A stretch of 64,000 nucleotides of DNA from Marivivens niveibacter. GTDB lineage: Bacteria; Pseudomonadota; Alphaproteobacteria; Rhodobacterales; Rhodobacteraceae. Location of the stretch: assembly GCF_002150005.2 (NCBI RefSeq), contig NZ_MSPP01000003.1, positions 372,001-436,000 of the forward strand, written 5' to 3'. The notes beneath the pieces are model-generated. The model saw only the letters and a list, made by a program, of their open reading frames with translations. It was not told the DNA's origin and did not search any database. The translations under genes and the position numbers were made by a program. Shown piece by piece: positions 1 to 64,000 of the stretch (the stretch's first letter is position 1; each line of letters opens with the position of its first letter).

Positions 1-681
1 CTGCGCCGCCCACCAGGCCGCGAAGCTTACCCAGGCGACGTTTTCTATCTTCACTCGCGTCTGCTGGAACGTTCGGCAAAGCTGAACGAAGATTTCGGTG
101 CAGGCTCGCTGACCGCGCTGCCAATCATCGAAACCCAAGGTGGCGACGTTTCCGCGTTTATTCCTACCAACGTGATTTCGATCACCGACGGTCAGATCTT
201 CTTGGAAACCGAACTGTTCTATCAAGGTATCCGTCCTGCTGTGAACACCGGTCTGTCGGTTTCGCGCGTGGGCTCCTCGGCTCAGACCAAGGCGATGTCG
301 TCGGTAGCAGGTCCTGTTAAACTGTCGCTGGCTCAGTACCGCGAAATGGCTGCATTCGCTCAGTTCGGTTCCGATCTGGACGCTGCAACCCAGAAGCTGC
401 TGAACCGTGGTGCACGTCTGACCGAGCTGATGAAACAGCCTCAGTACTCGCCACTGACCAACGCCGAAATCGTCTGCATCATCTACGCAGGCACCAACGG
501 CTACTTGGACAATCTGCCAGTTTCCGACGTTGCTCGTTTCGAAGACGCTCTGCTGAACTTCCTGCGCAACAAGCGTTCGGACATTCTGGAGTGGATCGCA
601 AACGAGGATCCAAAGATCAAAGGCGACGCTGCAGACAAACTGAAAGCGGCTCTTGACGAGTTCGCAGCAGACTTCGCCTAA
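1..681 (+). CDS. atpA: ATP synthase F1 subunit alpha, 3' part (partial)
   Basis: This is the C-terminal part (226 codons) of the alpha subunit of F1Fo ATP synthase, the non-catalytic nucleotide-binding partner of the beta subunit at the membrane. The reading frame is open from the first base. The early residues [21 protein letters not shown] and the block [19 protein letters not shown] are classic alpha-subunit signatures, and the stretch [10 protein letters not shown] carries the conserved arginine-containing helix region. The C-terminal helical domain is complete and ends with TAA at 679-681. The 5' end lies outside the window. It is the first visible gene of an atpA-G-D-C run in the order usual for alphaproteobacteria, where Fo genes sit elsewhere. 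Identification is secure. Confidence 0.98.
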
Positions 682-706
682 GTTCACCGGATAAGGAGAC
701 AAGGCA

Positions 707-1579
707 GTGCCAAGTCTTAAGGACCTCAAAAACAGGATCTCGTCGGTCAAATCGACCCGCAAGATCACCAAGGCGATGCAGATGGTCGCGGCAGCAAAAT
801 TGCGCCGCGCCCAAGACGCCGCCGAGGCAGCACGTCCATATGCCGAGCGTTTTAACGCTGTGGTATCGACGCTGGCCGCTTCGGTTGGTTCGTCCGACAC
901 TGCACCGCTGCTGCTGCGCGGCACCGGAAGCGATCAGGTCCACCTGCTGGTGGTCATGACCTCTGAACGTGGTCTGTGTGGCGGTTTCAATTCTTCGATC
1001 GTGAAGAAAGCACGCACACATGCGCTGGACCTACAGGCCCAGGGCAAAACGGTGAAAATCCTGACGGTTGGCAAAAAAGGCCGCGAACAGCTGCGCCGTG
1101 ATTTCGGTGATCTGCTCGTCGACCACGTCGACCTATCGGAAGTAAAGCGTATCGACTACGCAACCGCACGCGGCATTGGTCAAGACCTGCTGAAGCGGTT
1201 CGAAGCCGGTGAATTCGATGTTGCAACGATCTTCTTTGCGCAGTTCCAATCTGTGATTTCGCAGATCCCGACTGCTCAGCAGGTGATCCCAGCAAAATTC
1301 GAAGCAGCAGAAGACGCTGTTGTCGCCGACTACGATTACGAACCGAACGAAGAGGCCATTCTGGACGATCTGCTGCCTAGCAGCGTATCGACCGCAATCT
1401 TTGCGGCTCTTCTGGAAAACGCTGCATCCGAACAGGGTGCACGGATGAGCGCGATGGATAACGCGACCCGCAACGCGGGCGATATGATCGACAAGCTAAC
1501 CATCGAATTCAACCGTTCGCGTCAGGCTGTAATCACCAGCGAACTGATCGAAATTATTTCGGGCGCGGAAGCGCTCTAA
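707..1579 (+). CDS. atpG: ATP synthase F1 subunit gamma
   Basis: Encodes the 290-residue gamma subunit, the rotating central stalk that couples proton flow through Fo to catalysis in F1. The N-terminus [20 protein letters not shown] and the C-terminal helix [18 protein letters not shown] are the two coiled-coil strands of the rotor and are strongly conserved. The middle GLCGGFNS motif is also typical. The start is a GTG at 707 with AAGGAG at 693-698 as ribosome site. It follows atpA after 25 bases and precedes atpD by 18, so it is cotranscribed. Length is normal for the family. Confidence 0.98.
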
Positions 1580-1591
1580 GAACCGGAGTAA

Positions 1592-3022
<1,431 letters not shown>

Positions 3023-3033
3023 GGAGAGGCGTA

Positions 3034-3462
3034 ATGGCTGATAACCTGCAATTCGATCTAGTGTCCCCTGAACGGAAGCTTGCTTCTGTTCAGGCCACCG
3101 AGATCCAGATCCCGGCCGCCGAAGGTGCGATGACGGCGATGGCTGGCCACGCGCCAACCATCACCACACTGCGCCCCGGCATCCTGCGGGTCGTTCATGC
3201 GGGTGGCACCGACGAATACGTCGTATCGGGTGGCTTTGCTGAAATCGGCGCGGAAAGCGTTTCGGTTCTGGCAGAACGCGCGTTGCCAACCGCTGAGGTA
3301 ACTCAGGAAGCGTTCCAAGAGATGGTTGCAGAATACCGCGCCGCTCACGAGAAAGCTCTGGAGAACTTCAAGAACGAACCAGGTCCGGTTGACGATGCAG
3401 CCCGCCTGCTGGCCGATATGGTCGCAGTCGGTACGCACATGGGTCTATCCTATCAGGAGTGA
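3034..3462 (+). CDS. atpC: ATP synthase F1 subunit epsilon
   Basis: Encodes the 142-residue epsilon subunit, which joins the gamma stalk to the c-ring and can inhibit ATP hydrolysis. The N-terminal beta-sandwich is recognisable from [15 protein letters not shown] and from [20 protein letters not shown], where the family motif is normally EG-x-hydrophobic-x-hydrophobic-hydrophobic-x-GHAP. The C-terminal part is helical and ends ahead of a strong terminator at 3487. AAGGAGAGG just upstream of the ATG is a good ribosome site. It is the last gene of the operon. Confidence 0.97.
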
Positions 3463-3486
3463 TCCTGAGTTACGGAATGAAATTAG

Positions 3487-3516
3487 AAAAGGGGCCAAAT
3501 TTTGGCCCCTTTTCTC
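3487..3516 (+). terminator. Rho-independent terminator of the atp operon
   Basis: AAAAGGGGCC at 3487-3496 pairs with GGCCCCTTTT at 3504-3513 around a short A/T loop, followed by further T-rich sequence. It lies 24 bases after the atpC stop and closes the atp operon. Confidence 0.9.
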
Positions 3517-3570
3517 TTATAAGGTGTAGAACTTATCCGTAGTGTCCCAAAGTAAAGAGGCGCGTTGAGT

Positions 3571-3921
3571 ATGAAAAAAATGCAAAACCACCTGATTGGT
3601 ATCGATCAGGGTGAGGTGATCCTGTTTTCAGATTTTGAAACTGGGGGACCTATGTGGGCAGAAGAAGGCCCGCGTGAGGTTCGCAAGACCGTCAAATTTT
3701 CATCCGCGTTTCGTAAAGAGCCCTCTGTCACGGTTCGATTGGGCATGTTGGATATGTCCAATAAATCATTCACTCGATGGGATTTAAGGGCGCAAAAAGT
3801 CACGGAAACACAATTCGAAATCGTCTTTCAGACGTGGGCGGACAGTAAAATCGCCCGTGTACGCGTCGCATGGCAAGCCATAGGTGAAGTTGCCCATGAT
3901 GATGATTGGGATATCTTCTAA
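3571..3921 (+). CDS. Small H-type lectin domain protein
   Basis: A 116-residue protein with no signal peptide or membrane segment. The second half matches the H-type lectin pattern (the fold of snail agglutinins and discoidin tails): FSSAFRKEPSVTVRLGMLD, then a variable stretch, then FEIVFQTWADSKIARVRVAWQAIG. The TW-D-I-V-V-W-AIG spacing is the strongest signal. Known members bind N-acetylgalactosamine-type sugars, but no ligand can be read from sequence here. The ATG at 3571 is preceded by AAAGAGG at 3554-3560; a TTG at 3565 or an ATG at 3580 are possible alternatives. It stands between two terminators, so it is a single-gene unit just after the atp operon. The domain call is fairly sure; the function is unknown. 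Confidence 0.8.
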   Translation: MKKMQNHLIGIDQGEVILFSDFETGGPMWAEEGPREVRKTVKFSSAFRKEPSVTVRLGMLDMSNKSFTRWDLRAQKVTETQFEIVFQTWADSKIARVRVAWQAIGEVAHDDDWDIF

Positions 3922-3923
3922 AC

Positions 3924-3954
3924 AAAACGCCCCGTTCTAATGAACGGGGCGTTT
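3924..3954. terminator. Bidirectional terminator between the lectin gene and prs
   Basis: AAACGCCCCGTTC at 3925-3937 and GAACGGGGCGTTT at 3942-3954 form a perfect 13-bp stem with a TAAT loop. Terminal A and T tracts suit both strands, so it can end the lectin gene on the plus strand and prs on the minus strand. Confidence 0.85.
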
Positions 3955-3977
3955 GTCATTTCAGCTATGTGATCTGA

Positions 3978-4994
3978 TCAGGTGTTGTACAGGCCTTCGT
4001 AGATCGGAACCAAAGTGTTGTCCTCGAACAGGGACGAGACCGACGTACCGTTCCACGTGTTCAGGATCGCCTGAGTGAACATCGGCGCAGTCGGCACGAT
4101 GCGGATGTTTGGCGTCGCCATAACTGCATCGGTCGGTTGGATCGAATCCGTCAGAACCAGCGTTTTCAGGTGGGAATTTTTCACGCGCTCGACGGCTGGG
4201 CCGGACATAACACCATGCGAGATATAGGCGTGCACTTCGGATGCGCCTGCGTCCATCAGGTGCTCTGCTGCTTTGCACAGGGTGCCAGCGGTGTCGCAAA
4301 GGTCATCAACGATGATACATTTTTTGCCTTCGACCGAACCGATCACGGTCATTTCGGCAACTTCACCTGGCTTTTCGCGACGCTTATCAACGATCGACAG
4401 TGGTGCATCGATGCGTTTTGCCAATTCGCGTGCGCGGGCAACGCCGCCGACATCAGGGGACACGACCATGATGTCGTCCGTTGCGCCTTTGAAATGGTGT
4501 TTGATATCCAGCGCAAAGATCGGCGCGGCATACAGGTTGTCCACCGGCATATCAAAGAAGCCCTGAATCTGCGCTGCGTGCAGGTCCATGGTCAGAACGC
4601 GGTCAACGCCAGCTTCGGCGATCAGGTTGGCGACCAGTTTCGCGCTGATGGGTGTACGCGCTTTGGTGCGGCGGTCCTGACGGGCGTAGCCGAAATATGG
4701 GATCACTGCGGTGATGCGGCCGGCCGACGAACGCTTCAGCGCGTCGGTGATGATCAGCAATTCCATCAGGTTGTCGTTTGCTGGGTTCGACGTTGGCTGA
4801 ATGATGAACATATCTTCGCCGCGGACGTTTTCGTAGCATTCGACGAAAATCTCTTGGTCGTTGAATCGTTCGACGCGGGCGTCGACCAGATCAACATTCA
4901 TGCCGCGGTGCATGGACATGCGGCGGGCAATAGCAGTGGCAAGAGGTTTGTTAGCGTTCCCCGAAATCAGTTTCGGTTCAGTGATCGTGGGCAT
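3978..4994 (-). CDS. prs: Ribose-phosphate pyrophosphokinase
   Basis: Makes phosphoribosyl pyrophosphate from ribose 5-phosphate and ATP, feeding purine, pyrimidine, histidine, tryptophan and NAD synthesis in the cytoplasm. The 338-residue product has the expected N-terminus ([19 protein letters not shown]), the ATP-binding flexible-loop region [15 protein letters not shown], the metal and ribose-phosphate region [17 protein letters not shown], and the PRPP loop [12 protein letters not shown]. The open frame extends upstream, but the conserved start is the ATG at 4994. It is transcribed alone and ends at a shared terminator. Family assignment is certain. Confidence 0.97.
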
Positions 4995-5131
4995 GTGGCA
5001 GGGTTCCCCGGATGTGGCCCGTCTATATGACGGATTCGTGACGCAGGGGTGCCGTAGCACAGCATTGCCATTTGGCAAACATCTAGGAAATGAAATCGGT
5101 TTAAATAATGCCAAACCGCGTCATGTTAGCG

Positions 5132-6181
5132 TTATCTGTTTTGTAGCGCTGACAGAAATTGCTGCACATCGGCGGGCGTTGTCGACCAGCTGGTAACCAA
5201 CCGCCCGATGGCGTCACCTTTCGCGTTGAAATCGGCTGTGTCGGGCCAAGGGTTATAGCGGGCACCACTAGCGATCATGTGGCGGTGCAACGAATTTGGC
5301 ATCGACGCGAAAACCATGTTGGCGTCAATAGGGTGGGCCAGCGTTATACCGTCTATCTGCGCCAATCCCTGCGCCAATTCGGCGCCCATCGCGTTGGCAT
5401 GTGTAGCAAGGTCAATCCACAGGCCGTCCGTAACAAATGCATCCATCTGCGCCGACAGATAGCGGTGTTTCGAAAATAGGTGTCCCCCGCGTTTGCGGCG
5501 CAGTTCAAACTCCCACGCGCGCTTAGGGTCGAATATGATCACAGCCTCGCAGCCCATCAGGCCGTTTTTCGTGCCGCCAAATGACAGGACATCTATGCCA
5601 GCCTTCCATGTCATTTCGGCTGGTGTCGCGCCAGTTGCCGCGATGGCATTGGCGAACCTTGCGCCGTCCATATGGCAGGGCAGGTCGTAGTCGCGCGCGA
5701 CGGCGGTCAGTGCCGCGATTTCGGCGGGAGTATAGACTGTGCCGTGTTCGGTAACGTTGGTGATCGACACTGCGCCGCGCTGCATTCCGTGGACACCGCC
5801 GCAGCCCGTGGCGGCGATCACGCTGCGCAGGGTGTCTGGTGTCATTTTGGCGTGTTCGCCATCCACCAGCGCTAGTTTCCCGCCGTTCATGTAAAATTCA
5901 GGCGCGCCGCATTCGTCCTCTTCTATGTGGGCGTTCCGGTGGCAGAAAACGGTTTGATAGGACGCGTTCAGGATCGATAGCGACAGCGCGTTTGCGGCCG
6001 ATCCCGTGGCGACCAGATAAATGGCAGCCTCTGGCGCGTCGAAAATGTCGCGCAGTTTGGTGCGGACGCTGTCCATGATGGGATCGTTGCCGTAGGACGG
6101 CATGTAGCCAGAGTTTGCCTTTGACAGCGCCTCCATCACTTTGGGGTGGACGGGGCTGGTGTTGTCAGAGGCGAAAAACAT
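5132..6181 (-). CDS. ltaE: Low-specificity L-threonine aldolase
   Basis: PLP enzyme of the beta-eliminating lyase family, 349 residues, predicted to cleave L-threonine or L-allo-threonine to glycine and acetaldehyde. The N-terminus FFASDNTSPVHPKVMEAL, the HRNAHIEEDECGAPEF block and the PLP lysine in SFGGTKNGL (about K205) are characteristic. The chosen ATG at 6181 overlaps the stop of the upstream YcgN-type gene as TAATG, which indicates translational coupling; the frame stays open a little further upstream. Stereospecificity toward threonine isomers cannot be read from the sequence. It may supply glycine to other pathways. Confidence 0.9.
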   Translation of the reverse strand: MFFASDNTSPVHPKVMEALSKANSGYMPSYGNDPIMDSVRTKLRDIFDAPEAAIYLVATGSAANALSLSILNASYQTVFCHRNAHIEEDECGAPEFYMNGGKLALVDGEHAKMTPDTLRSVIAATGCGGVHGMQRGAVSITNVTEHGTVYTPAEIAALTAVARDYDLPCHMDGARFANAIAATGATPAEMTWKAGIDVLSFGGTKNGLMGCEAVIIFDPKRAWEFELRRKRGGHLFSKHRYLSAQMDAFVTDGLWIDLATHANAMGAELAQGLAQIDGITLAHPIDANMVFASMPNSLHRHMIASGARYNPWPDTADFNAKGDAIGRLVTSWSTTPADVQQFLSALQNR

Positions 6182-6648
6182 TAGATTGGCTCTTCTATTA
6201 TGTGGTCTTCCCATTCATCGTCGCCGACTTCGGCTTCGGAGACTGTGCGATATTGCATCGACACGCCCGCGGTATGAACGGTGTCTGGCGACCCTGAAAT
6301 CAGGGGATGCCAGTCATATAGTTTGTCGCCTTGATGCAGCAATTTATACGCGCATGTTTCTGGCAGCCAATACATATGGTCCAGAATGGTTTTGGGCGTC
6401 ATCACGATGCATTCGGGCACGAATTGGTGACGAATGGGGTACTGGCTGCATAGGCAGGTTTCGTCATCCAGCAGGCGGCAAGCCACGCGGGTCAGGGCGA
6501 CCTGACCGGTGTCTTCGTCTTCGAGTTTGTTCAGGCAGCATTTCCCGCAGCCGTCGCACAATGCCTCCCATTCGGGGCGAGTCATTTTATCCAGAGGGAC
6601 GTTTTCCCAGAATTTTGGGCGCAGGCCGCTGCGATCGATCTTAGGCAT
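6181..6648 (-). CDS. YcgN-type cysteine-cluster protein (UPF0260)
   Basis: A 155-residue cytoplasmic protein of the YcgN/YkgJ family, named for clustered cysteines thought to bind a zinc or iron ion. The cluster LCDGCGKCCLNKLED lies near residue 30, with further cysteines in ACRLL, ETCLCSQY, PECIV and ETCAY; the tryptophan-proline region DWHPLISG is also typical. The biochemical role of the family is not established. It overlaps the end of ribF by 8 bases upstream and the threonine aldolase start by one base downstream, so the three genes form one coupled operon on the minus strand. Confidence 0.9.
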   Translation of the reverse strand: MPKIDRSGLRPKFWENVPLDKMTRPEWEALCDGCGKCCLNKLEDEDTGQVALTRVACRLLDDETCLCSQYPIRHQFVPECIVMTPKTILDHMYWLPETCAYKLLHQGDKLYDWHPLISGSPDTVHTAGVSMQYRTVSEAEVGDDEWEDHIIEEPI

Positions 6649-7579
6649 TGCGCAGGATCTCTCGGGCCCTTTGGCAATCGGCGTCCATTTGGGTGATCAG
6701 CGCGTCCAGCCCGTCGAATTTCAATTCGGGGCGCAGGTATTCGACCAAAGCGACCGACAGATGGGTGCCGTATAGGTCGCCTTTGAAATCAAAGATAAAG
6801 GTTTCGATGTTTGGCACGTTATCTTCGCCGAACATGGGGCGCACACCGATGGATGCGGCGCCGTTATAGCTGCCGGCGTGGGGGCCCTCTAACACGTCAA
6901 CTTTGACGGCATAAACGCCCAGCTTTGGCTGATGAAGGCCTGTGATCGACATATTGGCGGTAGGATATCCCAAATCGCGTCCGCGTTGATCGCCGCGGAT
7001 TACGGGGCCTTCGATGCGGTGCAGGTGCCCCAGCATTCGGGCCGCGTCCTGCGGGCGTCCGTCGGCCAGCGCGTTGCGAATGTTGGTCGAGGAAACTTCC
7101 TCTTCAAAGCTCAACAACGGCGCGACGGTCACGCCGAATCCCAATTCGTCGCCCAATTCACGCAAAGTATTCACATCGCCCGCGCGTTTTGCGCCGAAAT
7201 AGAAATCTTCGCCCACCACGACATGGACCAGTCCCAGACGGTTCATGATGACGTCTACCGCAAATTCACGCGGCGATAGTTTGGCCAGCGCGGCATTGAA
7301 CGGCACTTCGTACAGTTTTTGAACGCCCAATTTGCGCAGGCGATGCACCTTGGCTTCGGCGTTCATCAGGCGGAACGCGGGGGCGTCGGGCGCGAAAAAC
7401 TGGCGGGGGTGCGGTTCAAACGTCATCACGCCCAAAGGAGCTCCCGCATCAAATGCCGCCTTGCGCGCAAGGTCGATCACCGATTGGTGGCCCAGATGGA
7501 CGCCGTCGAAATTGCCAATGGCCGCAGCAGCGCCGCGGTCATTTGGATCGATAAAGAGTGTGTCGCGGATAATACGCAT
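6641..7579 (-). CDS. ribF: Bifunctional riboflavin kinase / FAD synthetase
   Basis: A 312-residue enzyme that phosphorylates riboflavin to FMN and adenylylates FMN to FAD. The N-terminal FAD synthetase half shows the nucleotidyltransferase motif AIGNFDGVHLGHQSVI and the later SSTNIRNAL block. The C-terminal riboflavin kinase half shows GYPTANM and the acidic EVFIFDF-like region (here ETFIFDFKGDLYG). The start used is the ATG at 7579, which gives the normal N-terminus; no clear ribosome site precedes it, and the codon lies in a hairpin arm described separately. The frame is open further upstream to 7642. The gene overlaps the following YcgN-type gene by 8 bases. Confidence 0.95.
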   Translation of the reverse strand: MRIIRDTLFIDPNDRGAAAAIGNFDGVHLGHQSVIDLARKAAFDAGAPLGVMTFEPHPRQFFAPDAPAFRLMNAEAKVHRLRKLGVQKLYEVPFNAALAKLSPREFAVDVIMNRLGLVHVVVGEDFYFGAKRAGDVNTLRELGDELGFGVTVAPLLSFEEEVSSTNIRNALADGRPQDAARMLGHLHRIEGPVIRGDQRGRDLGYPTANMSITGLHQPKLGVYAVKVDVLEGPHAGSYNGAASIGVRPMFGEDNVPNIETFIFDFKGDLYGTHLSVALVEYLRPELKFDGLDALITQMDADCQRAREILRNA

Positions 7580-7610
7580 GTGCGATGCGTAACGGCCCGC
7601 GCGGGCCGTT
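7573..7610 (-). promoter_or_regulatory. Tandem hairpins over the ribF start codon
   Basis: Two inverted repeats sit back to back. AACGGCCCGCGCGGGCCGTT at 7591-7610 is a perfect 20-bp palindrome. TACGCAT (7573-7579) and ATGCGTA (7585-7591) form a 7-bp stem with a 5-base loop, and the ribF ATG (7579-7577 on the minus strand) is in the 3' arm. They share base 7591, so both cannot be full length together. No Shine-Dalgarno sequence is visible between them and the start. They may limit translation of ribF; there is no FMN riboswitch (RFN) pattern. Confidence 0.5.
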
Positions 7611-7616
7611 GCAAGG

Positions 7617-8060
7617 TCAGTCGAACTTACGCGACGGCGCAAGAACGGTTGCTTCGCCGATTAGCACCTTTTTGTTGTTCACAAGGCAACGGGTTTCCAT
7701 CACGACGCGGCGTTTTGCGTGATCAATGCCTGTGACCTCTACTTCGGCCAGAACCATGTCGCCGGGGCGGACAGGAGCCATAAATTTCAGGGTTTGGCCC
7801 AGATACACTGTGCCATGACCGGGCAGCTGTTCACCAATCACGGCCGAAATCAGGCCAGCGGTCAGCATGCCGTGGGCGATGCGGCCTTCGAAAATGGTGT
7901 CTTGGGCGTATTCATCGTCCAAATGCACAGGGTTACGGTCGGTCGATACTTCGGCGAACAATTCGATGTCGCGGTCGGTCACAACCTTGCGCAACGACCG
8001 GACCATGCCGATTTCGATGTCTTCGATGCAAATCGTGCCGCGGGGGGCGTTATCCAGCAT
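7617..8060 (-). CDS. MaoC family dehydratase / enoyl-CoA hydratase-like
   Basis: A 147-residue hotdog-fold protein of the MaoC family, members of which hydrate or dehydrate (R)-3-hydroxyacyl-CoA thioesters. The hydratase 2 motif is visible as DRNPVHLDDEYAQDTIFEGRIAHGMLTAGLIS, with the catalytic Asp-x(4)-His pair in RNPVHLDDEYA and the downstream G-x-IAHGML. The ATG at 8060 is preferred because GGAG lies 6 bases ahead of it; an upstream ATG at 8072 has no ribosome site. The natural substrate is unknown. A GC-rich palindrome separates it from ribF by 37 bases. Confidence 0.88.
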   Translation of the reverse strand: MLDNAPRGTICIEDIEIGMVRSLRKVVTDRDIELFAEVSTDRNPVHLDDEYAQDTIFEGRIAHGMLTAGLISAVIGEQLPGHGTVYLGQTLKFMAPVRPGDMVLAEVEVTGIDHAKRRVVMETRCLVNNKKVLIGEATVLAPSRKFD

Positions 8061-8153
8061 GTCGCGCTCCATAAGGTAACAAACGATCCAGTAGTTGGGT
8101 CAGGTTGAAACTTTATTACTTTGCGACTGCAGAAAAAACAACCCCCTTTGCGG

Positions 8154-9026
8154 TTAACGTAGGAACCCTATGGCGTAGGTTGGGTTCTGCATCTCTTTGG
8201 AAACATAGGATTTTAGCAGATCTGCGTCGGGGTGTACTTTGGTCGCAGTCTCTGCTGCAGCCAAACCGCCGGTGATAAACAGGGAATCATATCCTTCGCC
8301 TTCGGCGCCCAAGATGTCCGTTTTGATTCCATCGCCGATACACAGGATGCGGGCCTGTTCCGCGTTCGGATCGATTTGCGCCAGACGGCGGCGGGCCAGA
8401 TCATAGATGGGCGGATGCGGTTTGCCGAAATACAGGCTTTCCCCGCCCATTTCGGTGTACAGCTGCGCCAAAGCGCCCGCGCACCATTCACGTTCTTCGC
8501 CGCGGTCGATGATGATGTCAGGGTTGAAACACAGCATCGGCAGGCCCTTTTGTTTGGCCAGCAGGAATTCGGGGCGCATGACGGATGGGTCGGCCTTAGT
8601 ATCGAACGGGCCGCAGTTTACGATGCCTTCGGCTTCTTCCAGTGTGACGATTTCCAAATCGACAGGATTTTCGACGACATTGATTGGTTCGAACACGGTT
8701 TTGTCGCGCTCTTCGCCGATGAACCACACCTTTTTGCCAGCGGCGCCCGTATGCATGGCCACGCGCGCCGCGTCGCCAGAGGTCGAGATCGCATCATAGC
8801 TGTCTTTGGTCACGCCAAAGCCGTGCATCTGTTCGGATACCAAATGCCACGCACGCGGCGCGTTGGTGACATAGATCACTTTGCCGCCTTTGGCGCGGTA
8901 ATCTTCCATGGCTTTGACAGCGTCAGGATAGGCGGTCAGGCCGTTGTGCATGCAGCCCCATAGGTCCACAAACAGCGCATCATAATTGTCGGCGATTTCG
9001 GAAAAGGTTTCGATAATCTGGGTCAT
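8154..9026 (-). CDS. HAD-IIA hydrolase of the TIGR01459 type
   Basis: A 290-residue HAD-superfamily phosphatase with a type IIA cap, related to NagD and 4-nitrophenylphosphatases. The nucleophile motif is DALFVDLWGCMHNG near residue 15, motif II is VTNAPR, and the C-terminal motif III/IV is RILCIGDGIKTDILGAEGEGYDSLFITGG. The DLWG-x-MH-x-G version of motif I is typical of the alphaproteobacterial TIGR01459 group, whose substrate is not known. It is monocistronic as far as can be seen, with a purine-rich site (GGGGCG) ahead of the ATG. Confidence 0.88.
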   Translation of the reverse strand: MTQIIETFSEIADNYDALFVDLWGCMHNGLTAYPDAVKAMEDYRAKGGKVIYVTNAPRAWHLVSEQMHGFGVTKDSYDAISTSGDAARVAMHTGAAGKKVWFIGEERDKTVFEPINVVENPVDLEIVTLEEAEGIVNCGPFDTKADPSVMRPEFLLAKQKGLPMLCFNPDIIIDRGEEREWCAGALAQLYTEMGGESLYFGKPHPPIYDLARRRLAQIDPNAEQARILCIGDGIKTDILGAEGEGYDSLFITGGLAAAETATKVHPDADLLKSYVSKEMQNPTYAIGFLR

Positions 9027-9089
9027 TGGTCGCCCCTTTGGTCATGTTTAACCCATGCCTATAGAGCGCTAATGTAAAAGAAAAGCGTC

Positions 9090-9563
9090 TTAGCCAAAGG
9101 CCTGCGGATAACGCAGTTCTAGTGACTTAGCCTTGGCCGGACCCGCGACCAGAGTGTGATCGACGGGGTAGGGCGACGTCAGCCCATCGGGCGCTGCGCG
9201 AAATCCGCAGCGTTGATAGAATACTGGATCGCCCAGAACGACCAGCGTTTGGTTCGTCATTTTGGCCCATTCGGTGATCATGCCGACCATGCGGCGGCCA
9301 TAACCCATGCGCTGCACATCGGGGTGGATCGCCACGGGCGCGAGGCACAGCCAGTTTTTCGGCGCGATCATTTTGGACAGGGCCAGATAGCCGATGATCC
9401 CGTGTTCGGACGGCAGCACCATCTCGCCAGCCATCGCGCGGGATTTGCGTAGCTTGGCGATCAATTTCACCTCGTCCTGACCGCCGAACGCATGGGCCAG
9501 CAGGGCGTCCACGGCGGGTTCTTCGCCGCGTTGCATTTCGCGCATGAAATCAGGTGAAAACAT
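9090..9563 (-). CDS. GNAT family N-acetyltransferase
   Basis: A 157-residue acetyl-CoA-dependent acyltransferase. The core motif A is seen as LAPVAIHPDVQRMGYGRRMVGMITEWAK, including the Q/R-x-x-G-x-G/A acetyl-CoA loop (QRMGYG), followed by the motif B region VVLGDPVFYQRCGFRAA, a combination common in the YhbS-like branch. The ATG at 9563 is preferred over one at 9575 because the homologous core begins there and a GGGGG stretch lies ahead of it. The substrate cannot be told. The gene follows ppaC on the same strand after a terminator. Confidence 0.85.
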   Translation of the reverse strand: MFSPDFMREMQRGEEPAVDALLAHAFGGQDEVKLIAKLRKSRAMAGEMVLPSEHGIIGYLALSKMIAPKNWLCLAPVAIHPDVQRMGYGRRMVGMITEWAKMTNQTLVVLGDPVFYQRCGFRAAPDGLTSPYPVDHTLVAGPAKAKSLELRYPQAFG

Positions 9564-9577
9564 CAGTGCCCCCAAAT

Positions 9578-9606
9578 GAAAAAGGCCCGCGCAATGGCGG
9601 GCCTTT
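9578..9606 (-). terminator. Terminator after ppaC
   Basis: AAAGGCCCGC at 9581-9590 pairs with GCGGGCCTTT at 9597-9606 across a 6-base loop; read on the minus strand the stem is followed by a run of five T. It lies 15 bases beyond the ppaC stop. Confidence 0.88.
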
Positions 9607-9621
9607 GGAAATCGTCAAACC

Positions 9622-10542
9622 TTAGACTTTCAGGTTTGGAATGATTTGTTTTTTGCGGGACATGATGCCCGGCAGAACAACGTTGTCGCCGTTTACGGTC
9701 GCGCCGAACGATTTTTCAGCAACGGTTTTGACCAGATCGTTTGGCACGAACAGAGTTGCTTCTTCGTTCAGGATGTCGACAACGAACAGCAAAACCTGAT
9801 CAACACCGTCTTCGGTCGCAACGGTGGTCATGGTGTCCATGATCGACGCTTTGCGGTCCAGAACCAGTTTCGGCGCAGTGGTTTCCAGAACGGATACGCG
9901 GAATTTGGTGCCTTCTACGGCGTATTCTTTGGAATCCATGCGGATCAGTTCAGCGTCCGAAAATTCCGAGATATCGGATTTCGCTTCGAACATTTCCGAT
10001 GCGTATGCGTTCAGGTCCAGGTTCAGTTCGGATGCCAGTTTTTCGGCCAGCGCTTTGTCCACGTCGGTGGTGGTCGGGCTGCGGAATTCCAGTGTGTCGG
10101 ACAGGATGCAGGACAGCATCGCGCCTTTGATGTTGTCTGGCATTTTGTCAGCGTCGTCGCCCATCAGGTCGTGCATGATGGTCGCGGTACATGCCAGAGG
10201 ACGGATGGTGATGTCGATCGGACCTTTGGTTTCCAGACCGCCAACCAGTTTGTGGTGGTCGATGATCGCGGTGATGTTCGCGTCATTGATCGCGTCTGGC
10301 AGCTCAGCAGGGTTGTTGGTGTCAACGATGACAACATCCTGATCTGCTTCTACGCCGGAAATGATTTCTGGCTTTTCAAAGCCCCATTTTTCAACAACGA
10401 ACGCGGCTTCGGTGTTTGGTTCGCCCAGCAGGACTGCTTTGGCGTCGATGCCTTTAATTTCGTTCAGATACCAAGCCCAGATAATAGGCGAGCCGGTGGA
10501 ATCGGTGTCAGGGGATTTATGGCCAAAAACAAGCGTAGTCAT
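9622..10542 (-). CDS. ppaC: Manganese-dependent inorganic pyrophosphatase
   Basis: A 306-residue family II pyrophosphatase of the DHH superfamily, which hydrolyses pyrophosphate from biosynthetic reactions. The metal ligands appear in the N-terminal LVFGHKSPDTDSTGS motif (H8, D12, D14), in VVIVDTNN and in the signature IIDHHKLVGG. The C-terminal SRKKQIIPNL carries the conserved lysine/arginine phosphate-binding residues. Length matches the CBS-free form of the family. It is followed by a strong terminator, so it is a single transcription unit. Confidence 0.97.
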   Translation of the reverse strand: MTTLVFGHKSPDTDSTGSPIIWAWYLNEIKGIDAKAVLLGEPNTEAAFVVEKWGFEKPEIISGVEADQDVVIVDTNNPAELPDAINDANITAIIDHHKLVGGLETKGPIDITIRPLACTATIMHDLMGDDADKMPDNIKGAMLSCILSDTLEFRSPTTTDVDKALAEKLASELNLDLNAYASEMFEAKSDISEFSDAELIRMDSKEYAVEGTKFRVSVLETTAPKLVLDRKASIMDTMTTVATEDGVDQVLLFVVDILNEEATLFVPNDLVKTVAEKSFGATVNGDNVVLPGIMSRKKQIIPNLKV

Positions 10543-10678
10543 GGGAGGATGCCTCTGCGGAATAATGTTTCGCGGGCCTTATAGGGGGCGGACGTGCGCT
10601 TGTCACCTGTCTGCAACGCAGCAAAGCGCGCTGAAATGGTCTAATTGCATGGATGTGTCGGCCAGTTTAGGTGGTGAT

Positions 10679-11347
10679 ATGGCTGCCATCCGCGAAACCG
10701 ACCTTTATCTGCCGCTCAAGTCCTATCTTGAGGCGCAAGGCTATGAGGTAAAGGCGGAAATCGCGTCGGCAGATGTTGTGGCGATCCGCGAAGGCGACGC
10801 GCCCGTTATTGTTGAAATGAAGACTGCGTTTTCACTGGCCCTGCTGCATCAGGCGGTGGCGCGGCTATCTGTCACGGATGCGGTTTATGTCTGCGTGCCG
10901 CGTCCAAAAGGGCGGGCAGGGTACAAGGCGCTATTGGCGAATATCAAACTCTGCCGCCGGTTGGGGTTGGGCGTTTTGACGGTGCGTTTGCCTGATGGTT
11001 TGGTCGAACCGCACTGCGATCCAGTTCCCTACGTCCCGCGCAAATCCAGACCGAAATCCGCTGCGCTGATCCGTGAATTTCAGGCGCGGCAGGGAGATCC
11101 CAATCTGGGCGGAACACGCGGCGGTATCGTCACAGCTTATCGGCAGGACGCTGTGCGTTGCGCCGCGCATCTGGCCGAACATGGTCCAACCAAAGGCGCC
11201 GCAGTGGCAAAGGCAACGGGGGTCACTCGCGCCACGGCAATCATGGCAGCGAACCACTACGGATGGTTCGAACGCGTGGAAGCGGGGATCTATGCGATCA
11301 CTGCGCAGGGGTTGCAGGCCCATCCTCTGCCCACGGATGCGGAGTAA
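10679..11347 (+). CDS. DUF2161 protein with PD-(D/E)XK-like nuclease fold
   Basis: A 222-residue protein. The N-terminal half reads like a PD-(D/E)XK core: a lone aspartate in ASADVVAIREGDAPVIVEMKTAFS with a downstream E-x-K (EMK), then a helix LLHQAVARLSVTDAVYVCVP. The C-terminal half has a helix-turn-helix-like block, GAAVAKATGVTRATAIMAANHYGWFERV, resembling a winged helix. The family is conserved in Rhodobacterales and usually annotated as a phosphodiesterase of unknown role. The ATG at 10679 has GGTGG just upstream; the frame is open back to 10361, but that part runs antisense to ppaC. Its 3' end overlaps the convergent TraB-type gene by 50 bases. Confidence 0.8.
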   Translation: MAAIRETDLYLPLKSYLEAQGYEVKAEIASADVVAIREGDAPVIVEMKTAFSLALLHQAVARLSVTDAVYVCVPRPKGRAGYKALLANIKLCRRLGLGVLTVRLPDGLVEPHCDPVPYVPRKSRPKSAALIREFQARQGDPNLGGTRGGIVTAYRQDAVRCAAHLAEHGPTKGAAVAKATGVTRATAIMAANHYGWFERVEAGIYAITAQGLQAHPLPTDAE

Positions 11348-12323
11348 CCGTCCACCCGTTTTGTTCTAGCAGGTTCAAAACGCCATATTCCCCCGGCAAA
11401 TGCGCCGCACCAAACAGAGCCAGCGTTTTGCCATTTGCGGCGGCGTCTTCGATGACGGGAATCCATGCGATATTGCGTTCGATTAACAATTCTTGCGTCA
11501 GCGTTTCGAATGTTTCGGTGGCTTCGGGCGTGATGCCTTCGGGTGTCACCGCCAGCGCCGCGCGCGACAACTCCCAGACGCGGGCGGTCTCACCGTTAAA
11601 ATAACTGTCCAGCGTGGACATGAACATCGCGTTTTCATAGGTGCTGCCCATCAGCGAAAGTTGCATCAGGTCGATTTGATCCTCGATCGATGGAGCTGAC
11701 AGAATGTCCAATGTTGTGCGCCAGTCTTCTAGGCTTGTGGTGGGAATGTCCAAAATTTGCGCATCGGACATAACCATCCCGTCCAAACCCGGCAGCCCTT
11801 TTGTGATGTCTTGCATCGCACAGGGTGGGGTTCCGATCATCACCAGCAGGTACCACGGCTGTAATCGGGCCGCCATTACCGTGGGTAGCCCGCGTGCGAT
11901 GGCGGCCTCCTTTATCAATTCCCACGTTGGCTCATCCACCATTTCGATCAGGCTCTGCCCGTCGGGCAATAGCAGCTTGGTCGGATCTGCTGTTAGTTCG
12001 GTTTGCATGACCTGTTGGTCTTGCAATGTCATTTCGACCAACAGGTGATCAACGGTTTTTAGATCATGCCGAACCATGCCGTTTATGAAACTCAGGCGTG
12101 GGTCCCAGATGTGCACGGACCCCCACAGGATTACCTCGTCATCATCCCGACTCGCTTTCCATGTGATCCCATTGGAATAGGGAATGTCGGCGACGGCCTG
12201 ATCTACGGCGTCTAGCGCGTCGGCGGATAGAAACGGTTCGATGCCTTCGCCGATGCACAACGCATTCACGGTTACAGGACAGGTTGAGACGAACAGGCCG
12301 AACAGGGTTGAGCGCAAGGACAT
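11298..12323 (-). CDS. TraB/GumN family protein, secreted
   Basis: A 341-residue protein with an N-terminal signal-like stretch (MSLRSTLFGLFVSTCPVTVNA) predicting export. The TraB/GumN fold is marked by the N-terminal G-x-x-H motif in LWGSVHIWDPRLSF and the C-terminal FGAAHLPGEYGVLNLLEQNGW motif; these motifs are shared with TIKI-like metalloproteases, but activity in bacterial members is unproven. The start at 12323 is supported by GGAG 7 bases upstream; the frame is open to 12413. The gene ends inside the 3' end of the convergent DUF2161 gene. Confidence 0.85.
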   Translation of the reverse strand: MSLRSTLFGLFVSTCPVTVNALCIGEGIEPFLSADALDAVDQAVADIPYSNGITWKASRDDDEVILWGSVHIWDPRLSFINGMVRHDLKTVDHLLVEMTLQDQQVMQTELTADPTKLLLPDGQSLIEMVDEPTWELIKEAAIARGLPTVMAARLQPWYLLVMIGTPPCAMQDITKGLPGLDGMVMSDAQILDIPTTSLEDWRTTLDILSAPSIEDQIDLMQLSLMGSTYENAMFMSTLDSYFNGETARVWELSRAALAVTPEGITPEATETFETLTQELLIERNIAWIPVIEDAAANGKTLALFGAAHLPGEYGVLNLLEQNGWTVTPHPWAEDGPATPAQ

Positions 12324-12455
12324 CAATAAACTCCGATACTTATTGATTACGAAGCATAGGGGCCGCCCCATTGCACGGCCAGCCGCAATTTCATTCGTCG
12401 CTGCGGTCGGCAAATAAATGATGAAAATCGGCAGATTTTTTTAGTAGGGGGGCTG

Positions 12456-12484
12456 TTGACAGGTGCAGATACGTTGCCTAACTC
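12456..12484 (+). promoter_or_regulatory. groESL promoter
   Basis: TTGACA at 12456-12461 is a perfect -35 hexamer. A TAACTC at 12479-12484 after 17 bases is a passable -10. The CIRCE operator begins 8 bases further on, where bound HrcA would block initiation. Confidence 0.6.
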
Positions 12485-12491
12485 TTCGTCG

Positions 12492-12518
12492 TTAGCACTC
12501 GAAGCGACTGAGTGCTAA
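12492..12518 (+). promoter_or_regulatory. CIRCE operator (HrcA site)
   Basis: TTAGCACTC-N9-GAGTGCTAA matches the consensus inverted repeat without a mismatch. It is the binding site of the heat-shock repressor HrcA and lies between the groESL promoter and groES. The hrcA gene itself is not in this window. Confidence 0.97.
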
Positions 12519-12519
12519 T

Positions 12520-12536
12520 AGCCCCAAAACGGGGCT
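12520..12536 (+). promoter_or_regulatory. Leader hairpin before groES
   Basis: AGCCCC and GGGGCT form a 6-bp stem with an AAAAC loop, two bases after CIRCE and 38 bases ahead of the groES ATG. It may stabilise the groESL mRNA 5' end; no T run follows, so it is not a terminator. Confidence 0.5.
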
Positions 12537-12574
12537 TGGTAACAGAAATTACAGATAGCTAGGGAGCTACCGAA

Positions 12575-12862
12575 ATGGCTTTTAAACCGCTGCATGACCG
12601 CGTTCTGGTCCGCCGTGTCCAAAGCGACGAAAAAACTGCGGGTGGTCTGATCATCCCAGATAGCGCCAAAGAAAAACCAGCCGAAGGCCAAGTTGTGGCT
12701 TGTGGCGAAGGCGCACGCAAAGATTCTGGTGAGCTGATCGCAATGGCTGTGAAAGAAGGCGACACCATTCTGTTCGGCAAATGGTCCGGCACCGAAGTCA
12801 CCGTTGACGGTGAAGAGCTACTTATCATGAAAGAAAGCGACATCCTCGGCATCATCGCCTGA
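12575..12862 (+). CDS. groES: Co-chaperonin GroES
   Basis: The 95-residue lid protein of the GroEL chamber. The N-terminal [12 protein letters not shown] is the family signature, the mobile loop ([20 protein letters not shown]) follows, and the C-terminus ends [14 protein letters not shown] lies 7 bases before the ATG. It is first in the groES-groL operon under a CIRCE-regulated promoter, with groL starting 41 bases later. Confidence 0.99.
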
Positions 12863-12888
12863 GATCGCAACTTTTCACGAAAACCTAA

Positions 12889-14541
<1,653 letters not shown>

Positions 14542-14565
14542 TCATCGCCATCCGGCAGTATAAGG

Positions 14566-14595
14566 ACGGGGTCGCCAATCGGCGGCCCCGTTTTT
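14566..14595 (+). terminator. Terminator of groESL
   Basis: ACGGGG-T-CGCC, loop AATC, then GGCG-G-CCCCGT followed by TTTTC: a 10-bp stem with one internal mismatch and a T run on the plus strand. Confidence 0.92.
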
Positions 14596-14609
14596 CTTTA
14601 GGGGAATAG

Positions 14610-15452
14610 ATGACTTTTGTTTTGATTTCGGCCTTTGCTATTTGTGCGTTAGCCGCCAATTCGGTCCTAATTCGTATGGCCGTTGTAGATTTCGGCGCAG
14701 ACCCTGCGCAGTTTGCCGTTGTGCGCGTGGCGGCTGGCGCCTTGGTTCTGATGTCGCTCGCGACCCGCGGCCGCGCGATGGTGTGGCCCAGCCCGTTACG
14801 CGCAGCCAAAGGCGCGATTGCGCTGGCGGGGTATATCATCGGGTTTTCAATAGCGTACCGTAGTTTGGATACGGGGCTCGGAGCGTTGATCCTTTTTGGG
14901 TCGGTGCAACTGACGATCTTTGCTGTTGTCGTTGTAGGCGGTGCGTCTATCCATCGGTTGCAATGGATCGGCACGGCCATCGCGCTGGCCGGATTGGCGT
15001 ATCTGTTGCGGCCCGATGGATCAGACGTGTCGTACATAGATATCGCCCTAATGATCGGGGCAGGGGTCGCGTGGGGCGCGTATACCTTGCTGGGGCGGGG
15101 GGTGTCTGACCCCATCCAGAACAACGCGGCGAATTTCGCGATTGCGCTTCCCTTGGTCGCGCCTCTGTTGTTGATTTCGAACGGTGAACTGGGGGCAGGG
15201 GGGCTAATTTGCGCTGTGCTGTCTGGCGCGATTGCGTCTGGGGTGGGCTATGCCGCGTGGTACACGGTGGTCGCGCGAATTGATGCGGCAACGGCGGGCA
15301 TTGTGCAGCTATCGGTGCCTGTCATCGCAGCCTTTGGTGGGCTGTTGTTCGTGAATGAACCGATCACGCTGCGCCTGATTGTCGGGGCCGCGTTGGTGCT
15401 GGGTGGCATCGCTGTTTCAGTGATCCCACAGATGCGAAAACGGCGCCCGTAG
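14610..15452 (+). CDS. EamA/DMT family transporter
   Basis: A 280-residue inner-membrane protein built of two EamA repeats, about ten hydrophobic helices, beginning TFVLISAFAICALAANSVLIRMAV. The glycine-rich end of each repeat is seen (LDTGLGALILFGSVQLTIFAVVVV and ATAGIVQLSVPVIAAFGGLLFVNEPITLRLIVGAALVLGG). Family members export amino acids, metabolites or drugs; the substrate is not predictable here. It starts 14 bases after the groESL terminator, and its stop codon lies inside the loop region of the next terminator. Confidence 0.88.
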   Translation: MTFVLISAFAICALAANSVLIRMAVVDFGADPAQFAVVRVAAGALVLMSLATRGRAMVWPSPLRAAKGAIALAGYIIGFSIAYRSLDTGLGALILFGSVQLTIFAVVVVGGASIHRLQWIGTAIALAGLAYLLRPDGSDVSYIDIALMIGAGVAWGAYTLLGRGVSDPIQNNAANFAIALPLVAPLLLISNGELGAGGLICAVLSGAIASGVGYAAWYTVVARIDAATAGIVQLSVPVIAAFGGLLFVNEPITLRLIVGAALVLGGIAVSVIPQMRKRRP

Positions 15453-15462
15453 GCGCCGTTTT
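15437..15462. terminator. Bidirectional terminator between the EamA gene and mtlK
   Basis: AAAACGGCGCC and GGCGCCGTTTT form a perfect 11-bp stem with a CGTA loop. It overlaps the stop codon of the EamA gene and lies 2 bases beyond the mtlK stop, so it serves both converging genes. Confidence 0.9.
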
Positions 15463-15464
15463 AT

Positions 15465-16934
15465 TTATGCGTTGATGTAGGCCGTTAGCGTGGCCGCGAC
15501 GCCGTTTTCATACAGGCTGTTCAGTGCCTTGGTGAATTCAGCGACAAAGGTTTCGTTCTGACCCAGATCGCCGAACACAGCTGTGTTTTCCAAGAACGCG
15601 GCTGGGCGGTCTTTGGCTGCATCGGCGTATTCTTTTAGCGCGACATGGTTGTCATCGTTCGGTTCGATGACATTGCCGGCTTCGTCTACGCGGGTGCAGT
15701 AACGGCACCACAGGGCAACCTCGAGCGCCAGACCGTAAACATCTGCGCCATTTTCCAGCGCGTCGCGCAGGGTGGGCAGGATGAATTTTGGCTGGCGGTT
15801 CGATCCGTCCAGACAAAGGCGCGGGATGGTGTCGCCGACTTCGGGGTTCGAAAAACGTTCGATAATCGTTTCGCGGTATTTCTGGTAATCCACGCCGTCG
15901 ATCGGTTCTAGCGTCGGGATGACTTCGCGCTGTTCCAGCGCATCCAGCCAACCGCTGATCAGTGGATCGGCCATCGCATCATGCACGAAATGGTGCCCTA
16001 GCAGCGCCGAAGGATAGGCAATCGCTGCGTGGCCACCGTTTAGGATGCGCAGTTTCATCAGTTCGTATTTTGCAACGTCTGAAACGAATTCTGCACCGAC
16101 CGCTTCCAACGCAGGGCGACCTTGGGGGAAGTTATCCTCTAGTACCCACTGACGGAATGGTTCGCAGGCAACAGGTGCAGCATCACAGATGCCGAATTTG
16201 TCGCGCACCAGATGGCGTTCACGTTCCGAAGTGGCAGGGGTAATGCAGTCCACCATCGAATTCGGGAAAGCAACGTTAGCTTCGACCCAGTCCGCGAAAT
16301 CTGGATCCATCAGTTTTGCCAAACCAACAACGGTTTGTTTAGCAACATGCCCGTTTTCTGGTAGGTTATCGCAGGACATGACGGTGAATGGCTGATCGCC
16401 TGCGTCGCGGCGAATGCGCAGCGCCTTTAGAATCATGCCGAAAACAGTCGATGGGCTGTCTGGGTTTTCCACGTCAGCCAAAATGTCAGGATGGTTGCCG
16501 TCAAAACCGTCCGTCAGCGCGTCGACGTAATAACCGCCTTCGGTAATCGTCGTCGATACGATTTTGATTTGCGGGTTCGCCATCGCAGCGACGGTTTTGT
16601 CTGGGCAGATTTCAACAAAGTCAGCCATCGAGCCGATGACCTGTGCTGTTAGGCCTGATGGCTCTAGTTCGACAACGGTTGTCAGCCAGTCCTGTTCGGA
16701 CAGGATATCGCGCATGCGGGCATCACCTTGACGGACACCGGCGCCTTGGATGGCCCAATCATGATCGCGCCCCAAAGCGAACAAGCGGTCCAAGTAAACA
16801 GCCATATGCGCACGGTGAAAGTTACCGATGCCAACATGTAGAATACCGCAGGTCAGCGCACTGCGATCATAGTTTGGTGTTGCAACATTATCGCCAAGTT
16901 CGGCCAATGCAGCAGAGTTCAGATTGATAGCCAT
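15465..16934 (-). CDS. mtlK: Mannitol dehydrogenase family polyol dehydrogenase
   Basis: A 489-residue NAD-dependent long-chain polyol dehydrogenase that oxidises D-mannitol to D-fructose, and in relatives D-arabinitol or D-sorbitol. The Rossmann start GILHVGIGNFHRAHMAVYLDRL and the catalytic signature K-x4-N-x2-H in MKLRILNGGHAAIAYPSALLGH (K294, N299, H302) match characterised mannitol dehydrogenases. The ATG at 16934 is used; the open frame extends a little upstream. It lies 127 bases after smoK, separated by a strong hairpin, and is the last gene of the polyol operon. Confidence 0.92.
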   Translation of the reverse strand: MAINLNSAALAELGDNVATPNYDRSALTCGILHVGIGNFHRAHMAVYLDRLFALGRDHDWAIQGAGVRQGDARMRDILSEQDWLTTVVELEPSGLTAQVIGSMADFVEICPDKTVAAMANPQIKIVSTTITEGGYYVDALTDGFDGNHPDILADVENPDSPSTVFGMILKALRIRRDAGDQPFTVMSCDNLPENGHVAKQTVVGLAKLMDPDFADWVEANVAFPNSMVDCITPATSERERHLVRDKFGICDAAPVACEPFRQWVLEDNFPQGRPALEAVGAEFVSDVAKYELMKLRILNGGHAAIAYPSALLGHHFVHDAMADPLISGWLDALEQREVIPTLEPIDGVDYQKYRETIIERFSNPEVGDTIPRLCLDGSNRQPKFILPTLRDALENGADVYGLALEVALWCRYCTRVDEAGNVIEPNDDNHVALKEYADAAKDRPAAFLENTAVFGDLGQNETFVAEFTKALNSLYENGVAATLTAYINA

Positions 16935-17023
16935 CGTTCGCCATCCAATTGCGGCCGCGTCAGCAAACATGCCTAGCGGTGGGGTCTAAACAAATGCGGA
17001 GGCAAAGCCGCCGCGCGGGAAGG

Positions 17024-17054
17024 AGAGCCGCGCCAAACACATCGGCGCGGCTCT
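17024..17054 (-). promoter_or_regulatory. Intercistronic hairpin smoK-mtlK
   Basis: AGAGCCGCGCC and GGCGCGGCTCT form an 11-bp perfect stem with a 9-base loop. There is no T run on the minus strand, so it is more likely an mRNA-processing or stabilising element between smoK and mtlK than a full terminator. Confidence 0.6.
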
Positions 17055-17061
17055 ATTGCCC

Positions 17062-18066
17062 TTAGGCGATACGCAGACCTGCCGCGTCAAAGCGGTGGAT
17101 TTTGTCCGCTTGTGGCGTCAGGTAAACGGTGTCGCCATGACGTAGGCCGAATTCGCCGTTCACACGAACGGTGATTGTTTCTGCCAAACCAGTGTCATGA
17201 ACGTGCAAGAACGTGTCGGAACCCAAGTGTTCGGAAACGCCCACTTTGCCGGTCCAAGTGCCTTCGGTCGCCGATGCGTCCAGATGCTCTGGGCGGATAC
17301 CGATGGTAGCCGCGTCGTGCTTTGCCGCTTCGGCACCTTCGATAAAGTTCATTTTTGGCGAACCGATGAAGCCAGCAACGAACAGGTTGCGTGGTTCGCG
17401 GTACAGGTCCAGAGGGGAGCCTACTTGTTCGATGTTACCTGCGTTCAGAACAACGATTTTATCTGCCATGGTCATGGCTTCGACTTGGTCGTGCGTCACA
17501 TAGATCATGGTGGTTTTCAGGCGCTCGTGCAGTTCCGAAATTTCCAGACGCATGCCGACACGCAGCGCAGCGTCCAAGTTCGACAGAGGTTCGTCGAACA
17601 GGAATGCCGAAGGTTCACGAACAATCGCACGGCCGATGGCCACACGCTGACGCTGACCACCAGACAACTGACCAGGACGGCGATCAATGTAGCTGGCAAG
17701 GTTCAGAACCTCGGCTGCTTTGTTCACGCGTTTGTCGATTTCGGCCTGATCCATCTTCGCCATCTTCAAAGGGAAGGCGATGTTCTTGCGCACCGACATG
17801 TGTGGGTACAGCGCGTAAGACTGGAACACCATTGCCAAACCGCGTTTCGCGGGTGGCAGTTCGGTCGCGTCGTTGCCGTCGATGCGGATCTGACCCGAGG
17901 ATACGTCCTCTAGGCCTGCGATCAGGCGCAGCAGAGTGGATTTGCCACAACCCGATGGGCCTACGAATACAACGAATTCGCCGTCTTCGATTGTCAGGTC
18001 CAGCGGAGGGATGACGTTTACGTCGCCAAAGGATTTGGTGACTTTATCAAGAGTAATGCGTCCCAT
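17062..18066 (-). CDS. smoK: Polyol ABC transporter ATP-binding protein
   Basis: A 334-residue MalK-type ATPase that powers the polyol importer made with SmoE, SmoF and SmoG. Walker A is GPSGCGKST (residues 36-44), the Q-loop is [15 protein letters not shown], the ABC signature is [16 protein letters not shown] and Walker B is [16 protein letters not shown]. The C-terminal TOBE/regulatory domain is present (IGIRPEHL). It starts 12 bases after smoG with GGGAAT as a weak ribosome site. Assignment to sorbitol/mannitol rests on gene context and similarity of order to the Rhodobacter smo operon. Confidence 0.92.
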
Positions 18067-18078
18067 ATTCGTATTCCC

Positions 18079-18909
18079 TTACTTCACGGCGCCAAAGGTC
18101 AGGCCGCGGACAAGTTGTTTTTGGCTGAACCAGCCCATGATCAGGATCGGTGCGATCGCCATGGTCGAGGCAGCAGATAGTTTTGCGTAGAACAGACCTT
18201 CGGGGCTGGAATAGCTTGCGATAAAGGCTGTTAGTGGAGCTGCTTTGGTAACGGTCAGGTTGATCGTCCAGAACGCTTCGTTCCATGCGAGGATGATGTT
18301 CAGCAGCATTGTGGATGCGATGCCCGGAATAGCCATCGGCGTCAGGATGTAGATGATCTCTTCCTTCAGCGATGCGCCGTCCATACGTGCGGCTTCTAGG
18401 ATTTCACCCGGAATTTCGCGGAAGTATGTGTACAGCATCCAGATGATGATCGGCAGGTTGATCAGCATGATGACCAGAACCAGCGCAATGTGGCTGTCCA
18501 TCAGGCCCATTTTGGTTGCGCCGATGTAGATCGGATACAGAACGCCAACTGCCGGCAGCATCTTTGTCGAAAGCATCCACATCAGGATGTCTTTTGTGCG
18601 TTTCGACGGGGTGAATGCCATCGACCAAGCCGCAGGAATTGCCACGATCAGGCCCAGCACGGTCGAACCGACCGAGATGATGATCGAGTTCCACAAGAAG
18701 TTCGTATAGTTCGAACGTTCCTGCACAACGGCATAGTTTTCCAGCGTCCAGTCAAAGAACAAGAAGATGGGCGGATCAGCGATTGCCTGACCTTCGGATT
18801 TGAAACTGGTCAGGATGGTCCACAAGATCGGGAAAAAGATCAGCAGACCAATAGTCCATGCGATGGCGGTATTCAGCGCTTTTTGCTGTTTGGTAACAGA
18901 ACGTGCCAT
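18079..18909 (-). CDS. smoG: Polyol ABC transporter permease 2
   Basis: A 276-residue inner-membrane permease of the MalG type with about six membrane helices. The EAA loop that contacts the ATPase is EAARMDGASLKEEIIYILTPMAIPGIAS, near residue 190. The N-terminal charged stretch MARSVTKQQKALNTAIAW leads into the first helix. It starts 10 bases after smoF, with AAGGGGGCG just upstream of the ATG. It pairs with SmoF to form the membrane channel. Confidence 0.93.
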   Translation of the reverse strand: MARSVTKQQKALNTAIAWTIGLLIFFPILWTILTSFKSEGQAIADPPIFLFFDWTLENYAVVQERSNYTNFLWNSIIISVGSTVLGLIVAIPAAWSMAFTPSKRTKDILMWMLSTKMLPAVGVLYPIYIGATKMGLMDSHIALVLVIMLINLPIIIWMLYTYFREIPGEILEAARMDGASLKEEIIYILTPMAIPGIASTMLLNIILAWNEAFWTINLTVTKAAPLTAFIASYSSPEGLFYAKLSAASTMAIAPILIMGWFSQKQLVRGLTFGAVK

Positions 18910-18919
18910 TGTCGCCCCC

Positions 18920-19783
18920 TTAGTCCAGGTTTTTGCCGACGATGCGCATCAAGAAGATCGCAACGATGTTGGCAAGAATGATTGCGTATACGCCACCTGC
19001 AGAGCCCAGACCGACAGCTTGGCTTTCGATAATGCGCTGGAAGATCAGGTAGGTCAGAGTTTTGGTGCCAAAGGCGCCGCCGGTCGTCACAAAGATTTCT
19101 GCAAAGATCGACAGAAGGAAGATCGTCTGGATAAGCAGAACGATTGTGATGGCGCGGCTTAGGTGTGGCAGGATGATGTACCAGAAACGTGCCAGCACAG
19201 GTGCGCCGTCCATTTCGGATGCTTCTAGCTGTTCACCGTCGAGCGACTGGATAGCCGTCAGCAGGATCAGCGTTGCAAACGGCAGCCACTGCCAGCTTAC
19301 GATGATGATGATGGACAGCAGCGACTGTTCGGACATCCATACCACCGGCTCTGCGCCGAAAAAGCGCCACAGGTGGGACAAAAGACCATTGGTCGGGTCC
19401 ATGAACATGTTCTTCCAAACCAGCGCCGAAACGGTTGGCATGACAAAGAACGGGGCGATGACCATGATGCGGACCACGCCTTGACCCCACATCGGACGGT
19501 CAAGAAGCAGCGCAAGCAGGACGCCAAAAACGATAGTGATGGCCAGAACGCCACCAACAATAATCAACGTGGTAACAATGCTTGGCCAGAAAGAGCTACT
19601 GCCAATAAAGCGGGTATAGTTTTCGAACCCAGCGAAGCCCAAATCGCCACCGCGCATAGGTCTGTAGTCGCGGAACGACAGGTACAGCGTGGCAGTCAGC
19701 GGAACGAGCATCCATCCCAGAAGGAGGGTGACCGCTGGCGCCATCATAATGCGGGCAGCTGAGCGAGAGTGTTGTGTTGCCAT
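18920..19783 (-). CDS. smoF: Polyol ABC transporter permease 1
   Basis: A 287-residue MalF-type permease. The EAA loop is EASEMDGAPVLARFWYIILPHLSRAITIV, and six or so hydrophobic helices are visible, the first in ARIMMAPAVTLLLGWMLVPLTATLYLSF. AGGAAG precedes the ATG. It follows the binding protein smoE after 117 bases containing a strong hairpin, the usual arrangement in which the binding protein is made in excess over the permeases. Confidence 0.93.
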   Translation of the reverse strand: MATQHSRSAARIMMAPAVTLLLGWMLVPLTATLYLSFRDYRPMRGGDLGFAGFENYTRFIGSSSFWPSIVTTLIIVGGVLAITIVFGVLLALLLDRPMWGQGVVRIMVIAPFFVMPTVSALVWKNMFMDPTNGLLSHLWRFFGAEPVVWMSEQSLLSIIIIVSWQWLPFATLILLTAIQSLDGEQLEASEMDGAPVLARFWYIILPHLSRAITIVLLIQTIFLLSIFAEIFVTTGGAFGTKTLTYLIFQRIIESQAVGLGSAGGVYAIILANIVAIFLMRIVGKNLD

Positions 19784-19856
19784 GATACACTTCCTCTGTT
19801 GGCAGTAATGACACCACCTGAAAATTTATTGAGTTGTGCGGAGGGGTAGTAAAATA

Positions 19857-19886
19857 CAGGGGGCAGCCATTGCTGGCCGCCCCCTG
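19857..19886 (-). promoter_or_regulatory. Intercistronic hairpin smoE-smoF
   Basis: CAGGGGGC-A-GCCA pairs with TGGC-C-GCCCCCTG, one mismatch, loop TTGC. It lies 15 bases after smoE and ahead of smoF with only a short T-rich stretch behind it on the minus strand. It probably protects smoE mRNA or attenuates transcription into the permease genes. Confidence 0.65.
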
Positions 19887-19900
19887 CATTGGAGGATTGC

Positions 19901-21205
19901 TTAGCGGTAGCCAGCAGCTTCCATTGCGTCGTTGGTGATAGCCTGTGCTTTTGCCAGTGCTTCTTCAACAGTTTGCTGACCTGCGTAAGCTGCCGAGAAC
20001 TCTTGGCTTACTTCGGTTGCGATACCTGCGAATTCTGGGATCGCTGCGAACTGAACGCCAACGTATGGCGATTCTTCAACAGTCGAGTTCAGAGGGTCAG
20101 CCGACAGGATCGAATCCAGGGTCATCTGAGCGAATGGAACGTCCATGTAGTTCGGGTTTTCGTACAGCGAGGTACGTGCGCCCGGAGGAACGTTTGCCCA
20201 ACCTTCGTTAGCTGCTACCAGCTCGATGTAGTCGGTCGAGGTTGCCCATTCGATGAACTGCTTAGCAGCGTCGGTTTTCTGCGAACCTGCTGGGATCGCC
20301 AGAGCCCATGCCCACAGCCAGTTCGAACGTTTGCCCAGGCCGTTGTCTGGTGCCAGTGCGAAACCAACCGAGTCAGCTACTTCGGAGTCGTTCGGGTTGG
20401 TCACGAAGGATGCCGCAACAGTTGCGTCGATCCACATGCCACATTTGCCTTGCTGGAACAGCGACAGGTTTTCGTTGAAACCGTTGGTCGCGTAACCTGC
20501 TGGGCCGGACTCGTCCATCATGCCTTTGTAGAAGTTCAGGGTGTTTGCCCATGCTTCGGTGTCGAACTGAGCGTTCCAGTCCATGTCGAACCAGCGAGCG
20601 CCGAACGAGTTGGACATTGCAGTGATGAACGCGCCGCCTTCACCCCAGCCTGCTTTACCGCGCAGACAGATACCGTTGATGTCTGCATCACGGTCGGTCA
20701 TTGCAGCTGCTGCTTCGCGGATGAATTCCCAAGTTGGTGCATCTGGCATTTCCAGGCCTGCTGCTTCCATCAGGTCGGTGCGGTACATGACCATCGACGA
20801 TTCACCGTAGAACGGTGCAGCGTACAGGGTGCCGTCGTAGGACAGGCCACCAGCCATTGCTGGCAGGATGTCTGCAGCGTTGTATTCTTCGGACAGGTCA
20901 TCCAGTGGGACCAGCCAGCCGTTCGCACCCCAAATTGGGGTTTCGTACATGCCGATGGTCATGATGTCGAATGCGCCACCGTTGGTCGAAATGTCGGTGG
21001 TTACGCGCTGACGCAGGACGTTCTCCTCCAGAGTGACCCACTCCAGCTCGATGCCGGTTTTCGCTGTGAAGTCGTCGTCCAGACCCTGCATGCGGATCAT
21101 GTCGCCGTTGTTCACGGTCGCAATGGTCAGCGTTTCTGCATTTGCTGCAACAGCAACGGAACACAGAGCAGTCGCGCCAAGAAGCGCGCGCACAGATTTA
21201 TTCAT
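19901..21205 (-). CDS. smoE: Polyol ABC transporter substrate-binding protein
   Basis: A 434-residue periplasmic binding protein of the extracellular solute-binding family 1. The N-terminus NKSVRALLGATALCSVAVAANA is a signal peptide with cleavage probably after ANA. The mature protein begins ETLTIATVNNGDMIRMQGL. It delivers the polyol to SmoFG. The ATG at 21205 is chosen because GGGAGG lies 7 bases upstream; a longer frame to 21235 lacks a site. Ligand identity (sorbitol, mannitol or similar) is inferred from the adjacent mannitol dehydrogenase gene. Confidence 0.92.
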   Translation of the reverse strand: MNKSVRALLGATALCSVAVAANAETLTIATVNNGDMIRMQGLDDDFTAKTGIELEWVTLEENVLRQRVTTDISTNGGAFDIMTIGMYETPIWGANGWLVPLDDLSEEYNAADILPAMAGGLSYDGTLYAAPFYGESSMVMYRTDLMEAAGLEMPDAPTWEFIREAAAAMTDRDADINGICLRGKAGWGEGGAFITAMSNSFGARWFDMDWNAQFDTEAWANTLNFYKGMMDESGPAGYATNGFNENLSLFQQGKCGMWIDATVAASFVTNPNDSEVADSVGFALAPDNGLGKRSNWLWAWALAIPAGSQKTDAAKQFIEWATSTDYIELVAANEGWANVPPGARTSLYENPNYMDVPFAQMTLDSILSADPLNSTVEESPYVGVQFAAIPEFAGIATEVSQEFSAAYAGQQTVEEALAKAQAITNDAMEAAGYR

Positions 21206-21247
21206 GATTTTCCTCCCAATGCCCAGGGTGGGCAATTGCTACGTTAG

Positions 21248-21261
21248 TGAGCAAATGTTCA
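21248..21261. promoter_or_regulatory. Candidate operator of the polyol regulator
   Basis: TGAGCAAATGTTCA is a 14-base inverted repeat with one mismatch between the 6-base arms (TGAGCA and TGTTCA around AA). It lies 43 bases upstream of the smoE ATG, in the expected promoter region and next to the gene for a SorC/DeoR-type regulator. The link is inference. Confidence 0.45.
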
Positions 21262-21384
21262 TCCATTGGGGGGTAATTTGTCAATACCCGTTATCCGCCG
21301 CGCTGCCGCATTTCTGTAAGGTTTTGAATTTATTGTATTATTTTGGAATTATGGAGAAGCTGTTTTTATCGTAGCCATAATAAA

Positions 21385-21420
21385 TTTCAGGGGCTGTCGA
21401 TGGTTCGACAGCCCCTGAAA
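21385..21420 (-). terminator. Terminator of the polyol regulator gene
   Basis: TTTCAGGGGCTGTCGA and TCGACAGCCCCTGAAA form a perfect 16-bp stem with a 4-base loop. On the minus strand the stem ends in TTT and continues TTTATTA. It separates the regulator gene from the smoE promoter. Confidence 0.88.
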
Positions 21421-21448
21421 GAATGTAACGGTGTGTAACAAAAGGATT

Positions 21449-22408
21449 TTAGGTCGCTAGAATCGCTTCGGCGGTAGATTCGTTGGTAAAGAGTCCACTG
21501 ACCAAATTGCCGCGCAGCGCAGCATTGATCGCGCGCACCTTTGACGGGCCCACAGCAACAGCAAGGAAATTGCTGGGGTGCACTGTTTTAAGCGGGGCAG
21601 AAGCGACCCGAGAATTAAACGCACAATCCAGAATTTCGCCGTTGTCGTCGTAAATCCAGCTGGTGATTTCGCCCGCAGCGCCCAATGCCTGACATTCCGC
21701 CATTTCCTGATCGCTTAGGAACCCATCGACGTAAATTGGCGCTGTGGTGTCCATTTGGCCGATACCGACCAGCGTCAAATCCGCGTTTTCACATAACGAC
21801 AGGGTGTTTTGGACGGCGTCTTGTTTATGCAGCATCTGCAAATCTTCGGGCGATGTCGCAAGGCAAGGCAAAGGATAGGGGTACTGAACAGCGCCAACGC
21901 GGTCGGCCAATTGGATCGTAGCGTTATAAGGCGTTGCAGACCCATCGGCCATCATGTTGCCCAAACGCGAAACGACGCGATGCTGTGGGCAATTCATGCG
22001 CGGGACTTGTTCAACCGTCGCCTTCAGCGCGCGGCCCGTACCCAAGGCGATGATTTTGCCTTCTTTCGAATTTAGGGTCCGCTCCATCACCGCAGCGGCT
22101 GCGATCGCGGCGCCGGTTAACAAATTTGGTGCGTCAGGGTCTGAAGGAACGATTTCGCAAAATTCGATGCCAAACCGATCTTTGATCGCTTGCGCCAAAT
22201 CCATGCATCGCGCAATCGGGTGATCTAGACGGACCTTGACCAGTTTTTCACTGACAGCCATCGCCACCAGACGCTGTGCCGACTGGCGCGATACGCCCAG
22301 TTTGCGCGCAATTTCGTCTTGGGTGTTGCCTGCAACATAGTACAGCCAACCTGCGCGCGCCGCGTCATCCAGACGGCTGGTTTCAGGGGTAAAGCGTCCG
22401 TTCGCCAT
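21449..22408 (-). CDS. SorC/DeoR-type sugar-binding transcriptional regulator
   Basis: A 319-residue regulator. Residues about 20-55 form a helix-turn-helix (YVAGNTQDEIARKLGVSRQSAQRLVAMAV), and the rest is the SorC-type sugar-phosphate sensor domain, recognisable from ALGTGRALKATVEQVP, VSRLGNMMADG and the C-terminal AVGPSKVRAINAALRGNLVSGLFTNESTAEAIL. It most likely controls the downstream smo operon in response to a phosphorylated or free polyol. It follows the HAD gene after 14 bases and ends at its own terminator. Confidence 0.9.
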   Translation of the reverse strand: MANGRFTPETSRLDDAARAGWLYYVAGNTQDEIARKLGVSRQSAQRLVAMAVSEKLVKVRLDHPIARCMDLAQAIKDRFGIEFCEIVPSDPDAPNLLTGAAIAAAAVMERTLNSKEGKIIALGTGRALKATVEQVPRMNCPQHRVVSRLGNMMADGSATPYNATIQLADRVGAVQYPYPLPCLATSPEDLQMLHKQDAVQNTLSLCENADLTLVGIGQMDTTAPIYVDGFLSDQEMAECQALGAAGEITSWIYDDNGEILDCAFNSRVASAPLKTVHPSNFLAVAVGPSKVRAINAALRGNLVSGLFTNESTAEAILAT

Positions 22409-22422
22409 GGTGCCAATTCTTG

Positions 22423-23070
22423 TTAGTCTTTTTCAATCAGGTGCGCGAAATCCGACCATTTGTCAAAGCATTGAACGTCATGGGGGGGATCGTATGGCAT
22501 CCCGATCAGGTGGCTGGCACCTGTGTAGGCATAGTGTTTCATTCCTGCTGCACGTGCAGCAATTAGGCCCGGCGGGCTGTCTTCGATCACCAGCGCGCGG
22601 GATGGGTCAACGCCCATTTTTTCGGCCGCAAACAGAAACAAATCTGGTGCTGGTTTCCCGTTTTGAACCTGACTAGCCGTAAACACATTGTCACCGAAAA
22701 AGGTTTTCAAACCAGTAAGTTCAAGTGACCGCGCCACACGGGGCGGGCTGGACGAGGTTGCTACACAAAACGGCACGTCCAACGCGGCCAAAACATCGGC
22801 CACCCCATCGGTTGTTTTCAGCTGTGTTTCAAATCGCTGCAACAGCGAAGTGCGATAGCGTTGTTCAAAGTCCGCAGGCAGTGGTTTGTCAAAACTTTCA
22901 CGGATGTTTTTTGCAACCGTCGGAAAGCTGCGCCCCAAACATTTTGTACGCACATAGTCATAATCAATGTCGATTCCTAGAATCGCCAGCTCGTCGATCA
23001 GGGTATCAGCGCTGATGATTTCGCTATCGATCAACACGCCGTCGCAGTCAAAAATGATGAGGTCGAACAT
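22423..23070 (-). CDS. HAD-IA family phosphatase (CbbY-like)
   Basis: A 215-residue HAD hydrolase with subclass I cap. The nucleophile motif is [15 protein letters not shown] (D8, D10), motif II is [14 protein letters not shown], and motif III/IV is [19 protein letters not shown]. Relatives act on sugar phosphates such as 2-deoxyglucose-6-phosphate, or are beta-phosphoglucomutases. The ATG at 23070 gives the usual N-terminus. It heads the regulator gene and the smo genes, and an equivalent HAD gene is reported in Rhodobacter polyol operons, so a sugar-phosphate role is likely but unproven. Confidence 0.87.
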
Positions 23071-23171
23071 TGGGGTCTCTTGCCTTGGTCGGGTAGGGTT
23101 AGCACGATTGTTATTGCGTTGCACATGGGGATCGTCGCGTTACGGTACACAAGCAATATTTAGGTGATTAG

Positions 23172-24233
23172 ATGACCAGCTTTTCCTTCTTCGATGGCCA
23201 TAATGATTTTCTGTATCGGTACTATGCAAAATCCGCCGATCAGCGCCGCGCGATGTGGCTGACGGGCGATGGGGCCCATCATCTGGATTTGCCGTGCATT
23301 CAGATGGCGGGCTTTGCGGGTGGTTTTTTCGCCATTTGGGTGCCATCCCCCGATGATGGGTCAGGCCTCGATTTCGAGGCGATGATGACCACGCTGCCTT
23401 ATGAATTGCCATTGCCGCCGATGGTTGATCAAGACGCGGCATTGCCCATTGCCATCGCCCAAGCCGCTGGTTTGCTGGAAATGGAACGACTGTCACAAGG
23501 TGCGTTGACCGTTTGCCGAACGGGTGAACAGGTATCCAAGACGGTCGCGAACCAAGGCATCGCCGCGATCATGCACATGGAAGGCGCCGAAGCGATTGGA
23601 ACCGATCTGTCGCAATTGCACTTGTGGTATCAAATGGGCCTACGGTCGCTTGGCCCGGTTTGGTCCCGCCCAACCCATTTTGGCGAAGGCGTACCATTTG
23701 CCTTTCCATCGACGCCGGATCATGGCGGGGGGCTGACGCCGCTGGGCAAGGATCTGGTGCGTGAATGTGATGCGCTGGGCATTTTGATCGACCTATCGCA
23801 TCTGAACGAAAAGGGTTTCGACGATGTCGCGGCGGTATCGTCGCGTCCGCTGATCGCGACGCATTCCAATGCGCATCATGTTACGCCGTCCACTCGAAAC
23901 CTGACCGACCGCCAGCTGCATATGATCGCGGACAGCGACGGTATCGTTGGCGTGAATTTTGGCTGCGCGTTCCTGCGTGATGACGGTCAGCGCAATTCGG
24001 ATACGGGGTTTGACGCCATTCTGCGCCACATGGATCATCTGCTATCTATCTTGGGCGAAAACCACGTTGCGCTGGGGTCGGATTTCGATGGGGCTGTGAT
24101 CCCCGAGGTGATCGGCGATGTTCTGGGGCTGCAAGATTTGGCCGACGCAATGATGGCACATGGTTTCGGCACCGAATTGACGACAAAGATCACATCGCAA
24201 AACTGGATACGGTTCTTGGCCCGTAACCTGTGA
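23172..24233 (+). CDS. Membrane dipeptidase family M19
   Basis: A 353-residue zinc dipeptidase of the renal dipeptidase family, amidohydrolase fold. The metal ligands are seen in FFDGHNDFLYRY (H-x-D), in MHMEGAEAIGTD (bridging glutamate), in the histidine of IATHSNAHHV and in VALGSDFDGAVIP near the C-terminus. No signal peptide is present, so it is likely cytoplasmic as in many alphaproteobacterial members. It is divergent from the HAD gene, with about 100 bases between. Substrate may be ordinary or D-amino-acid dipeptides. Confidence 0.9.
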   Translation: MTSFSFFDGHNDFLYRYYAKSADQRRAMWLTGDGAHHLDLPCIQMAGFAGGFFAIWVPSPDDGSGLDFEAMMTTLPYELPLPPMVDQDAALPIAIAQAAGLLEMERLSQGALTVCRTGEQVSKTVANQGIAAIMHMEGAEAIGTDLSQLHLWYQMGLRSLGPVWSRPTHFGEGVPFAFPSTPDHGGGLTPLGKDLVRECDALGILIDLSHLNEKGFDDVAAVSSRPLIATHSNAHHVTPSTRNLTDRQLHMIADSDGIVGVNFGCAFLRDDGQRNSDTGFDAILRHMDHLLSILGENHVALGSDFDGAVIPEVIGDVLGLQDLADAMMAHGFGTELTTKITSQNWIRFLARNL

Positions 24234-24417
24234 TTTCATGATCCATGTCAAAGTAGTGATCCGCCGCACAATGTAGCAAAGGGACGACCGCACCAAAGGA
24301 CAGGCTGCAAACTTAGACCTTTTGGTGTCGTGCCGCATGACGGGCCGGTCGGTACACTACAGCCGAATGCACGTAGGGGTGAAAACCATAGCGCGCACAG
24401 CAGACGGAGACTTTGAC

Positions 24418-25641
24418 ATGGATTATCAGACCTATTTCCGGTCGGAACTGGATCACCTACGCGAACAGGGCAACTATCGCGTTTTTGCCGATCTAGAACG
24501 CGAACGCGGGAATTTTCCAAACGCTGACAATCACATCAGCAACGCCGTTCGCAAAGTCACCATCTGGTGTTCCAATGACTACCTAGGCATGGGCCAGCAT
24601 CCAACCGTCCTAAACGCAATGCATGACGCAATCGACCGCGTCGGCGCGGGTGCGGGCGGAACGCGCAATATTTCGGGGACAACGCATCACCACGTCCTGC
24701 TGGAACGCGAACTGGCTGATCTGCACGGCAAAGAATCGGCGCTTCTGTTCACGTCGGGCTATGTGTCGAACTGGGCCGCGCTGGGCACCTTGGCTGCGAA
24801 AATCCCGAATTGTTTGGTGATTTCCGACAGCCTGAACCACGCATCGATGATCGAAGGTATCCGCCATTCCAAAGCCGAGCGGAAAATCTGGAAACATAAC
24901 GATCTGGCTGATCTGGAACGCCTGCTGGCCGAACAGCCGCTGGACCGCCCGAAACTAATCGCGTTCGAATCTGTTTATTCGATGGACGGCGACATCGCCC
25001 CGATCCGCGAAATCTGCGATCTGGCCGATAAATACAACGCGATGACCTATCTGGACGAAGTTCACGCCGTTGGCATGTACGGCCCGCGCGGCGGCGGCAT
25101 TGCTGAACGCGAAGGTCTGATGGACCGTCTAACCGTCATCGAAGGCACCTTGGGCAAGGCATTTGGCGTGATGGGTGGCTATATCGCCGCGTCCCGTGAT
25201 CTGGTCGATTTCGTCCGTTCGTTCGCCTCTGGTTTCATCTTTACCACTGCGCTGCCGCCTGCTGTGGCCGCTGGGGCCTGCGCGGCGATCAAACATCTGA
25301 AAACATCGCAAACGGAACGCGACAGCCAACAGGCCAAAGTGGCTGAGGTTCGCGCACGGCTGGACGCCGCTGGCATCCCGCATATTGAAAATCCCAGCCA
25401 CATCATTCCTGTGATGGTTGGTGACCCTGTGAAATGCAAATGGATCTCGGATGTTCTGATGGATCGCTATGGCATCTACATTCAGCCGATCAATTATCCG
25501 ACCGTGCCCAAAGGCACGGAACGTTTGCGCATCACCCCATCGCCCGTACATAGCGATGCCGACATCGATCACTTGATCGACGCGCTGGGCGAATTGTGGG
25601 CTCAGTGTCAATCGGCGCAGATGCCAATGGCGGCCCAATAA
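24418..25641 (+). CDS. hemA: 5-aminolevulinate synthase
   Basis: PLP enzyme that condenses glycine and succinyl-CoA to 5-aminolevulinate, the first step of tetrapyrrole synthesis by the C4 (Shemin) route found in alphaproteobacteria. The 407-residue product shows the glycine-rich [17 protein letters not shown] block, the PLP pocket [12 protein letters not shown] (D213, H216) and the Schiff-base lysine in [14 protein letters not shown] (K247). The ATG at 24418 has GGAGA upstream; the frame is open to 24322. The stop is 283 bases before gcvT, and both genes consume glycine. Confidence 0.97.
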
Positions 25642-25737
25642 CGATGCTCCAGTCGTTTTGCGACGCAAATGAATCGTGGATAGTCGCAATTCTGCTATTT
25701 ACATAGCGGAAGAAGTTTCTTATCGGAAACATACGTG

Positions 25738-25885
25738 CACGGGAGAGCGAGAAAAACTCGCGCCGAAGGAGCAACCGCCCCGGTAAACTCTCAGGCAAAT
25801 GGACCGGCACGTGTAAAACTCTGGAGAGAGGCGCGAATGCGTCCGCCGACGGGATAACGATCTCAGGCAACACGGACAGAGGGGG
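25738..25885 (+). promoter_or_regulatory. Tandem glycine riboswitch
   Basis: Two aptamers of the glycine riboswitch lie in series ahead of gcvT. Aptamer 1 (about 25738-25813) contains GGAGAGCG, the CGCCGAAGGAGCAA block, and ACTCTCAGGCAAA with GGACCG. Aptamer 2 (about 25817-25885) repeats CTCTGGAGAGA, CGCCGACGGGATAACG, ATCTCAGGCAA and GGACAGAGG. Glycine binding to such elements usually switches on the glycine cleavage operon. I see no classic terminator before gcvT, so control may be at translation or through a weaker structure. Confidence 0.95.
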
Positions 25886-25924
25886 CATCTTGGATCGGGT
25901 TCACGCCCGAAAGCTGTCTACGGG

Positions 25925-27052
25925 ATGACCGATATGAAACGCACGGGGCTATACGACCTTCACGTTGAACTGGGTGCCAAAATGGTGCCTTTCGCGGGCT
26001 ATGAAATGCCCGTCCAATATCCGCTGGGCGTGATGAAAGAACACCTATGGACCCGCGAACACGCGGGCCTGTTCGACGTCAGCCATATGGGGCAAGTGAT
26101 TCTGCGCCCGAAATCGGGTGATGTGGCCGATGCGGCGCGTGCGCTGGAAACGCTGGTGCCGGTCGATGTGCTGGGTCTGGCCCATGGCCGTCAGCGGTAC
26201 GCGTTTTTCACCAATGAACAGGGCGGCATTCTGGACGATCTGATGATCGTGAAACTGAACGACGATCACGCGCTGTTTCTGGTCGTGAACGCCGCCTGCA
26301 AAGACGCCGATATCGCCCACCTGCGCGCCCACCTGTCTGACACCTGTGAAATCGAGGTTCTGACCGACCGCGCCTTGATCGCGCTGCAAGGGCCAAAGGC
26401 GGAACTGGCACTGGCGCGTATTTATCCGCGCGTTGCTGACATGCGTTTCATGGATCACGCTTGGTTCGATGGCGATCAGGTTTGGGTGTCGCGGTCCGGC
26501 TATAGCGGCGAAGACGGCTTTGAAATTTCGGTTCCTGCTGCGGGTGCGGATGCGTTCGTGCGTCAACTGCTGGCCATGGAAGAGGTCGAACCGATCGGCC
26601 TAGGCGCACGTGATAGCCTGCGGCTAGAAGCGGGCCTGTGCCTGTATGGGTCCGATCTGGACGAAACCACGACCCCTGTGGCGGCGGATCTGAAATGGGC
26701 GATCCAGAAATCGCGCCGCACTGGCGACCGCGCTGGCGGGTTTCCTGGCGCGGATATCATCCTGAACGAATTTGAAAACGGTGCGGCCACCAAACGGGTT
26801 GGCCTACGTCCCGAAGGTCGCGCGCCGATGCGTGCGCATACGCCTCTGTTTGATGCCGCCGAAGGTGGCAACCAGATTGGCGAGGTCACTTCGGGCGCGT
26901 TTGGTCCATCCATTCAGGCACCAATGTCGATGGGCTATATCCCGTCGGAATTGGCCGCCGAAGGCACGACAGTTTGGGGCGAAGTGCGCGGAAAACGCCT
27001 GCCTGCTAAAGTGACCGCTCTGCCGTTCCGTCCATCGAATTATAAACGCTAA
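25925..27052 (+). CDS. gcvT: Glycine cleavage system T protein (aminomethyltransferase)
   Basis: A 375-residue tetrahydrofolate-dependent aminomethyltransferase, which releases ammonia and makes methylene-THF from the aminomethyl arm of GcvH. Signature blocks include MVPFAGYEMPVQYP, HAGLFDVSHMGQV, ALQGPKAE, RSGYSGEDGFEISV and GLGARDSLRLEAGLCLYGSDLDETTTP. The start may be ATG 25925 or ATG 25934; neither has a strong ribosome site, consistent with control by the upstream riboswitch. It is first in gcvT-gcvH-gcvP. Confidence 0.96.
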   Translation: MTDMKRTGLYDLHVELGAKMVPFAGYEMPVQYPLGVMKEHLWTREHAGLFDVSHMGQVILRPKSGDVADAARALETLVPVDVLGLAHGRQRYAFFTNEQGGILDDLMIVKLNDDHALFLVVNAACKDADIAHLRAHLSDTCEIEVLTDRALIALQGPKAELALARIYPRVADMRFMDHAWFDGDQVWVSRSGYSGEDGFEISVPAAGADAFVRQLLAMEEVEPIGLGARDSLRLEAGLCLYGSDLDETTTPVAADLKWAIQKSRRTGDRAGGFPGADIILNEFENGAATKRVGLRPEGRAPMRAHTPLFDAAEGGNQIGEVTSGAFGPSIQAPMSMGYIPSELAAEGTTVWGEVRGKRLPAKVTALPFRPSNYKR

Positions 27053-27075
27053 TTTCCTGACAGGAGACCCGCCCA

Positions 27076-27435
27076 ATGAAATACACCGAAGAACACGAAT
27101 GGCTGCGCGTCGAAGGCGATCTGGTTGTTGTTGGCATTACCGAACACGCGACCGAACAGCTGGGTGATATCGTTTTTGTCGAACTGCCCGAAGAAGGCAC
27201 CGAAGTCGCCAAAGATGACGAAGTTGTTGTGATTGAATCGGTCAAAGCGGCGTCCGACATTCTGGCTCCATTGGACGGCGAAATTGTCGAGGTAAACGAC
27301 GTGCTGTCCGACAACCCTGCGCTGGTAAACGAAGACCCGCTGAACGATGGCTGGTTCTTTAAAATGAAGATCGAGGACCTGTCGGCCCTTGATGACTACA
27401 TGGACGAAGCCGAATACAAAGATCACATCGGCTGA
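27076..27435 (+). CDS. gcvH: Glycine cleavage system H protein
   Basis: The 119-residue lipoyl carrier that shuttles the aminomethyl group among GcvP, GcvT and dihydrolipoamide dehydrogenase. The lipoylated lysine is K57 in VVIESVKAASDI, and the sequence KYTEEHEWLRVEGD at the start and GWFFKMK near the end are typical. ACAGGAGAC precedes the ATG. It lies 23 bases after gcvT and 93 before gcvP. Confidence 0.97.
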   Translation: MKYTEEHEWLRVEGDLVVVGITEHATEQLGDIVFVELPEEGTEVAKDDEVVVIESVKAASDILAPLDGEIVEVNDVLSDNPALVNEDPLNDGWFFKMKIEDLSALDDYMDEAEYKDHIG

Positions 27436-27528
27436 TCCACTGACATCGCCCTCATGGGCATCTGAAATCGAATGCTGCGGCGGGGCGACCTGCCGCAAAT
27501 GACCCTTTGTATCCAATAGGCTGCGATC

Positions 27529-30369
27529 ATGTCTTTTAAACCGACCGACTACCGCCCTTATGATTTTGCAAACCGCCGTCACATCGGCCCCAGCCCTGCG
27601 GAAATGTCCGAAATGCTGGCTGTTGTCGGCGCAGAAAGCCTAGAGGATCTGATCGATCAAACGATCCCTGCATCCTTGCGTCAGGCCGAACCGCTGGATT
27701 TCGGCAAACCAAAATCTGAAGGCGAGCTGCTGTATTTTCTGGGCGAAGTTGCCAAGAAAAACAAACAGATGACTTCGCTGATCGGGCAGGGGTTTTACGG
27801 CACGGTCACGCCGCCCGCTATTCAGCGGAACATTCTGGAAAACCCAGCGTGGTATACGGCCTACACGCCGTATCAGCCTGAAATTTCGCAGGGCCGACTA
27901 GAGGCGTTGTTGAACTACCAAACCATGGTTTGCGATTTGACAGGCATGGAAATCGCCAACGCTTCGCTATTGGACGAAGCCACCGCCGCCGCCGAAGCCA
28001 TGACCATGGCGCAGCGGTCCGCGAAATCCAAAGCCAAGGCATTTTTTATCGACGAAAACTGCCACCCGCAGAACATCGAAGTGATGAAAACCCGCGCTGC
28101 GCCGCTGGGCATCGAAATTATCGTAGGCTCGCCCGATGATCTGGTGGCCGAAGACGTGTTCGCCGCGATTTTCCAATATCCGGGCACCTATGGTCACGTC
28201 CGCGATTTCACCGCGCAAATGGACGCTCTGCACGGCGCCAAGGCGCTGGGGATCGTCATCGCCGATCCGCTGGCCCTGACGTTGTTAAAAGAACCGGGTG
28301 TGATGGGCGCAGATATCGCCGTGGGATCGACCCAACGTTTCGGTGTTCCGCTGGGCTACGGCGGCCCGCACGCTGCCTATTTTGCGTGTAAAGACGCCTA
28401 CAAACGGTCCATGCCGGGCCGTATCGTTGGCGTGTCCGTCGACAGCCGCGGCGGCAAAGCGTTGCGCCTATCGCTGCAAACCCGCGAACAACACATCCGC
28501 CGCGAAAAAGCGACGTCGAACGTTTGTACCGCGCAGGCGTTGTTGGCTGTCATGGCGTCGATGTACGCGGTGTTCCACGGTCCTGTCGGGCTAAAGGCGA
28601 TTGCCCAACGTATCCACCGCAAAACCGTTCGCATGGTGCGCGGGTTAGAGGCGGCAGGGTTCGCCGTCGAACCTGATGCTTATTTCGACACCGTCACGGT
28701 CGAGGTTGGCGCGTTACAAGCCACCGTTATGAAATCCGCGGTCGAAGAGGGCATTAACCTACGCAAAGTCGGCGAAACCAAGGTTGGCATCAGCCTAGAC
28801 GAACGTACCCGTAGATCGACGATCGAGGCTGTCTGGCGCGCCTTTGGCATCACCAAACAAGACGACGACCTAACCCATCACTATGTGATCCCTGAAAACA
28901 TGGTGCGTCAGTCCGATTATCTGAACCACCCGATTTTCCACATGAACCGCGCAGAAACCGAAATGATGCGGTATATGCGCCGTCTGTCGGATCGCGACCT
29001 TGCACTGGACCGCGCGATGATCCCGCTGGGGTCCTGTACCATGAAACTGAACGCGGCGGCGGAAATGATGCCGATCACTTGGCCCGAATTTGCGTTCCTG
29101 CACCCGTTTGCCCCTGTGGATCAGGCGGCAGGTTATCAACAGATGATCGCGGATCTGTCGGCAAAACTGTGCGTCATCACGGGCTATGACGATATGTCGA
29201 TGCAGCCGAATTCGGGTGCGCAGGGCGAATATGCAGGCCTGTTGACCATTCTGGCCTATCACCGCGCCAACGGCGACGATCAACGCAAAATCTGTCTGAT
29301 CCCAATGTCGGCCCACGGGACCAACCCTGCCACTGCGCAGATGTGCGGCATGGATGTCGTCGTGGTGAAATCGGCCCCGAACGGGGATATCGACGTCGCT
29401 GATTTCCGCGCCAAGGCGGAAAAGGCGGGCGATAAACTGGGTGCTTGTATGATTACCTATCCATCGACCCACGGCGTGTTCGAAGAAACCGTTCGCGAAG
29501 TGTGCCAGATCACGCATGATTTCGGCGGGCAGGTCTATATCGACGGCGCGAACCTGAACGCGATGGTTGGTCTGGTCAAACCGGGTGAAATCGGCGGCGA
29601 TGTCAGCCACCTGAATTTGCACAAAACCTTTGCCATTCCGCACGGTGGCGGCGGCCCAGGTATGGGGCCAATCGGTGTGAAATCCCACCTTGCGCCTTAT
29701 CTGCCTGGTCACCCTGAAACGGGCGGCATCACGGGGCCTGTTTCGGCGGCACCGTGGGGGTCTGCGTCGATCCTGCTGATTTCGTGGGCCTATGTGTTGA
29801 TGATGGGCGGTCAGGGCCTGACCCAAGCCACCAAAGTCGCGATCCTGAACGCAAACTACATCGCGAAACGACTGGATGGCGCGTTCGGTGTGTTGTTCAA
29901 AGGATCGAACGGCCGCATCGCGCATGAATGCATTTTGGACACGCGCCCGTTCAACGACGATCACGGCGTCACCGTGGACGATATCGCCAAACGCCTAATC
30001 GACAACGGGTTCCACGCCCCAACCATGAGCTGGCCCGTGGCCGGAACCCTGATGGTCGAACCAACGGAATCCGAAACCAAGGCTGAACTGGACCGTTTCT
30101 GCGATGCAATGCTGTCCATCCGCGCGGAAATCGACAAAATCGCATCGGGGACTTGGCCGGCGGATAACAACCCGCTGAAACACGCGCCGCACACGGTCGA
30201 AGACCTGATTGGCGATTGGGACCGCCCCTATTCCCGCGAAGAGGCATGTTACCCCGCAGGATCATTCCGCGTGGATAAATATTGGGCGCCAGTGAACCGC
30301 GTTGATAACGTTTGGGGTGACCGCAATTTGATGTGTATCTGTCCGCCCTTGGCCAACTACGCATCCTGA
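27529..30369 (+). CDS. gcvP: Glycine dehydrogenase (decarboxylating), P protein
   Basis: A 946-residue PLP enzyme, the single-chain form of the P protein, which decarboxylates glycine and loads the remainder on GcvH lipoate. The N-terminal half starts [22 protein letters not shown] and the C-terminal half holds the PLP lysine in [23 protein letters not shown] (K699). Length is close to the usual 950-960 for fused P proteins. No frameshift was found. It is the last gene of the riboswitch-controlled gcv operon. Confidence 0.97.
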
Positions 30370-30380
30370 TTTTTTTTGTG

Positions 30381-30413
30381 AACCCCGGTGGCAAAATGCA
30401 TACTGGGGTTTAC
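30381..30413 (+). terminator. Probable terminator of gcvTHP
   Basis: AACCCCGGT at 30381-30389 pairs with ACTGGGGTT at 30402-30410, with one G-T pair and a 12-base loop, followed by a short T stretch. A run of eight T directly after the gcvP stop (30370-30377) adds to the region. Confidence 0.6.
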
Positions 30414-30478
30414 CTTTGGGTGAAGTTGACCTTACGTAAATTAAATCTTAGCGTGGGGGTATTCCCCACTATGATATC

Positions 30479-30496
30479 TTGAACAAACCTGTTCAA
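30479..30496. promoter_or_regulatory. 18-bp palindrome before the Crp/Fnr gene
   Basis: TTGAACA-AACC-TGTTCAA is a perfect inverted repeat with 7-base arms, 97 bases upstream of the regulator ATG. The outer TTGA...TCAA resembles half-sites used by Crp/Fnr proteins, but the spacing is longer than the standard FNR box (TTGAT-N4-ATCAA). It could be an autoregulatory site of the downstream gene. Confidence 0.5.
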
Positions 30497-30593
30497 TTTA
30501 AGGGGTAGTGATCTATTTAAATGTTTTCATGGTGTCTGATTTGTACGGGGACGATCGGATGCCATACGTGTAATCAAGTATTAGGGGTTTGAT

Positions 30594-31307
30594 ATGGTTG
30601 CATTAACCGCGATGGGAGCGGCGCAATTGAAGGGTCTGAAAAACACGCAACGGTTCCCGCAAATCATGCGTGCGCCAATTTTGGACGGCTTCACTGATTC
30701 GGAAAAATACGAAATAATAAATGAGGCGCGCCTATTATTTTTCCGCGAGGCAGGCGATTTCCTGCATCAAGACGTGGTTCCAGATGCGATGTATATTGTC
30801 GCACAGGGGCAGGCAGAAGTGGTTTTCATAACTGATCGTGGTGCGCGATCTCCTGTCCTTTTGGCAAATGTCGGAATGACGCTGGGCGTAACGGAAACGA
30901 TTGGCGATTTGCCCTGTGCCGCATCCTGCCGGGCAAGCGCGGGCAGCTGTTTGTTGATGCTCGAAAAATCCACCGTTCATCGCCTGATCCGCGATTTGCG
31001 GTTCCTTCGTAATATTGCCCGTAACATGCACGAGGTTATGATCCGCTATAATAATTTCCGTGCTGCGGAAAAGGATCTGCCTGTGTCGCAACGTGTTGCC
31101 CATTATCTGCTGGAATTACGTAGCAGCGACAATTCCATCCGCCACAGTCAGGCGTTTTTGGGCGAAGCTGTGGGCTGTTCACGTCAAACGATCAATAAAA
31201 TCCTCGGGCGTATGCGCTCAAGCGGGGTGGTTACAATCGAAAAGGGTGTCATTCACATCGAAGACCCCGATGCCCTGAAACACTGGGCTGACCACGACGA
31301 AGGTTAA
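30594..31307 (+). CDS. Crp/Fnr family transcriptional regulator
   Basis: A 237-residue regulator. Residues about 40-140 form a cyclic-nucleotide-binding-like beta-roll (LFFREAGDFLHQDVVPDAMYIVAQGQAEVVFI), then a long dimer helix (RFLRNIARNMHEVMIRYNNF), and residues about 175-225 a Crp-type helix-turn-helix (SQAFLGEAVGCSRQTINKILGRMRSSGVVTIEKGVIHI). The N-terminal cysteine cluster of oxygen-sensing FNR is absent; three cysteines occur mid-protein (LPCAASCRASAGSC). The signal is therefore unknown. It is a single gene with a palindrome in its promoter. Confidence 0.88.
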   Translation: MVALTAMGAAQLKGLKNTQRFPQIMRAPILDGFTDSEKYEIINEARLLFFREAGDFLHQDVVPDAMYIVAQGQAEVVFITDRGARSPVLLANVGMTLGVTETIGDLPCAASCRASAGSCLLMLEKSTVHRLIRDLRFLRNIARNMHEVMIRYNNFRAAEKDLPVSQRVAHYLLELRSSDNSIRHSQAFLGEAVGCSRQTINKILGRMRSSGVVTIEKGVIHIEDPDALKHWADHDEG

Positions 31308-31391
31308 ACGCGAAACAGGGTTGTCGGGTAGGGGCAAAGGCCCTATGTGGCGTGGTTCTAGGTTGCGTTTTTCTACGCCAGTGGGGGACAC

Positions 31392-32486
31392 ATGATCGAC
31401 ACGCCATATTACCTGATCGACAAAGCACGCCTGACGCCAAACATGGAAAAAATCGCGTGGCTACGCGAAGAGTCGGGTGCCAAGGCACTGCTGGCTCTGA
31501 AATGTTTTGCGACTTGGTCGGTGTTTGATTTCATGTCCGAATACATGGACGGCACCACCTCCAGTTCGCTGTTCGAGGTAAAGTTGGGCCGCGAAAAATT
31601 CCCCGGCGAAACCCATGCCTATTCGGTGGCGTGGAAAGACGATGAAATCGACGATGTTCTGGCCAATTCGGACAAGGTGATTTTCAACACCGTCGGCCAA
31701 TTGTCCCGTTTCAACGACGTCAGCCGCAATCACACCCGCGGTCTGCGCGTAAACCCCGGTGTATCAACATCGGGTTTCGATCTGGCCGACCCTGCGCGCC
31801 CGTTCAGCCGTTTGGGCGAACATGATCCTGCGAATATCGAACCTGTTCTGGATCAGATCACAGGTTTCATGTTCCACAACAACTGTGAAAATGCGGATTT
31901 CGAACGCTTTGACGCGATGCTGAACAGCATTGAACAGCGTTTCGGCCACCTGATCCGCCAGATGGATTGGATCAGCCTAGGCGGCGGGATTCATTTCACC
32001 GGCGAAGGGTACCCGCTAGCCAAACTGGCCGAACGTCTGAAACGTTTTGCTGGTCAAAACGAAGTGCAGGTCTATCTGGAACCAGGTGAGGCAGCGATCA
32101 CAAAATCGACGACGCTGGAACTGACCGTTCTAGACACGCTGCACAACGGTAAAAATCTGGCCATCGTGGACAGCAGCATCGAGGCGCACATGTTGGACCT
32201 GCTGATCTATCGCGAAAGCGCCAAAATGAACGAATCCGGCGATCAGGATTGGATGATCTGCGGTAAATCCTGCCTTGCGGGCGATATTTTCGGCGAATTC
32301 AAATTCGACGCCCCGCTAAAGGCCGGTGACCGCATCAGCATTCAGGACGCGGCTGGATACACGATGGTGAAAAAGAACTGGTTCAACGGCGTAAAAATGC
32401 CTGCGATTGCCATTCGCGAATTGGACGGATCGACCCGTCTGGTCAAAGATTTCACCTATGATGATTTTTCGGCAGCTTTGTCGTAA
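31392..32486 (+). CDS. nspC: Carboxynorspermidine decarboxylase
   Basis: A 364-residue PLP fold III decarboxylase that removes the carboxyl group from carboxy(nor)spermidine to give spermidine or norspermidine. The PLP lysine lies in LLALKCFATW (K37), with the HNNCEN, SLGGGIHFTGEGYP and YLEPGEA motifs of this family. The C-terminal CLAGDIFGEF contains the catalytic cysteine region. It is followed, with 57 bases between, by the matching dehydrogenase, so the two reactions of the alternative polyamine route are encoded together. Confidence 0.93.
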   Translation: MIDTPYYLIDKARLTPNMEKIAWLREESGAKALLALKCFATWSVFDFMSEYMDGTTSSSLFEVKLGREKFPGETHAYSVAWKDDEIDDVLANSDKVIFNTVGQLSRFNDVSRNHTRGLRVNPGVSTSGFDLADPARPFSRLGEHDPANIEPVLDQITGFMFHNNCENADFERFDAMLNSIEQRFGHLIRQMDWISLGGGIHFTGEGYPLAKLAERLKRFAGQNEVQVYLEPGEAAITKSTTLELTVLDTLHNGKNLAIVDSSIEAHMLDLLIYRESAKMNESGDQDWMICGKSCLAGDIFGEFKFDAPLKAGDRISIQDAAGYTMVKKNWFNGVKMPAIAIRELDGSTRLVKDFTYDDFSAALS

Positions 32487-32543
32487 AACCTTGCCCGTGT
32501 GGGCACAAACTCACTGAAACTGGACTGTAGGAGGTCTCTTGAG

Positions 32544-33788
32544 TTGAAACAGAACGTACTCATCATCGGCGCCGGTGGCGTCGCTCAGGTCGTGGCGCAT
32601 AAATGCGCGCAAAATAACGATGTGCTAGGCGATATTCATATCGCGAGCCGGACCGTTTCCAAATGCGAAGCGATCCTTGAGTCCGTCCGTGAAAAGGGCG
32701 CAATGAAAAATGATGGCGTTCTAAAGGCTCATCAGGTCGACGCGATGGACACTGCCGCAGTGGCGCAGCTGATCCGCGACACAGGCGTTGAAATCGTAAT
32801 CAACGTGGGTTCGGCGTTTGTGAACATGTATGTTCTGGACGCCTGCATCGAAACGGGCGTTGCCTACATCGACACCGCGATCCACGAAGATCCTGCAAAG
32901 ATTTGCGAAACCCCGCCATGGTACGCAAACTACGAATGGAAAAAACGCGATCTATGTGCCGAAAAAGGCGTGACCGCGATTTTGGGCGCAGGTTTTGATC
33001 CGGGCGTTGTGAACGCGTTCGCGCGTTTCGCCATTGATCTGATGGACGAAGTGAAATCCATCGACATCGTGGACATCAACGCAGGCAGCCACGGTAAATA
33101 CTTCGCGACCAATTTCGATCCCGAGATTAACTTTCGCGAATTCACCGGCGTCGTCTACTACTGGGAAGACCAGCAGTGGAAAGAAACCACCATGTTCGCG
33201 TCGGGCCACGATTGGGAACTGCCTGTCGTCGGCACTTGCCGCGCGTATCAGTCGGGCCATGACGAGGTGCATTCGCTGGCGGCGAACTACCCGCAGGCGG
33301 ACGTGCGTTTCTGGATGGGCTTTGGCGATCACTACATCAACGTGTTCACCGTGCTGAAAAATCTGGGCCTGCTGTCCGAACAGCCTGTTGTCACCGCCGA
33401 AGGCCAAGAGGTCGTTCCGCTGAAAGTGGTCAAGGCTGTCCTGCCTGATCCTGCATCGCTGGCGCCAAACTACACTGGTAAAACCTGCATAGGTGATCTG
33501 GTCAAAGGTACCAAAGACGGCGAAGATTACGAAGTCTTTGTCTACAACGTCGCCGACCACAAAGAGGCGTATGAAGAGGTGGGCAGCCAAGGTATTTCCT
33601 ACACTGCAGGTGTGCCGCCAGTGGCTGCCGCTATGCTGGTTGCGACCGGTGAATGGGACGCAAAGACGATGAAAAACGTCGAAGAGCTGGACCCCAAACC
33701 GTTCTTTACCATTCTGGACCGTATCGGCCTGCCGACCCGCAAACGCATCGGCGGGTTGCACGGTGTCGACACCGCTTGGAACGAATAA
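32544..33788 (+). CDS. Carboxynorspermidine dehydrogenase (saccharopine dehydrogenase-like)
   Basis: A 414-residue NADPH-dependent dehydrogenase that condenses aspartate semialdehyde with putrescine or diaminopropane to make carboxy(nor)spermidine. The Rossmann motif NVLIIGAGGVAQVVAHKCA opens the protein and ILGAGFDPGVVNAFARFA is a hallmark of this branch. The preferred start is a TTG at 32544, because GTAGGAGG lies 9 bases before it; the frame is open to a GTG at 32499. It pairs with nspC and ends at a strong terminator. Whether the product is spermidine or norspermidine cannot be settled from sequence. Confidence 0.9.
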   Translation: MKQNVLIIGAGGVAQVVAHKCAQNNDVLGDIHIASRTVSKCEAILESVREKGAMKNDGVLKAHQVDAMDTAAVAQLIRDTGVEIVINVGSAFVNMYVLDACIETGVAYIDTAIHEDPAKICETPPWYANYEWKKRDLCAEKGVTAILGAGFDPGVVNAFARFAIDLMDEVKSIDIVDINAGSHGKYFATNFDPEINFREFTGVVYYWEDQQWKETTMFASGHDWELPVVGTCRAYQSGHDEVHSLAANYPQADVRFWMGFGDHYINVFTVLKNLGLLSEQPVVTAEGQEVVPLKVVKAVLPDPASLAPNYTGKTCIGDLVKGTKDGEDYEVFVYNVADHKEAYEEVGSQGISYTAGVPPVAAAMLVATGEWDAKTMKNVEELDPKPFFTILDRIGLPTRKRIGGLHGVDTAWNE

Positions 33789-33793
33789 TTACG

Positions 33794-33819
33794 AAAGGCG
33801 GGCCATGGCCCGCCTTTTT
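33794..33819 (+). terminator. Terminator after the nspC operon
   Basis: AAAGGCGGGCC, loop AT, GGCCCGCCTTTTT: an 11-bp perfect stem with a T run, 6 bases after the dehydrogenase stop. Confidence 0.93.
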
Positions 33820-33856
33820 CGCTTGTGGTCGCTGGGGTCGCTGACATTCTGGCTCC

Positions 33857-34252
33857 ATGGAAAAATTCGGTAGCGACAGTCCCTTTATTTCATTTCTTGG
33901 CCCTGACCTGATCGAATGGCGGGACGGGTATATTCAGGTCGGGTTTGACCTGCGGCCTGAATTGATGAACCGCGCGGGTATTTTGCATGGCGGCGTCACC
34001 TCGGCCATTTTGGACCACGTGGGCGGCATGTGCGGCCTGTACAGCGATGATCCCGCAAAACCCGTCTACGGCGTCACATTAAACCTGAACGTCAATTTCC
34101 TATCACCAGGCGGGACGGGGCATGTGACTGCAACGGGCACCCGCGTGAAATCGGGGCGGTCTGTATTCTTTTCGGAAATGACATTGATGGACGGCGAAAC
34201 GATGATCGCAACGGCAACGGGCGTGTTCAAATTGAACAAGTCACATCGTTGA
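33857..34252 (+). CDS. PaaI family hotdog thioesterase
   Basis: A 131-residue single hotdog domain. The motif NRAGILHGGVTSAILDHVGGMCG is the catalytic region of the PaaI/YbgC-like acyl-CoA thioesterases (HGG followed by an acidic residue on the long helix), and VTLNLNVNFLSPG is the usual second strand. The acyl substrate is unknown. It stands alone between the polyamine operon and the tRNA-Glu gene. Confidence 0.88.
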   Translation: MEKFGSDSPFISFLGPDLIEWRDGYIQVGFDLRPELMNRAGILHGGVTSAILDHVGGMCGLYSDDPAKPVYGVTLNLNVNFLSPGGTGHVTATGTRVKSGRSVFFSEMTLMDGETMIATATGVFKLNKSHR

Positions 34253-34267
34253 AATGTCAGGGGAAAG

Positions 34268-34342
34268 TGGCAGCCCGTAGGGGAATCGAACCCCTCTTTC
34301 CAGGTTGAAAACCTGGCGTCCTAACCGATAGACGAACGGGCC
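34268..34342 (-). tRNA. tRNA-Glu (anticodon TTC)
   Basis: On the minus strand a 75-base cloverleaf starts GGCCCGTTCGTC and ends with an encoded CCA at 34270-34268. The anticodon stem CCAGG/CCTGG holds a loop TTTTCAA with anticodon TTC. The T arm is AGGGGTTCGATTCCCCT. The acceptor stem GGCCCGT pairs with ACGGGCT, the first pair being G-T. It lies just downstream of recJ. Confidence 0.97.
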
Positions 34343-34432
34343 ACTGTTGGTGTGAGGGGGCTTTTATTGTTGGTTCGGCCCAAGCGCAAGAGGGCAAATC
34401 ATCTTTTTTCAAAAAATAATGAAATGGCCCGA

Positions 34433-36181
34433 TTAGTCGTGCGCTGGGGCGGCGTCCTCTAGCCGTAATTGCACGGATTGGCGGCCTTGCCAGATGTTGA
34501 TGTCCAGTTTGCCCGCCAGATGGAACCGTTTGCCGTTGTGCTGTTCCAACATCGGCCCCATTGGCCCGTCAAACGCACCAAAAGCGATTCCGTCGATCCG
34601 CGCACCCAGACCGTCACCGAAGGTAATTTTCAGGTGGTTTGCGCCAACCCGTTTCGCGAAATGGATCTGCATATCGGGAAACGCGAATCTGGGGGCAGAG
34701 GCAGACGCACCAAAAGGCCCTGCTTGTTCAATCTGATTGACCAATTCCACAGTCGCCGCACCTGGCATCAACACGCCGTCCAGACGCAGATCAGCAGGGC
34801 CGATTTTATCTGCGCCCTGTTTTGCCAATAGCTCGGCCAGACGTTCCATCGCGGGTTCCAGTTTGTCGCGTGCAACGGTCAGGCCAGCGGCCATTTTGTG
34901 CCCTCCGCCTTTGATCAGCAAACCTTCCATGGCTAGTTTCTGGATCGAAGCGCCCAGATCAATGCCAGCAACCGAACGACCCGACCCTTTACCGATGTCG
35001 CCGTCGAAACCGATGACGATGGCGGGGCGGTTTGTGGCCTCTTTCATGCGGCTGGCGACAATGCCCACCACGCCGGGGTGCCAGCCGTCTTCGGCGGCCC
35101 AGACCAGCGGCGCGTCCAGCCCGCGCGCTTCGGCTTGGGCCATAGCCTCTTCTCGAACAGCGGATTCAATTTCGCGGCGGTCGCGGTTTAGCTGGTCCAG
35201 CTGTTCGGCCAATACCTGCGCCTCGCGCGGGTCGTTGGTGGCCAACAGTTTCGCGCCGATATCGGCCTGACCAATACGCCCGCCTGCATTCACGCGTGGC
35301 CCAAGTAGGAACCCAAGGTGATAGGACGTAGGCGCGTTATCCATACCTGCCACATCGGCCAACGCGGTCAGGCCAATCCGATCGCGGTTCGCCATGACCT
35401 TTAGCCCCTGACGCACGAACGCGCGGTTCACCCCGATCAGAGGCGCAACATCAGCCACAGTCGCCAGCGCGACCAGATCAAGGAACCCCATCAGGTTCGG
35501 CCCCTGTACGCCCTTTTCGCGCAGCAGGCGGTTTACTTCGACCAGCATCAGGAACACGACGCCAGCGGCGCACAGGTGGGCCAATTCGCCCGTTTCGTCC
35601 TGACGGTTCGGGTTCACGACGGCCACGCAGTCGGGCAGGGTTTCGCTGCCCAAATGGTGATCCAAAACAACCACATCCGCGCCTTTGGCGGCGGCAATCG
35701 GGCCGTGGGATAAGGTGCCGCAGTCGACGCAGATGATCAGGTCGTGGTTGGCGGCCAGTTGGGCCATCGCTTCGTCATTTGGGCCGTAGCCTTCGTCGAT
35801 GCGGTCGGGGATGTATAGCGTGGCGTTGCGGCCCATCGTGCGAAGCCAGACAATCAGCAGCGCAGCCGATGATCCGCCATCCACGTCATAGTCGCCAAAC
35901 ACAGCGATCCGTTCGTTGCGGTCCAGCGCCTGAATAAAACGTGCGGCGGCGCGGTCCATATCCAGCATGGAACGCGGATCGGGCAGCATTTCGCGCAAGG
36001 TGGGGTTTAGGAACCCGTCGGCTTCGTGTGGTTCGACACCGCGGCGGGCCAAGGTACGGCACACAGGCGCGGGCAGGGCGGTGGCCTGTTCGATGGCTTC
36101 GGACAGGCGGTCAACCTCGATCGTGGGACCAACCCAGCGGCGCCCTGTGACAGAGCAATCTACATTCAGAAAAGACGTCAT
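34433..36181 (-). CDS. recJ: Single-stranded-DNA-specific exonuclease RecJ
   Basis: A 582-residue 5'-3' exonuclease of the DHH family, used in recombination and mismatch repair. Motif I is AVFGDYDVDGGSSAALL, motif III with the DHH is VVVLDHHLGSE, and the DHHA1 GGGH motif is LLIKGGGHKMAAGLTV. The OB-fold end is present. The ATG at 36181 is used; the frame extends to 36262 without supporting signals. Together with hom, glpX and tRNA-Glu it forms a gene order common in Rhodobacterales. Confidence 0.95.
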   Translation of the reverse strand: MTSFLNVDCSVTGRRWVGPTIEVDRLSEAIEQATALPAPVCRTLARRGVEPHEADGFLNPTLREMLPDPRSMLDMDRAAARFIQALDRNERIAVFGDYDVDGGSSAALLIVWLRTMGRNATLYIPDRIDEGYGPNDEAMAQLAANHDLIICVDCGTLSHGPIAAAKGADVVVLDHHLGSETLPDCVAVVNPNRQDETGELAHLCAAGVVFLMLVEVNRLLREKGVQGPNLMGFLDLVALATVADVAPLIGVNRAFVRQGLKVMANRDRIGLTALADVAGMDNAPTSYHLGFLLGPRVNAGGRIGQADIGAKLLATNDPREAQVLAEQLDQLNRDRREIESAVREEAMAQAEARGLDAPLVWAAEDGWHPGVVGIVASRMKEATNRPAIVIGFDGDIGKGSGRSVAGIDLGASIQKLAMEGLLIKGGGHKMAAGLTVARDKLEPAMERLAELLAKQGADKIGPADLRLDGVLMPGAATVELVNQIEQAGPFGASASAPRFAFPDMQIHFAKRVGANHLKITFGDGLGARIDGIAFGAFDGPMGPMLEQHNGKRFHLAGKLDINIWQGRQSVQLRLEDAAPAHD

Positions 36182-36264
36182 AGCCTGCTTATCCGCCATT
36201 CGGTGAAACTGTGCAACGGATAGCAAAAGGGCCGGTGAATGAACACCGGCCCCGTTTGGCAACG

Positions 36265-37227
36265 TTAGACTGGGTTGCGGTATGTCATGCGGCGGATCGA
36301 CCCTGTTTTCGACCGCATTAGGATCGTTTCAGTGGTCAGGAAACCCGGTTCGCGTTTGATGCCAGCCACCAGCGATCCGTCGGTCACGCCTGTCGCGGCA
36401 AAGATCACGTCGCCTTTGACCAATTCGTCGCGGGTGTAGACGCGGTCGAAATCGGTGATGCCCGCTTTGGTCGCGCGGCCGCGTTCGTCGTCGTTGCGGA
36501 ACAATAGTTTGCCATAGAACTGTCCGCCCATGCATTTCAGGGCAGCTGCTGCTAGAACGCCTTCGGGTGCGCCGCCGGAACCCATGTACATGTCGATGCC
36601 GGTTTTGTCCGCATCCGCGCAGTGCATAACGCCAGCAACGTCGCCGTCGGTGATCAGGCGGATTGCAGCGCCAGTGGTGCGCAGTTCGGCGATCATGGCG
36701 TCGTGACGTGGACGTTCCAGAACGCAAACGGTGATGTCTTTCGCGTCGCAACCTTTGGCCGCGGCCAGTGCGTTCACGCGTTCGGCTGGTGTCATGTCCA
36801 TTGTCACGGTGTCAGCGTCATAGCCTGGGCCAATCGCCAGTTTTTCCATGTAAACGTCAGGCGCGTGCAGCATGGTGCCGCGTGGGCCCATTGCGATGAC
36901 GGTCAATGCGTTTGGCATGTCTTTCGCGGTCAGGGTGGTGCCCTCTAGCGGGTCCAGCGCGATGTCGACGGCCGGGCCTTCGCCCGAACCGACCTCTTCG
37001 CCGATGTACAGCATTGGGGCTTCGTCGCGTTCGCCTTCGCCGATGACAACAACGCCTTGGATCGCCAGTTTGTTCAGCTGGTCGCGCATCGCGTTAACGG
37101 CGGCCTGATCTGCCGCTTTTTCATCGCCGTGGCCGATCAAGCCAGCCGATGCAATGGCCGCCTGTTCCGATACGCGGGCAAGGCCCAGCGACAGCATGCG
37201 GTCGTGAAATTCAGGAATGGTCGCCAT
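36265..37227 (-). CDS. glpX: Class II fructose-1,6-bisphosphatase
   Basis: A 320-residue GlpX-type phosphatase giving fructose 6-phosphate for gluconeogenesis. The metal site is visible in VVIGEGERDEAPMLYIGEEVG and in the DIALDPLEGTT motif, and the C-terminal substrate region in YMGSGGAPEGVLAAAALKCMGG. The ATG at 37227 has GGGGAC upstream. It lies 211 bases after hom and 83 before recJ on the same strand and may share a transcript with recJ. Confidence 0.96.
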   Translation of the reverse strand: MATIPEFHDRMLSLGLARVSEQAAIASAGLIGHGDEKAADQAAVNAMRDQLNKLAIQGVVVIGEGERDEAPMLYIGEEVGSGEGPAVDIALDPLEGTTLTAKDMPNALTVIAMGPRGTMLHAPDVYMEKLAIGPGYDADTVTMDMTPAERVNALAAAKGCDAKDITVCVLERPRHDAMIAELRTTGAAIRLITDGDVAGVMHCADADKTGIDMYMGSGGAPEGVLAAAALKCMGGQFYGKLLFRNDDERGRATKAGITDFDRVYTRDELVKGDVIFAATGVTDGSLVAGIKREPGFLTTETILMRSKTGSIRRMTYRNPV

Positions 37228-37438
37228 AATAGTGTCCCCAAGGTCTAATTTGGGGCCATGTAGGCGCAACGGTTTGGGGGGCTCAAGTCTGGTGGCGCTA
37301 ACGAACGCATTGTTCGCGCTAACGAAAATCAAAACCTGTCAAAGAATATCAAAACGAATACAAACTGCATCAAAAATGATGTTTGTTTGATCCCAGCGCC
37401 GCAAAACGAAAAGGCCGCCCGTAGGCGACCAATTATTT

Positions 37439-38725
37439 TTAGACTCGTTCAATGCGCAGGGCGATCGGCGTTCCATCGACAACGCCTGTGGCGGCGAACC
37501 CTTCGATGGCTTGGTCCAATGCCTGACGCGTGATTTTATGCGTCACGATCACAACGGGGGCGTAGGTGCCTTCTTCGTGATCGTGCTGGCGCATGCGGTG
37601 GATCGATACGCCTGCATCACCCAAGGCCGACGCGACCTTGCCCATTGCGCCGGGTTTATCCAGTAGGTTCAAACGGATGTAGTATGGCGCAGGAACAGCC
37701 GCGCGTGCCGATGGCGCCCGACGCAGGGTGGTCGCAGGCTGACCAAAGGTCGGCATCATCAGGCCGCGCGCGATATCGCAGACGTCGCCCATCACCGCGC
37801 TTGCTGTTGGGCCTTCACCAGCGCCAGCGCCGCGTAGAACGATCTGGCCCACGGCGTCGCCCTCAAGCACCACCATGTTCGTACCACCCACCAATTGGCC
37901 CAACGGAGATGTCGCAGGCACAAGGCACGGTGACATGCGCTGTTCCAAACCGCGGCCCGTCATCTGCGCAACGCCCAGCAGTTTGATTTTGTAACCCATA
38001 TCGGCGGCGTTACGGATATCTTCGATGGTGACGTTGCCGATGCCTTCCAGCTCGACCCCGTCGAAATCGACCTGAGTGCCAAAGGCAATCGCCGACAGGA
38101 TCGACAATTTGTGGCCCGCATCAATACCGCCTACGTCCAGATTTGGATCAGCCTCTAGGTAGCCCAGACCGTCTGCTTCGGCGAAGGCTTCGTCGTAGGA
38201 CAGGCCAGCGTCTTCCATGCGGGTCAGGATGTAGTTGCAGGTGCCATTCATCACGCCGATGACGCGTTCGATACGGTTTGCAGCCAGACCTTCGGTCAGG
38301 GATTTGATCACGGGGATGCCGCCAGCAACGGCTGCCTCATAACGCACGGCAACACCTGCGGCTTCGGCGGCTTCGGCAACGGATTGACCGTAATGGGCCA
38401 GCAGCGCCTTGTTTGCGGTGACAACGTGTTTGCCAGCGGCAATGGCTGCTTCGATCGACGCTTTGGCGGGGCCATTTTCGCCGCCCATCAGTTCGACGTA
38501 AACGTCAACATCATCGCGGGTGGCCAGTGCAACGGCGTCGTCTTCCCATGCGTAGCCGGACAGATCGACACTGCGATCTTTTTGGCTACGGGCGCAGACG
38601 GCGGAAATCGTGATGTCGCGGCCAGTGCGTGCAGACAGCAGTTCAGCCTGATTTTGCACGATGCGGATCACACCGACACCAACAGTGCCAAGACCAGCAA
38701 TACCAAGGCGAAGAGGCGACGACAT
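37439..38725 (-). CDS. hom: Homoserine dehydrogenase
   Basis: A 428-residue NAD(P)-dependent enzyme reducing aspartate semialdehyde to homoserine, the branch point to methionine, threonine and isoleucine. The Rossmann motif LGIAGLGTVGVGVIRI starts the protein; the signature GGIDAGHKLSILSAIAFG is in the middle, and a C-terminal ACT domain (MGKVASALGDAGVSIHRM) suggests threonine feedback. GGAG lies 6 bases before the ATG. No fused aspartokinase is present. Confidence 0.97.
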   Translation of the reverse strand: MSSPLRLGIAGLGTVGVGVIRIVQNQAELLSARTGRDITISAVCARSQKDRSVDLSGYAWEDDAVALATRDDVDVYVELMGGENGPAKASIEAAIAAGKHVVTANKALLAHYGQSVAEAAEAAGVAVRYEAAVAGGIPVIKSLTEGLAANRIERVIGVMNGTCNYILTRMEDAGLSYDEAFAEADGLGYLEADPNLDVGGIDAGHKLSILSAIAFGTQVDFDGVELEGIGNVTIEDIRNAADMGYKIKLLGVAQMTGRGLEQRMSPCLVPATSPLGQLVGGTNMVVLEGDAVGQIVLRGAGAGEGPTASAVMGDVCDIARGLMMPTFGQPATTLRRAPSARAAVPAPYYIRLNLLDKPGAMGKVASALGDAGVSIHRMRQHDHEEGTYAPVVIVTHKITRQALDQAIEGFAATGVVDGTPIALRIERV

Positions 38726-38800
38726 ATGAGGCTCCGTAGAATTCTTTGAACGGTCCGCTGTTACCCCGTCCGGCGACGTGGTGCAACGCGAACTACGTAA

Positions 38801-39022
38801 TTAGGGGGTGGTATTGCGCAATGCTGCAGCGCGGGCACGTAAATTTGCGGCACGCTGTTCTAGCGTTGTTGCCGCTGTCGTGTCGGTTGGCGTCGATATT
38901 TGGTCAAAAGGAATGAACGACGGATAATCAGGCACGACAATGGAATCGTTCAGCGCATCCAGTTGTGGGAAATCCGCACAGGCCGTTAAAGACAAACAGG
39001 ACAGAAGGAGAAAGATGCGCAT
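38801..39022 (-). CDS. Small putative lipoprotein
   Basis: A 73-residue protein with a lipoprotein signal peptide, MRIFLLLSCLSLTACADFP, whose lipobox LTAC gives an N-terminal cysteine at residue 15. The mature part is short, proline-poor after residue 40 and ends in an alanine- and arginine-rich helix (TLEQRAANLRARAAALRN). It has no known domain that I recognise. The start is the ATG at 39022, with an AGGAG-like site upstream on the minus strand being weak. It lies 75 bases beyond the hom start on the same strand. Confidence 0.75.
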   Translation of the reverse strand: MRIFLLLSCLSLTACADFPQLDALNDSIVVPDYPSFIPFDQISTPTDTTAATTLEQRAANLRARAAALRNTTP

Positions 39023-39078
39023 GAACCTGATACCAATGTAATGCGCGGACAATAGACGTTGGGTCAGGGCGGTCGCAA

Positions 39079-39097
39079 GGGGCGCAGAACGCGCCCC
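39079..39097 (-). terminator. Hairpin after the pirin gene
   Basis: GGGGCGC at 39079-39085 and GCGCCCC at 39091-39097 with a 5-base loop, 9 bases beyond the pirin stop. There is no clear T run, so termination strength is uncertain. Confidence 0.5.
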
Positions 39098-39105
39098 CGC
39101 AGATT

Positions 39106-40017
39106 TTAATGGGCAGGTTTAATAAAGGTGCCGTTGCGCAGCTCTTTGACCGCTTGTTGAATTTCGGCCTGCGTGTTCATCACAATTGGGCCGTGCCAAG
39201 CAACGGGTTCTTCGATCGGCGCGCCCGAAATCAGCAGGAACCGAATGCCTTCTTCGCCGGCCTGAACAGTCACTTCGTCGCCTGTGCCGAAACGGATCAG
39301 GGTACGGTTGCCCGACATGTCGCGGATGTTCACCTCTTCGCCCATGACCTCTTTTTCCAGCAGAACGCCAGACGGGGTCGAGGCATCGGCAAAGGCGCCT
39401 TTGCCTTGGAAAACATAGGCGAACGCGCGGCGGTAGGTGTCGACCTTGAAGGTCTTTTTCACACCCGCTGGCACGAAAATATCCAGATACTGCGGATCAG
39501 CGGCGATCCCATCAACAGGACCACGTTTGCCCCAGAATTCGCCCACGATGACTTTGACGCGAGTGCCGTCGTCATCAATGATCTCGGGGATTTCTTTGCC
39601 TTTGACGTCTTGATAACGCGGCGCGGTCATTTTCAGATCGCGTGGCAGGTTCGCCCACAATTGGAACCCGTGCATTTGGCCGGCAATGTTACCTTTGGGC
39701 ATTTCTTGGTGCAGAATACCTGACCCTGCGGTCATCCACTGAACATCACCCGCACCCAAAGTGCCTGTGTTTCCCAAACTGTCGCCGTGTTCGACGGTGC
39801 CGTTCAGAACGTAGGTGATGGTTTCAATGCCGCGATGGGGGTGCCACGGAAACCCGCGAATATAGTCGTCAGGATGATCGCCGCGGAAATCGTCGAACAT
39901 CAGGAACGGATCCAATTCGCTGGGATCTTGAAACCCGAATGCGCGGTGCAATTTTACGCCAGCGCCTTCCATATGTGGCATGGCCTTGCGTGTTTCTAAC
40001 GTTGGTCTGATGGACAT
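39106..40017 (-). CDS. Pirin family protein
   Basis: A 303-residue bicupin. The N-terminal cupin shows the pirin pattern DPFLMFDDFRGDHPDDYIRGFPWHPHRGIETITYVLNGTVEHGDSLGN with the iron-binding histidines (HPHRG, EHGDS) and VQWMTAGSGILHQEMP. The C-terminal cupin ends with EEPVAWHGPIVMNTQAEI. Pirins act as quercetin dioxygenases or regulators; the role here is unknown. The ATG at 40017 gives the normal N-terminus; an upstream in-frame ATG at 40077 overlaps the Tad terminator region. Confidence 0.93.
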   Translation of the reverse strand: MSIRPTLETRKAMPHMEGAGVKLHRAFGFQDPSELDPFLMFDDFRGDHPDDYIRGFPWHPHRGIETITYVLNGTVEHGDSLGNTGTLGAGDVQWMTAGSGILHQEMPKGNIAGQMHGFQLWANLPRDLKMTAPRYQDVKGKEIPEIIDDDGTRVKVIVGEFWGKRGPVDGIAADPQYLDIFVPAGVKKTFKVDTYRRAFAYVFQGKGAFADASTPSGVLLEKEVMGEEVNIRDMSGNRTLIRFGTGDEVTVQAGEEGIRFLLISGAPIEEPVAWHGPIVMNTQAEIQQAVKELRNGTFIKPAH

Positions 40018-40047
40018 GGCTGTGTCTCCTTTGCCTATTAGACATAG

Positions 40048-40093
40048 GAAAACAAAAATGCACCGGCAATTGGTCAAACCCTTCGCCGGTGCA
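40048..40093 (-). terminator. Terminator of the Tad gene cluster
   Basis: TGCACCGGC (40059-40067) and GCCGGTGCA (40085-40093) form a 9-bp stem with a 17-base loop; on the minus strand it runs into TTTTTGTTTTCC. It is 24 bases beyond the last Tad gene. Confidence 0.85.
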
Positions 40094-40116
40094 CAGAATG
40101 TATGCGTTAACGCGCC

Positions 40117-40701
40117 TTAGCAGGTCGCCGAGGATGTATTTCCAGTTTCGCTGTCGTTCCAGCAAACTTGCGCTGAATTGAAACGAGGGCGGGTTACGAT
40201 CAGGTTTTCAAAGGTGAAATCACCCAAACCAACGTTGAACGCAGGCTCATACGCCAACCAGTTTTCGACAACCAAAACCACTTCGTTATTTGGCATAACA
40301 GGCAGTTGGTCTTCGACGTTGGACAATGTGGTTGCGTCCATTGGTGTTACGTTCCCACGCGTTTTCGACCAGCGAACTTCGTAACCATCGTCATCGGTGT
40401 AGCGCACAACCGTGACACGCAGATCAGTGTCCTGATTGGATGTGGTTAGGAATTCGTGCAGACGATATACCGCGTCCAGATAGCTGGGCGTGACATAGTT
40501 GGTTTCGCGGCTTAGCTGATCGCTGATGGTATAGGCGGCTTTGGCTGTCGTGCTTTGGATGCGGAATGCATCAAAATACACGAACGTCGCCAGATATGCC
40601 CAACATAGGATCGGGAAAACCAGAACGGTTTCGACTGCGATGCCGCCGTCTTCGTTCGACAGGAACCGGCCCAGAAACGGGATGTTTTTCAGGCGTTTCA
40701 T
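40117..40701 (-). CDS. TadE/TadF-like pseudopilin
   Basis: A 194-residue protein with a short basic N-terminus, then the hydrophobic prepilin-like segment GGIAVETVLVFPILCWAYLATFVYFDAFRIQ, including the conserved glutamate five positions after the glycine, as in TadE and TadF. The rest is a globular periplasmic domain with two cysteines near the end. Its ATG overlaps the upstream stop as TAATG, so translation is coupled. It may form minor pilin or surface complexes with the two upstream gene products. Confidence 0.8.
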   Translation of the reverse strand: MKRLKNIPFLGRFLSNEDGGIAVETVLVFPILCWAYLATFVYFDAFRIQSTTAKAAYTISDQLSRETNYVTPSYLDAVYRLHEFLTTSNQDTDLRVTVVRYTDDDGYEVRWSKTRGNVTPMDATTLSNVEDQLPVMPNNEVVLVVENWLAYEPAFNVGLGDFTFENLIVTRPRFNSAQVCWNDSETGNTSSATC

Positions 40702-41258
40702 TATAGCGGCTCCTTCACGAATGCGGACATGGCAACCAGCGCGTATTCATCGCCGCTTTCGCGCGGGATCTTTGCGCCTAGACCGATTGTTGGGAACACT
40801 GGGTTGAACAGCGCACAGGCGCGAACAACAACCATTTGGTTCGCGCCGCCTTCGTTAAAGGCGACCAATGGCGCTGCAGGGTCATCACGGTCGATACAGT
40901 CAGGTGCGCCCGGAATATCTGTCCAGTTTTTCAGATCGACAGGGCGCATTTCGATTTTCAGCGACGTTTCGCATTCAGGTAGCATACCAGCATAATCGCA
41001 GATCGCGTCACGCAAGGTGGTATAATCAACCGTAGCCATAGTGCCGATACGAACATCGCGGATAGCCATGTCTACACCGCGTTCCAGCATGACCTGACGG
41101 GTCATTAGAATACCGGATTCAAACGCGGACAGCATAAGGGTCAGGTAGATAGGAAAGACGAGCGCGAATTCGACAGTTGCCGAACCGCTTTCGTTCCGGG
41201 CGAACCGCCCAAAGGGGCGTGCCAAGAGTGAAAGGATATGGGTCATATTACGTCTCAT
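40701..41258 (-). CDS. TadE-like pseudopilin
   Basis: A 185-residue TadE-domain protein. The segment GSATVEFALVFPIYLTLMLSAFESGILMTRQVMLERGVDMAIRD matches TadE, with the invariant VEFALV motif and the following helix. Two paired cysteines lie in the C-terminal part (YAGMLPECETS and VRACALF). The start at 41258 overlaps the tadG-like stop as TAATG; an ATG at 41246 is an alternative. It is the middle gene of a three-gene coupled unit. Confidence 0.85.
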   Translation of the reverse strand: MRRNMTHILSLLARPFGRFARNESGSATVEFALVFPIYLTLMLSAFESGILMTRQVMLERGVDMAIRDVRIGTMATVDYTTLRDAICDYAGMLPECETSLKIEMRPVDLKNWTDIPGAPDCIDRDDPAAPLVAFNEGGANQMVVVRACALFNPVFPTIGLGAKIPRESGDEYALVAMSAFVKEPL

Positions 41259-42703
41259 TAGCGTGTCAGTTTCAGGTTGTTGATCTGCGTTGCGATCGCC
41301 GAGAATGCGGACGAAATTTCAACGCCGTCTACGTCAAAGAAGTGGCTGGGCGAGGTGGCGCAATTACGCAGCACGGTGTTGCCCGCATCGGATGGAACCT
41401 CGAACCCGATAGTCCAGATGATGATGCCGTTGTCTTTGGCCGCCGAACAGATGTTGTGTGTCAGCTGGTTCATCGTGGCAGAGTCGTATTTCCACCAGTA
41501 AAACCGCGAATGGTAACGGGAATCTACATAGTGCTGTAGGTAGTACTGCAGGTTGTAGTTGTTCCAGTGGTTACGGTCGCTGTCGCTGTCGTAGGCCCAG
41601 TCTTGCAGACGCAGGGACGACGTGTTTTCGCCGTCAGACATCAGGATGATGAACTTTAGCGTCTCATTGTCGTCATAGCTCGCCGGACGACCTGCAAATG
41701 CGGAGTCAACATCGCCTTGACCGATCAGACCGTTCAGTTGCGGACGTGTCGACGGGTCCAGTAGGCCAGCGCCCCATTTCATACCCAGATGGATCGAGGT
41801 CTGAATGGTGCCGTTCAGTTGTGAAATCTGGCTTAGCAGAGCGTTACGATCTTGGCTCCACGGAGTGATGGTTTGGTTCGAATAGCGAGGGCAGACGGTG
41901 CGGGTACGGTCGTTGTTGCGGCCATCGTACGCCCACTGGAAATGCTGAACCTGATCATAGTCGGATCCGCGCGACATCGAAGTGGTCGAAAAATCGCCGT
42001 TCTCGAATTCAAGGCAATACGAATAGCCATGCGTCTGGTTCGTATTGAATTGCCCGAACAAATCTTCGCCCGCGCTAACGTGTTCCGAATAGGGAACCAG
42101 CGAAACGGAGATAAGGTCTTCGTTGGAATCGGCAAGAACAGTATTTACGAATTCAGATGCTGCGTTACGCAGGTTGCCGATCCGGTTGTTGCTGTTCATC
42201 GATCCGGAGATATCCAACACCATCGAAATTTCGACCTTCGCAACACGCTCTTCTGCGGTGGCGCTGGCCGGAACGGTCAGGCTTTCGTGATAGGACGAAC
42301 CAGGGTTAGTGACAGCTGCTAGGCCCGAGAACAGCATCGGCACTTCGACCGCTGCGGACGCAGACACTTCACTATAATTTAGGCCTTCGTCGACTGTAGG
42401 GTCCCCCACCAATGCATCCGCAAGGTCTGCTTTGGTCATGTAGTCGGCGACGACCTCGTCGCGTGGCAATGTTTGATCCAAATCTGCCGCAGCCAAAACT
42501 GCGCGGTCCAGCGTTGCTTGTACGCGTGTTCGGGTGGTTTCAACACGCATGAAATCTACGGCCATGCCGGTGACCAATAGGATCATGATGAACACAAAAA
42601 CCGCAAAGATGACCATGCTGCCATCTTCACGCTGACCAAACAACGTGAGCCGTTCCCGGATCATCCGGTTCCACCGGATAAGCTGAGCGCCCTTTTTTTC
42701 CAT
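41258..42703 (-). CDS. TadG-like protein with von Willebrand A domain
   Basis: A 481-residue membrane-anchored protein. Residues about 27-50 (DGSMVIFAVFVFIMILLVTGMAVD) are a Tad-type N-terminal helix, followed by the Flp pilus-assembly TadG domain. A von Willebrand A domain begins at about 158 with the metal site MVLDISGSMN (D164, S166, S168), and extends to the end with large inserts rich in tyrosine, asparagine and tryptophan. The ATG at 42703 has AAAGG upstream. It probably sits in the periplasm or at the surface; partner machinery genes are not in this window. Confidence 0.87.
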   Translation of the reverse strand: MEKKGAQLIRWNRMIRERLTLFGQREDGSMVIFAVFVFIMILLVTGMAVDFMRVETTRTRVQATLDRAVLAAADLDQTLPRDEVVADYMTKADLADALVGDPTVDEGLNYSEVSASAAVEVPMLFSGLAAVTNPGSSYHESLTVPASATAEERVAKVEISMVLDISGSMNSNNRIGNLRNAASEFVNTVLADSNEDLISVSLVPYSEHVSAGEDLFGQFNTNQTHGYSYCLEFENGDFSTTSMSRGSDYDQVQHFQWAYDGRNNDRTRTVCPRYSNQTITPWSQDRNALLSQISQLNGTIQTSIHLGMKWGAGLLDPSTRPQLNGLIGQGDVDSAFAGRPASYDDNETLKFIILMSDGENTSSLRLQDWAYDSDSDRNHWNNYNLQYYLQHYVDSRYHSRFYWWKYDSATMNQLTHNICSAAKDNGIIIWTIGFEVPSDAGNTVLRNCATSPSHFFDVDGVEISSAFSAIATQINNLKLTR

Positions 42704-43022
42704 CTTCGAACCTTTCTTGGTCGATGTCAGTCTCAATTTGGTGGTTTTCCCACCTTATTGGGTCCCGTTATACCTATCGGAGAATGGCGAAAATGGGGCA
42801 GGATCGTGCCCATATTGGTTTGTTTGTGTGTGGTCCGTCTGTAATCGCGCCTAACGGGTAGGATTGTTCATGCGAACGCGACAAAACCGCCGCTGCTAAA
42901 CTTATCCACACCCTTTGCCGTCTAGGACTATACGGTGCCGCCAACAGGAATAGGCGGCCCGAGTCGGCCCTGCGAATCTGGTCCGGCGTACCACCGCAGT
43001 GGGCTGAATGGAGGTTTTGGCC
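42704..43022. other. Intergenic region between the Tad cluster and glutamate dehydrogenase
   Basis: A 319-base gap between divergent genes, so it must hold the promoters of both. I see no open frame, tRNA, long repeat or strong hairpin in it. A short GTTC-ATGC-GAAC inverted repeat lies at about 42866-42877, too weak to call. Confidence 0.5.
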
Positions 43023-44462
43023 GTGAATGTTAATAATACGTTAAATGAACCAAGTTTTCGTGAATCTGTAGAGATTATGTTCAATCGCGCGGTCGCGTTG
43101 ATGGACCTGCCAACTGGCATCGAAGAAAAAATCCGCGTTTGTAATTCAACCTATACCGTCCGTTTTGGCGTGCGTTTGCGCGGCGAAATGCACACGTTTA
43201 CGGGCTATCGTTCGGTTCATTCGGAACATATGGAGCCGGTCAAAGGCGGTATCCGTTACGCCTTGGCTGTGGATCAGGACGAAGTAGAGGCGCTGGCCGC
43301 GCTGATGACCTATAAATGTGCGCTGGTCGAGGCTCCGTTTGGTGGATCTAAGGGCGGCCTATGCATCGATCCGCGCGAATGGAACGAAGTCGAACTGGAA
43401 CAGATCACTCGCCGCTTTGCGTTCGAACTGATTAAACGCGACCTGATCAACCCGTCGCAAAACGTTCCAGCCCCCGATATGGGTACGGGCGAACGGGAAA
43501 TGGCGTGGATTGCCGATCAGTATCGCCGCATGAACACCACCGACATCAACGCCGCCGCTTGCGTCACGGGTAAACCTCGCAACGCGGGCGGTATCGCTGG
43601 CCGAGTCGAGGCTACGGGCCGCGGTGTGCAGTACGCCTTGCGCGAATTTTTCCGCCACCCCGAAGACATGGCAATTGCCAAACTGTCGGGTACGCTCAAA
43701 GACAAGCGCGTCATTGTTCAAGGCCTAGGCAACGTGGGCTATCACGCAGCTAAATTCCTGCAAGAGGAAGACGGTTCTATTATCACCGGTATCATTGAAC
43801 GCGATGGCGCCTTGTTTAATCCCAATGGATTGAACGTCGAAAAGGTCCGCGAATGGATCGTTAAACATGGCGGCGTTTCCGGCTATCCAGATGCCACACA
43901 CCACGCCGAAGGCAGCGACGTGTTGGAAGAGGAATGTGATATCCTAATTCCCGCCGCCCTAGAGGGCGTGATCAATATGGGGAATGCTGACCGCATCAAA
44001 GCGCCACTGATCATCGAGGCCGCGAACGGCCCCGTCACAGCAGGGGCGGACGAAGTTTTGCGTAACAAGGGCGTCGTTATTATACCCGATATGTACGCGA
44101 ACGCGGGCGGTGTGACGGTGTCGTATTTTGAATGGGTGAAAAACCTGTCGCACATCCGTTTCGGCCGCATGGGCCGCCGCCAAGAAGAGGCGCGCCACCA
44201 GCTGGTTATCGATGAACTGTCACGTCTGGACGAATATCTGGGTGACAAATGGTCGATGACCCCAGATTTCAAAGAAAAATATCTGCGGGGTGCAGACGAG
44301 CTGGAGCTGGTGCGATCGGGTTTGGACGACACCATGCGAACCGCTTATCAGTCGATGCGCGAAATTTGGCACAGCCGCGATGATGTGCAGGATCTGCGCA
44401 CCGCGGCCTATCTGGCGGCCATCGACAAAGTGGTCCAAAGCTATCGGGCCAAAGGTCTGTAA
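43023..44462 (+). CDS. Glu/Leu/Phe/Val family dehydrogenase, probable glutamate dehydrogenase
   Basis: A 479-residue NAD(P)-dependent amino-acid dehydrogenase interconverting glutamate and 2-oxoglutarate plus ammonia. The catalytic region is [40 protein letters not shown] with the active-site lysine in the family motif VxxPxGGxKGG. The Rossmann motif is VIVQGLGNVGYHAAKFL. A GTG at 43023 is the likely start because GGAGG lies 8 bases before it; an ATG at 43008 overlaps that site. Glutamate is inferred over leucine from the length and motifs, but is not certain. A terminator follows. Confidence 0.88.
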   Translation: MNVNNTLNEPSFRESVEIMFNRAVALMDLPTGIEEKIRVCNSTYTVRFGVRLRGEMHTFTGYRSVHSEHMEPVKGGIRYALAVDQDEVEALAALMTYKCALVEAPFGGSKGGLCIDPREWNEVELEQITRRFAFELIKRDLINPSQNVPAPDMGTGEREMAWIADQYRRMNTTDINAAACVTGKPRNAGGIAGRVEATGRGVQYALREFFRHPEDMAIAKLSGTLKDKRVIVQGLGNVGYHAAKFLQEEDGSIITGIIERDGALFNPNGLNVEKVREWIVKHGGVSGYPDATHHAEGSDVLEEECDILIPAALEGVINMGNADRIKAPLIIEAANGPVTAGADEVLRNKGVVIIPDMYANAGGVTVSYFEWVKNLSHIRFGRMGRRQEEARHQLVIDELSRLDEYLGDKWSMTPDFKEKYLRGADELELVRSGLDDTMRTAYQSMREIWHSRDDVQDLRTAAYLAAIDKVVQSYRAKGL

Positions 44463-44463
44463 T

Positions 44464-44497
44464 AAAAAAGGGGCCGCTGATGCGGCCCCTTTGTTTT
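44464..44497. terminator. Bidirectional terminator between glutamate dehydrogenase and choV
   Basis: AAAGGGGCCGC (44467-44477) and GCGGCCCCTTT (44482-44492) form an 11-bp perfect stem with a TGAT loop, flanked by an A run on one side and TTTGTTTT on the other. It ends both converging genes. Confidence 0.92.
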
Positions 44498-45509
44498 AGC
44501 GTGACAGGCGGGTCAAAACGGACCCTTCTGTAATCACCCCGATGGGGGTGCCTGCCTCGATCACGGATAGTTCTTTTTCGGATTGCAGCTGTTCAATGAT
44601 CGTTTTGATCGGGGTTTCCACGTCAACTGTCGATCCCGCGCTGGAACCCGTCGTCATCACGTCGCGTGCCGTCAGAACGCCCAGCGGGTTCATATGCGCG
44701 ACGAAATCCTGCACATAGTCGTTCACAGGGTTCGCGATGATTTCGCGGGCGGTGCCCGTTTGCACGATACGGCCGCCTTCCATAAGGGCGATGCGGTTGC
44801 CGATTTTGAACGCTTCATCCAGATCGTGGGACACGAAAATGATGGTGCGTTTCAGTTTCGACTGAAGGTCCAGCAGTTCGTCCTGCAATTTCGCACGGAT
44901 CAGCGGGTCCAACGCCGAAAACGGTTCGTCCATCAAAAGGATCGGCGCGTCGGTCGCAAAAGCACGGGCAAGGCCGACGCGCTGCTGCATACCGCCCGAC
45001 AATTCGCCCACTTTGCGTTCTGCCCAATCGGCCAGACCAACCAGTTCTAGCTGAGTGTCCACGGCGTCTTTGCGTTCGGCTGGCGTTTGACCTGCCAGTT
45101 CCAAACCCAGACCCACGTTTTCACGCACGGTCCGCCACGGCAGTAGGCCGAATTGCTGGAACACCATCGCCACGTTTTTCTGGCGAATGCGGCGCAGTTC
45201 GGCAGGTTTGGCGTGGGTGACATCGACATGCGATTGCCCGTCCCAAACCTTGACCGATCCGCGGACGACTGGGTTCAGAGCATTCACGGCCCGCAGCAGG
45301 GTGGATTTGCCCGACCCCGAAAGGCCCATCAGCACAAGGATTTCACCTTCGGCCACGGACAGCGAACAATTATGCACGCCCAGCACTTGGCCTGTCGCCT
45401 CTTGGATGTCGGGGCGACTTTGGCCTTGGTCCATCAGCGGCAAGGCTACGTCAGGTTTTTCACCGAAAACGATGGAAACGTTATCGAATTCTACGGCTGT
45501 TCTAGTCAT
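44496..45509 (-). CDS. choV: Choline ABC transporter ATP-binding protein
   Basis: A 337-residue ATPase of the quaternary-amine (ProV/ChoV) importer family. Walker A is MGLSGSGKSTLL, the signature is LSGGMQQRVGLARAFA and Walker B is PILLMDEPFSALDPLIR. A C-terminal CBS-type region (LTARDVMTTG...PIGVITEGSVL) is characteristic of this family and may sense ionic strength or cyclic nucleotides. The start overlaps the choW stop by one base (TAATG). The choline assignment comes from linkage to choX and the bet genes. Confidence 0.93.
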   Translation of the reverse strand: MTRTAVEFDNVSIVFGEKPDVALPLMDQGQSRPDIQEATGQVLGVHNCSLSVAEGEILVLMGLSGSGKSTLLRAVNALNPVVRGSVKVWDGQSHVDVTHAKPAELRRIRQKNVAMVFQQFGLLPWRTVRENVGLGLELAGQTPAERKDAVDTQLELVGLADWAERKVGELSGGMQQRVGLARAFATDAPILLMDEPFSALDPLIRAKLQDELLDLQSKLKRTIIFVSHDLDEAFKIGNRIALMEGGRIVQTGTAREIIANPVNDYVQDFVAHMNPLGVLTARDVMTTGSSAGSTVDVETPIKTIIEQLQSEKELSVIEAGTPIGVITEGSVLTRLSR

Positions 45510-46390
45510 TATTTACGCTCCATCCGCAGCATACGGTCCAGAATGATCGCGACAACCACGATAACCAGACCCGATTCAAACCCTAGGTCGGTACGTACCT
45601 GACCCAGCGCGCGCATCACAGGAACGCCCAAACCGTTTGCACCAACCAGAGCGGCCACAACAACCATCGACAGCGATAGCATGATGGTTTGGTTCAGACC
45701 TGCCATGATTTGCGGCAGGGCAGAGGGCAGTTCGACTTTCCACAGAACCTGACGGTTCGTTGCACCGAATGCCCGTGCGGCCTCTAGCAATGCCTGAGGC
45801 GTGGACGAAATGCCCAAGTGTGTCAGGCGGATCGGAGCGGGTAGAACAAAGATCACAGTCGCCAGCAGACCCGGAACCATGCCGATGCCAAAGAATACGA
45901 TCGCAGGGATCAGATACACAAACGCAGGCAGCGTCTGCATCAGGTCCAACACAGGTGTCAGATAGCGATAGAATTTAGGACGGTGCGCAGCATAGATGCC
46001 GATCGGCACGCCAACGCCCATACAAACTACACAAGACGACAGGACCAGCGTCAGGCTTTCTAGTGTTTCGTCCCAATAGTCTTGGTTCAGAATAAACAGG
46101 AACCCGATTGCGACGAACAAGCAGGTTTTCCAGCTGCGCTGAAGAACCCAAGTCAGCGCGACAAACACGGCAATAATGATCAGCGGGTGGGGCCATTCCA
46201 AAACGGCCAGAATGCCGTCGATCAGGCTCTCCATCAGCCACGCAAGCCAATCAAAAACAAATTCAAAGTTATCTTGCAGCCAATCAAAGCCAGACTTGGC
46301 CAGTTTGCCTACCGGGATTTTATTGTCGGTCAACCAATCCACGTTTGGGTCTCCGTTGATGAATGCAGCCATCCCGACGGCAATGTCCAT
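45509..46390 (-). CDS. choW: Choline ABC transporter permease
   Basis: A 293-residue permease of the ProW/ChoW type. A long N-terminal soluble segment (to about residue 60) precedes about six helices, and the EAA loop is LLEAARAFGATNRQVLWKVELPSALPQIMAGLNQ. It forms the channel of the choline importer in the inner membrane. It lies 48 bases after choX with a UUCG-capped hairpin in between, and its stop overlaps the choV start. Confidence 0.93.
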   Translation of the reverse strand: MDIAVGMAAFINGDPNVDWLTDNKIPVGKLAKSGFDWLQDNFEFVFDWLAWLMESLIDGILAVLEWPHPLIIIAVFVALTWVLQRSWKTCLFVAIGFLFILNQDYWDETLESLTLVLSSCVVCMGVGVPIGIYAAHRPKFYRYLTPVLDLMQTLPAFVYLIPAIVFFGIGMVPGLLATVIFVLPAPIRLTHLGISSTPQALLEAARAFGATNRQVLWKVELPSALPQIMAGLNQTIMLSLSMVVVAALVGANGLGVPVMRALGQVRTDLGFESGLVIVVVAIILDRMLRMERK

Positions 46391-46402
46391 CGGGCGTAAA
46401 CG

Positions 46403-46426
46403 AAAGGCCCCGCGAACGGGGCCTTT
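46403..46426 (-). promoter_or_regulatory. Intercistronic hairpin choX-choW
   Basis: AAAGGCCCCG and CGGGGCCTTT enclose, on the minus strand, a TTCG tetraloop. The stem is perfect and 10 bp long, so it is very stable. A short T-rich stretch follows. It likely holds down readthrough from choX into choWV, giving an excess of the binding protein. Confidence 0.75.
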
Positions 46427-46438
46427 GTTAAGAGTGGA

Positions 46439-47356
46439 TTAGTAACCGAACGCTTCGGTCAGGGCAGCGGTCGCGTCGCCGCCGTCCATCGTGGTCACGC
46501 CGTCAACCCATGCCAGAACAGCTTCTGGGTTCGACTGGATCCATGCCATGGTAGCTTCATCAGGGTCCATGCCTTCGTCCAGAATCTGGCCCATGATCAT
46601 GTTTTCCATTTCCAGCGTGAAACCGATCTGGCTGAACAGTTTGCCGGTGTTTGGGCATTCTTCGGCGTAACCTGCGCGCGACAGGGTTTGAACGGTGCCG
46701 ATGCCGCCAAAGAATTCTTCGCCGCCTGGCAGGTAGGACAGTTCAAAGTTTGCGTTCATTGGGTGCGGAGCCCAGCCCAGGAATACAACGTCTTCGCCTT
46801 TGTCATATGCACGTGCGACTTGCGCCAGCATGCCCTGTTCGGACGATTCGATGACTTCCATACCGTCTAGGCCCGAGCCTTCTTTTTCGGTCAGCGATAC
46901 CAGATAGGCGTTGCCTTCGTTGCCTGGTTCGATGCCGTAGATTTTTTCGTCCAGTTCATCAGCGAATTTATTGATGTCGGCAAAGCTCTGCAGACCTTTT
47001 TCAAAGGTGTAGGTCGGAACGGCCAGCGTGTAGACGGTGCCTTCTAGGTTGGTCGCCAGAACGTCGATTTCGCCTGCTTCAACATATGGGTCCAGGTTGC
47101 CCGACTGTGCAGGGATCCAAGCGCCCAGGAAAATATCCAGATCGTCCGATTCCAGCGACGCGTAGGTAACAGGCACGGACAGAATTTTCACGTCTACGTC
47201 GTAACCCAGTGCTTCTAGCACGTGTTTCGCGGTCGATGTGGTGGTGGTGATGTCGGTCCAACCCACGTCGGACATGGTAACGGTGCCACAGTCAGCGAAT
47301 GCAGGTGCAGCAGCTGCGCACAGCGCGACGACGGATAGTGCAGATTTAATCTTCAT
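46439..47356 (-). CDS. choX: Choline ABC transporter substrate-binding protein
   Basis: A 305-residue periplasmic protein of the OpuAC/ChoX family. The signal peptide KIKSALSVVALCAAAAPAFA is clear, with cleavage before DCGTVTMSDVGWTDI. Aromatic residues forming the quaternary-amine box are expected in GWTD and GWAPHPMN, both present. The ATG at 47356 is preceded by GGAG (minus strand). It is first in the choXWV operon and divergent from betI across a BetI-like operator. Confidence 0.93.
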   Translation of the reverse strand: MKIKSALSVVALCAAAAPAFADCGTVTMSDVGWTDITTTTSTAKHVLEALGYDVDVKILSVPVTYASLESDDLDIFLGAWIPAQSGNLDPYVEAGEIDVLATNLEGTVYTLAVPTYTFEKGLQSFADINKFADELDEKIYGIEPGNEGNAYLVSLTEKEGSGLDGMEVIESSEQGMLAQVARAYDKGEDVVFLGWAPHPMNANFELSYLPGGEEFFGGIGTVQTLSRAGYAEECPNTGKLFSQIGFTLEMENMIMGQILDEGMDPDEATMAWIQSNPEAVLAWVDGVTTMDGGDATAALTEAFGY

Positions 47357-47388
47357 TTTTGTCTCCTGTTGGTCGTGATGGTTTTTTG

Positions 47389-47408
47389 TTGATTGACGAG
47401 TCAATAAA
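47389..47408. promoter_or_regulatory. BetI-like operator
   Basis: TTGATTGACGAGTCAATAAA is an inverted repeat (ATTGAC-GA-GTCAAT core) that closely follows the pattern known for BetI sites in other proteobacteria (TTGATTG...CAATAAA). It lies in the 93-base gap between the divergent choX and betI genes, where one bound repressor could control both operons and release when choline is present. Confidence 0.8.
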
Positions 47409-47449
47409 CAACCACCTAGGTTCGAATAGCAAGCAGTTTTGGAGATACT

Positions 47450-48031
47450 ATGCCCAAAGTCGGGATGGAACCTATCCGCCGTGCGGCCCTTGTTCAGGCA
47501 ACGATTGATGAAATCGGGGCCTCAGGCTCTTTGGATGTTACGGTGTCACAGATTGCCAAACGGGCTGGTATGTCGTCGGCGCTTGCGCACCACTACTTCG
47601 GTGGGAAAGAACAGATTTTTCTAGCCGCTATGCGACATACTTTGGCTGTTTACGCCGCCGAAGTCCGCGGCGCGCTGGGCATGGCCGATAGTCCCCGTAC
47701 CCGGATCGAAGCGATCGTGCGCGCGGGCTTCGGCACGACGAACTTCCGTCGAGAGGTCGTTTCCGCATGGCTTAATTTTTACGTACTTGCACAAACTTCA
47801 GGCGAAGCGGGGCGGCTGCTGAACGTCTATCAGCGCCGTTTGCATGCGAATCTGTTGTACAACCTGCGCCCCTTGGTGGGCGACAAAGCCGAAGAGGTCG
47901 CCCAGCGGATCGGCGGCCTGATCGACGGAATTTATCTACGCGAAGCATTGGGTACCAAAACAACAAACGGGTCCAAAGCGACCGCCATGGTTCTGGCGGC
48001 GCTGGACCTTGAATTAGGACAGGGAAAATGA
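47450..48031 (+). CDS. betI: Transcriptional repressor BetI
   Basis: A 193-residue TetR-family repressor. The N-terminal helix-turn-helix is ATIDEIGASGSLDVTVSQIAKRAGMSSALAHHYFGGKEQIFLAAM, and the C-terminal domain (IGGLIDGIYLREAL) matches BetI, which senses choline. It starts at 47450 with GGAG just before the ATG. Its stop overlaps the betC start (ATGA), so betI, betC, betB and betA are cotranscribed. Confidence 0.95.
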   Translation: MPKVGMEPIRRAALVQATIDEIGASGSLDVTVSQIAKRAGMSSALAHHYFGGKEQIFLAAMRHTLAVYAAEVRGALGMADSPRTRIEAIVRAGFGTTNFRREVVSAWLNFYVLAQTSGEAGRLLNVYQRRLHANLLYNLRPLVGDKAEEVAQRIGGLIDGIYLREALGTKTTNGSKATAMVLAALDLELGQGK

Positions 48032-49542
48032 CGAAACCAAATATTCTGATCATCATGGTCGACCAGCTGAACGGTACGCTGTTCCCAGATGGCCCTGCGG
48101 ATTGGCTGCATACCCCGCACATCAAAAAGCTGGCCGAACGGTCGACACGTTTCCAAAATGCCTACACCGGATCGCCGCTGTGCGCCCCTGCACGCGCAGC
48201 ATATATGGCGGGTCAATTGCCCAGCCGCACGCGCGTCTACGATAACGCGGCTGAATATGCGTCGGACATCCCGACATACGCGCACCATCTGCGCCGCGCG
48301 GGATATCAAACCACGCTATCGGGCAAGATGCATTTCGTCGGTCCTGATCAGATGCACGGGTTCGAAGAGCGCCTGACCACAGACATCTACCCCGCCGATT
48401 TCGGTTGGACCCCTGATTACCGCAAACCCGGCGAACGGATCGATTGGTGGTATCACAACATGGGGTCGGTCACTGGCGCTGGCGTTGCCGAAATTTCCAA
48501 CCAGATGGAATATGATGACGAGGTCGCCTATAACGCGACCCGCAAACTGTATGATCTGGCGCGTGGCCATGATGAACGTCCGTGGTGCCTGACGGTGTCT
48601 TTCACGCACCCACATGACCCTTATGTGGCCCGCAAAAAATACTGGGACCTGTACGAAGATTGCGAACATCTGGAACCTCAGGTCGGCCCGATCCCTTACG
48701 AAGACTTGGACAATCACAACAAACGCATCATGGATGCGAATGATTGGCGCAGCTTTGATATCACGGCCGAAGACGTGCGTCGTTCGCGCCGCGCCTACTT
48801 TGCCAACATCAGCTATCTGGATGATAAAGTTGGCGAAATCATGGACGTGCTGGAACGCACGCGCATGGCTGATAACACGATTGTTGTGTTTGTTTCGGAC
48901 CACGGCGACATGCTGGGCGAACGCGGCATGTGGTTCAAAATGTCATTTTTCGAAGGTTCGGCCCGCGTTCCGCTTATGATCGCCGCGCCGAATATGGAAC
49001 CGGGTCTGGTTACCGCGCCTGTGTCCACCATCGACGTCTGCCCAACCTTGTGCGATCTGGCTGGCGTGTCGATGGAAGAGGTCGAACCATGGACCGACGG
49101 CGAAACGCTGGTGCCATTGGGGCAGGGCGTGGAGCGCGTGTCACCTGTTCTGATGGAATACGCCGCCGAAGGGTCCTATGCCCCGCTCGTGTCGATCCGT
49201 GAAGGTGACTATAAATATACCCGCTGCAAATTGGACCCTGATCAGCTGTTCAATTTGGCCGATGACCCTAACGAATTGCACAATTTGGCGGACGACCCTG
49301 CGCATTCTGAAACTCTGGCGAAATTGCGTGAAAAATCGCTGCTGCGCTGGGATTTGGATGCCTATGACGCCGCCGTTCGCGAAAGCCAAGCCCGCCGCTG
49401 GGTTGTTTACGAAGCTCTGCGGAACGGCGCGTATTTCCCTTGGGATTACCAGCCGCTGCAACAAGCATCCGAACGATACATGCGCAACCACATGGACCTG
49501 AATGTGGTCGAAGAAAACCAACGCTTTCCGCGTGGAGAATAA
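48028..49542 (+). CDS. betC: Choline-sulfatase
   Basis: A 504-residue type I sulfatase that frees choline from choline-O-sulfate, an osmolyte of plants and algae. The formylglycine motif is [19 protein letters not shown] (C52), the metal site is [12 protein letters not shown], and [30 protein letters not shown] is the conserved second block. No signal peptide is present, so it is cytoplasmic and needs uptake of choline sulfate first. The ATG overlaps the betI stop. Confidence 0.96.
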
Positions 49543-49543
49543 T

Positions 49544-51004
49544 ATGCCTTACGATACCCAACCCATCGCATCCCATTTTATTGACGGCGAATACGTCGAA
49601 GACACCGCAGGAGACGTGATCGAGGTCATCTATCCCGCAACTGGTGAAGTCATCGCCAAAGTCCACGCCGCAACCCCTGCAATCGTGGACCGCGCGCTGG
49701 CGTCCGCCAAGGTGGCGCATGCCGAATGGGCCGCAATGTCGGGCACCGAACGTGGCCGTATCCTGCGCCGCGCGGCGGATATTATGCGTGAACGCAACCA
49801 CGACCTGTCGATCTTGGAAACCTACGACACGGGCAAACCGATGTCGGAAACCACCATTGCGGATGCGACCTCTGGCGCGGATGCGTTGGAATACTTCGGC
49901 GGTTTGGCTGGCGCGTTGACGGGCGAACACATCCCGCTGGCGGGCGGTGATTTCGTTTACACCCGCCGTGAATCGCTGGGCGTCTGCGTTGGCATCGGTG
50001 CGTGGAACTATCCAACCCAGATCGCATGCTGGAAAGGCGCGCCAGCGCTGGCTTGTGGCAACACCATGGTTTTCAAACCATCCGAGGTCACGCCGCTATG
50101 CGCACTGAAAGTTGCTGAAATTCTGGTCGAGGCGGGCGCACCCAAAGGCGTTTACAACGTGATCCAAGGCATGGGCGCAGTCGGCGCATCGTTGGTCACT
50201 GATCCGCGCGTTGCCAAGGTATCGCTGACGGGATCGGTCCCGACGGGCAAAAAGGTATACGCCGCCGCTGCCGCAGAAATGAAACACGTCACGATGGAAC
50301 TGGGCGGGAAATCCCCTCTGATCGTCTTTGATGACGCAGATATCGAAAGCGCGGTTTCGGGCGCGATCAACGCCAATTTCTATTCCACGGGTCAGGTCTG
50401 TTCCAACGGCACCCGCGTGTTCGTGCAAAAAGGGATCAAGGAAAAATTCCTGTCCCGCATGGCCGAACGCATGGGGGATGCGGTCATTGGCGATCCGATG
50501 GATATGGAAACCACCATTGGCCCAATGGCGTCAGACCGTCAGCTGCAAATCGTCGAAGGTTACATCGCCAAAGGCATCGAGGAAGGCGCGCGTTTGGTCA
50601 AAGGCGGCAAACGTCTGGACAAAGACGGTTATTGGATCGAACCGACCCTGTTCGCCGATGTGACCGATGACATGACCATCGCCCGCGAAGAAATCTTTGG
50701 CCCTGTTCTGTCCGTTCTGGATTTCGAAACCGAGGGCGACGTGATGACCCGCGCTAATGCCACCGATTTCGGTCTGGCGGCTGGCGTCTTTACCGCCGAT
50801 CTGACCCGTGCCCACCGCGTTGTTGCAGGGTTCGAGGCAGGCACTTGTTACATCAATACCTATAACCTTGCCCCTGTTGAGGCGCCTTTCGGCGGGTCCA
50901 AAGCATCGGGTGTTGGTCGCGAAAACTCCAAAGAGGCGATCAACCATTATTCCGAGGTTAAAACCGTCTACGTGTCGATGAACCCATGCGAGGCACCGTT
51001 CTGA
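49544..51004 (+). CDS. betB: Betaine-aldehyde dehydrogenase
   Basis: A 486-residue NAD(P)-dependent aldehyde dehydrogenase that oxidises betaine aldehyde to glycine betaine. The catalytic glutamate lies in [20 protein letters not shown] and the catalytic cysteine in [17 protein letters not shown]. The ATG at 49544 has GGAG 6 bases before it; the frame extends upstream into betC. It follows betC after one base and overlaps the betA start by one base (TGATG). Confidence 0.96.
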
Positions 51005-52662
51005 TGCAAGCTGATTATGTAATCGTCGGGGCCGGCAGCGCAGGCTGCGCCATGGCCTATCGCCTGTCTGAGGCTGGCAAATCCGTCATCGTTATCGAAT
51101 ACGGCGGCACCGATGCGGGTCCGTTCATTCAGATGCCGGGTGCGTTGTCGTATCCCATGAACATGAAGATGTACGACTGGGGTTTCCAATCCGAACCCGA
51201 ACCACACCTAGGCGGTCGCCGCATGGCCACCCCGCGCGGCAAGGTGATTGGCGGATCGTCGTCGATCAACGGCATGATCTATGTGCGCGGTCACGCCAAG
51301 GATTATGAAACATGGTCCGATATGGGCGCTGCTGGTTGGAACTATGCCGACGTGCTGCCCTATTTCAAACGCATGGAAAACTGGGACAGCGGCGGACATG
51401 GCGGCGATCCTGATTGGCGCGGTAAATCGGGCCCTCTGCATGTGTCCCGTGGTTCGCGCAAAAACCCACTAACCCGCGCCTTTGTCGAAGCTGGCCGTCA
51501 GGCGGGCTATCCCGTCACGGGCGACTATAACGGCGAACAGCAAGAGGGCTTTGGCCCTTTTGATTCCACGATCTACAAAGGTCAGCGTTGGTCGGCGGCG
51601 AATGCCTATCTGAAACCTGCGCTAAAACGAGACAACTGCACGTTGGTACGCGGTATGGCCGAAAAAATCGTGATCGAAAATGGTCGCGCGGTTGGCGTTC
51701 AATTGAACAAAGGCGGCAAATCCGAAGTGATCCGCGCCAATGCCGAGGTGATCATCGCCGCGTCTTCGATCAATTCGCCGAAACTGTTGATGCTGTCGGG
51801 CATCGGCCCTGCGGCACATCTGGCCGAACACGGGATCGACGTCGTCGCCGATCGCCAAGGTGTGGGTAAAAACCTGCAGGACCATTTGGAAATGTACATC
51901 CAGATGGCCGCAACCCAACCTGTGTCGCTGTTTAAATACTGGAACCTGTTTATGAAGGGCGTGGTAGGCGCTCAATGGTTGTTCACCAAAACGGGTGTCG
52001 GCGCATCGAACCAGTTCGAAAGCGCGGCTTTCGTTCGGTCGCAGGCGGGTGTGGAATATCCTGATATCCAGTATCACTTCTTGCCCATCGCAGTGCGCTA
52101 TGACGGCAAAGCCGCCGCCGAAGGCCACGGTTTCCAAGCGCACGTTGGCCCTATGCGGTCGCCGTCACGCGGTGAAATCACCCTGCGCAGCGCGAACCCC
52201 GCCGAAGCGCCGAAAATCGTGTTCAACTACATGTCCCACGAAAAGGATTGGGAAGATTTCCGTAAATGCATCCGACTGACCCGCGAAATTTTCGCTCAGG
52301 ATGCGTTCAAACCCTATGCGGGTAAGGAAATCCAACCGGGCAAAGACTGCCAGACCGACGACGAATTGGATGATTTCACCCGTCAGCACGTCGAATCCGC
52401 CTATCACCCATGCGGCACTTGTAAAATGGGCGCTAAGGATGATCCGATGGCGGTGGTTGATCCGGAATGCCGCGTGATCGGTGTGGATGGTCTGCGCGTC
52501 GCTGACAGTTCCATTTTCCCGCAGATCACCAACGGCAACCTGAATGCGCCGTCGATCATGACGGGGGAAAAAGCATCCGACCATATTCTGGGCCGCACGC
52601 CTTTGGCTGCTGAAAATGCGATGCCTTGGATCAACCCGAATTGGGAAACATCGCAGCGATAA
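51004..52662 (+). CDS. betA: Choline dehydrogenase
   Basis: A 552-residue FAD-dependent GMC oxidoreductase that oxidises choline to betaine aldehyde at the inner face of the membrane. The dinucleotide motif is [35 protein letters not shown] signature 1 is [19 protein letters not shown] and signature 2 is [17 protein letters not shown]. The active-site histidine region is [10 protein letters not shown]. It is the last gene of betICBA and is followed by a strong terminator. Confidence 0.96.
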
Positions 52663-52666
52663 AGAA

Positions 52667-52690
52667 AAAGGGCCGCGTTTGCGGCCCTTT
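52667..52690. terminator. Bidirectional terminator after betA
   Basis: AAAGGGCCGC and GCGGCCCTTT form a 10-bp perfect stem with a GTTT loop, flanked by A on the left and T on the right. It serves betA on the plus strand and the secreted-protein gene on the minus strand. Confidence 0.9.
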
Positions 52691-52693
52691 GAT

Positions 52694-53149
52694 TTAGTAG
52701 GTTTCGACCAGCAGTTTGGCCTCGCAATAGCTGCCGTCGATGGTGCCGACCCAGATGTTGTACAGGCCATCCAGACCGATCAGGTCCAGCATCGGATCAA
52801 CGGTCATAACCGCCACATTCGCGTCGTCGTTGTAGTGCCATTCGCCCATCGGATCGTTCACCAATAGCACAGTGTCACAGTCGCTTACCGCGCTGAAATT
52901 GATGGTTAGGCCGTCCATTTCTTCGACGTTGAAACCAAAATCGGACGGTGTCGCAACCCAGCCCAATTCACCTGGGCCACAGTTTTCCAGATTGTTTTCG
53001 CCGCCGGCGATAACGTCAAACGCTGCCTCTACGCCCAGATCATATCCGGTGAACCAATGCGTCTCAGAGGATGGTGAAAAATCGGGGCAATCGGCCAGTG
53101 CAGTGGTGCCAAGGGCGCAAAATGCGAACGTCAGGATTTTAGAATACAT
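52694..53149 (-). CDS. Secreted protein of unknown function, PPC-like C-terminal half
   Basis: A 151-residue protein with a signal peptide (MYSKILTFAFCALGTTALA, cleavage after A19). The mature part is acidic and contains four cysteines (21, 57, 91, 142), which suggests two disulfides in the periplasm. The second half, INFSAVSDCDTVLLVNDPMGEWHYNDDANV then GLYNIWVGTIDG, resembles a bacterial pre-peptidase C-terminal beta-sandwich. No enzymatic motif is visible. It is a single gene, convergent with betA. The function is unknown. Confidence 0.75.
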   Translation of the reverse strand: MYSKILTFAFCALGTTALADCPDFSPSSETHWFTGYDLGVEAAFDVIAGGENNLENCGPGELGWVATPSDFGFNVEEMDGLTINFSAVSDCDTVLLVNDPMGEWHYNDDANVAVMTVDPMLDLIGLDGLYNIWVGTIDGSYCEAKLLVETY

Positions 53150-53319
53150 ATTTTACTACTTACTTTGATATTGAATGCGGGCAGATTAAGAATTCACGCT
53201 GTACCCGTTTAAGGGGAATTAATTGATTAGTTGGTCAAATATGTGACTTTGATCAGGATCAATGCGGTAACCGGCATTGGGCCTAGTCTGATCTCAACGA
53301 TTGGATAAAGGAGAGACCC

Positions 53320-53568
53320 ATGTCCCACACACCGCATCAACTGCCAGACGAATTTCCAGAATTTGCAAAAACACTGCAGGCGCTAAAGCTGGTAGACGCA
53401 CATTTCGCCAAACTGGTGGATCAATATGACGAGGCGAACCAGAAAATCCATCTGGCAGAAACCAACGTTACTCCGATGGATGACATCGGGATCATTGAAC
53501 TGCGCAAAGAACGTTTGGCGCTCAAAGACGATATAGCCGCACGTTTGAAATTAGCTGCAGAGGCCTGA
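53320..53568 (+). CDS. YdcH/DUF465 family small protein
   Basis: An 82-residue helical protein of the DUF465 (YdcH) family, visible from the heptad-like LKLVDAHFAKLVDQYDEANQKIHLAE and the end IIELRKERLALKDDIAARLK. The family is common and small, with no settled function. GGAGAGACCC precedes the ATG. It is transcribed toward the convergent pccR gene, whose stop abuts it directly (53568/53569). Confidence 0.88.
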   Translation: MSHTPHQLPDEFPEFAKTLQALKLVDAHFAKLVDQYDEANQKIHLAETNVTPMDDIGIIELRKERLALKDDIAARLKLAAEA

Positions 53569-54966
53569 TTATTCGACCTTATAGGGTAGAGTAGAGCGCA
53601 AATTCGGATCAACGGTCAGGCGTCGTTCCAAAGGCGGCACTGACCGTTGGTGGCAATCTTTGCGTTCGCAGATACGGCAGGAAATGCCGATCGGCTCGTA
53701 TGCTGCGGCTGAATCGATATCCATGTGGTCTGCATAGACCAGCGATTTTGCGTGTTTGACTTCGCAGCCTAGGCCAATTGCAAATCGACGGGTGGGTGCG
53801 TGATAGGACCCGCCCGATTTTGTTGCGTCCCGCGCAAGGCAGAAAAACCGCACGCCGTCGGGCGTTTCCGCCAATTGGCGCAGCCAGCGGTTAGGGCTTT
53901 CGAACGCGCGGTGGACGTTCCACAATGGGCACGCGCCGCCATATCGGGCGAACTGTAGCTGCGTTGATGAATGTCGTTTGGTGATCGTCCCCGCAGGATC
54001 GACACGCACGAAATAGAACGGAATCCCTTTGTTCCCTGGGCGCTGCATCGTCGATAGGCGGTGGGCGACCTGTTCGACGGACGCGCCAAACCAATCGGCC
54101 AATCGTTCCAAATCGTGGCGGCAATCTTTGGCCGCGTCCAGAAATCGGCCATAGGGCATCATGGCGGCCCCTGCAAAATAGTTTGCAAGGCCTAGTTTGG
54201 CGATTGAACGGGCCTCGGGGGTTTGGAAACGGCCCAAATCCAATGTCGCCTCTAGCAGCGGATCTTTGGTCAGCAGGGCCATTTGCAGGATCAATTGGAA
54301 CGTCTGCGTTGCGACCGTCTGGCGCCGCGACAGGGTCAGGCGGCGGCTTTCTTTGTCATAGTGGCGGATGGCATCGGTGTCGGCAAAGACGATGGATATG
54401 CCCCGCGCCTCTAGCGTTTTTATCGCCATGTCGCGGATATTCAGCCCGCCCGCCTGCTGTGCGAAAATCTCGGCGGCGCGATCCACGGCGTCGATGTAAT
54501 TGTCGCAATAGTGAAAGAAGTCGCGCACCTCTTCCCATGGGGATGGTTGCAATCTTGCGTCTTCTCGGCCCAATGCTTCGTCCAAGCTAGCAAGGCGTTC
54601 GTGGGTTTGGCGGTAGGCGGAATGTAGGTCCAAAAGGGCACGAGCCAGCGCGGGTGCATTACTGGCCGCAAGTCGCAAATCTGATAGCGACGGCGCGCTG
54701 CCTGTGAACACCGGATCGGCCAGCGCCTCTTTCATGTCCGATATCAGGCGGGCTTCGTCGCCAGATTGCAATTCGGTCACGTCGAACCCGAATTCTTGGG
54801 CCAGTGATAAAACGACCGCCGTGGAAATCGGGCGGTTGTTGTTTTCCATCTGGTTCAGATAGGGCAGGGACACGCCCAGTTTTTCGGCGAACGCCTTTTG
54901 CGTCAGGCCAAGCCGTCCGCGCAATTCCCGCAGTTTCACACCAGCGTATAATTTCTGAACGGCCAT
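53569..54966 (-). CDS. pccR: Short-chain fatty acyl-CoA regulator PccR (ScfR family)
   Basis: A 465-residue regulator with an XRE-type helix-turn-helix at residues about 12-45 (LRELRGRLGLTQKAFAEKLGVSLPYLNQMENNNRPIS), a ScfR/IrrE-like middle domain, and a C-terminal cysteine-rich segment (ISCRICERKDCHQR). This layout matches the ScfR family, in which PccR of Rhodobacter sphaeroides controls propionyl-CoA carboxylase genes. It lies near pccB and pccA here, and TTTGCAAA-like motifs stand directly ahead of it and of pccB. Regulation by an acyl-CoA is inference from the family. Confidence 0.9.
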   Translation of the reverse strand: MAVQKLYAGVKLRELRGRLGLTQKAFAEKLGVSLPYLNQMENNNRPISTAVVLSLAQEFGFDVTELQSGDEARLISDMKEALADPVFTGSAPSLSDLRLAASNAPALARALLDLHSAYRQTHERLASLDEALGREDARLQPSPWEEVRDFFHYCDNYIDAVDRAAEIFAQQAGGLNIRDMAIKTLEARGISIVFADTDAIRHYDKESRRLTLSRRQTVATQTFQLILQMALLTKDPLLEATLDLGRFQTPEARSIAKLGLANYFAGAAMMPYGRFLDAAKDCRHDLERLADWFGASVEQVAHRLSTMQRPGNKGIPFYFVRVDPAGTITKRHSSTQLQFARYGGACPLWNVHRAFESPNRWLRQLAETPDGVRFFCLARDATKSGGSYHAPTRRFAIGLGCEVKHAKSLVYADHMDIDSAAAYEPIGISCRICERKDCHQRSVPPLERRLTVDPNLRSTLPYKVE

Positions 54967-54975
54967 GGGCGCACC

Positions 54976-55013
54976 TTTGCAGAATGGGTTAGCTGCAAAG
55001 TTACGTTTGCAAA
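54976..55013. promoter_or_regulatory. Candidate PccR sites upstream of pccR
   Basis: TTTGCAGA (54976), GCTGCAAA (54992) and a perfect TTTGCAAA (55006) lie within 47 bases of the pccR ATG (54966). The first two are 16 bases apart. ScfR proteins are reported to bind TTTGCAAA-type repeats, so autoregulation is likely. Confidence 0.65.
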
Positions 55014-55018
55014 GTCAT

Positions 55019-56230
55019 TCAGGCAAGTGTGGCTTCGCGCCGCATGACCAATAGAATGGACAGTAATGACAAGGCGCCACAAGTCACCATCAGGATCGAA
55101 AGGGGCAATTCGCCATAGTCGGGGTTCAGCATAGACCCCGCAAAAGCCGAAATCGCAGCCCCGCCGCCCATCATAATCGCTGCGCCCAAACCTGATGCGG
55201 TGCCCGCTAATTCGGGGCGTACGGACAGCGATCCCGCTGTGGCGTTTGGCATGGTCAGTCCATTGCCCAGCCCCATGAATGTGATCAGGCCGAAAAACAC
55301 CAGCGCGCTGGAAAGGTCGAGGATGGAAAGGATCATCGACACGACCAGTCCGAACAAAGTGACACTGCAGCCGATCAAGATCAGCAGATTGATCCCGGCC
55401 CGAACGGAATATCGCCCTGACAGGAAATTCCCGACCAAATAGCCGGTTGTTGGTGCGGCTAGTGCGATCCCCGTTTGCGTCGGGGTTAGGTTGAATACTA
55501 CGCTTGCTACGAACGAAGCACCACCCAGCAGCGCATAGTAAGCCCCCGCGGTGAAGGTCGTGCATGCGACGTAGCCCCAGAAACGAACCGATCGGAATAG
55601 TTCGGGGTAATTTGCCGCTTGTTGGCGGAACGTCAGGCCGGTGCCTTTGGCGGTTTCGCCCTGATCAAAATAGCTCAGCGTCCAGATGCCGATTGCGCAG
55701 GCCGCAAGGAACGTAAAGCTGGCCTGCCATCCCGCGATCTGATCCAACGCGCCGCCAATAATCGGGCCGACCATTGGGACAACAGCCATACCCATCGTCA
55801 CATAGCCCAGTTTAGATGCGGCCTGATCGGTTGGGTAAATGTCGCGGATAACAGCGCGGCTGATCGTCATACATGCGGCGACGGATGCCTGCATCATGCG
55901 GCAAAACAGGAAAATCCAAACGTTTGGCGCAAAGATTGCGGCAACAGTCGCGGCAATGAACATCCCCAGAAACCACAAAACGATCGGGCGTCTGCCATAT
56001 CGGTCTGACAACGGCCCGACGAACAGCATCAAAATTGCAGTCATCAGGAAATATCCCGACACTGCAAACTGCATCACGCTGTAATCTGTCGCAAAGTACT
56101 GCGTCATCCCATTTAGGGACGGCAGAAAAATCGACATGTTCAAGGCGGAAATGCCCGTCAACAGAATGAGTGTGGACACATGCGGCGGGGTGCTTCGGTC
56201 CAGTAACTTTATGGGTGCTGAAGTGGTCAT
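55019..56230 (-). CDS. Bcr/CflA-type multidrug MFS transporter
   Basis: A 403-residue major facilitator with about twelve helices, N-terminus cytoplasmic. The motif A loop between helices 2 and 3 is [15 protein letters not shown], and the later [20 protein letters not shown] is the drug-H+ antiporter motif C, which points to the Bcr/CflA group of exporters. Substrate unknown. It lies between pccR and pccB, divergent from pccB and sharing its motif-rich promoter region, and reads toward pccR after a 52-base gap. Confidence 0.88.
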
Positions 56231-56289
56231 GGGGGATCGTTAGACCGTTTGATCAAATCTGTCTATCGTGCGGGTTTCGCAAACGCGAA

Positions 56290-56345
56290 TTTGCATTTTT
56301 GCAAAAAATAAATGCTGCAAATGCAAAAATTTGCAAATTTGCCCA
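56290..56345. promoter_or_regulatory. Array of TTTGCAAA-like motifs before pccB
   Basis: Perfect TTTGCAAA copies start at 56298 and 56330, with a GCTGCAAA at 56314 exactly 16 bases from each, plus weaker copies at 56290, 56320 and 56338. The palindromes TTTTTGCAAAAA (56296-56307) and AAATTTGCAAATTT (56327-56340) are included. The array lies 68 bases ahead of the pccB ATG and 60 bases ahead of the divergent MFS start. Confidence 0.7.
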
Positions 56346-56412
56346 ATTTCATTTGCTCGGTAATTTTATTGCGTCTACAACACCATTAACGATCGTTCGG
56401 AAGGGAACCAAT

Positions 56413-57945
56413 ATGACCGATATTCTGGCTGAACTCCAAAACCGCCGTGACGTGGCCCGTTTGGGTGGTGGTCAAAAAAGGATCGACGCGCAGCACGCCA
56501 AAGGCAAGCTGACCGCGCGTGAACGTATCGAACTGCTGCTGGATGAAGGCAGCTTTGAAGAGTTCGACATGTTCAAGTCGCACCGCTGCACCGAATTCGG
56601 CATGCAAGACCAGCAAATTCCGGGCGATGGCGTTGTGACTGGTTGGGGCACGATCAACGGCCGTATGGTTTACGTATTTTCGCAGGACTTCACTGTTTTC
56701 GGCGGTTCTCTGTCGGAAACCCACGCTGAAAAGATCTGCAAAATCATGGATATGGCGATGCAGAACGGCGCGCCTGTCATCGGTCTGAACGATTCCGGCG
56801 GCGCACGTATCCAAGAAGGCGTTGCATCGCTGGCAGGATACGCGGACGTATTCCAGCGCAACATCATGGCGTCGGGCGTTGTTCCACAGATTTCTGTGAT
56901 CATGGGGCCATGTGCGGGCGGCGCGGTGTATTCGCCTGCGATGACCGACTTTATCTTTATGGTGCGCGACAGTTCTTACATGTTCGTGACCGGTCCTGAC
57001 GTTGTGAAAACCGTGACCAACGAACAGGTCACCGCCGAGGAATTGGGCGGCGCGTCGACTCACACCAAAAAATCGTCGGTGGCGGATGGCGCGTTTGAAA
57101 ACGACGTAGAGGCATTGGCCGAGGTCCGCCGTCTGGTCGATTTCCTGCCGCTGAACAACCGCGAAAAACCGCCCGTTCGTCCGTTCTTTGACGAAGTGGA
57201 CCGTGTCGAGGAATCGCTGGATACCCTGATCCCCGATAACCCGAACACGCCATACGACATGAAGGAACTGATCCATAAAATCGCAGACGAAGGCGATTTC
57301 TTTGAGATCCAAGAGGACTACGCCAAAAACATCCTGACCGGTTTCATCCGCATGGAAGGTCAGACCGTCGGCGTCGTTGCGAACCAACCTATGGTTTTGG
57401 CCGGCTGTCTGGACATCGATTCGTCGCGCAAAGCGGCGCGTTTCGTGCGGTTCTGTGATGCGTTCGAAATCCCGATCCTGACTCTGGTCGATGTTCCCGG
57501 TTTCCTGCCAGGCACCAGCCAAGAATATAATGGTGTTATCAAACATGGCGCGAAACTGCTGTTCGCCTATGGCGAAGCGACCGTACCAAAAGTCACCGTG
57601 ATCACGCGTAAAGCGTACGGTGGTGCATATGACGTTATGGCGTCCAAACACCTGCGCGGCGATTTCAACTACGCTTGGCCAACTGCGGAAATCGCGGTGA
57701 TGGGTGCCAAAGGTGCGGTTGAAATTCTGTACCGCAACGAATTGGGCGATCCTGATAAAATCGCGGCCCGCACCAAAGATTACGAAGACCGTTTCGCCAA
57801 CCCGTTTGTGGCTGCCGAAAAAGGTTTCATCGACGAGGTGATCCAGCCGCATTCCACACGTCGCCGCGTTTCTCGTGCCTTCGCCAGCTTGCGCAACAAA
57901 AAGCTGACGAACCCGTGGAAAAAGCACGACAACATCCCGCTGTAA
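56413..57945 (+). CDS. pccB: Propionyl-CoA carboxylase beta subunit
   Basis: A 510-residue carboxyltransferase that moves CO2 from biotin to propionyl-CoA to give methylmalonyl-CoA. The N-terminal [46 protein letters not shown] is the PccB signature, and the oxyanion-hole stretches [16 protein letters not shown] and [17 protein letters not shown] are present. The ATG at 56413 fits homologues and has GGGAACC upstream; the frame runs upstream through the motif array. The alpha subunit gene pccA follows about 1.6 kb later. Confidence 0.96.
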
Positions 57946-57949
57946 AATA

Positions 57950-58306
57950 ATGGCACAGCGGGCATGGAAAATGATGCGGGATGGCGACGCGCTGGTTTAC
58001 GGGCGCCGCTTTCCTGCACGTTTCGATGTCTCGGCGCAGTCGTCGTTTCCGATGCTGCGTCGCGGTCGACTGGCGATGCAAATCCGTCAGGACCTGTGGC
58101 GAGAGCTGCAATCCTTGCGTGGATTTTCCCCAGCGATCGAAGTCCGCACGATGGACGGAGGGGTTATCGTGCGGGCAGGAGGGTCGGTCGATGGCAGGTT
58201 CCCGAAATCTTCCACGGCCGACCGTATCCAACAGCTGTTGGATGACCCGAAAAAACGCGTGCGATGGATCAACAACGCGCGACTGACTGAACAAACCGAA
58301 ACTTGA
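57950..58306 (+). CDS. Unknown small protein downstream of pccB
   Basis: A 118-residue basic protein with no signal peptide or membrane segment. It starts AQRAWKMMRDGDALVYGRRFPARFDVSAQSSFPMLRRGRLAMQIRQDLWRELQSLRGFSP and ends with a helical DRIQQLLDDPKKRVRWINNARL. I do not recognise a domain. It begins 4 bases after pccB and precedes two further short genes, so it is probably in the pccB operon. The frame is real by its tight spacing and codon use; the function is unknown. Confidence 0.7.
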   Translation: MAQRAWKMMRDGDALVYGRRFPARFDVSAQSSFPMLRRGRLAMQIRQDLWRELQSLRGFSPAIEVRTMDGGVIVRAGGSVDGRFPKSSTADRIQQLLDDPKKRVRWINNARLTEQTET

Positions 58307-58319
58307 ATTGATTGACCCA

Positions 58320-58496
58320 ATGATTGCCCTGATGACCATAGCCACACTCACCGCGCTGATCGGCGCGGGCTATGCCATGGCGATTTGGTGCGATGGTGTT
58401 TCACAAATCCGCATTGATGCGGCATATGGAACCAGAACAACCACCAAACATGGGGCAATTATGACCAAGTTTACACAAAACGGGGGGCGTATCTGA
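58320..58496 (+). CDS. Unknown small membrane protein
   Basis: A 58-residue protein whose N-terminus ALMTIATLTALIGAGYAMAIW is a single membrane helix, followed by a polar tail of about 35 residues. The ATG at 58320 is 13 bases after the previous stop; a TTG at 58308 is possible. Its stop overlaps the next start (TGATG), which supports translation. No known family recognised. Confidence 0.6.
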   Translation: MIALMTIATLTALIGAGYAMAIWCDGVSQIRIDAAYGTRTTTKHGAIMTKFTQNGGRI

Positions 58497-58864
58497 TGAT
58501 CAAACATCGTGGTTTCCCATCCCGTTTCCCAGGCACTGAACATCAGTTCACCATCCGCCGCGCCAACCCCAAAGGCGTCACGCCGCTAAAGGCGCGCGAA
58601 CGTTATCGCGACCGCAAATCCGTCGACAAAAAGGTCGATGGGGCGTTCATGGCTGCGCTATGGCACCATTTCGGTGATCAAGAATTCGAACGGGGCAATC
58701 TGGACGCTGGTCGTCTGAATTGGCTGCTGGGCCGCGAAGTCGTGGCCGCAGACCCAGAAAACTTTGACCCCGAAGATTACGAAGCGCTGCTGCGCATCGA
58801 TGTAGACAAAGCGATGGTTTCGTTCCCCGAAGCCTTCGACCCAGACAACCCTATGTTCGACTAA
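58496..58864 (+). CDS. Unknown conserved-looking protein
   Basis: A 122-residue soluble protein with a basic N-terminal half (FTIRRANPKGVTPLKARERYRDRKSVDKK) and an acidic C-terminal half (DPENFDPEDYEALLRIDVDKAMVSFPEAFDPDNPMFD). It starts by one-base overlap with the previous stop (TGATGA). I do not recognise a domain or catalytic motif. Being coupled to the small membrane protein and close to pccB, it may act with propionyl-CoA carboxylation, but this is only context. Confidence 0.68.
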   Translation: MIKHRGFPSRFPGTEHQFTIRRANPKGVTPLKARERYRDRKSVDKKVDGAFMAALWHHFGDQEFERGNLDAGRLNWLLGREVVAADPENFDPEDYEALLRIDVDKAMVSFPEAFDPDNPMFD

Positions 58865-59199
58865 GGGGCCTTTGGGATGGTTTTGATCGGCACGAAATTG
58901 CGCAGCGCATCGCCAGTTTGGCAGGAATTGGCCCACATTGGCCAGCTTGCAAACGATGGCCTTTGCGGCGGCGTATTTTCGTGTCACGACGCAGGTATTC
59001 CGATGTCGGCTTACCTCGTGTCGGAATGTTTTGGTTCAGACCAAACCCCTTCCTCATGTCGGTTCGGGCATCCCCAGACCGAACCGGCAGCGGGGAAGGC
59101 ACATCATGTGCGCCCGCGGATCACGCGTATTTTTGTTGCAACCAAGGGTCAGAAGGCGAATTCTGAACCCAATGATAATGTAACAAAGGGCAGCACATC
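58865..59199. other. Intergenic region with structured elements
   Basis: A 335-base gap. It holds CTTGCAAA at 58946 and TTTGCGGC at 58962, 16 bases apart, a spacing matching the array before pccB. An inverted repeat TTCCGA...TCGGAA lies near 59000-59030. The nested hairpin at 59048-59099 is listed separately. No real gene was found; a longer open frame here runs antisense or off-frame to the lipoprotein gene and has no coding character. Confidence 0.5.
59048..59099. repeat. Nested inverted repeat, possible RNA structure
   Basis: CCTTCC (59048-59053) and GGAAGG (59094-59099) form an outer stem, and CGGTTCGG (59060-59067) with CCGAACCG (59079-59086) an inner 8-bp stem with an 11-base loop. The internal loops are 6 and 7 bases. 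No T run follows. It may be a leader or regulatory RNA structure before the small lipoprotein gene; a repetitive extragenic element cannot be excluded from one copy. Confidence 0.45.
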
Positions 59200-59406
59200 A
59201 TGTTCAAAAAATTCTGGATCCTTCCAATCGTTGCAATCACGGGTCTGTCGGCCTGTCTGGACACCGATTTGGAACGCGGCTTTGCAGGTGCGGCCGCAGG
59301 CGCACTCACCGCTGACATTCTGGGCGCAGACCCAATCGTCGGCGCAGCGCTTGGCGGTACTGCGGGTGTCGTTTGTGACGACATGCGCGTCTCTGCCTGC
59401 CAATAA
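59200..59406 (+). CDS. Small glycine-rich lipoprotein
   Basis: A 68-residue protein with a lipoprotein signal (MFKKFWILPIVAITGLSACLD, lipobox LSAC, cysteine at residue 19). The mature part FAGAAAGALTADILGADPIVGAALGGTAGVV has glycine-zipper-like spacing, as in the small OmpA- or YmgG-type lipoproteins that lodge in a membrane. Two more cysteines are at the end. GGGCAGCACATC precedes the ATG. It is followed by a small GC hairpin and then the hairpin before pccA. Confidence 0.78.
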   Translation: MFKKFWILPIVAITGLSACLDTDLERGFAGAAAGALTADILGADPIVGAALGGTAGVVCDDMRVSACQ

Positions 59407-59444
59407 AACATTCGGCCCCGTTTCGGGGCGATCAAACCATCTGG

Positions 59445-59481
59445 ACCGCCGTCGGGTGCATTGCGCCCGCACGGCGGTTTT
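59445..59481 (+). terminator. Terminator-like hairpin just before pccA
   Basis: ACCGCCGT (59445-59452) pairs with ACGGCGGT (59471-59478), and within it CGGGTGC pairs with GCGCCCG across an ATT loop, with one bulged base; a short T run follows. The stem is 15 bp in all. It ends 21 bases before the pccA ATG, so a promoter cannot sit between. A smaller GCCCCG-TTT-CGGGGC hairpin precedes it at 59415-59429. Confidence 0.75.
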
Positions 59482-59502
59482 GCATTCAAAGGACCCTTGC
59501 AG

Positions 59503-61503
59503 ATGTTCAAAAAGATCCTGATCGCTAACCGCGGCGAAATTGCCTGCCGCGTGATTAAGACCGCCCGCAAGATGGGCATCCAAACGGTTGCCGTCTATTC
59601 GGACGCGGATAAGAACGCTCTGCACGTGCGCATGGCGGACGAGGCTGTTCACATCGGCCCAGCCCCTGCGAACCAGTCCTACATCGTGATCGACAAAATC
59701 ATGCAGGCGATCAAAGACACCGGCGCCGAAGCTGTTCACCCCGGTTATGGTTTCCTGTCTGAAAACGCCAAATTTGCCGAAGCGTTGGAAGCTGCTGGCG
59801 TTGCATTCATTGGCCCACCAGTTGGCGCAATTGAATCGATGGGCGACAAAATCACGTCGAAAAAGATCGCTCAAGAAGCCGAAGTAAACACCGTTCCCGG
59901 CTACATGGGACTGATCGAAGACGCGGATGAGGCCGTGAAGATTTCCAACGAAATCGGCTATCCTGTGATGATCAAAGCGTCGGCAGGCGGCGGCGGTAAA
60001 GGTATGCGTATCGCATGGAACGACCAAGAGGCTCGCGAAGGTTTCCAGTCGTCCAAAAACGAGGCTGCAAACAGCTTTGGCGATGACCGTATTTTCATCG
60101 AAAAATTCGTCACGCAGCCGCGCCACATCGAAATTCAGGTTCTAGCCGATACCCATGGCAACGCGGTTTACCTGCACGAACGCGAATGTTCGATCCAGCG
60201 CCGTAACCAAAAAGTCGTCGAAGAAGCGCCTTCGCCATTCTTGGACGAAGCCACCCGCAAAGCCATGGGCGAACAGTCCGTCGCGCTGGCCAAAGCGGTG
60301 GGTTACGCATCCGCAGGCACCGTGGAATTCATCGTCGACGGCGACCGCAATTTCTATTTCTTGGAAATGAACACCCGTCTGCAGGTGGAACACCCTGTGA
60401 CCGAATTGATCACGGGTATCGATCTGGTCGAACAAATGATCCGCGTCGCGGCTGGTGAAAAGCTGCCGATGAAGCAAGAAGACCTGAAAATCAACGGCTG
60501 GGCGATTGAAAACCGTCTGTACGCCGAAGATCCATATCGCAACTTCCTACCGTCGATTGGTCGTCTGACCGCCTACCGCCCACCTGTCGAAGGCAAAACC
60601 GCAACTGGCGGCATCGTGCGTAACGACACGGGCGTGTTCGAAGGCGGCGAAATTTCGATGTATTATGATCCGATGATCGCGAAACTGTGTACTTGGGGCG
60701 AAACCCGCGCCGACGCGATCGAAGAAATGCGCGTCGCTTTGGATACGTTCGAGGTAGAAGGCATCGGCCACAACCTGCCGTTCGTTGCGGCCGTCATGGA
60801 TCACGAACGTTTCACCAGCGGCAACATGACCACCGCGTTCATCGCCGAAGAATATCCCGAAGGTTTCGAAGGCGTGACCTTGCCGAAAGAGGCGTTGGTT
60901 AAACTGGCGGCCGCCGCCGCTGCGATGAACCGCGTTGCTGAAATCCGCCGCACGCAGGTTTCGGGCCGTCTGGGTAACCACGAACGCCGCGTAGGCACCG
61001 ATTGGGTTGTGTCGCTGCAGGGCGAAGAATTCGCTGTGTCGATTGACGCTGATCGGGATGGTTCGACCGTGTCTATCGATGGTCAAACCCTGCGCGTGGA
61101 ATCGGATTGGACGCCTGGCGATAGCCTTGCCCGTCTGACCGTTGGCGGCGAACCTTTGGTCGTTAAGGTCGGCAAAATCACCCAAGGTTTCCGCATGCGT
61201 TTCCGCGGTGCCGATCTTAAGGTTCACGTTCGCAGCCCACGTCAGGCCGAATTGGCAAAACTGATGCCGGAAAAACTGCCGCCGGATACGTCGAAACTGC
61301 TGCTGTGCCCAATGCCGGGTCTGATCGTGAAAATCGATGTGGCTGTTGGCGACGAAGTGCAAGAAGGTCAGGCCCTGTGCACCGTTGAAGCGATGAAGAT
61401 GGAAAACATCCTGCGCGCAGAACGCAAAGGTGTTGTGAAATCGGTCAACGCTGCGGCGGGCGACAGTCTGGCTGTGGACGATGTGATCATCGAATTCGAA
61501 TGA
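59503..61503 (+). CDS. pccA: Propionyl-CoA carboxylase alpha subunit (biotin carboxylase and carrier)
   Basis: A 666-residue protein with an N-terminal biotin carboxylase (KILIANRGEIACRVIKTARKMG, ATP-grasp GGGGKGMR, EMNTRLQVEHPVTE), a BT linker domain and a C-terminal biotin carrier domain with the biotinylated lysine in EAMKMENILRAE (K632). It carboxylates biotin for the PccB transferase. The ATG at 59503 has AAAGGA 9 bases upstream. It lies about 1.6 kb after pccB behind a hairpin terminator, and is followed by the sulfotransferase-like gene. Confidence 0.96.
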   Translation: MFKKILIANRGEIACRVIKTARKMGIQTVAVYSDADKNALHVRMADEAVHIGPAPANQSYIVIDKIMQAIKDTGAEAVHPGYGFLSENAKFAEALEAAGVAFIGPPVGAIESMGDKITSKKIAQEAEVNTVPGYMGLIEDADEAVKISNEIGYPVMIKASAGGGGKGMRIAWNDQEAREGFQSSKNEAANSFGDDRIFIEKFVTQPRHIEIQVLADTHGNAVYLHERECSIQRRNQKVVEEAPSPFLDEATRKAMGEQSVALAKAVGYASAGTVEFIVDGDRNFYFLEMNTRLQVEHPVTELITGIDLVEQMIRVAAGEKLPMKQEDLKINGWAIENRLYAEDPYRNFLPSIGRLTAYRPPVEGKTATGGIVRNDTGVFEGGEISMYYDPMIAKLCTWGETRADAIEEMRVALDTFEVEGIGHNLPFVAAVMDHERFTSGNMTTAFIAEEYPEGFEGVTLPKEALVKLAAAAAAMNRVAEIRRTQVSGRLGNHERRVGTDWVVSLQGEEFAVSIDADRDGSTVSIDGQTLRVESDWTPGDSLARLTVGGEPLVVKVGKITQGFRMRFRGADLKVHVRSPRQAELAKLMPEKLPPDTSKLLLCPMPGLIVKIDVAVGDEVQEGQALCTVEAMKMENILRAERKGVVKSVNAAAGDSLAVDDVIIEFE

Positions 61504-61666
61504 TCGCATCGGGTGCTCATATGCACCTGAATTCACCAAACGAATGCGCGGCATTTGTTGTGAATTTTAGGGTTAAACCCTTGGAAACAAAGGGGTGGTG
61601 AGGATGGCTTATGCAATCCACACCGCGCCCCTATGCGCGGCCCTGATAGAAAAGGTTTCGCGCATT

Positions 61667-62629
61667 ATGGACAAGGTGCTGCATTTGGGTGCCCATCGCA
61701 CGGGTACGACGTCGTTCCAAACCTTTTTGAAACGCAATCGCGCGGCGTTGTCGCGGCGCGGGATCGCGGTTTGGGAACCAGATCAAATTCGGTCGGGGCT
61801 GTTTCAGGGCGTTTTGCACGACCCTGCGCAGATCACAGCGGATGTTGCGCGTCTTTCTGAACGGTCGCGCGGACGGATCAAAATCGAACAGTCGCGACTA
61901 GTCAAAACGGGTGCCGATACGTTGATCATCAGCGATGAGAACTTCATCGGGACTCCGATGGGAAATCTGCGATCGGGACGTTTGTACGACGACGCGATCC
62001 TGCGGCTGATGCGGTTGCGCACGGCAATTGGGCGGGTGCGGTCGGTGACGCTGACGGTGCGGTCCTATGACAGCTATTGGTCGTCGATCCTGTCGTTCGG
62101 TCTGATGCGCGGCAAAGGTATTCCGACCAACGACGATCTGGATCGTTTGGTCACGCAGCCGCGCCGCTGGCGGGATTTGATCGCGGATGTGGCGCAGGTA
62201 TTTCCAGATGCGCGGCTGATCGTTGCGCCATTTGAAACATTTGCGACCGCACCCAAGGCCTTGGCTGGACAGATTGTGAACGCAGACCTATCCGGCGCTG
62301 ATATCGACGATGCGCCGATTTGGAAAAATGCCTCGGCCAATTGTGGGCGGCTGGCTCAGGTCATCGAAGATCGCGGATGTGGCGGCACTGTCGCGGGCGC
62401 TGCGAACGAACGCTGGATGCCGTTTGATGCGCATCAACGCGCCGCATTGGCAGGCCAATATGCTGATGATCTGATGTGGTTAAAGTCGGGCGCGGATGGC
62501 GTGGCCGAATTCATAGATACCGCTGACGCGCCTTTGCGTCGGCACAACAAATTGACTGGGATCGGGGCCATGCATTGGTCACCGACAATCGGAGGAACCG
62601 AGGATGGCAAACAAAGATATCTGGTCTGA
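61667..62629 (+). CDS. Sulfotransferase-like protein
   Basis: A 320-residue protein whose N-terminus [22 protein letters not shown] has the P-loop-like PAPS-binding motif of sulfotransferases (xG-x-x-R-T-G-T-S/T). A later block with the 3'-phosphate region is visible as [26 protein letters not shown]. The acceptor is unknown. The start may be ATG 61667 (AAAGG at 61651-61655, weak spacing) or ATG 61604 with AGGGGTGG ahead; the first matches the conserved N-terminus better. Its 3' end overlaps the scpA start by 26 bases. Confidence 0.75.
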
Positions 62630-64000
62630 ACTGGCCGCCAAAGAATTGCGTGGTCGTTCGGTCGAAGATCTGGAATGGACCACGCTAGAGGGCATCAAGG
62701 TCAAACCTCTGTACACAGAGGAAGACACCGAAGGACTGCCGCATCTGGGCACCGTACCGGGCGAGGCACCGTTCACGCGTGGCCCACGCGCCACCATGTA
62801 TGCGGGGCGCCCTTGGACGATCCGCCAATACGCAGGTTTTTCGACCGCCGAAGAATCCAACGCGTTTTATCGCAAGGCTTTGGCCGCAGGTCAGCAGGGC
62901 GTTTCGGTCGCGTTTGACCTTGCCACCCACCGTGGGTACGATTCTGATCACCCACGCGTCGAAGGTGACGTTGGCAAGGCTGGCGTTGCGATCGACAGCG
63001 TCGAAGACATGAAAATCCTGTTCGACGGTATCCCGCTGGATCAGGTGTCTGTTTCGATGACCATGAACGGCGCGGTTATCCCGATTCTGGCGAACTTCAT
63101 CGTGACGGGCGAAGAGCAAGGCCACGATAAATCGGTTCTGTCCGGCACCATCCAGAACGACATTTTGAAAGAGTTCATGGTGCGCAACACGTATGTGTAT
63201 CCGCCTGAACCGTCGATGCGCATCATCTCGGATATCATTGGCTATACCTCTGATAACATGCCGAAATTCAACTCGATTTCGATTTCGGGCTACCACATGC
63301 AAGAGGCTGGCGCGAACCTAGTTCAAGAGCTGGCATATACATTGGCCGATGGCCGTGAATACGTGCGCACCGCGATTGCAGCGGGCATGGACGTGGATAA
63401 ATTCGCGCCGCGCCTGTCGTTCTTTTTCGCGATCGGCATGAATTTCTTTATGGAGGCCGCGAAACTGCGCGCCGCGCGTCTGCTGTGGCATCGCATCATG
63501 TCGGAATTCAACCCGCAGAAACCGGGATCGTCGATGCTGCGTACGCACTGTCAAACGTCGGGCGTATCGCTGCAGGAACAGGACCCGTATAACAACGTTG
63601 TCCGCACCGCGTACGAGGCGATGGCCGCTGCATTGGGCGGCACCCAGTCCCTGCACACAAACGCATTGGACGAAGCAATCGCGCTGCCAACCGAATTTTC
63701 TGCCCGTATCGCCCGTAATACTCAGCTGATCCTGCAAGAGGAAACAGGCATCACCAACGTCGTCGATCCGCTGGCTGGTTCGTACTACGTTGAAACCCTG
63801 ACCCATCAGTTGGCAGAAGAGGCGTGGAAACTGATCGAAGAGGTCGAAGAAATGGGCGGCATGACCAAGGCGGTTGCCTCGGGTATGCCGAAACTGCGGA
63901 TCGAAGAATCCGCCGCCAAACGTCAGGCCAACATCGACCGCGGTGATGAGGTGATCGTCGGCGTAAACAAATACCGTCTGACCAAAGAAGACCCGATCGA
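62604..64000 (+). CDS. scpA: Methylmalonyl-CoA mutase, 5' part (partial)
   Basis: The first 465 or so codons of methylmalonyl-CoA mutase, which converts (R)-methylmalonyl-CoA to succinyl-CoA using adenosylcobalamin. The N-terminal [38 protein letters not shown] and the active-site block [32 protein letters not shown] match the catalytic domain. The cobalamin-binding domain lies beyond the window end. It starts at ATG 62604 with GGAGGA just before it, overlapping the previous gene by 26 bases, so translation is likely coupled. It completes the route propionyl-CoA to succinyl-CoA with PccAB; the epimerase gene is not seen here. Confidence 0.97.

Follow-up and report, generated by a model that had tools for sequence, protein, structure and literature searches.

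Conserved motif clusters at pccR and pccB point to a probable small PccR regulon in Marivivens niveibacter and related Rhodobacteraceae

The pccR-pccB locus and its regulator

The window, that is, the whole 64-kb stretch of Marivivens niveibacter DNA analysed here, carries pccR, an MFS transporter gene and pccB in this order, the former two on the minus strand and pccB on the plus strand (Table 1). pccB lies within 1.5 kb of pccR, which places the regulator gene beside the propionyl-CoA carboxylase genes. The original prediction described the MFS gene and pccB as divergent, which holds, and theirs is the only divergent pair; the MFS gene shares its strand with pccR and is located directly upstream of it, so the predicted layout needs correction in this respect.

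PccR scores 227 bits against PF09856 (cut-off 24), and the C-terminal ScfRs domain is accompanied by an N-terminal HTH (HTH_3, HTH_31) and by Peptidase_M78. It also resembles the chains of the MtPrpR structures (E about 1e-85) in an alignment spanning residues 59-463, in which Cys346 and C430-X2-C433-X4-C438 align with the cluster ligands of MtPrpR. In the latter, the [4Fe4S] ligands are Cys363 and a C-X2-C-X4-C motif (excerpt of PMC6765138). PccR reaches 424.1 bits against the NCBIfam RamB model NF038139, under the curated cut-off of 700, which leaves it outside that group. Domains and MtPrpR similarity agree with the predicted identity, and assignment of the regulator as a PccR-type ScfR protein is supported. 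For the transporter, the TIGR00710 (Bcr/CflA) score of 193.6 bits over residues 18-394 falls just under the cut-off of 200.9, and we describe the protein as Bcr/CflA-like without assigning it to that family.

Table 1. Genes, boxes and putative promoter elements of the pccR-MFS-pccB region (positions in the window).
Feature	Position	Strand	Basis or remark
pccR, ScfR-family regulator, 465 aa	53569..54966	-	PF09856 ScfRs E=1.3e-67; Peptidase_M78, HTH domains; A of the ATG at 54966
MFS transporter, Bcr/CflA-like, 403 aa	55019..56230	-	PF07690 151.6 bits
pccB, carboxyltransferase subunit	56413..57945	+	PF01039 679 bits
pccA, biotin carboxylase subunit with PCC_BT domain	59503..61503	+	PF18140 139 bits, others
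Box 3 of pccR leader, TTTGCAGA (TCTGCAAA on minus strand)	54976..54983	.	Downstream of putative -10; one mismatch
Half-site GCAAA of pccR leader, centre 54995	54995..54999	.	Overlaps putative pccR -10
Putative pccR -10 TAACTT	54998..55003	-	Inferred from alignment of 79 leaders
Full box TTTGCAAA	55006..55013	.	Between putative pccR -35 and -10; 40-47 nt before pccR ATG
Putative pccR -35 TTGCCT, 17-nt spacer	55021..55026	-	Inferred from leader alignment
Putative MFS -10 TAACGA, 6 nt before ATG	56237..56242	-	Inferred from alignment of 53 loci
Putative MFS -35 TAGACA, 17-nt spacer	56260..56265	-	Inferred from alignment of 53 loci
Box array between MFS and pccB	56276..56342	.	Full boxes 56298-56305, 56330-56337; one-mismatch copy TTCGCAAA 56276-56283
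Tandem core TTTGCAAATTTGC of MFS/pccB array	56330-56342
Further half-sites of array 56276..56342	centres 56279, 56293, 56317, 56323
Putative pccB -35 TTGCTC	56353..56358	+	Inferred from alignment of 72 loci on core box
Putative pccB -10 TACAAC	56376..56381	+	Inferred from alignment of 72 loci on core box

Two clusters of TTTGCAAA-type motifs

We counted TTTGC or GCAAA as a half-site and TTTGCAAA as a full box. Two motif clusters, one near the pccR start and the other between the MFS gene and pccB, had been described at this locus and are present; between them they hold three perfect and two one-mismatch copies of the full box (Table 1). The MFS/pccB spacer has GC centres at 56279, 56293, 56301, 56317, 56323, 56333, 56341 and 56355, amounting to eight half-sites in 80 nt, a density reached by none of 200 random 64-kb sequences generated with a first-order Markov model. 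The maximum per 80 nt in these sequences was two half-sites in two cases, three in 139, four in 57, and five and six once each. When the Markov model was built on the spacer itself (56231-56412), one sequence in 2000 attained eight half-sites. One of the eight, at 56352-56356, shares bases with the putative pccB -35 and need not be a binding site.

The pccR leader contains three half-sites in 31 nt (centres 54979, 54995 and 55009), and a group this dense occurs somewhere in 101 of the 200 random 64-kb sequences as well. Taken alone this cluster could therefore be a chance event, and its case rests on conservation. Over the whole window, TTTGCAAA shows no clear excess, either as perfect copies (5 against 2.06 expected, with 9 of 100 shuffles getting to five) or with one mismatch allowed (47 against 40.4 expected), so the argument is placed on clustering and conservation rather than on totals. 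Centre distances in the window are 14, 16 and 30 bp at pccR, and the array includes 8, 32 and 40 bp, each twice, among others.

Boxes are conserved in relatives and co-occur with PccR

The original prediction had proposed a search for the motif in related Rhodobacterales, which we carried out on the nearest PccR relatives, keeping the best 80 of 579 (genome contigs, 72-86% identity in the best segment). The named ones among them belong to Rhodobacteraceae/Paracoccaceae, Cereibacter sphaeroides being absent. By tblastn, the MFS gene was found in 72 and pccB in 73 of these 80 loci; one locus (L053) starts 128 nt before pccR, where neither gene could appear. With the window added to the best 80 of 579, 80 of 81 loci have half-sites no more than 90 nt from pccR, the lone exception (L049) having an extrapolated start, and a full TTTGCAAA is located within this distance in 73. 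For pccB, a full box is found within 200 nt upstream in 72 of 74 loci of the same set (all except L056 and L073), compared with a mean of 0.22 loci expected after mononucleotide shuffling.

A second comparison covered 25 genomes of the family, our own included; a PccR ortholog (54-100% identity) is encoded in 20 of them and missing from five (best match at 41% identity or less, or none; one of these five, G014, is only 82% complete). At least three half-sites within 160 nt of pccB were present in 19 of the 20 genomes with PccR against none of the five without (Fisher 1.1e-4), the exception being G010, with PccR and no half-site in that interval. As the genomes are related and the events not independent, the Fisher value is to be taken as support and not as a probability. 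The positions of the boxes, their conservation and their co-occurrence with pccR are direct observations. Conservation at both genes together with the co-occurrence makes PccR self-regulation and PccR control of pccB, as originally predicted, well supported by sequence.

Further candidate targets in the genome

Pattern scans of the own genome returned 15, 14 and 3 matches against 12, 11 and 1 for the reversed pattern, so match numbers say little by themselves. The two clusters account for 8 of the 29 matches of the first two scans and for 2 of the 3 of the third. Most other matches of the first two scans fall within open frames at least 100 codons long, and the intergenic ones outside the clusters include sites at prpE, mce, mmsA, a ZnuA/Fur gene pair and two others (L094, L095).

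The prpE gene, encoding a propionate-CoA ligase by the best NCBIfam match of its partial sequence, has full boxes at G000:C6:279507-279514 and 279555-279562. At least three half-sites within 200 nt of prpE were found in 14 of 19 genomes with PccR versus none of five without (Fisher 0.006), and in all seven genomes of the genus; in this count G015 was left out, its match starting at residue 97, and G013 was included despite having no full box. Eight of the 14 box-positive prpE regions show centres near -182, -133, -123 and -100 and a TTG-TA element near -57. On this pattern prpE is likely a member of the PccR regulon.

In the own genome, mce (methylmalonyl-CoA epimerase) is preceded by TTTGCAAA and GCAAA 31 bp apart, and was rejected as a conserved target, with at least three half-sites within 200 nt in one of 20 genomes with PccR (G002) and none of the five without. 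A TTTGCAAA-N9-GCAAA pair, whose centre distance of 14 bp also occurs in the pccR leader, was observed at G000:C7:49452-49473 (locus L098, 1501-1522), between a LysR-type gene and mmsA. With 623.6 bits against TIGR01722 (cut-off 448.5), the product of mmsA is a CoA-acylating methylmalonate-semialdehyde dehydrogenase, an enzyme that generates propionyl-CoA, and mmsA is a possible candidate for a further PccR target.

Between a ZnuA-family and a Fur-family gene, TTTGCAAATGATTTGC-type sites occur at G000:C6:15357-15390 (loci L091, L264); this is likely a metal-regulator site resembling the PccR box. The genome also encodes a second, distant ScfR-like frame of 431 aa at G000:C1:728568-729833 (L002, L003, L201; PF09856 48.6 bits), and other family genomes contain weak ScfR-like matches of the same sort.

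Putative promoters and a model for PccR action

A consensus scan of 54900-56450 returned no promoter, and two terminator-like sites, not more than in shuffles, so promoter calls rest on alignments of relatives. When 72 pccB regions (among the best 80 of 579 plus the window) are aligned on their full box, the sequence after the box shows a CTT-like -35 followed by a TA-like -10; the strict form of this pattern is present in 56 of 74 loci and missing in 18, counts given without a shuffled control. Of the 81 pccR leaders (best 80 of 579 plus the window), 61 have a box flanked by TTG and TA elements, against 4.88 with shuffled flanks, and the strict pattern is missing in the remaining 20; among 68 TTG/TA matches in these leaders, 39 have a 17-nt spacer. 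A box between -35 and -10 usually blocks RNA polymerase. The box inside the putative pccR spacer makes self-repression most likely, and the boxes just upstream of the putative pccB -35 make PccR most likely an activator there.

We consider the following picture probable as a whole. The boxes would be operators for PccR, encoded beside them. At pccB, paired tandem boxes with centres 8 bp apart, and a second set 32-40 bp further upstream, lie just before the putative -35, and PccR, with a short-chain acyl-CoA bound, is most likely an activator of pccB and of the genes that follow. At pccR, one box falls in the spacer between the putative -35 and -10, a second follows about 21 or 30 bp downstream of it, and repression of this promoter by PccR itself is most likely. 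The propionate-CoA ligase gene prpE, elsewhere in the genome, is most likely also under PccR, at least in this genus. The MFS gene would be an old neighbour with its own promoter, on which an effect of PccR is possible and unneeded. Binding, ligand and promoters are here deduced from the sequence patterns, and we infer the sign of regulation from the putative promoter elements.

In this picture, a propionate regulator already described gains a probable small regulon (pccR, pccB, prpE) in many Rhodobacteraceae. The picture thereby sets likely targets apart from a transporter that may be a mere neighbour, and offers a testable rule in which box position gives the sign: upstream of -35 for activation, inside the spacer for self-repression.

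Weighing other readings

The sign at pccR could be the opposite, PccR activating its own gene, given that it is read only from putative promoter elements and that 20 of the 81 leaders (best 80 of 579 plus the window) lack the strict pattern; the box between -35-like and -10-like elements in the other 61, and RamB of M. tuberculosis, which represses its own gene (excerpt of PMC3420887), make self-activation rather unlikely. The boxes might also serve another regulator altogether. A Fur-type metal regulator would fit the similar TTTGCAAATGATTTGC sites between the ZnuA-type and Fur-family genes, and the second, distant ScfR-like frame would provide another candidate, but the boxes at pccB and prpE are absent from all five family genomes without a PccR ortholog, four of which (all but G020) still have a weaker ScfR-like match, and we regard this reading as highly improbable.

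More evidence bears on the proposal, made in the original prediction, that the shared array works in both directions, with PccR also activating the divergent MFS gene as an exporter of a toxic short-chain acid. In its favour, 72 of 80 loci (best 80 of 579) carry the MFS gene upstream of pccR, and the 58 insertion-free loci (among the best 80 of 579 plus the window) have a mean of 4.07 half-sites within 150 nt of it. Against it stand, to begin with, the insertion loci, the 15 of 73 loci (among the best 80 of 579 plus the window) that have both genes and more than 260 nt between them. None of these 15 has a full box within 150 nt of the MFS gene, whose start is extrapolated in nine of them, and their half-sites in that interval total eight, close to what chance would give (0.51 per 150 nt); by contrast, in 14 a full box lies no more than about 100 nt from the pccB ATG, and the remaining one (L073) has four half-sites within 200 nt of pccB. 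The distance from box to ATG is likewise more variable on the MFS side in insertion-free loci of this set: for the MFS gene (n=47) the median is 70 nt to the nearest half-site (sd 17.9), 109 nt to the nearest full box (sd 20.0) and 113 nt to the core box (sd 11.4), whereas for pccB (n=57) it is 70 nt to the first full box with an sd of 7.8. Finally, in three family genomes (G012, G017 and G024) the MFS gene lies beside pccB, at about 580 nt in G024, with neither a PccR ortholog nor full boxes, and with 3, 2 and 0 half-sites, respectively, in the 190 nt before the MFS gene. In G022, PccR and the boxes at pccB are present with no MFS match at E<=1e-60.

The MFS gene also appears to have its own promoter: GAC-N17-20-TA ends near the ATG in 48 of 53 loci against 2.74 expected, the 53 being those of the best 80 of 579 plus the window in which the alignment begins at residue 1. 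The pattern is kept in five of the six insertion loci among them, with L005 lacking the strict form. At 56231-56265 of the window and across the 53 loci, we see a TGGACA-like and a TA element with about 6 nt from -10 to ATG, a distance suggesting a leaderless mRNA, and the MFS transcript is possibly independent and leaderless. Direct control of the MFS gene by PccR is accordingly unlikely in our estimate, the same holding for the two-way array, and export of a toxic acid by the transporter finds no support. A wider version, in which one ScfR array responds to propionyl-CoA overload by turning on both carboxylation through pccB and an MFS efflux valve, with PccR damping itself and setting propionate activation via prpE, we think quite unlikely; the predicted substrate would be a short-chain acid or a toxic by-product, and there would then be a functional reason for the transporter's old linkage to pccR and pccB.

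Gene insertions recur in the pccB-MFS spacer of relatives. The inserted gene was read in three of these loci and encodes a DMT_6/DUF486 protein in L005 (4329-4688), a serralysin-like RTX protein in L066 (3311-4675) and a proline-racemase-family protein in L076 (3641-4687). All three point in the MFS direction, so read-through from the array into the MFS gene is possible at these loci. In L032, a LysR-like frame (4704-5552) sits between the MFS gene and pccR.

Comparison with known ScfR systems

The system belongs to the already known PccR/ScfR kind, to which our analysis adds architectural detail and a probable further target. PccR of Rhodobacter (Cereibacter) sphaeroides, from the work of Carter and Alber in 2015, reportedly recognizes TTTGCAAA-X4-TTTGCAAA, with centres 12 bp apart. 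The R. sphaeroides system is alike in having an ScfR regulator beside the pcc genes, a TTTGCAAA-type motif upstream of pccB and a role in propionyl-CoA assimilation, and differs in this spacing, the commonest centre distances here being, for pccB, 8, 40 and 32 bp and, for the pccR leader, 30, 8, 22 and 21 bp (best 80 of 579 plus the window). A distance of 12 bp is absent from the window array and does not rank among the 20 most frequent distances at either gene, and we treat the X4 spacing as a detail reported for one species that does not define the PccR family. The recurring distances of 8, 21-22, 30, 32 and 40 bp could aid modelling of tetrameric ScfR proteins on DNA.

Among published accounts, pccB of C. 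sphaeroides is described as being under PccR control (PMC12632250), and R. capsulatus grows less well on propionate when pccR is deleted (PMC10370305). Within the excerpted parts of PMC10370305, PMC6765138, PMC3420887, PMC9195938 and PMC12632250, neither prpE nor an MFS gene is named as a PccR target.

PrpR of M. tuberculosis shares family and domains with PccR, as well as the conserved [4Fe4S] cysteines and the type of site: MtPrpR binds and protects TTTGCAAA and TTTGCgAA, one base apart (excerpts of PMC3420887 and PMC6765138). It differs in controlling the methylcitrate cycle (prpDC) and not propionyl-CoA carboxylase, and in centres 9 bp apart. A site made up of two boxes is described as common for ScfR proteins, and the class 2 RamB of Paracoccus denitrificans, of the same family, has two near-identical boxes that are both needed for activity (excerpt of PMC10370305), differing from the arrangement described here in its 18-bp spacer, its glyoxylate-cycle operon and its ligands from the ethylmalonyl-CoA pathway.
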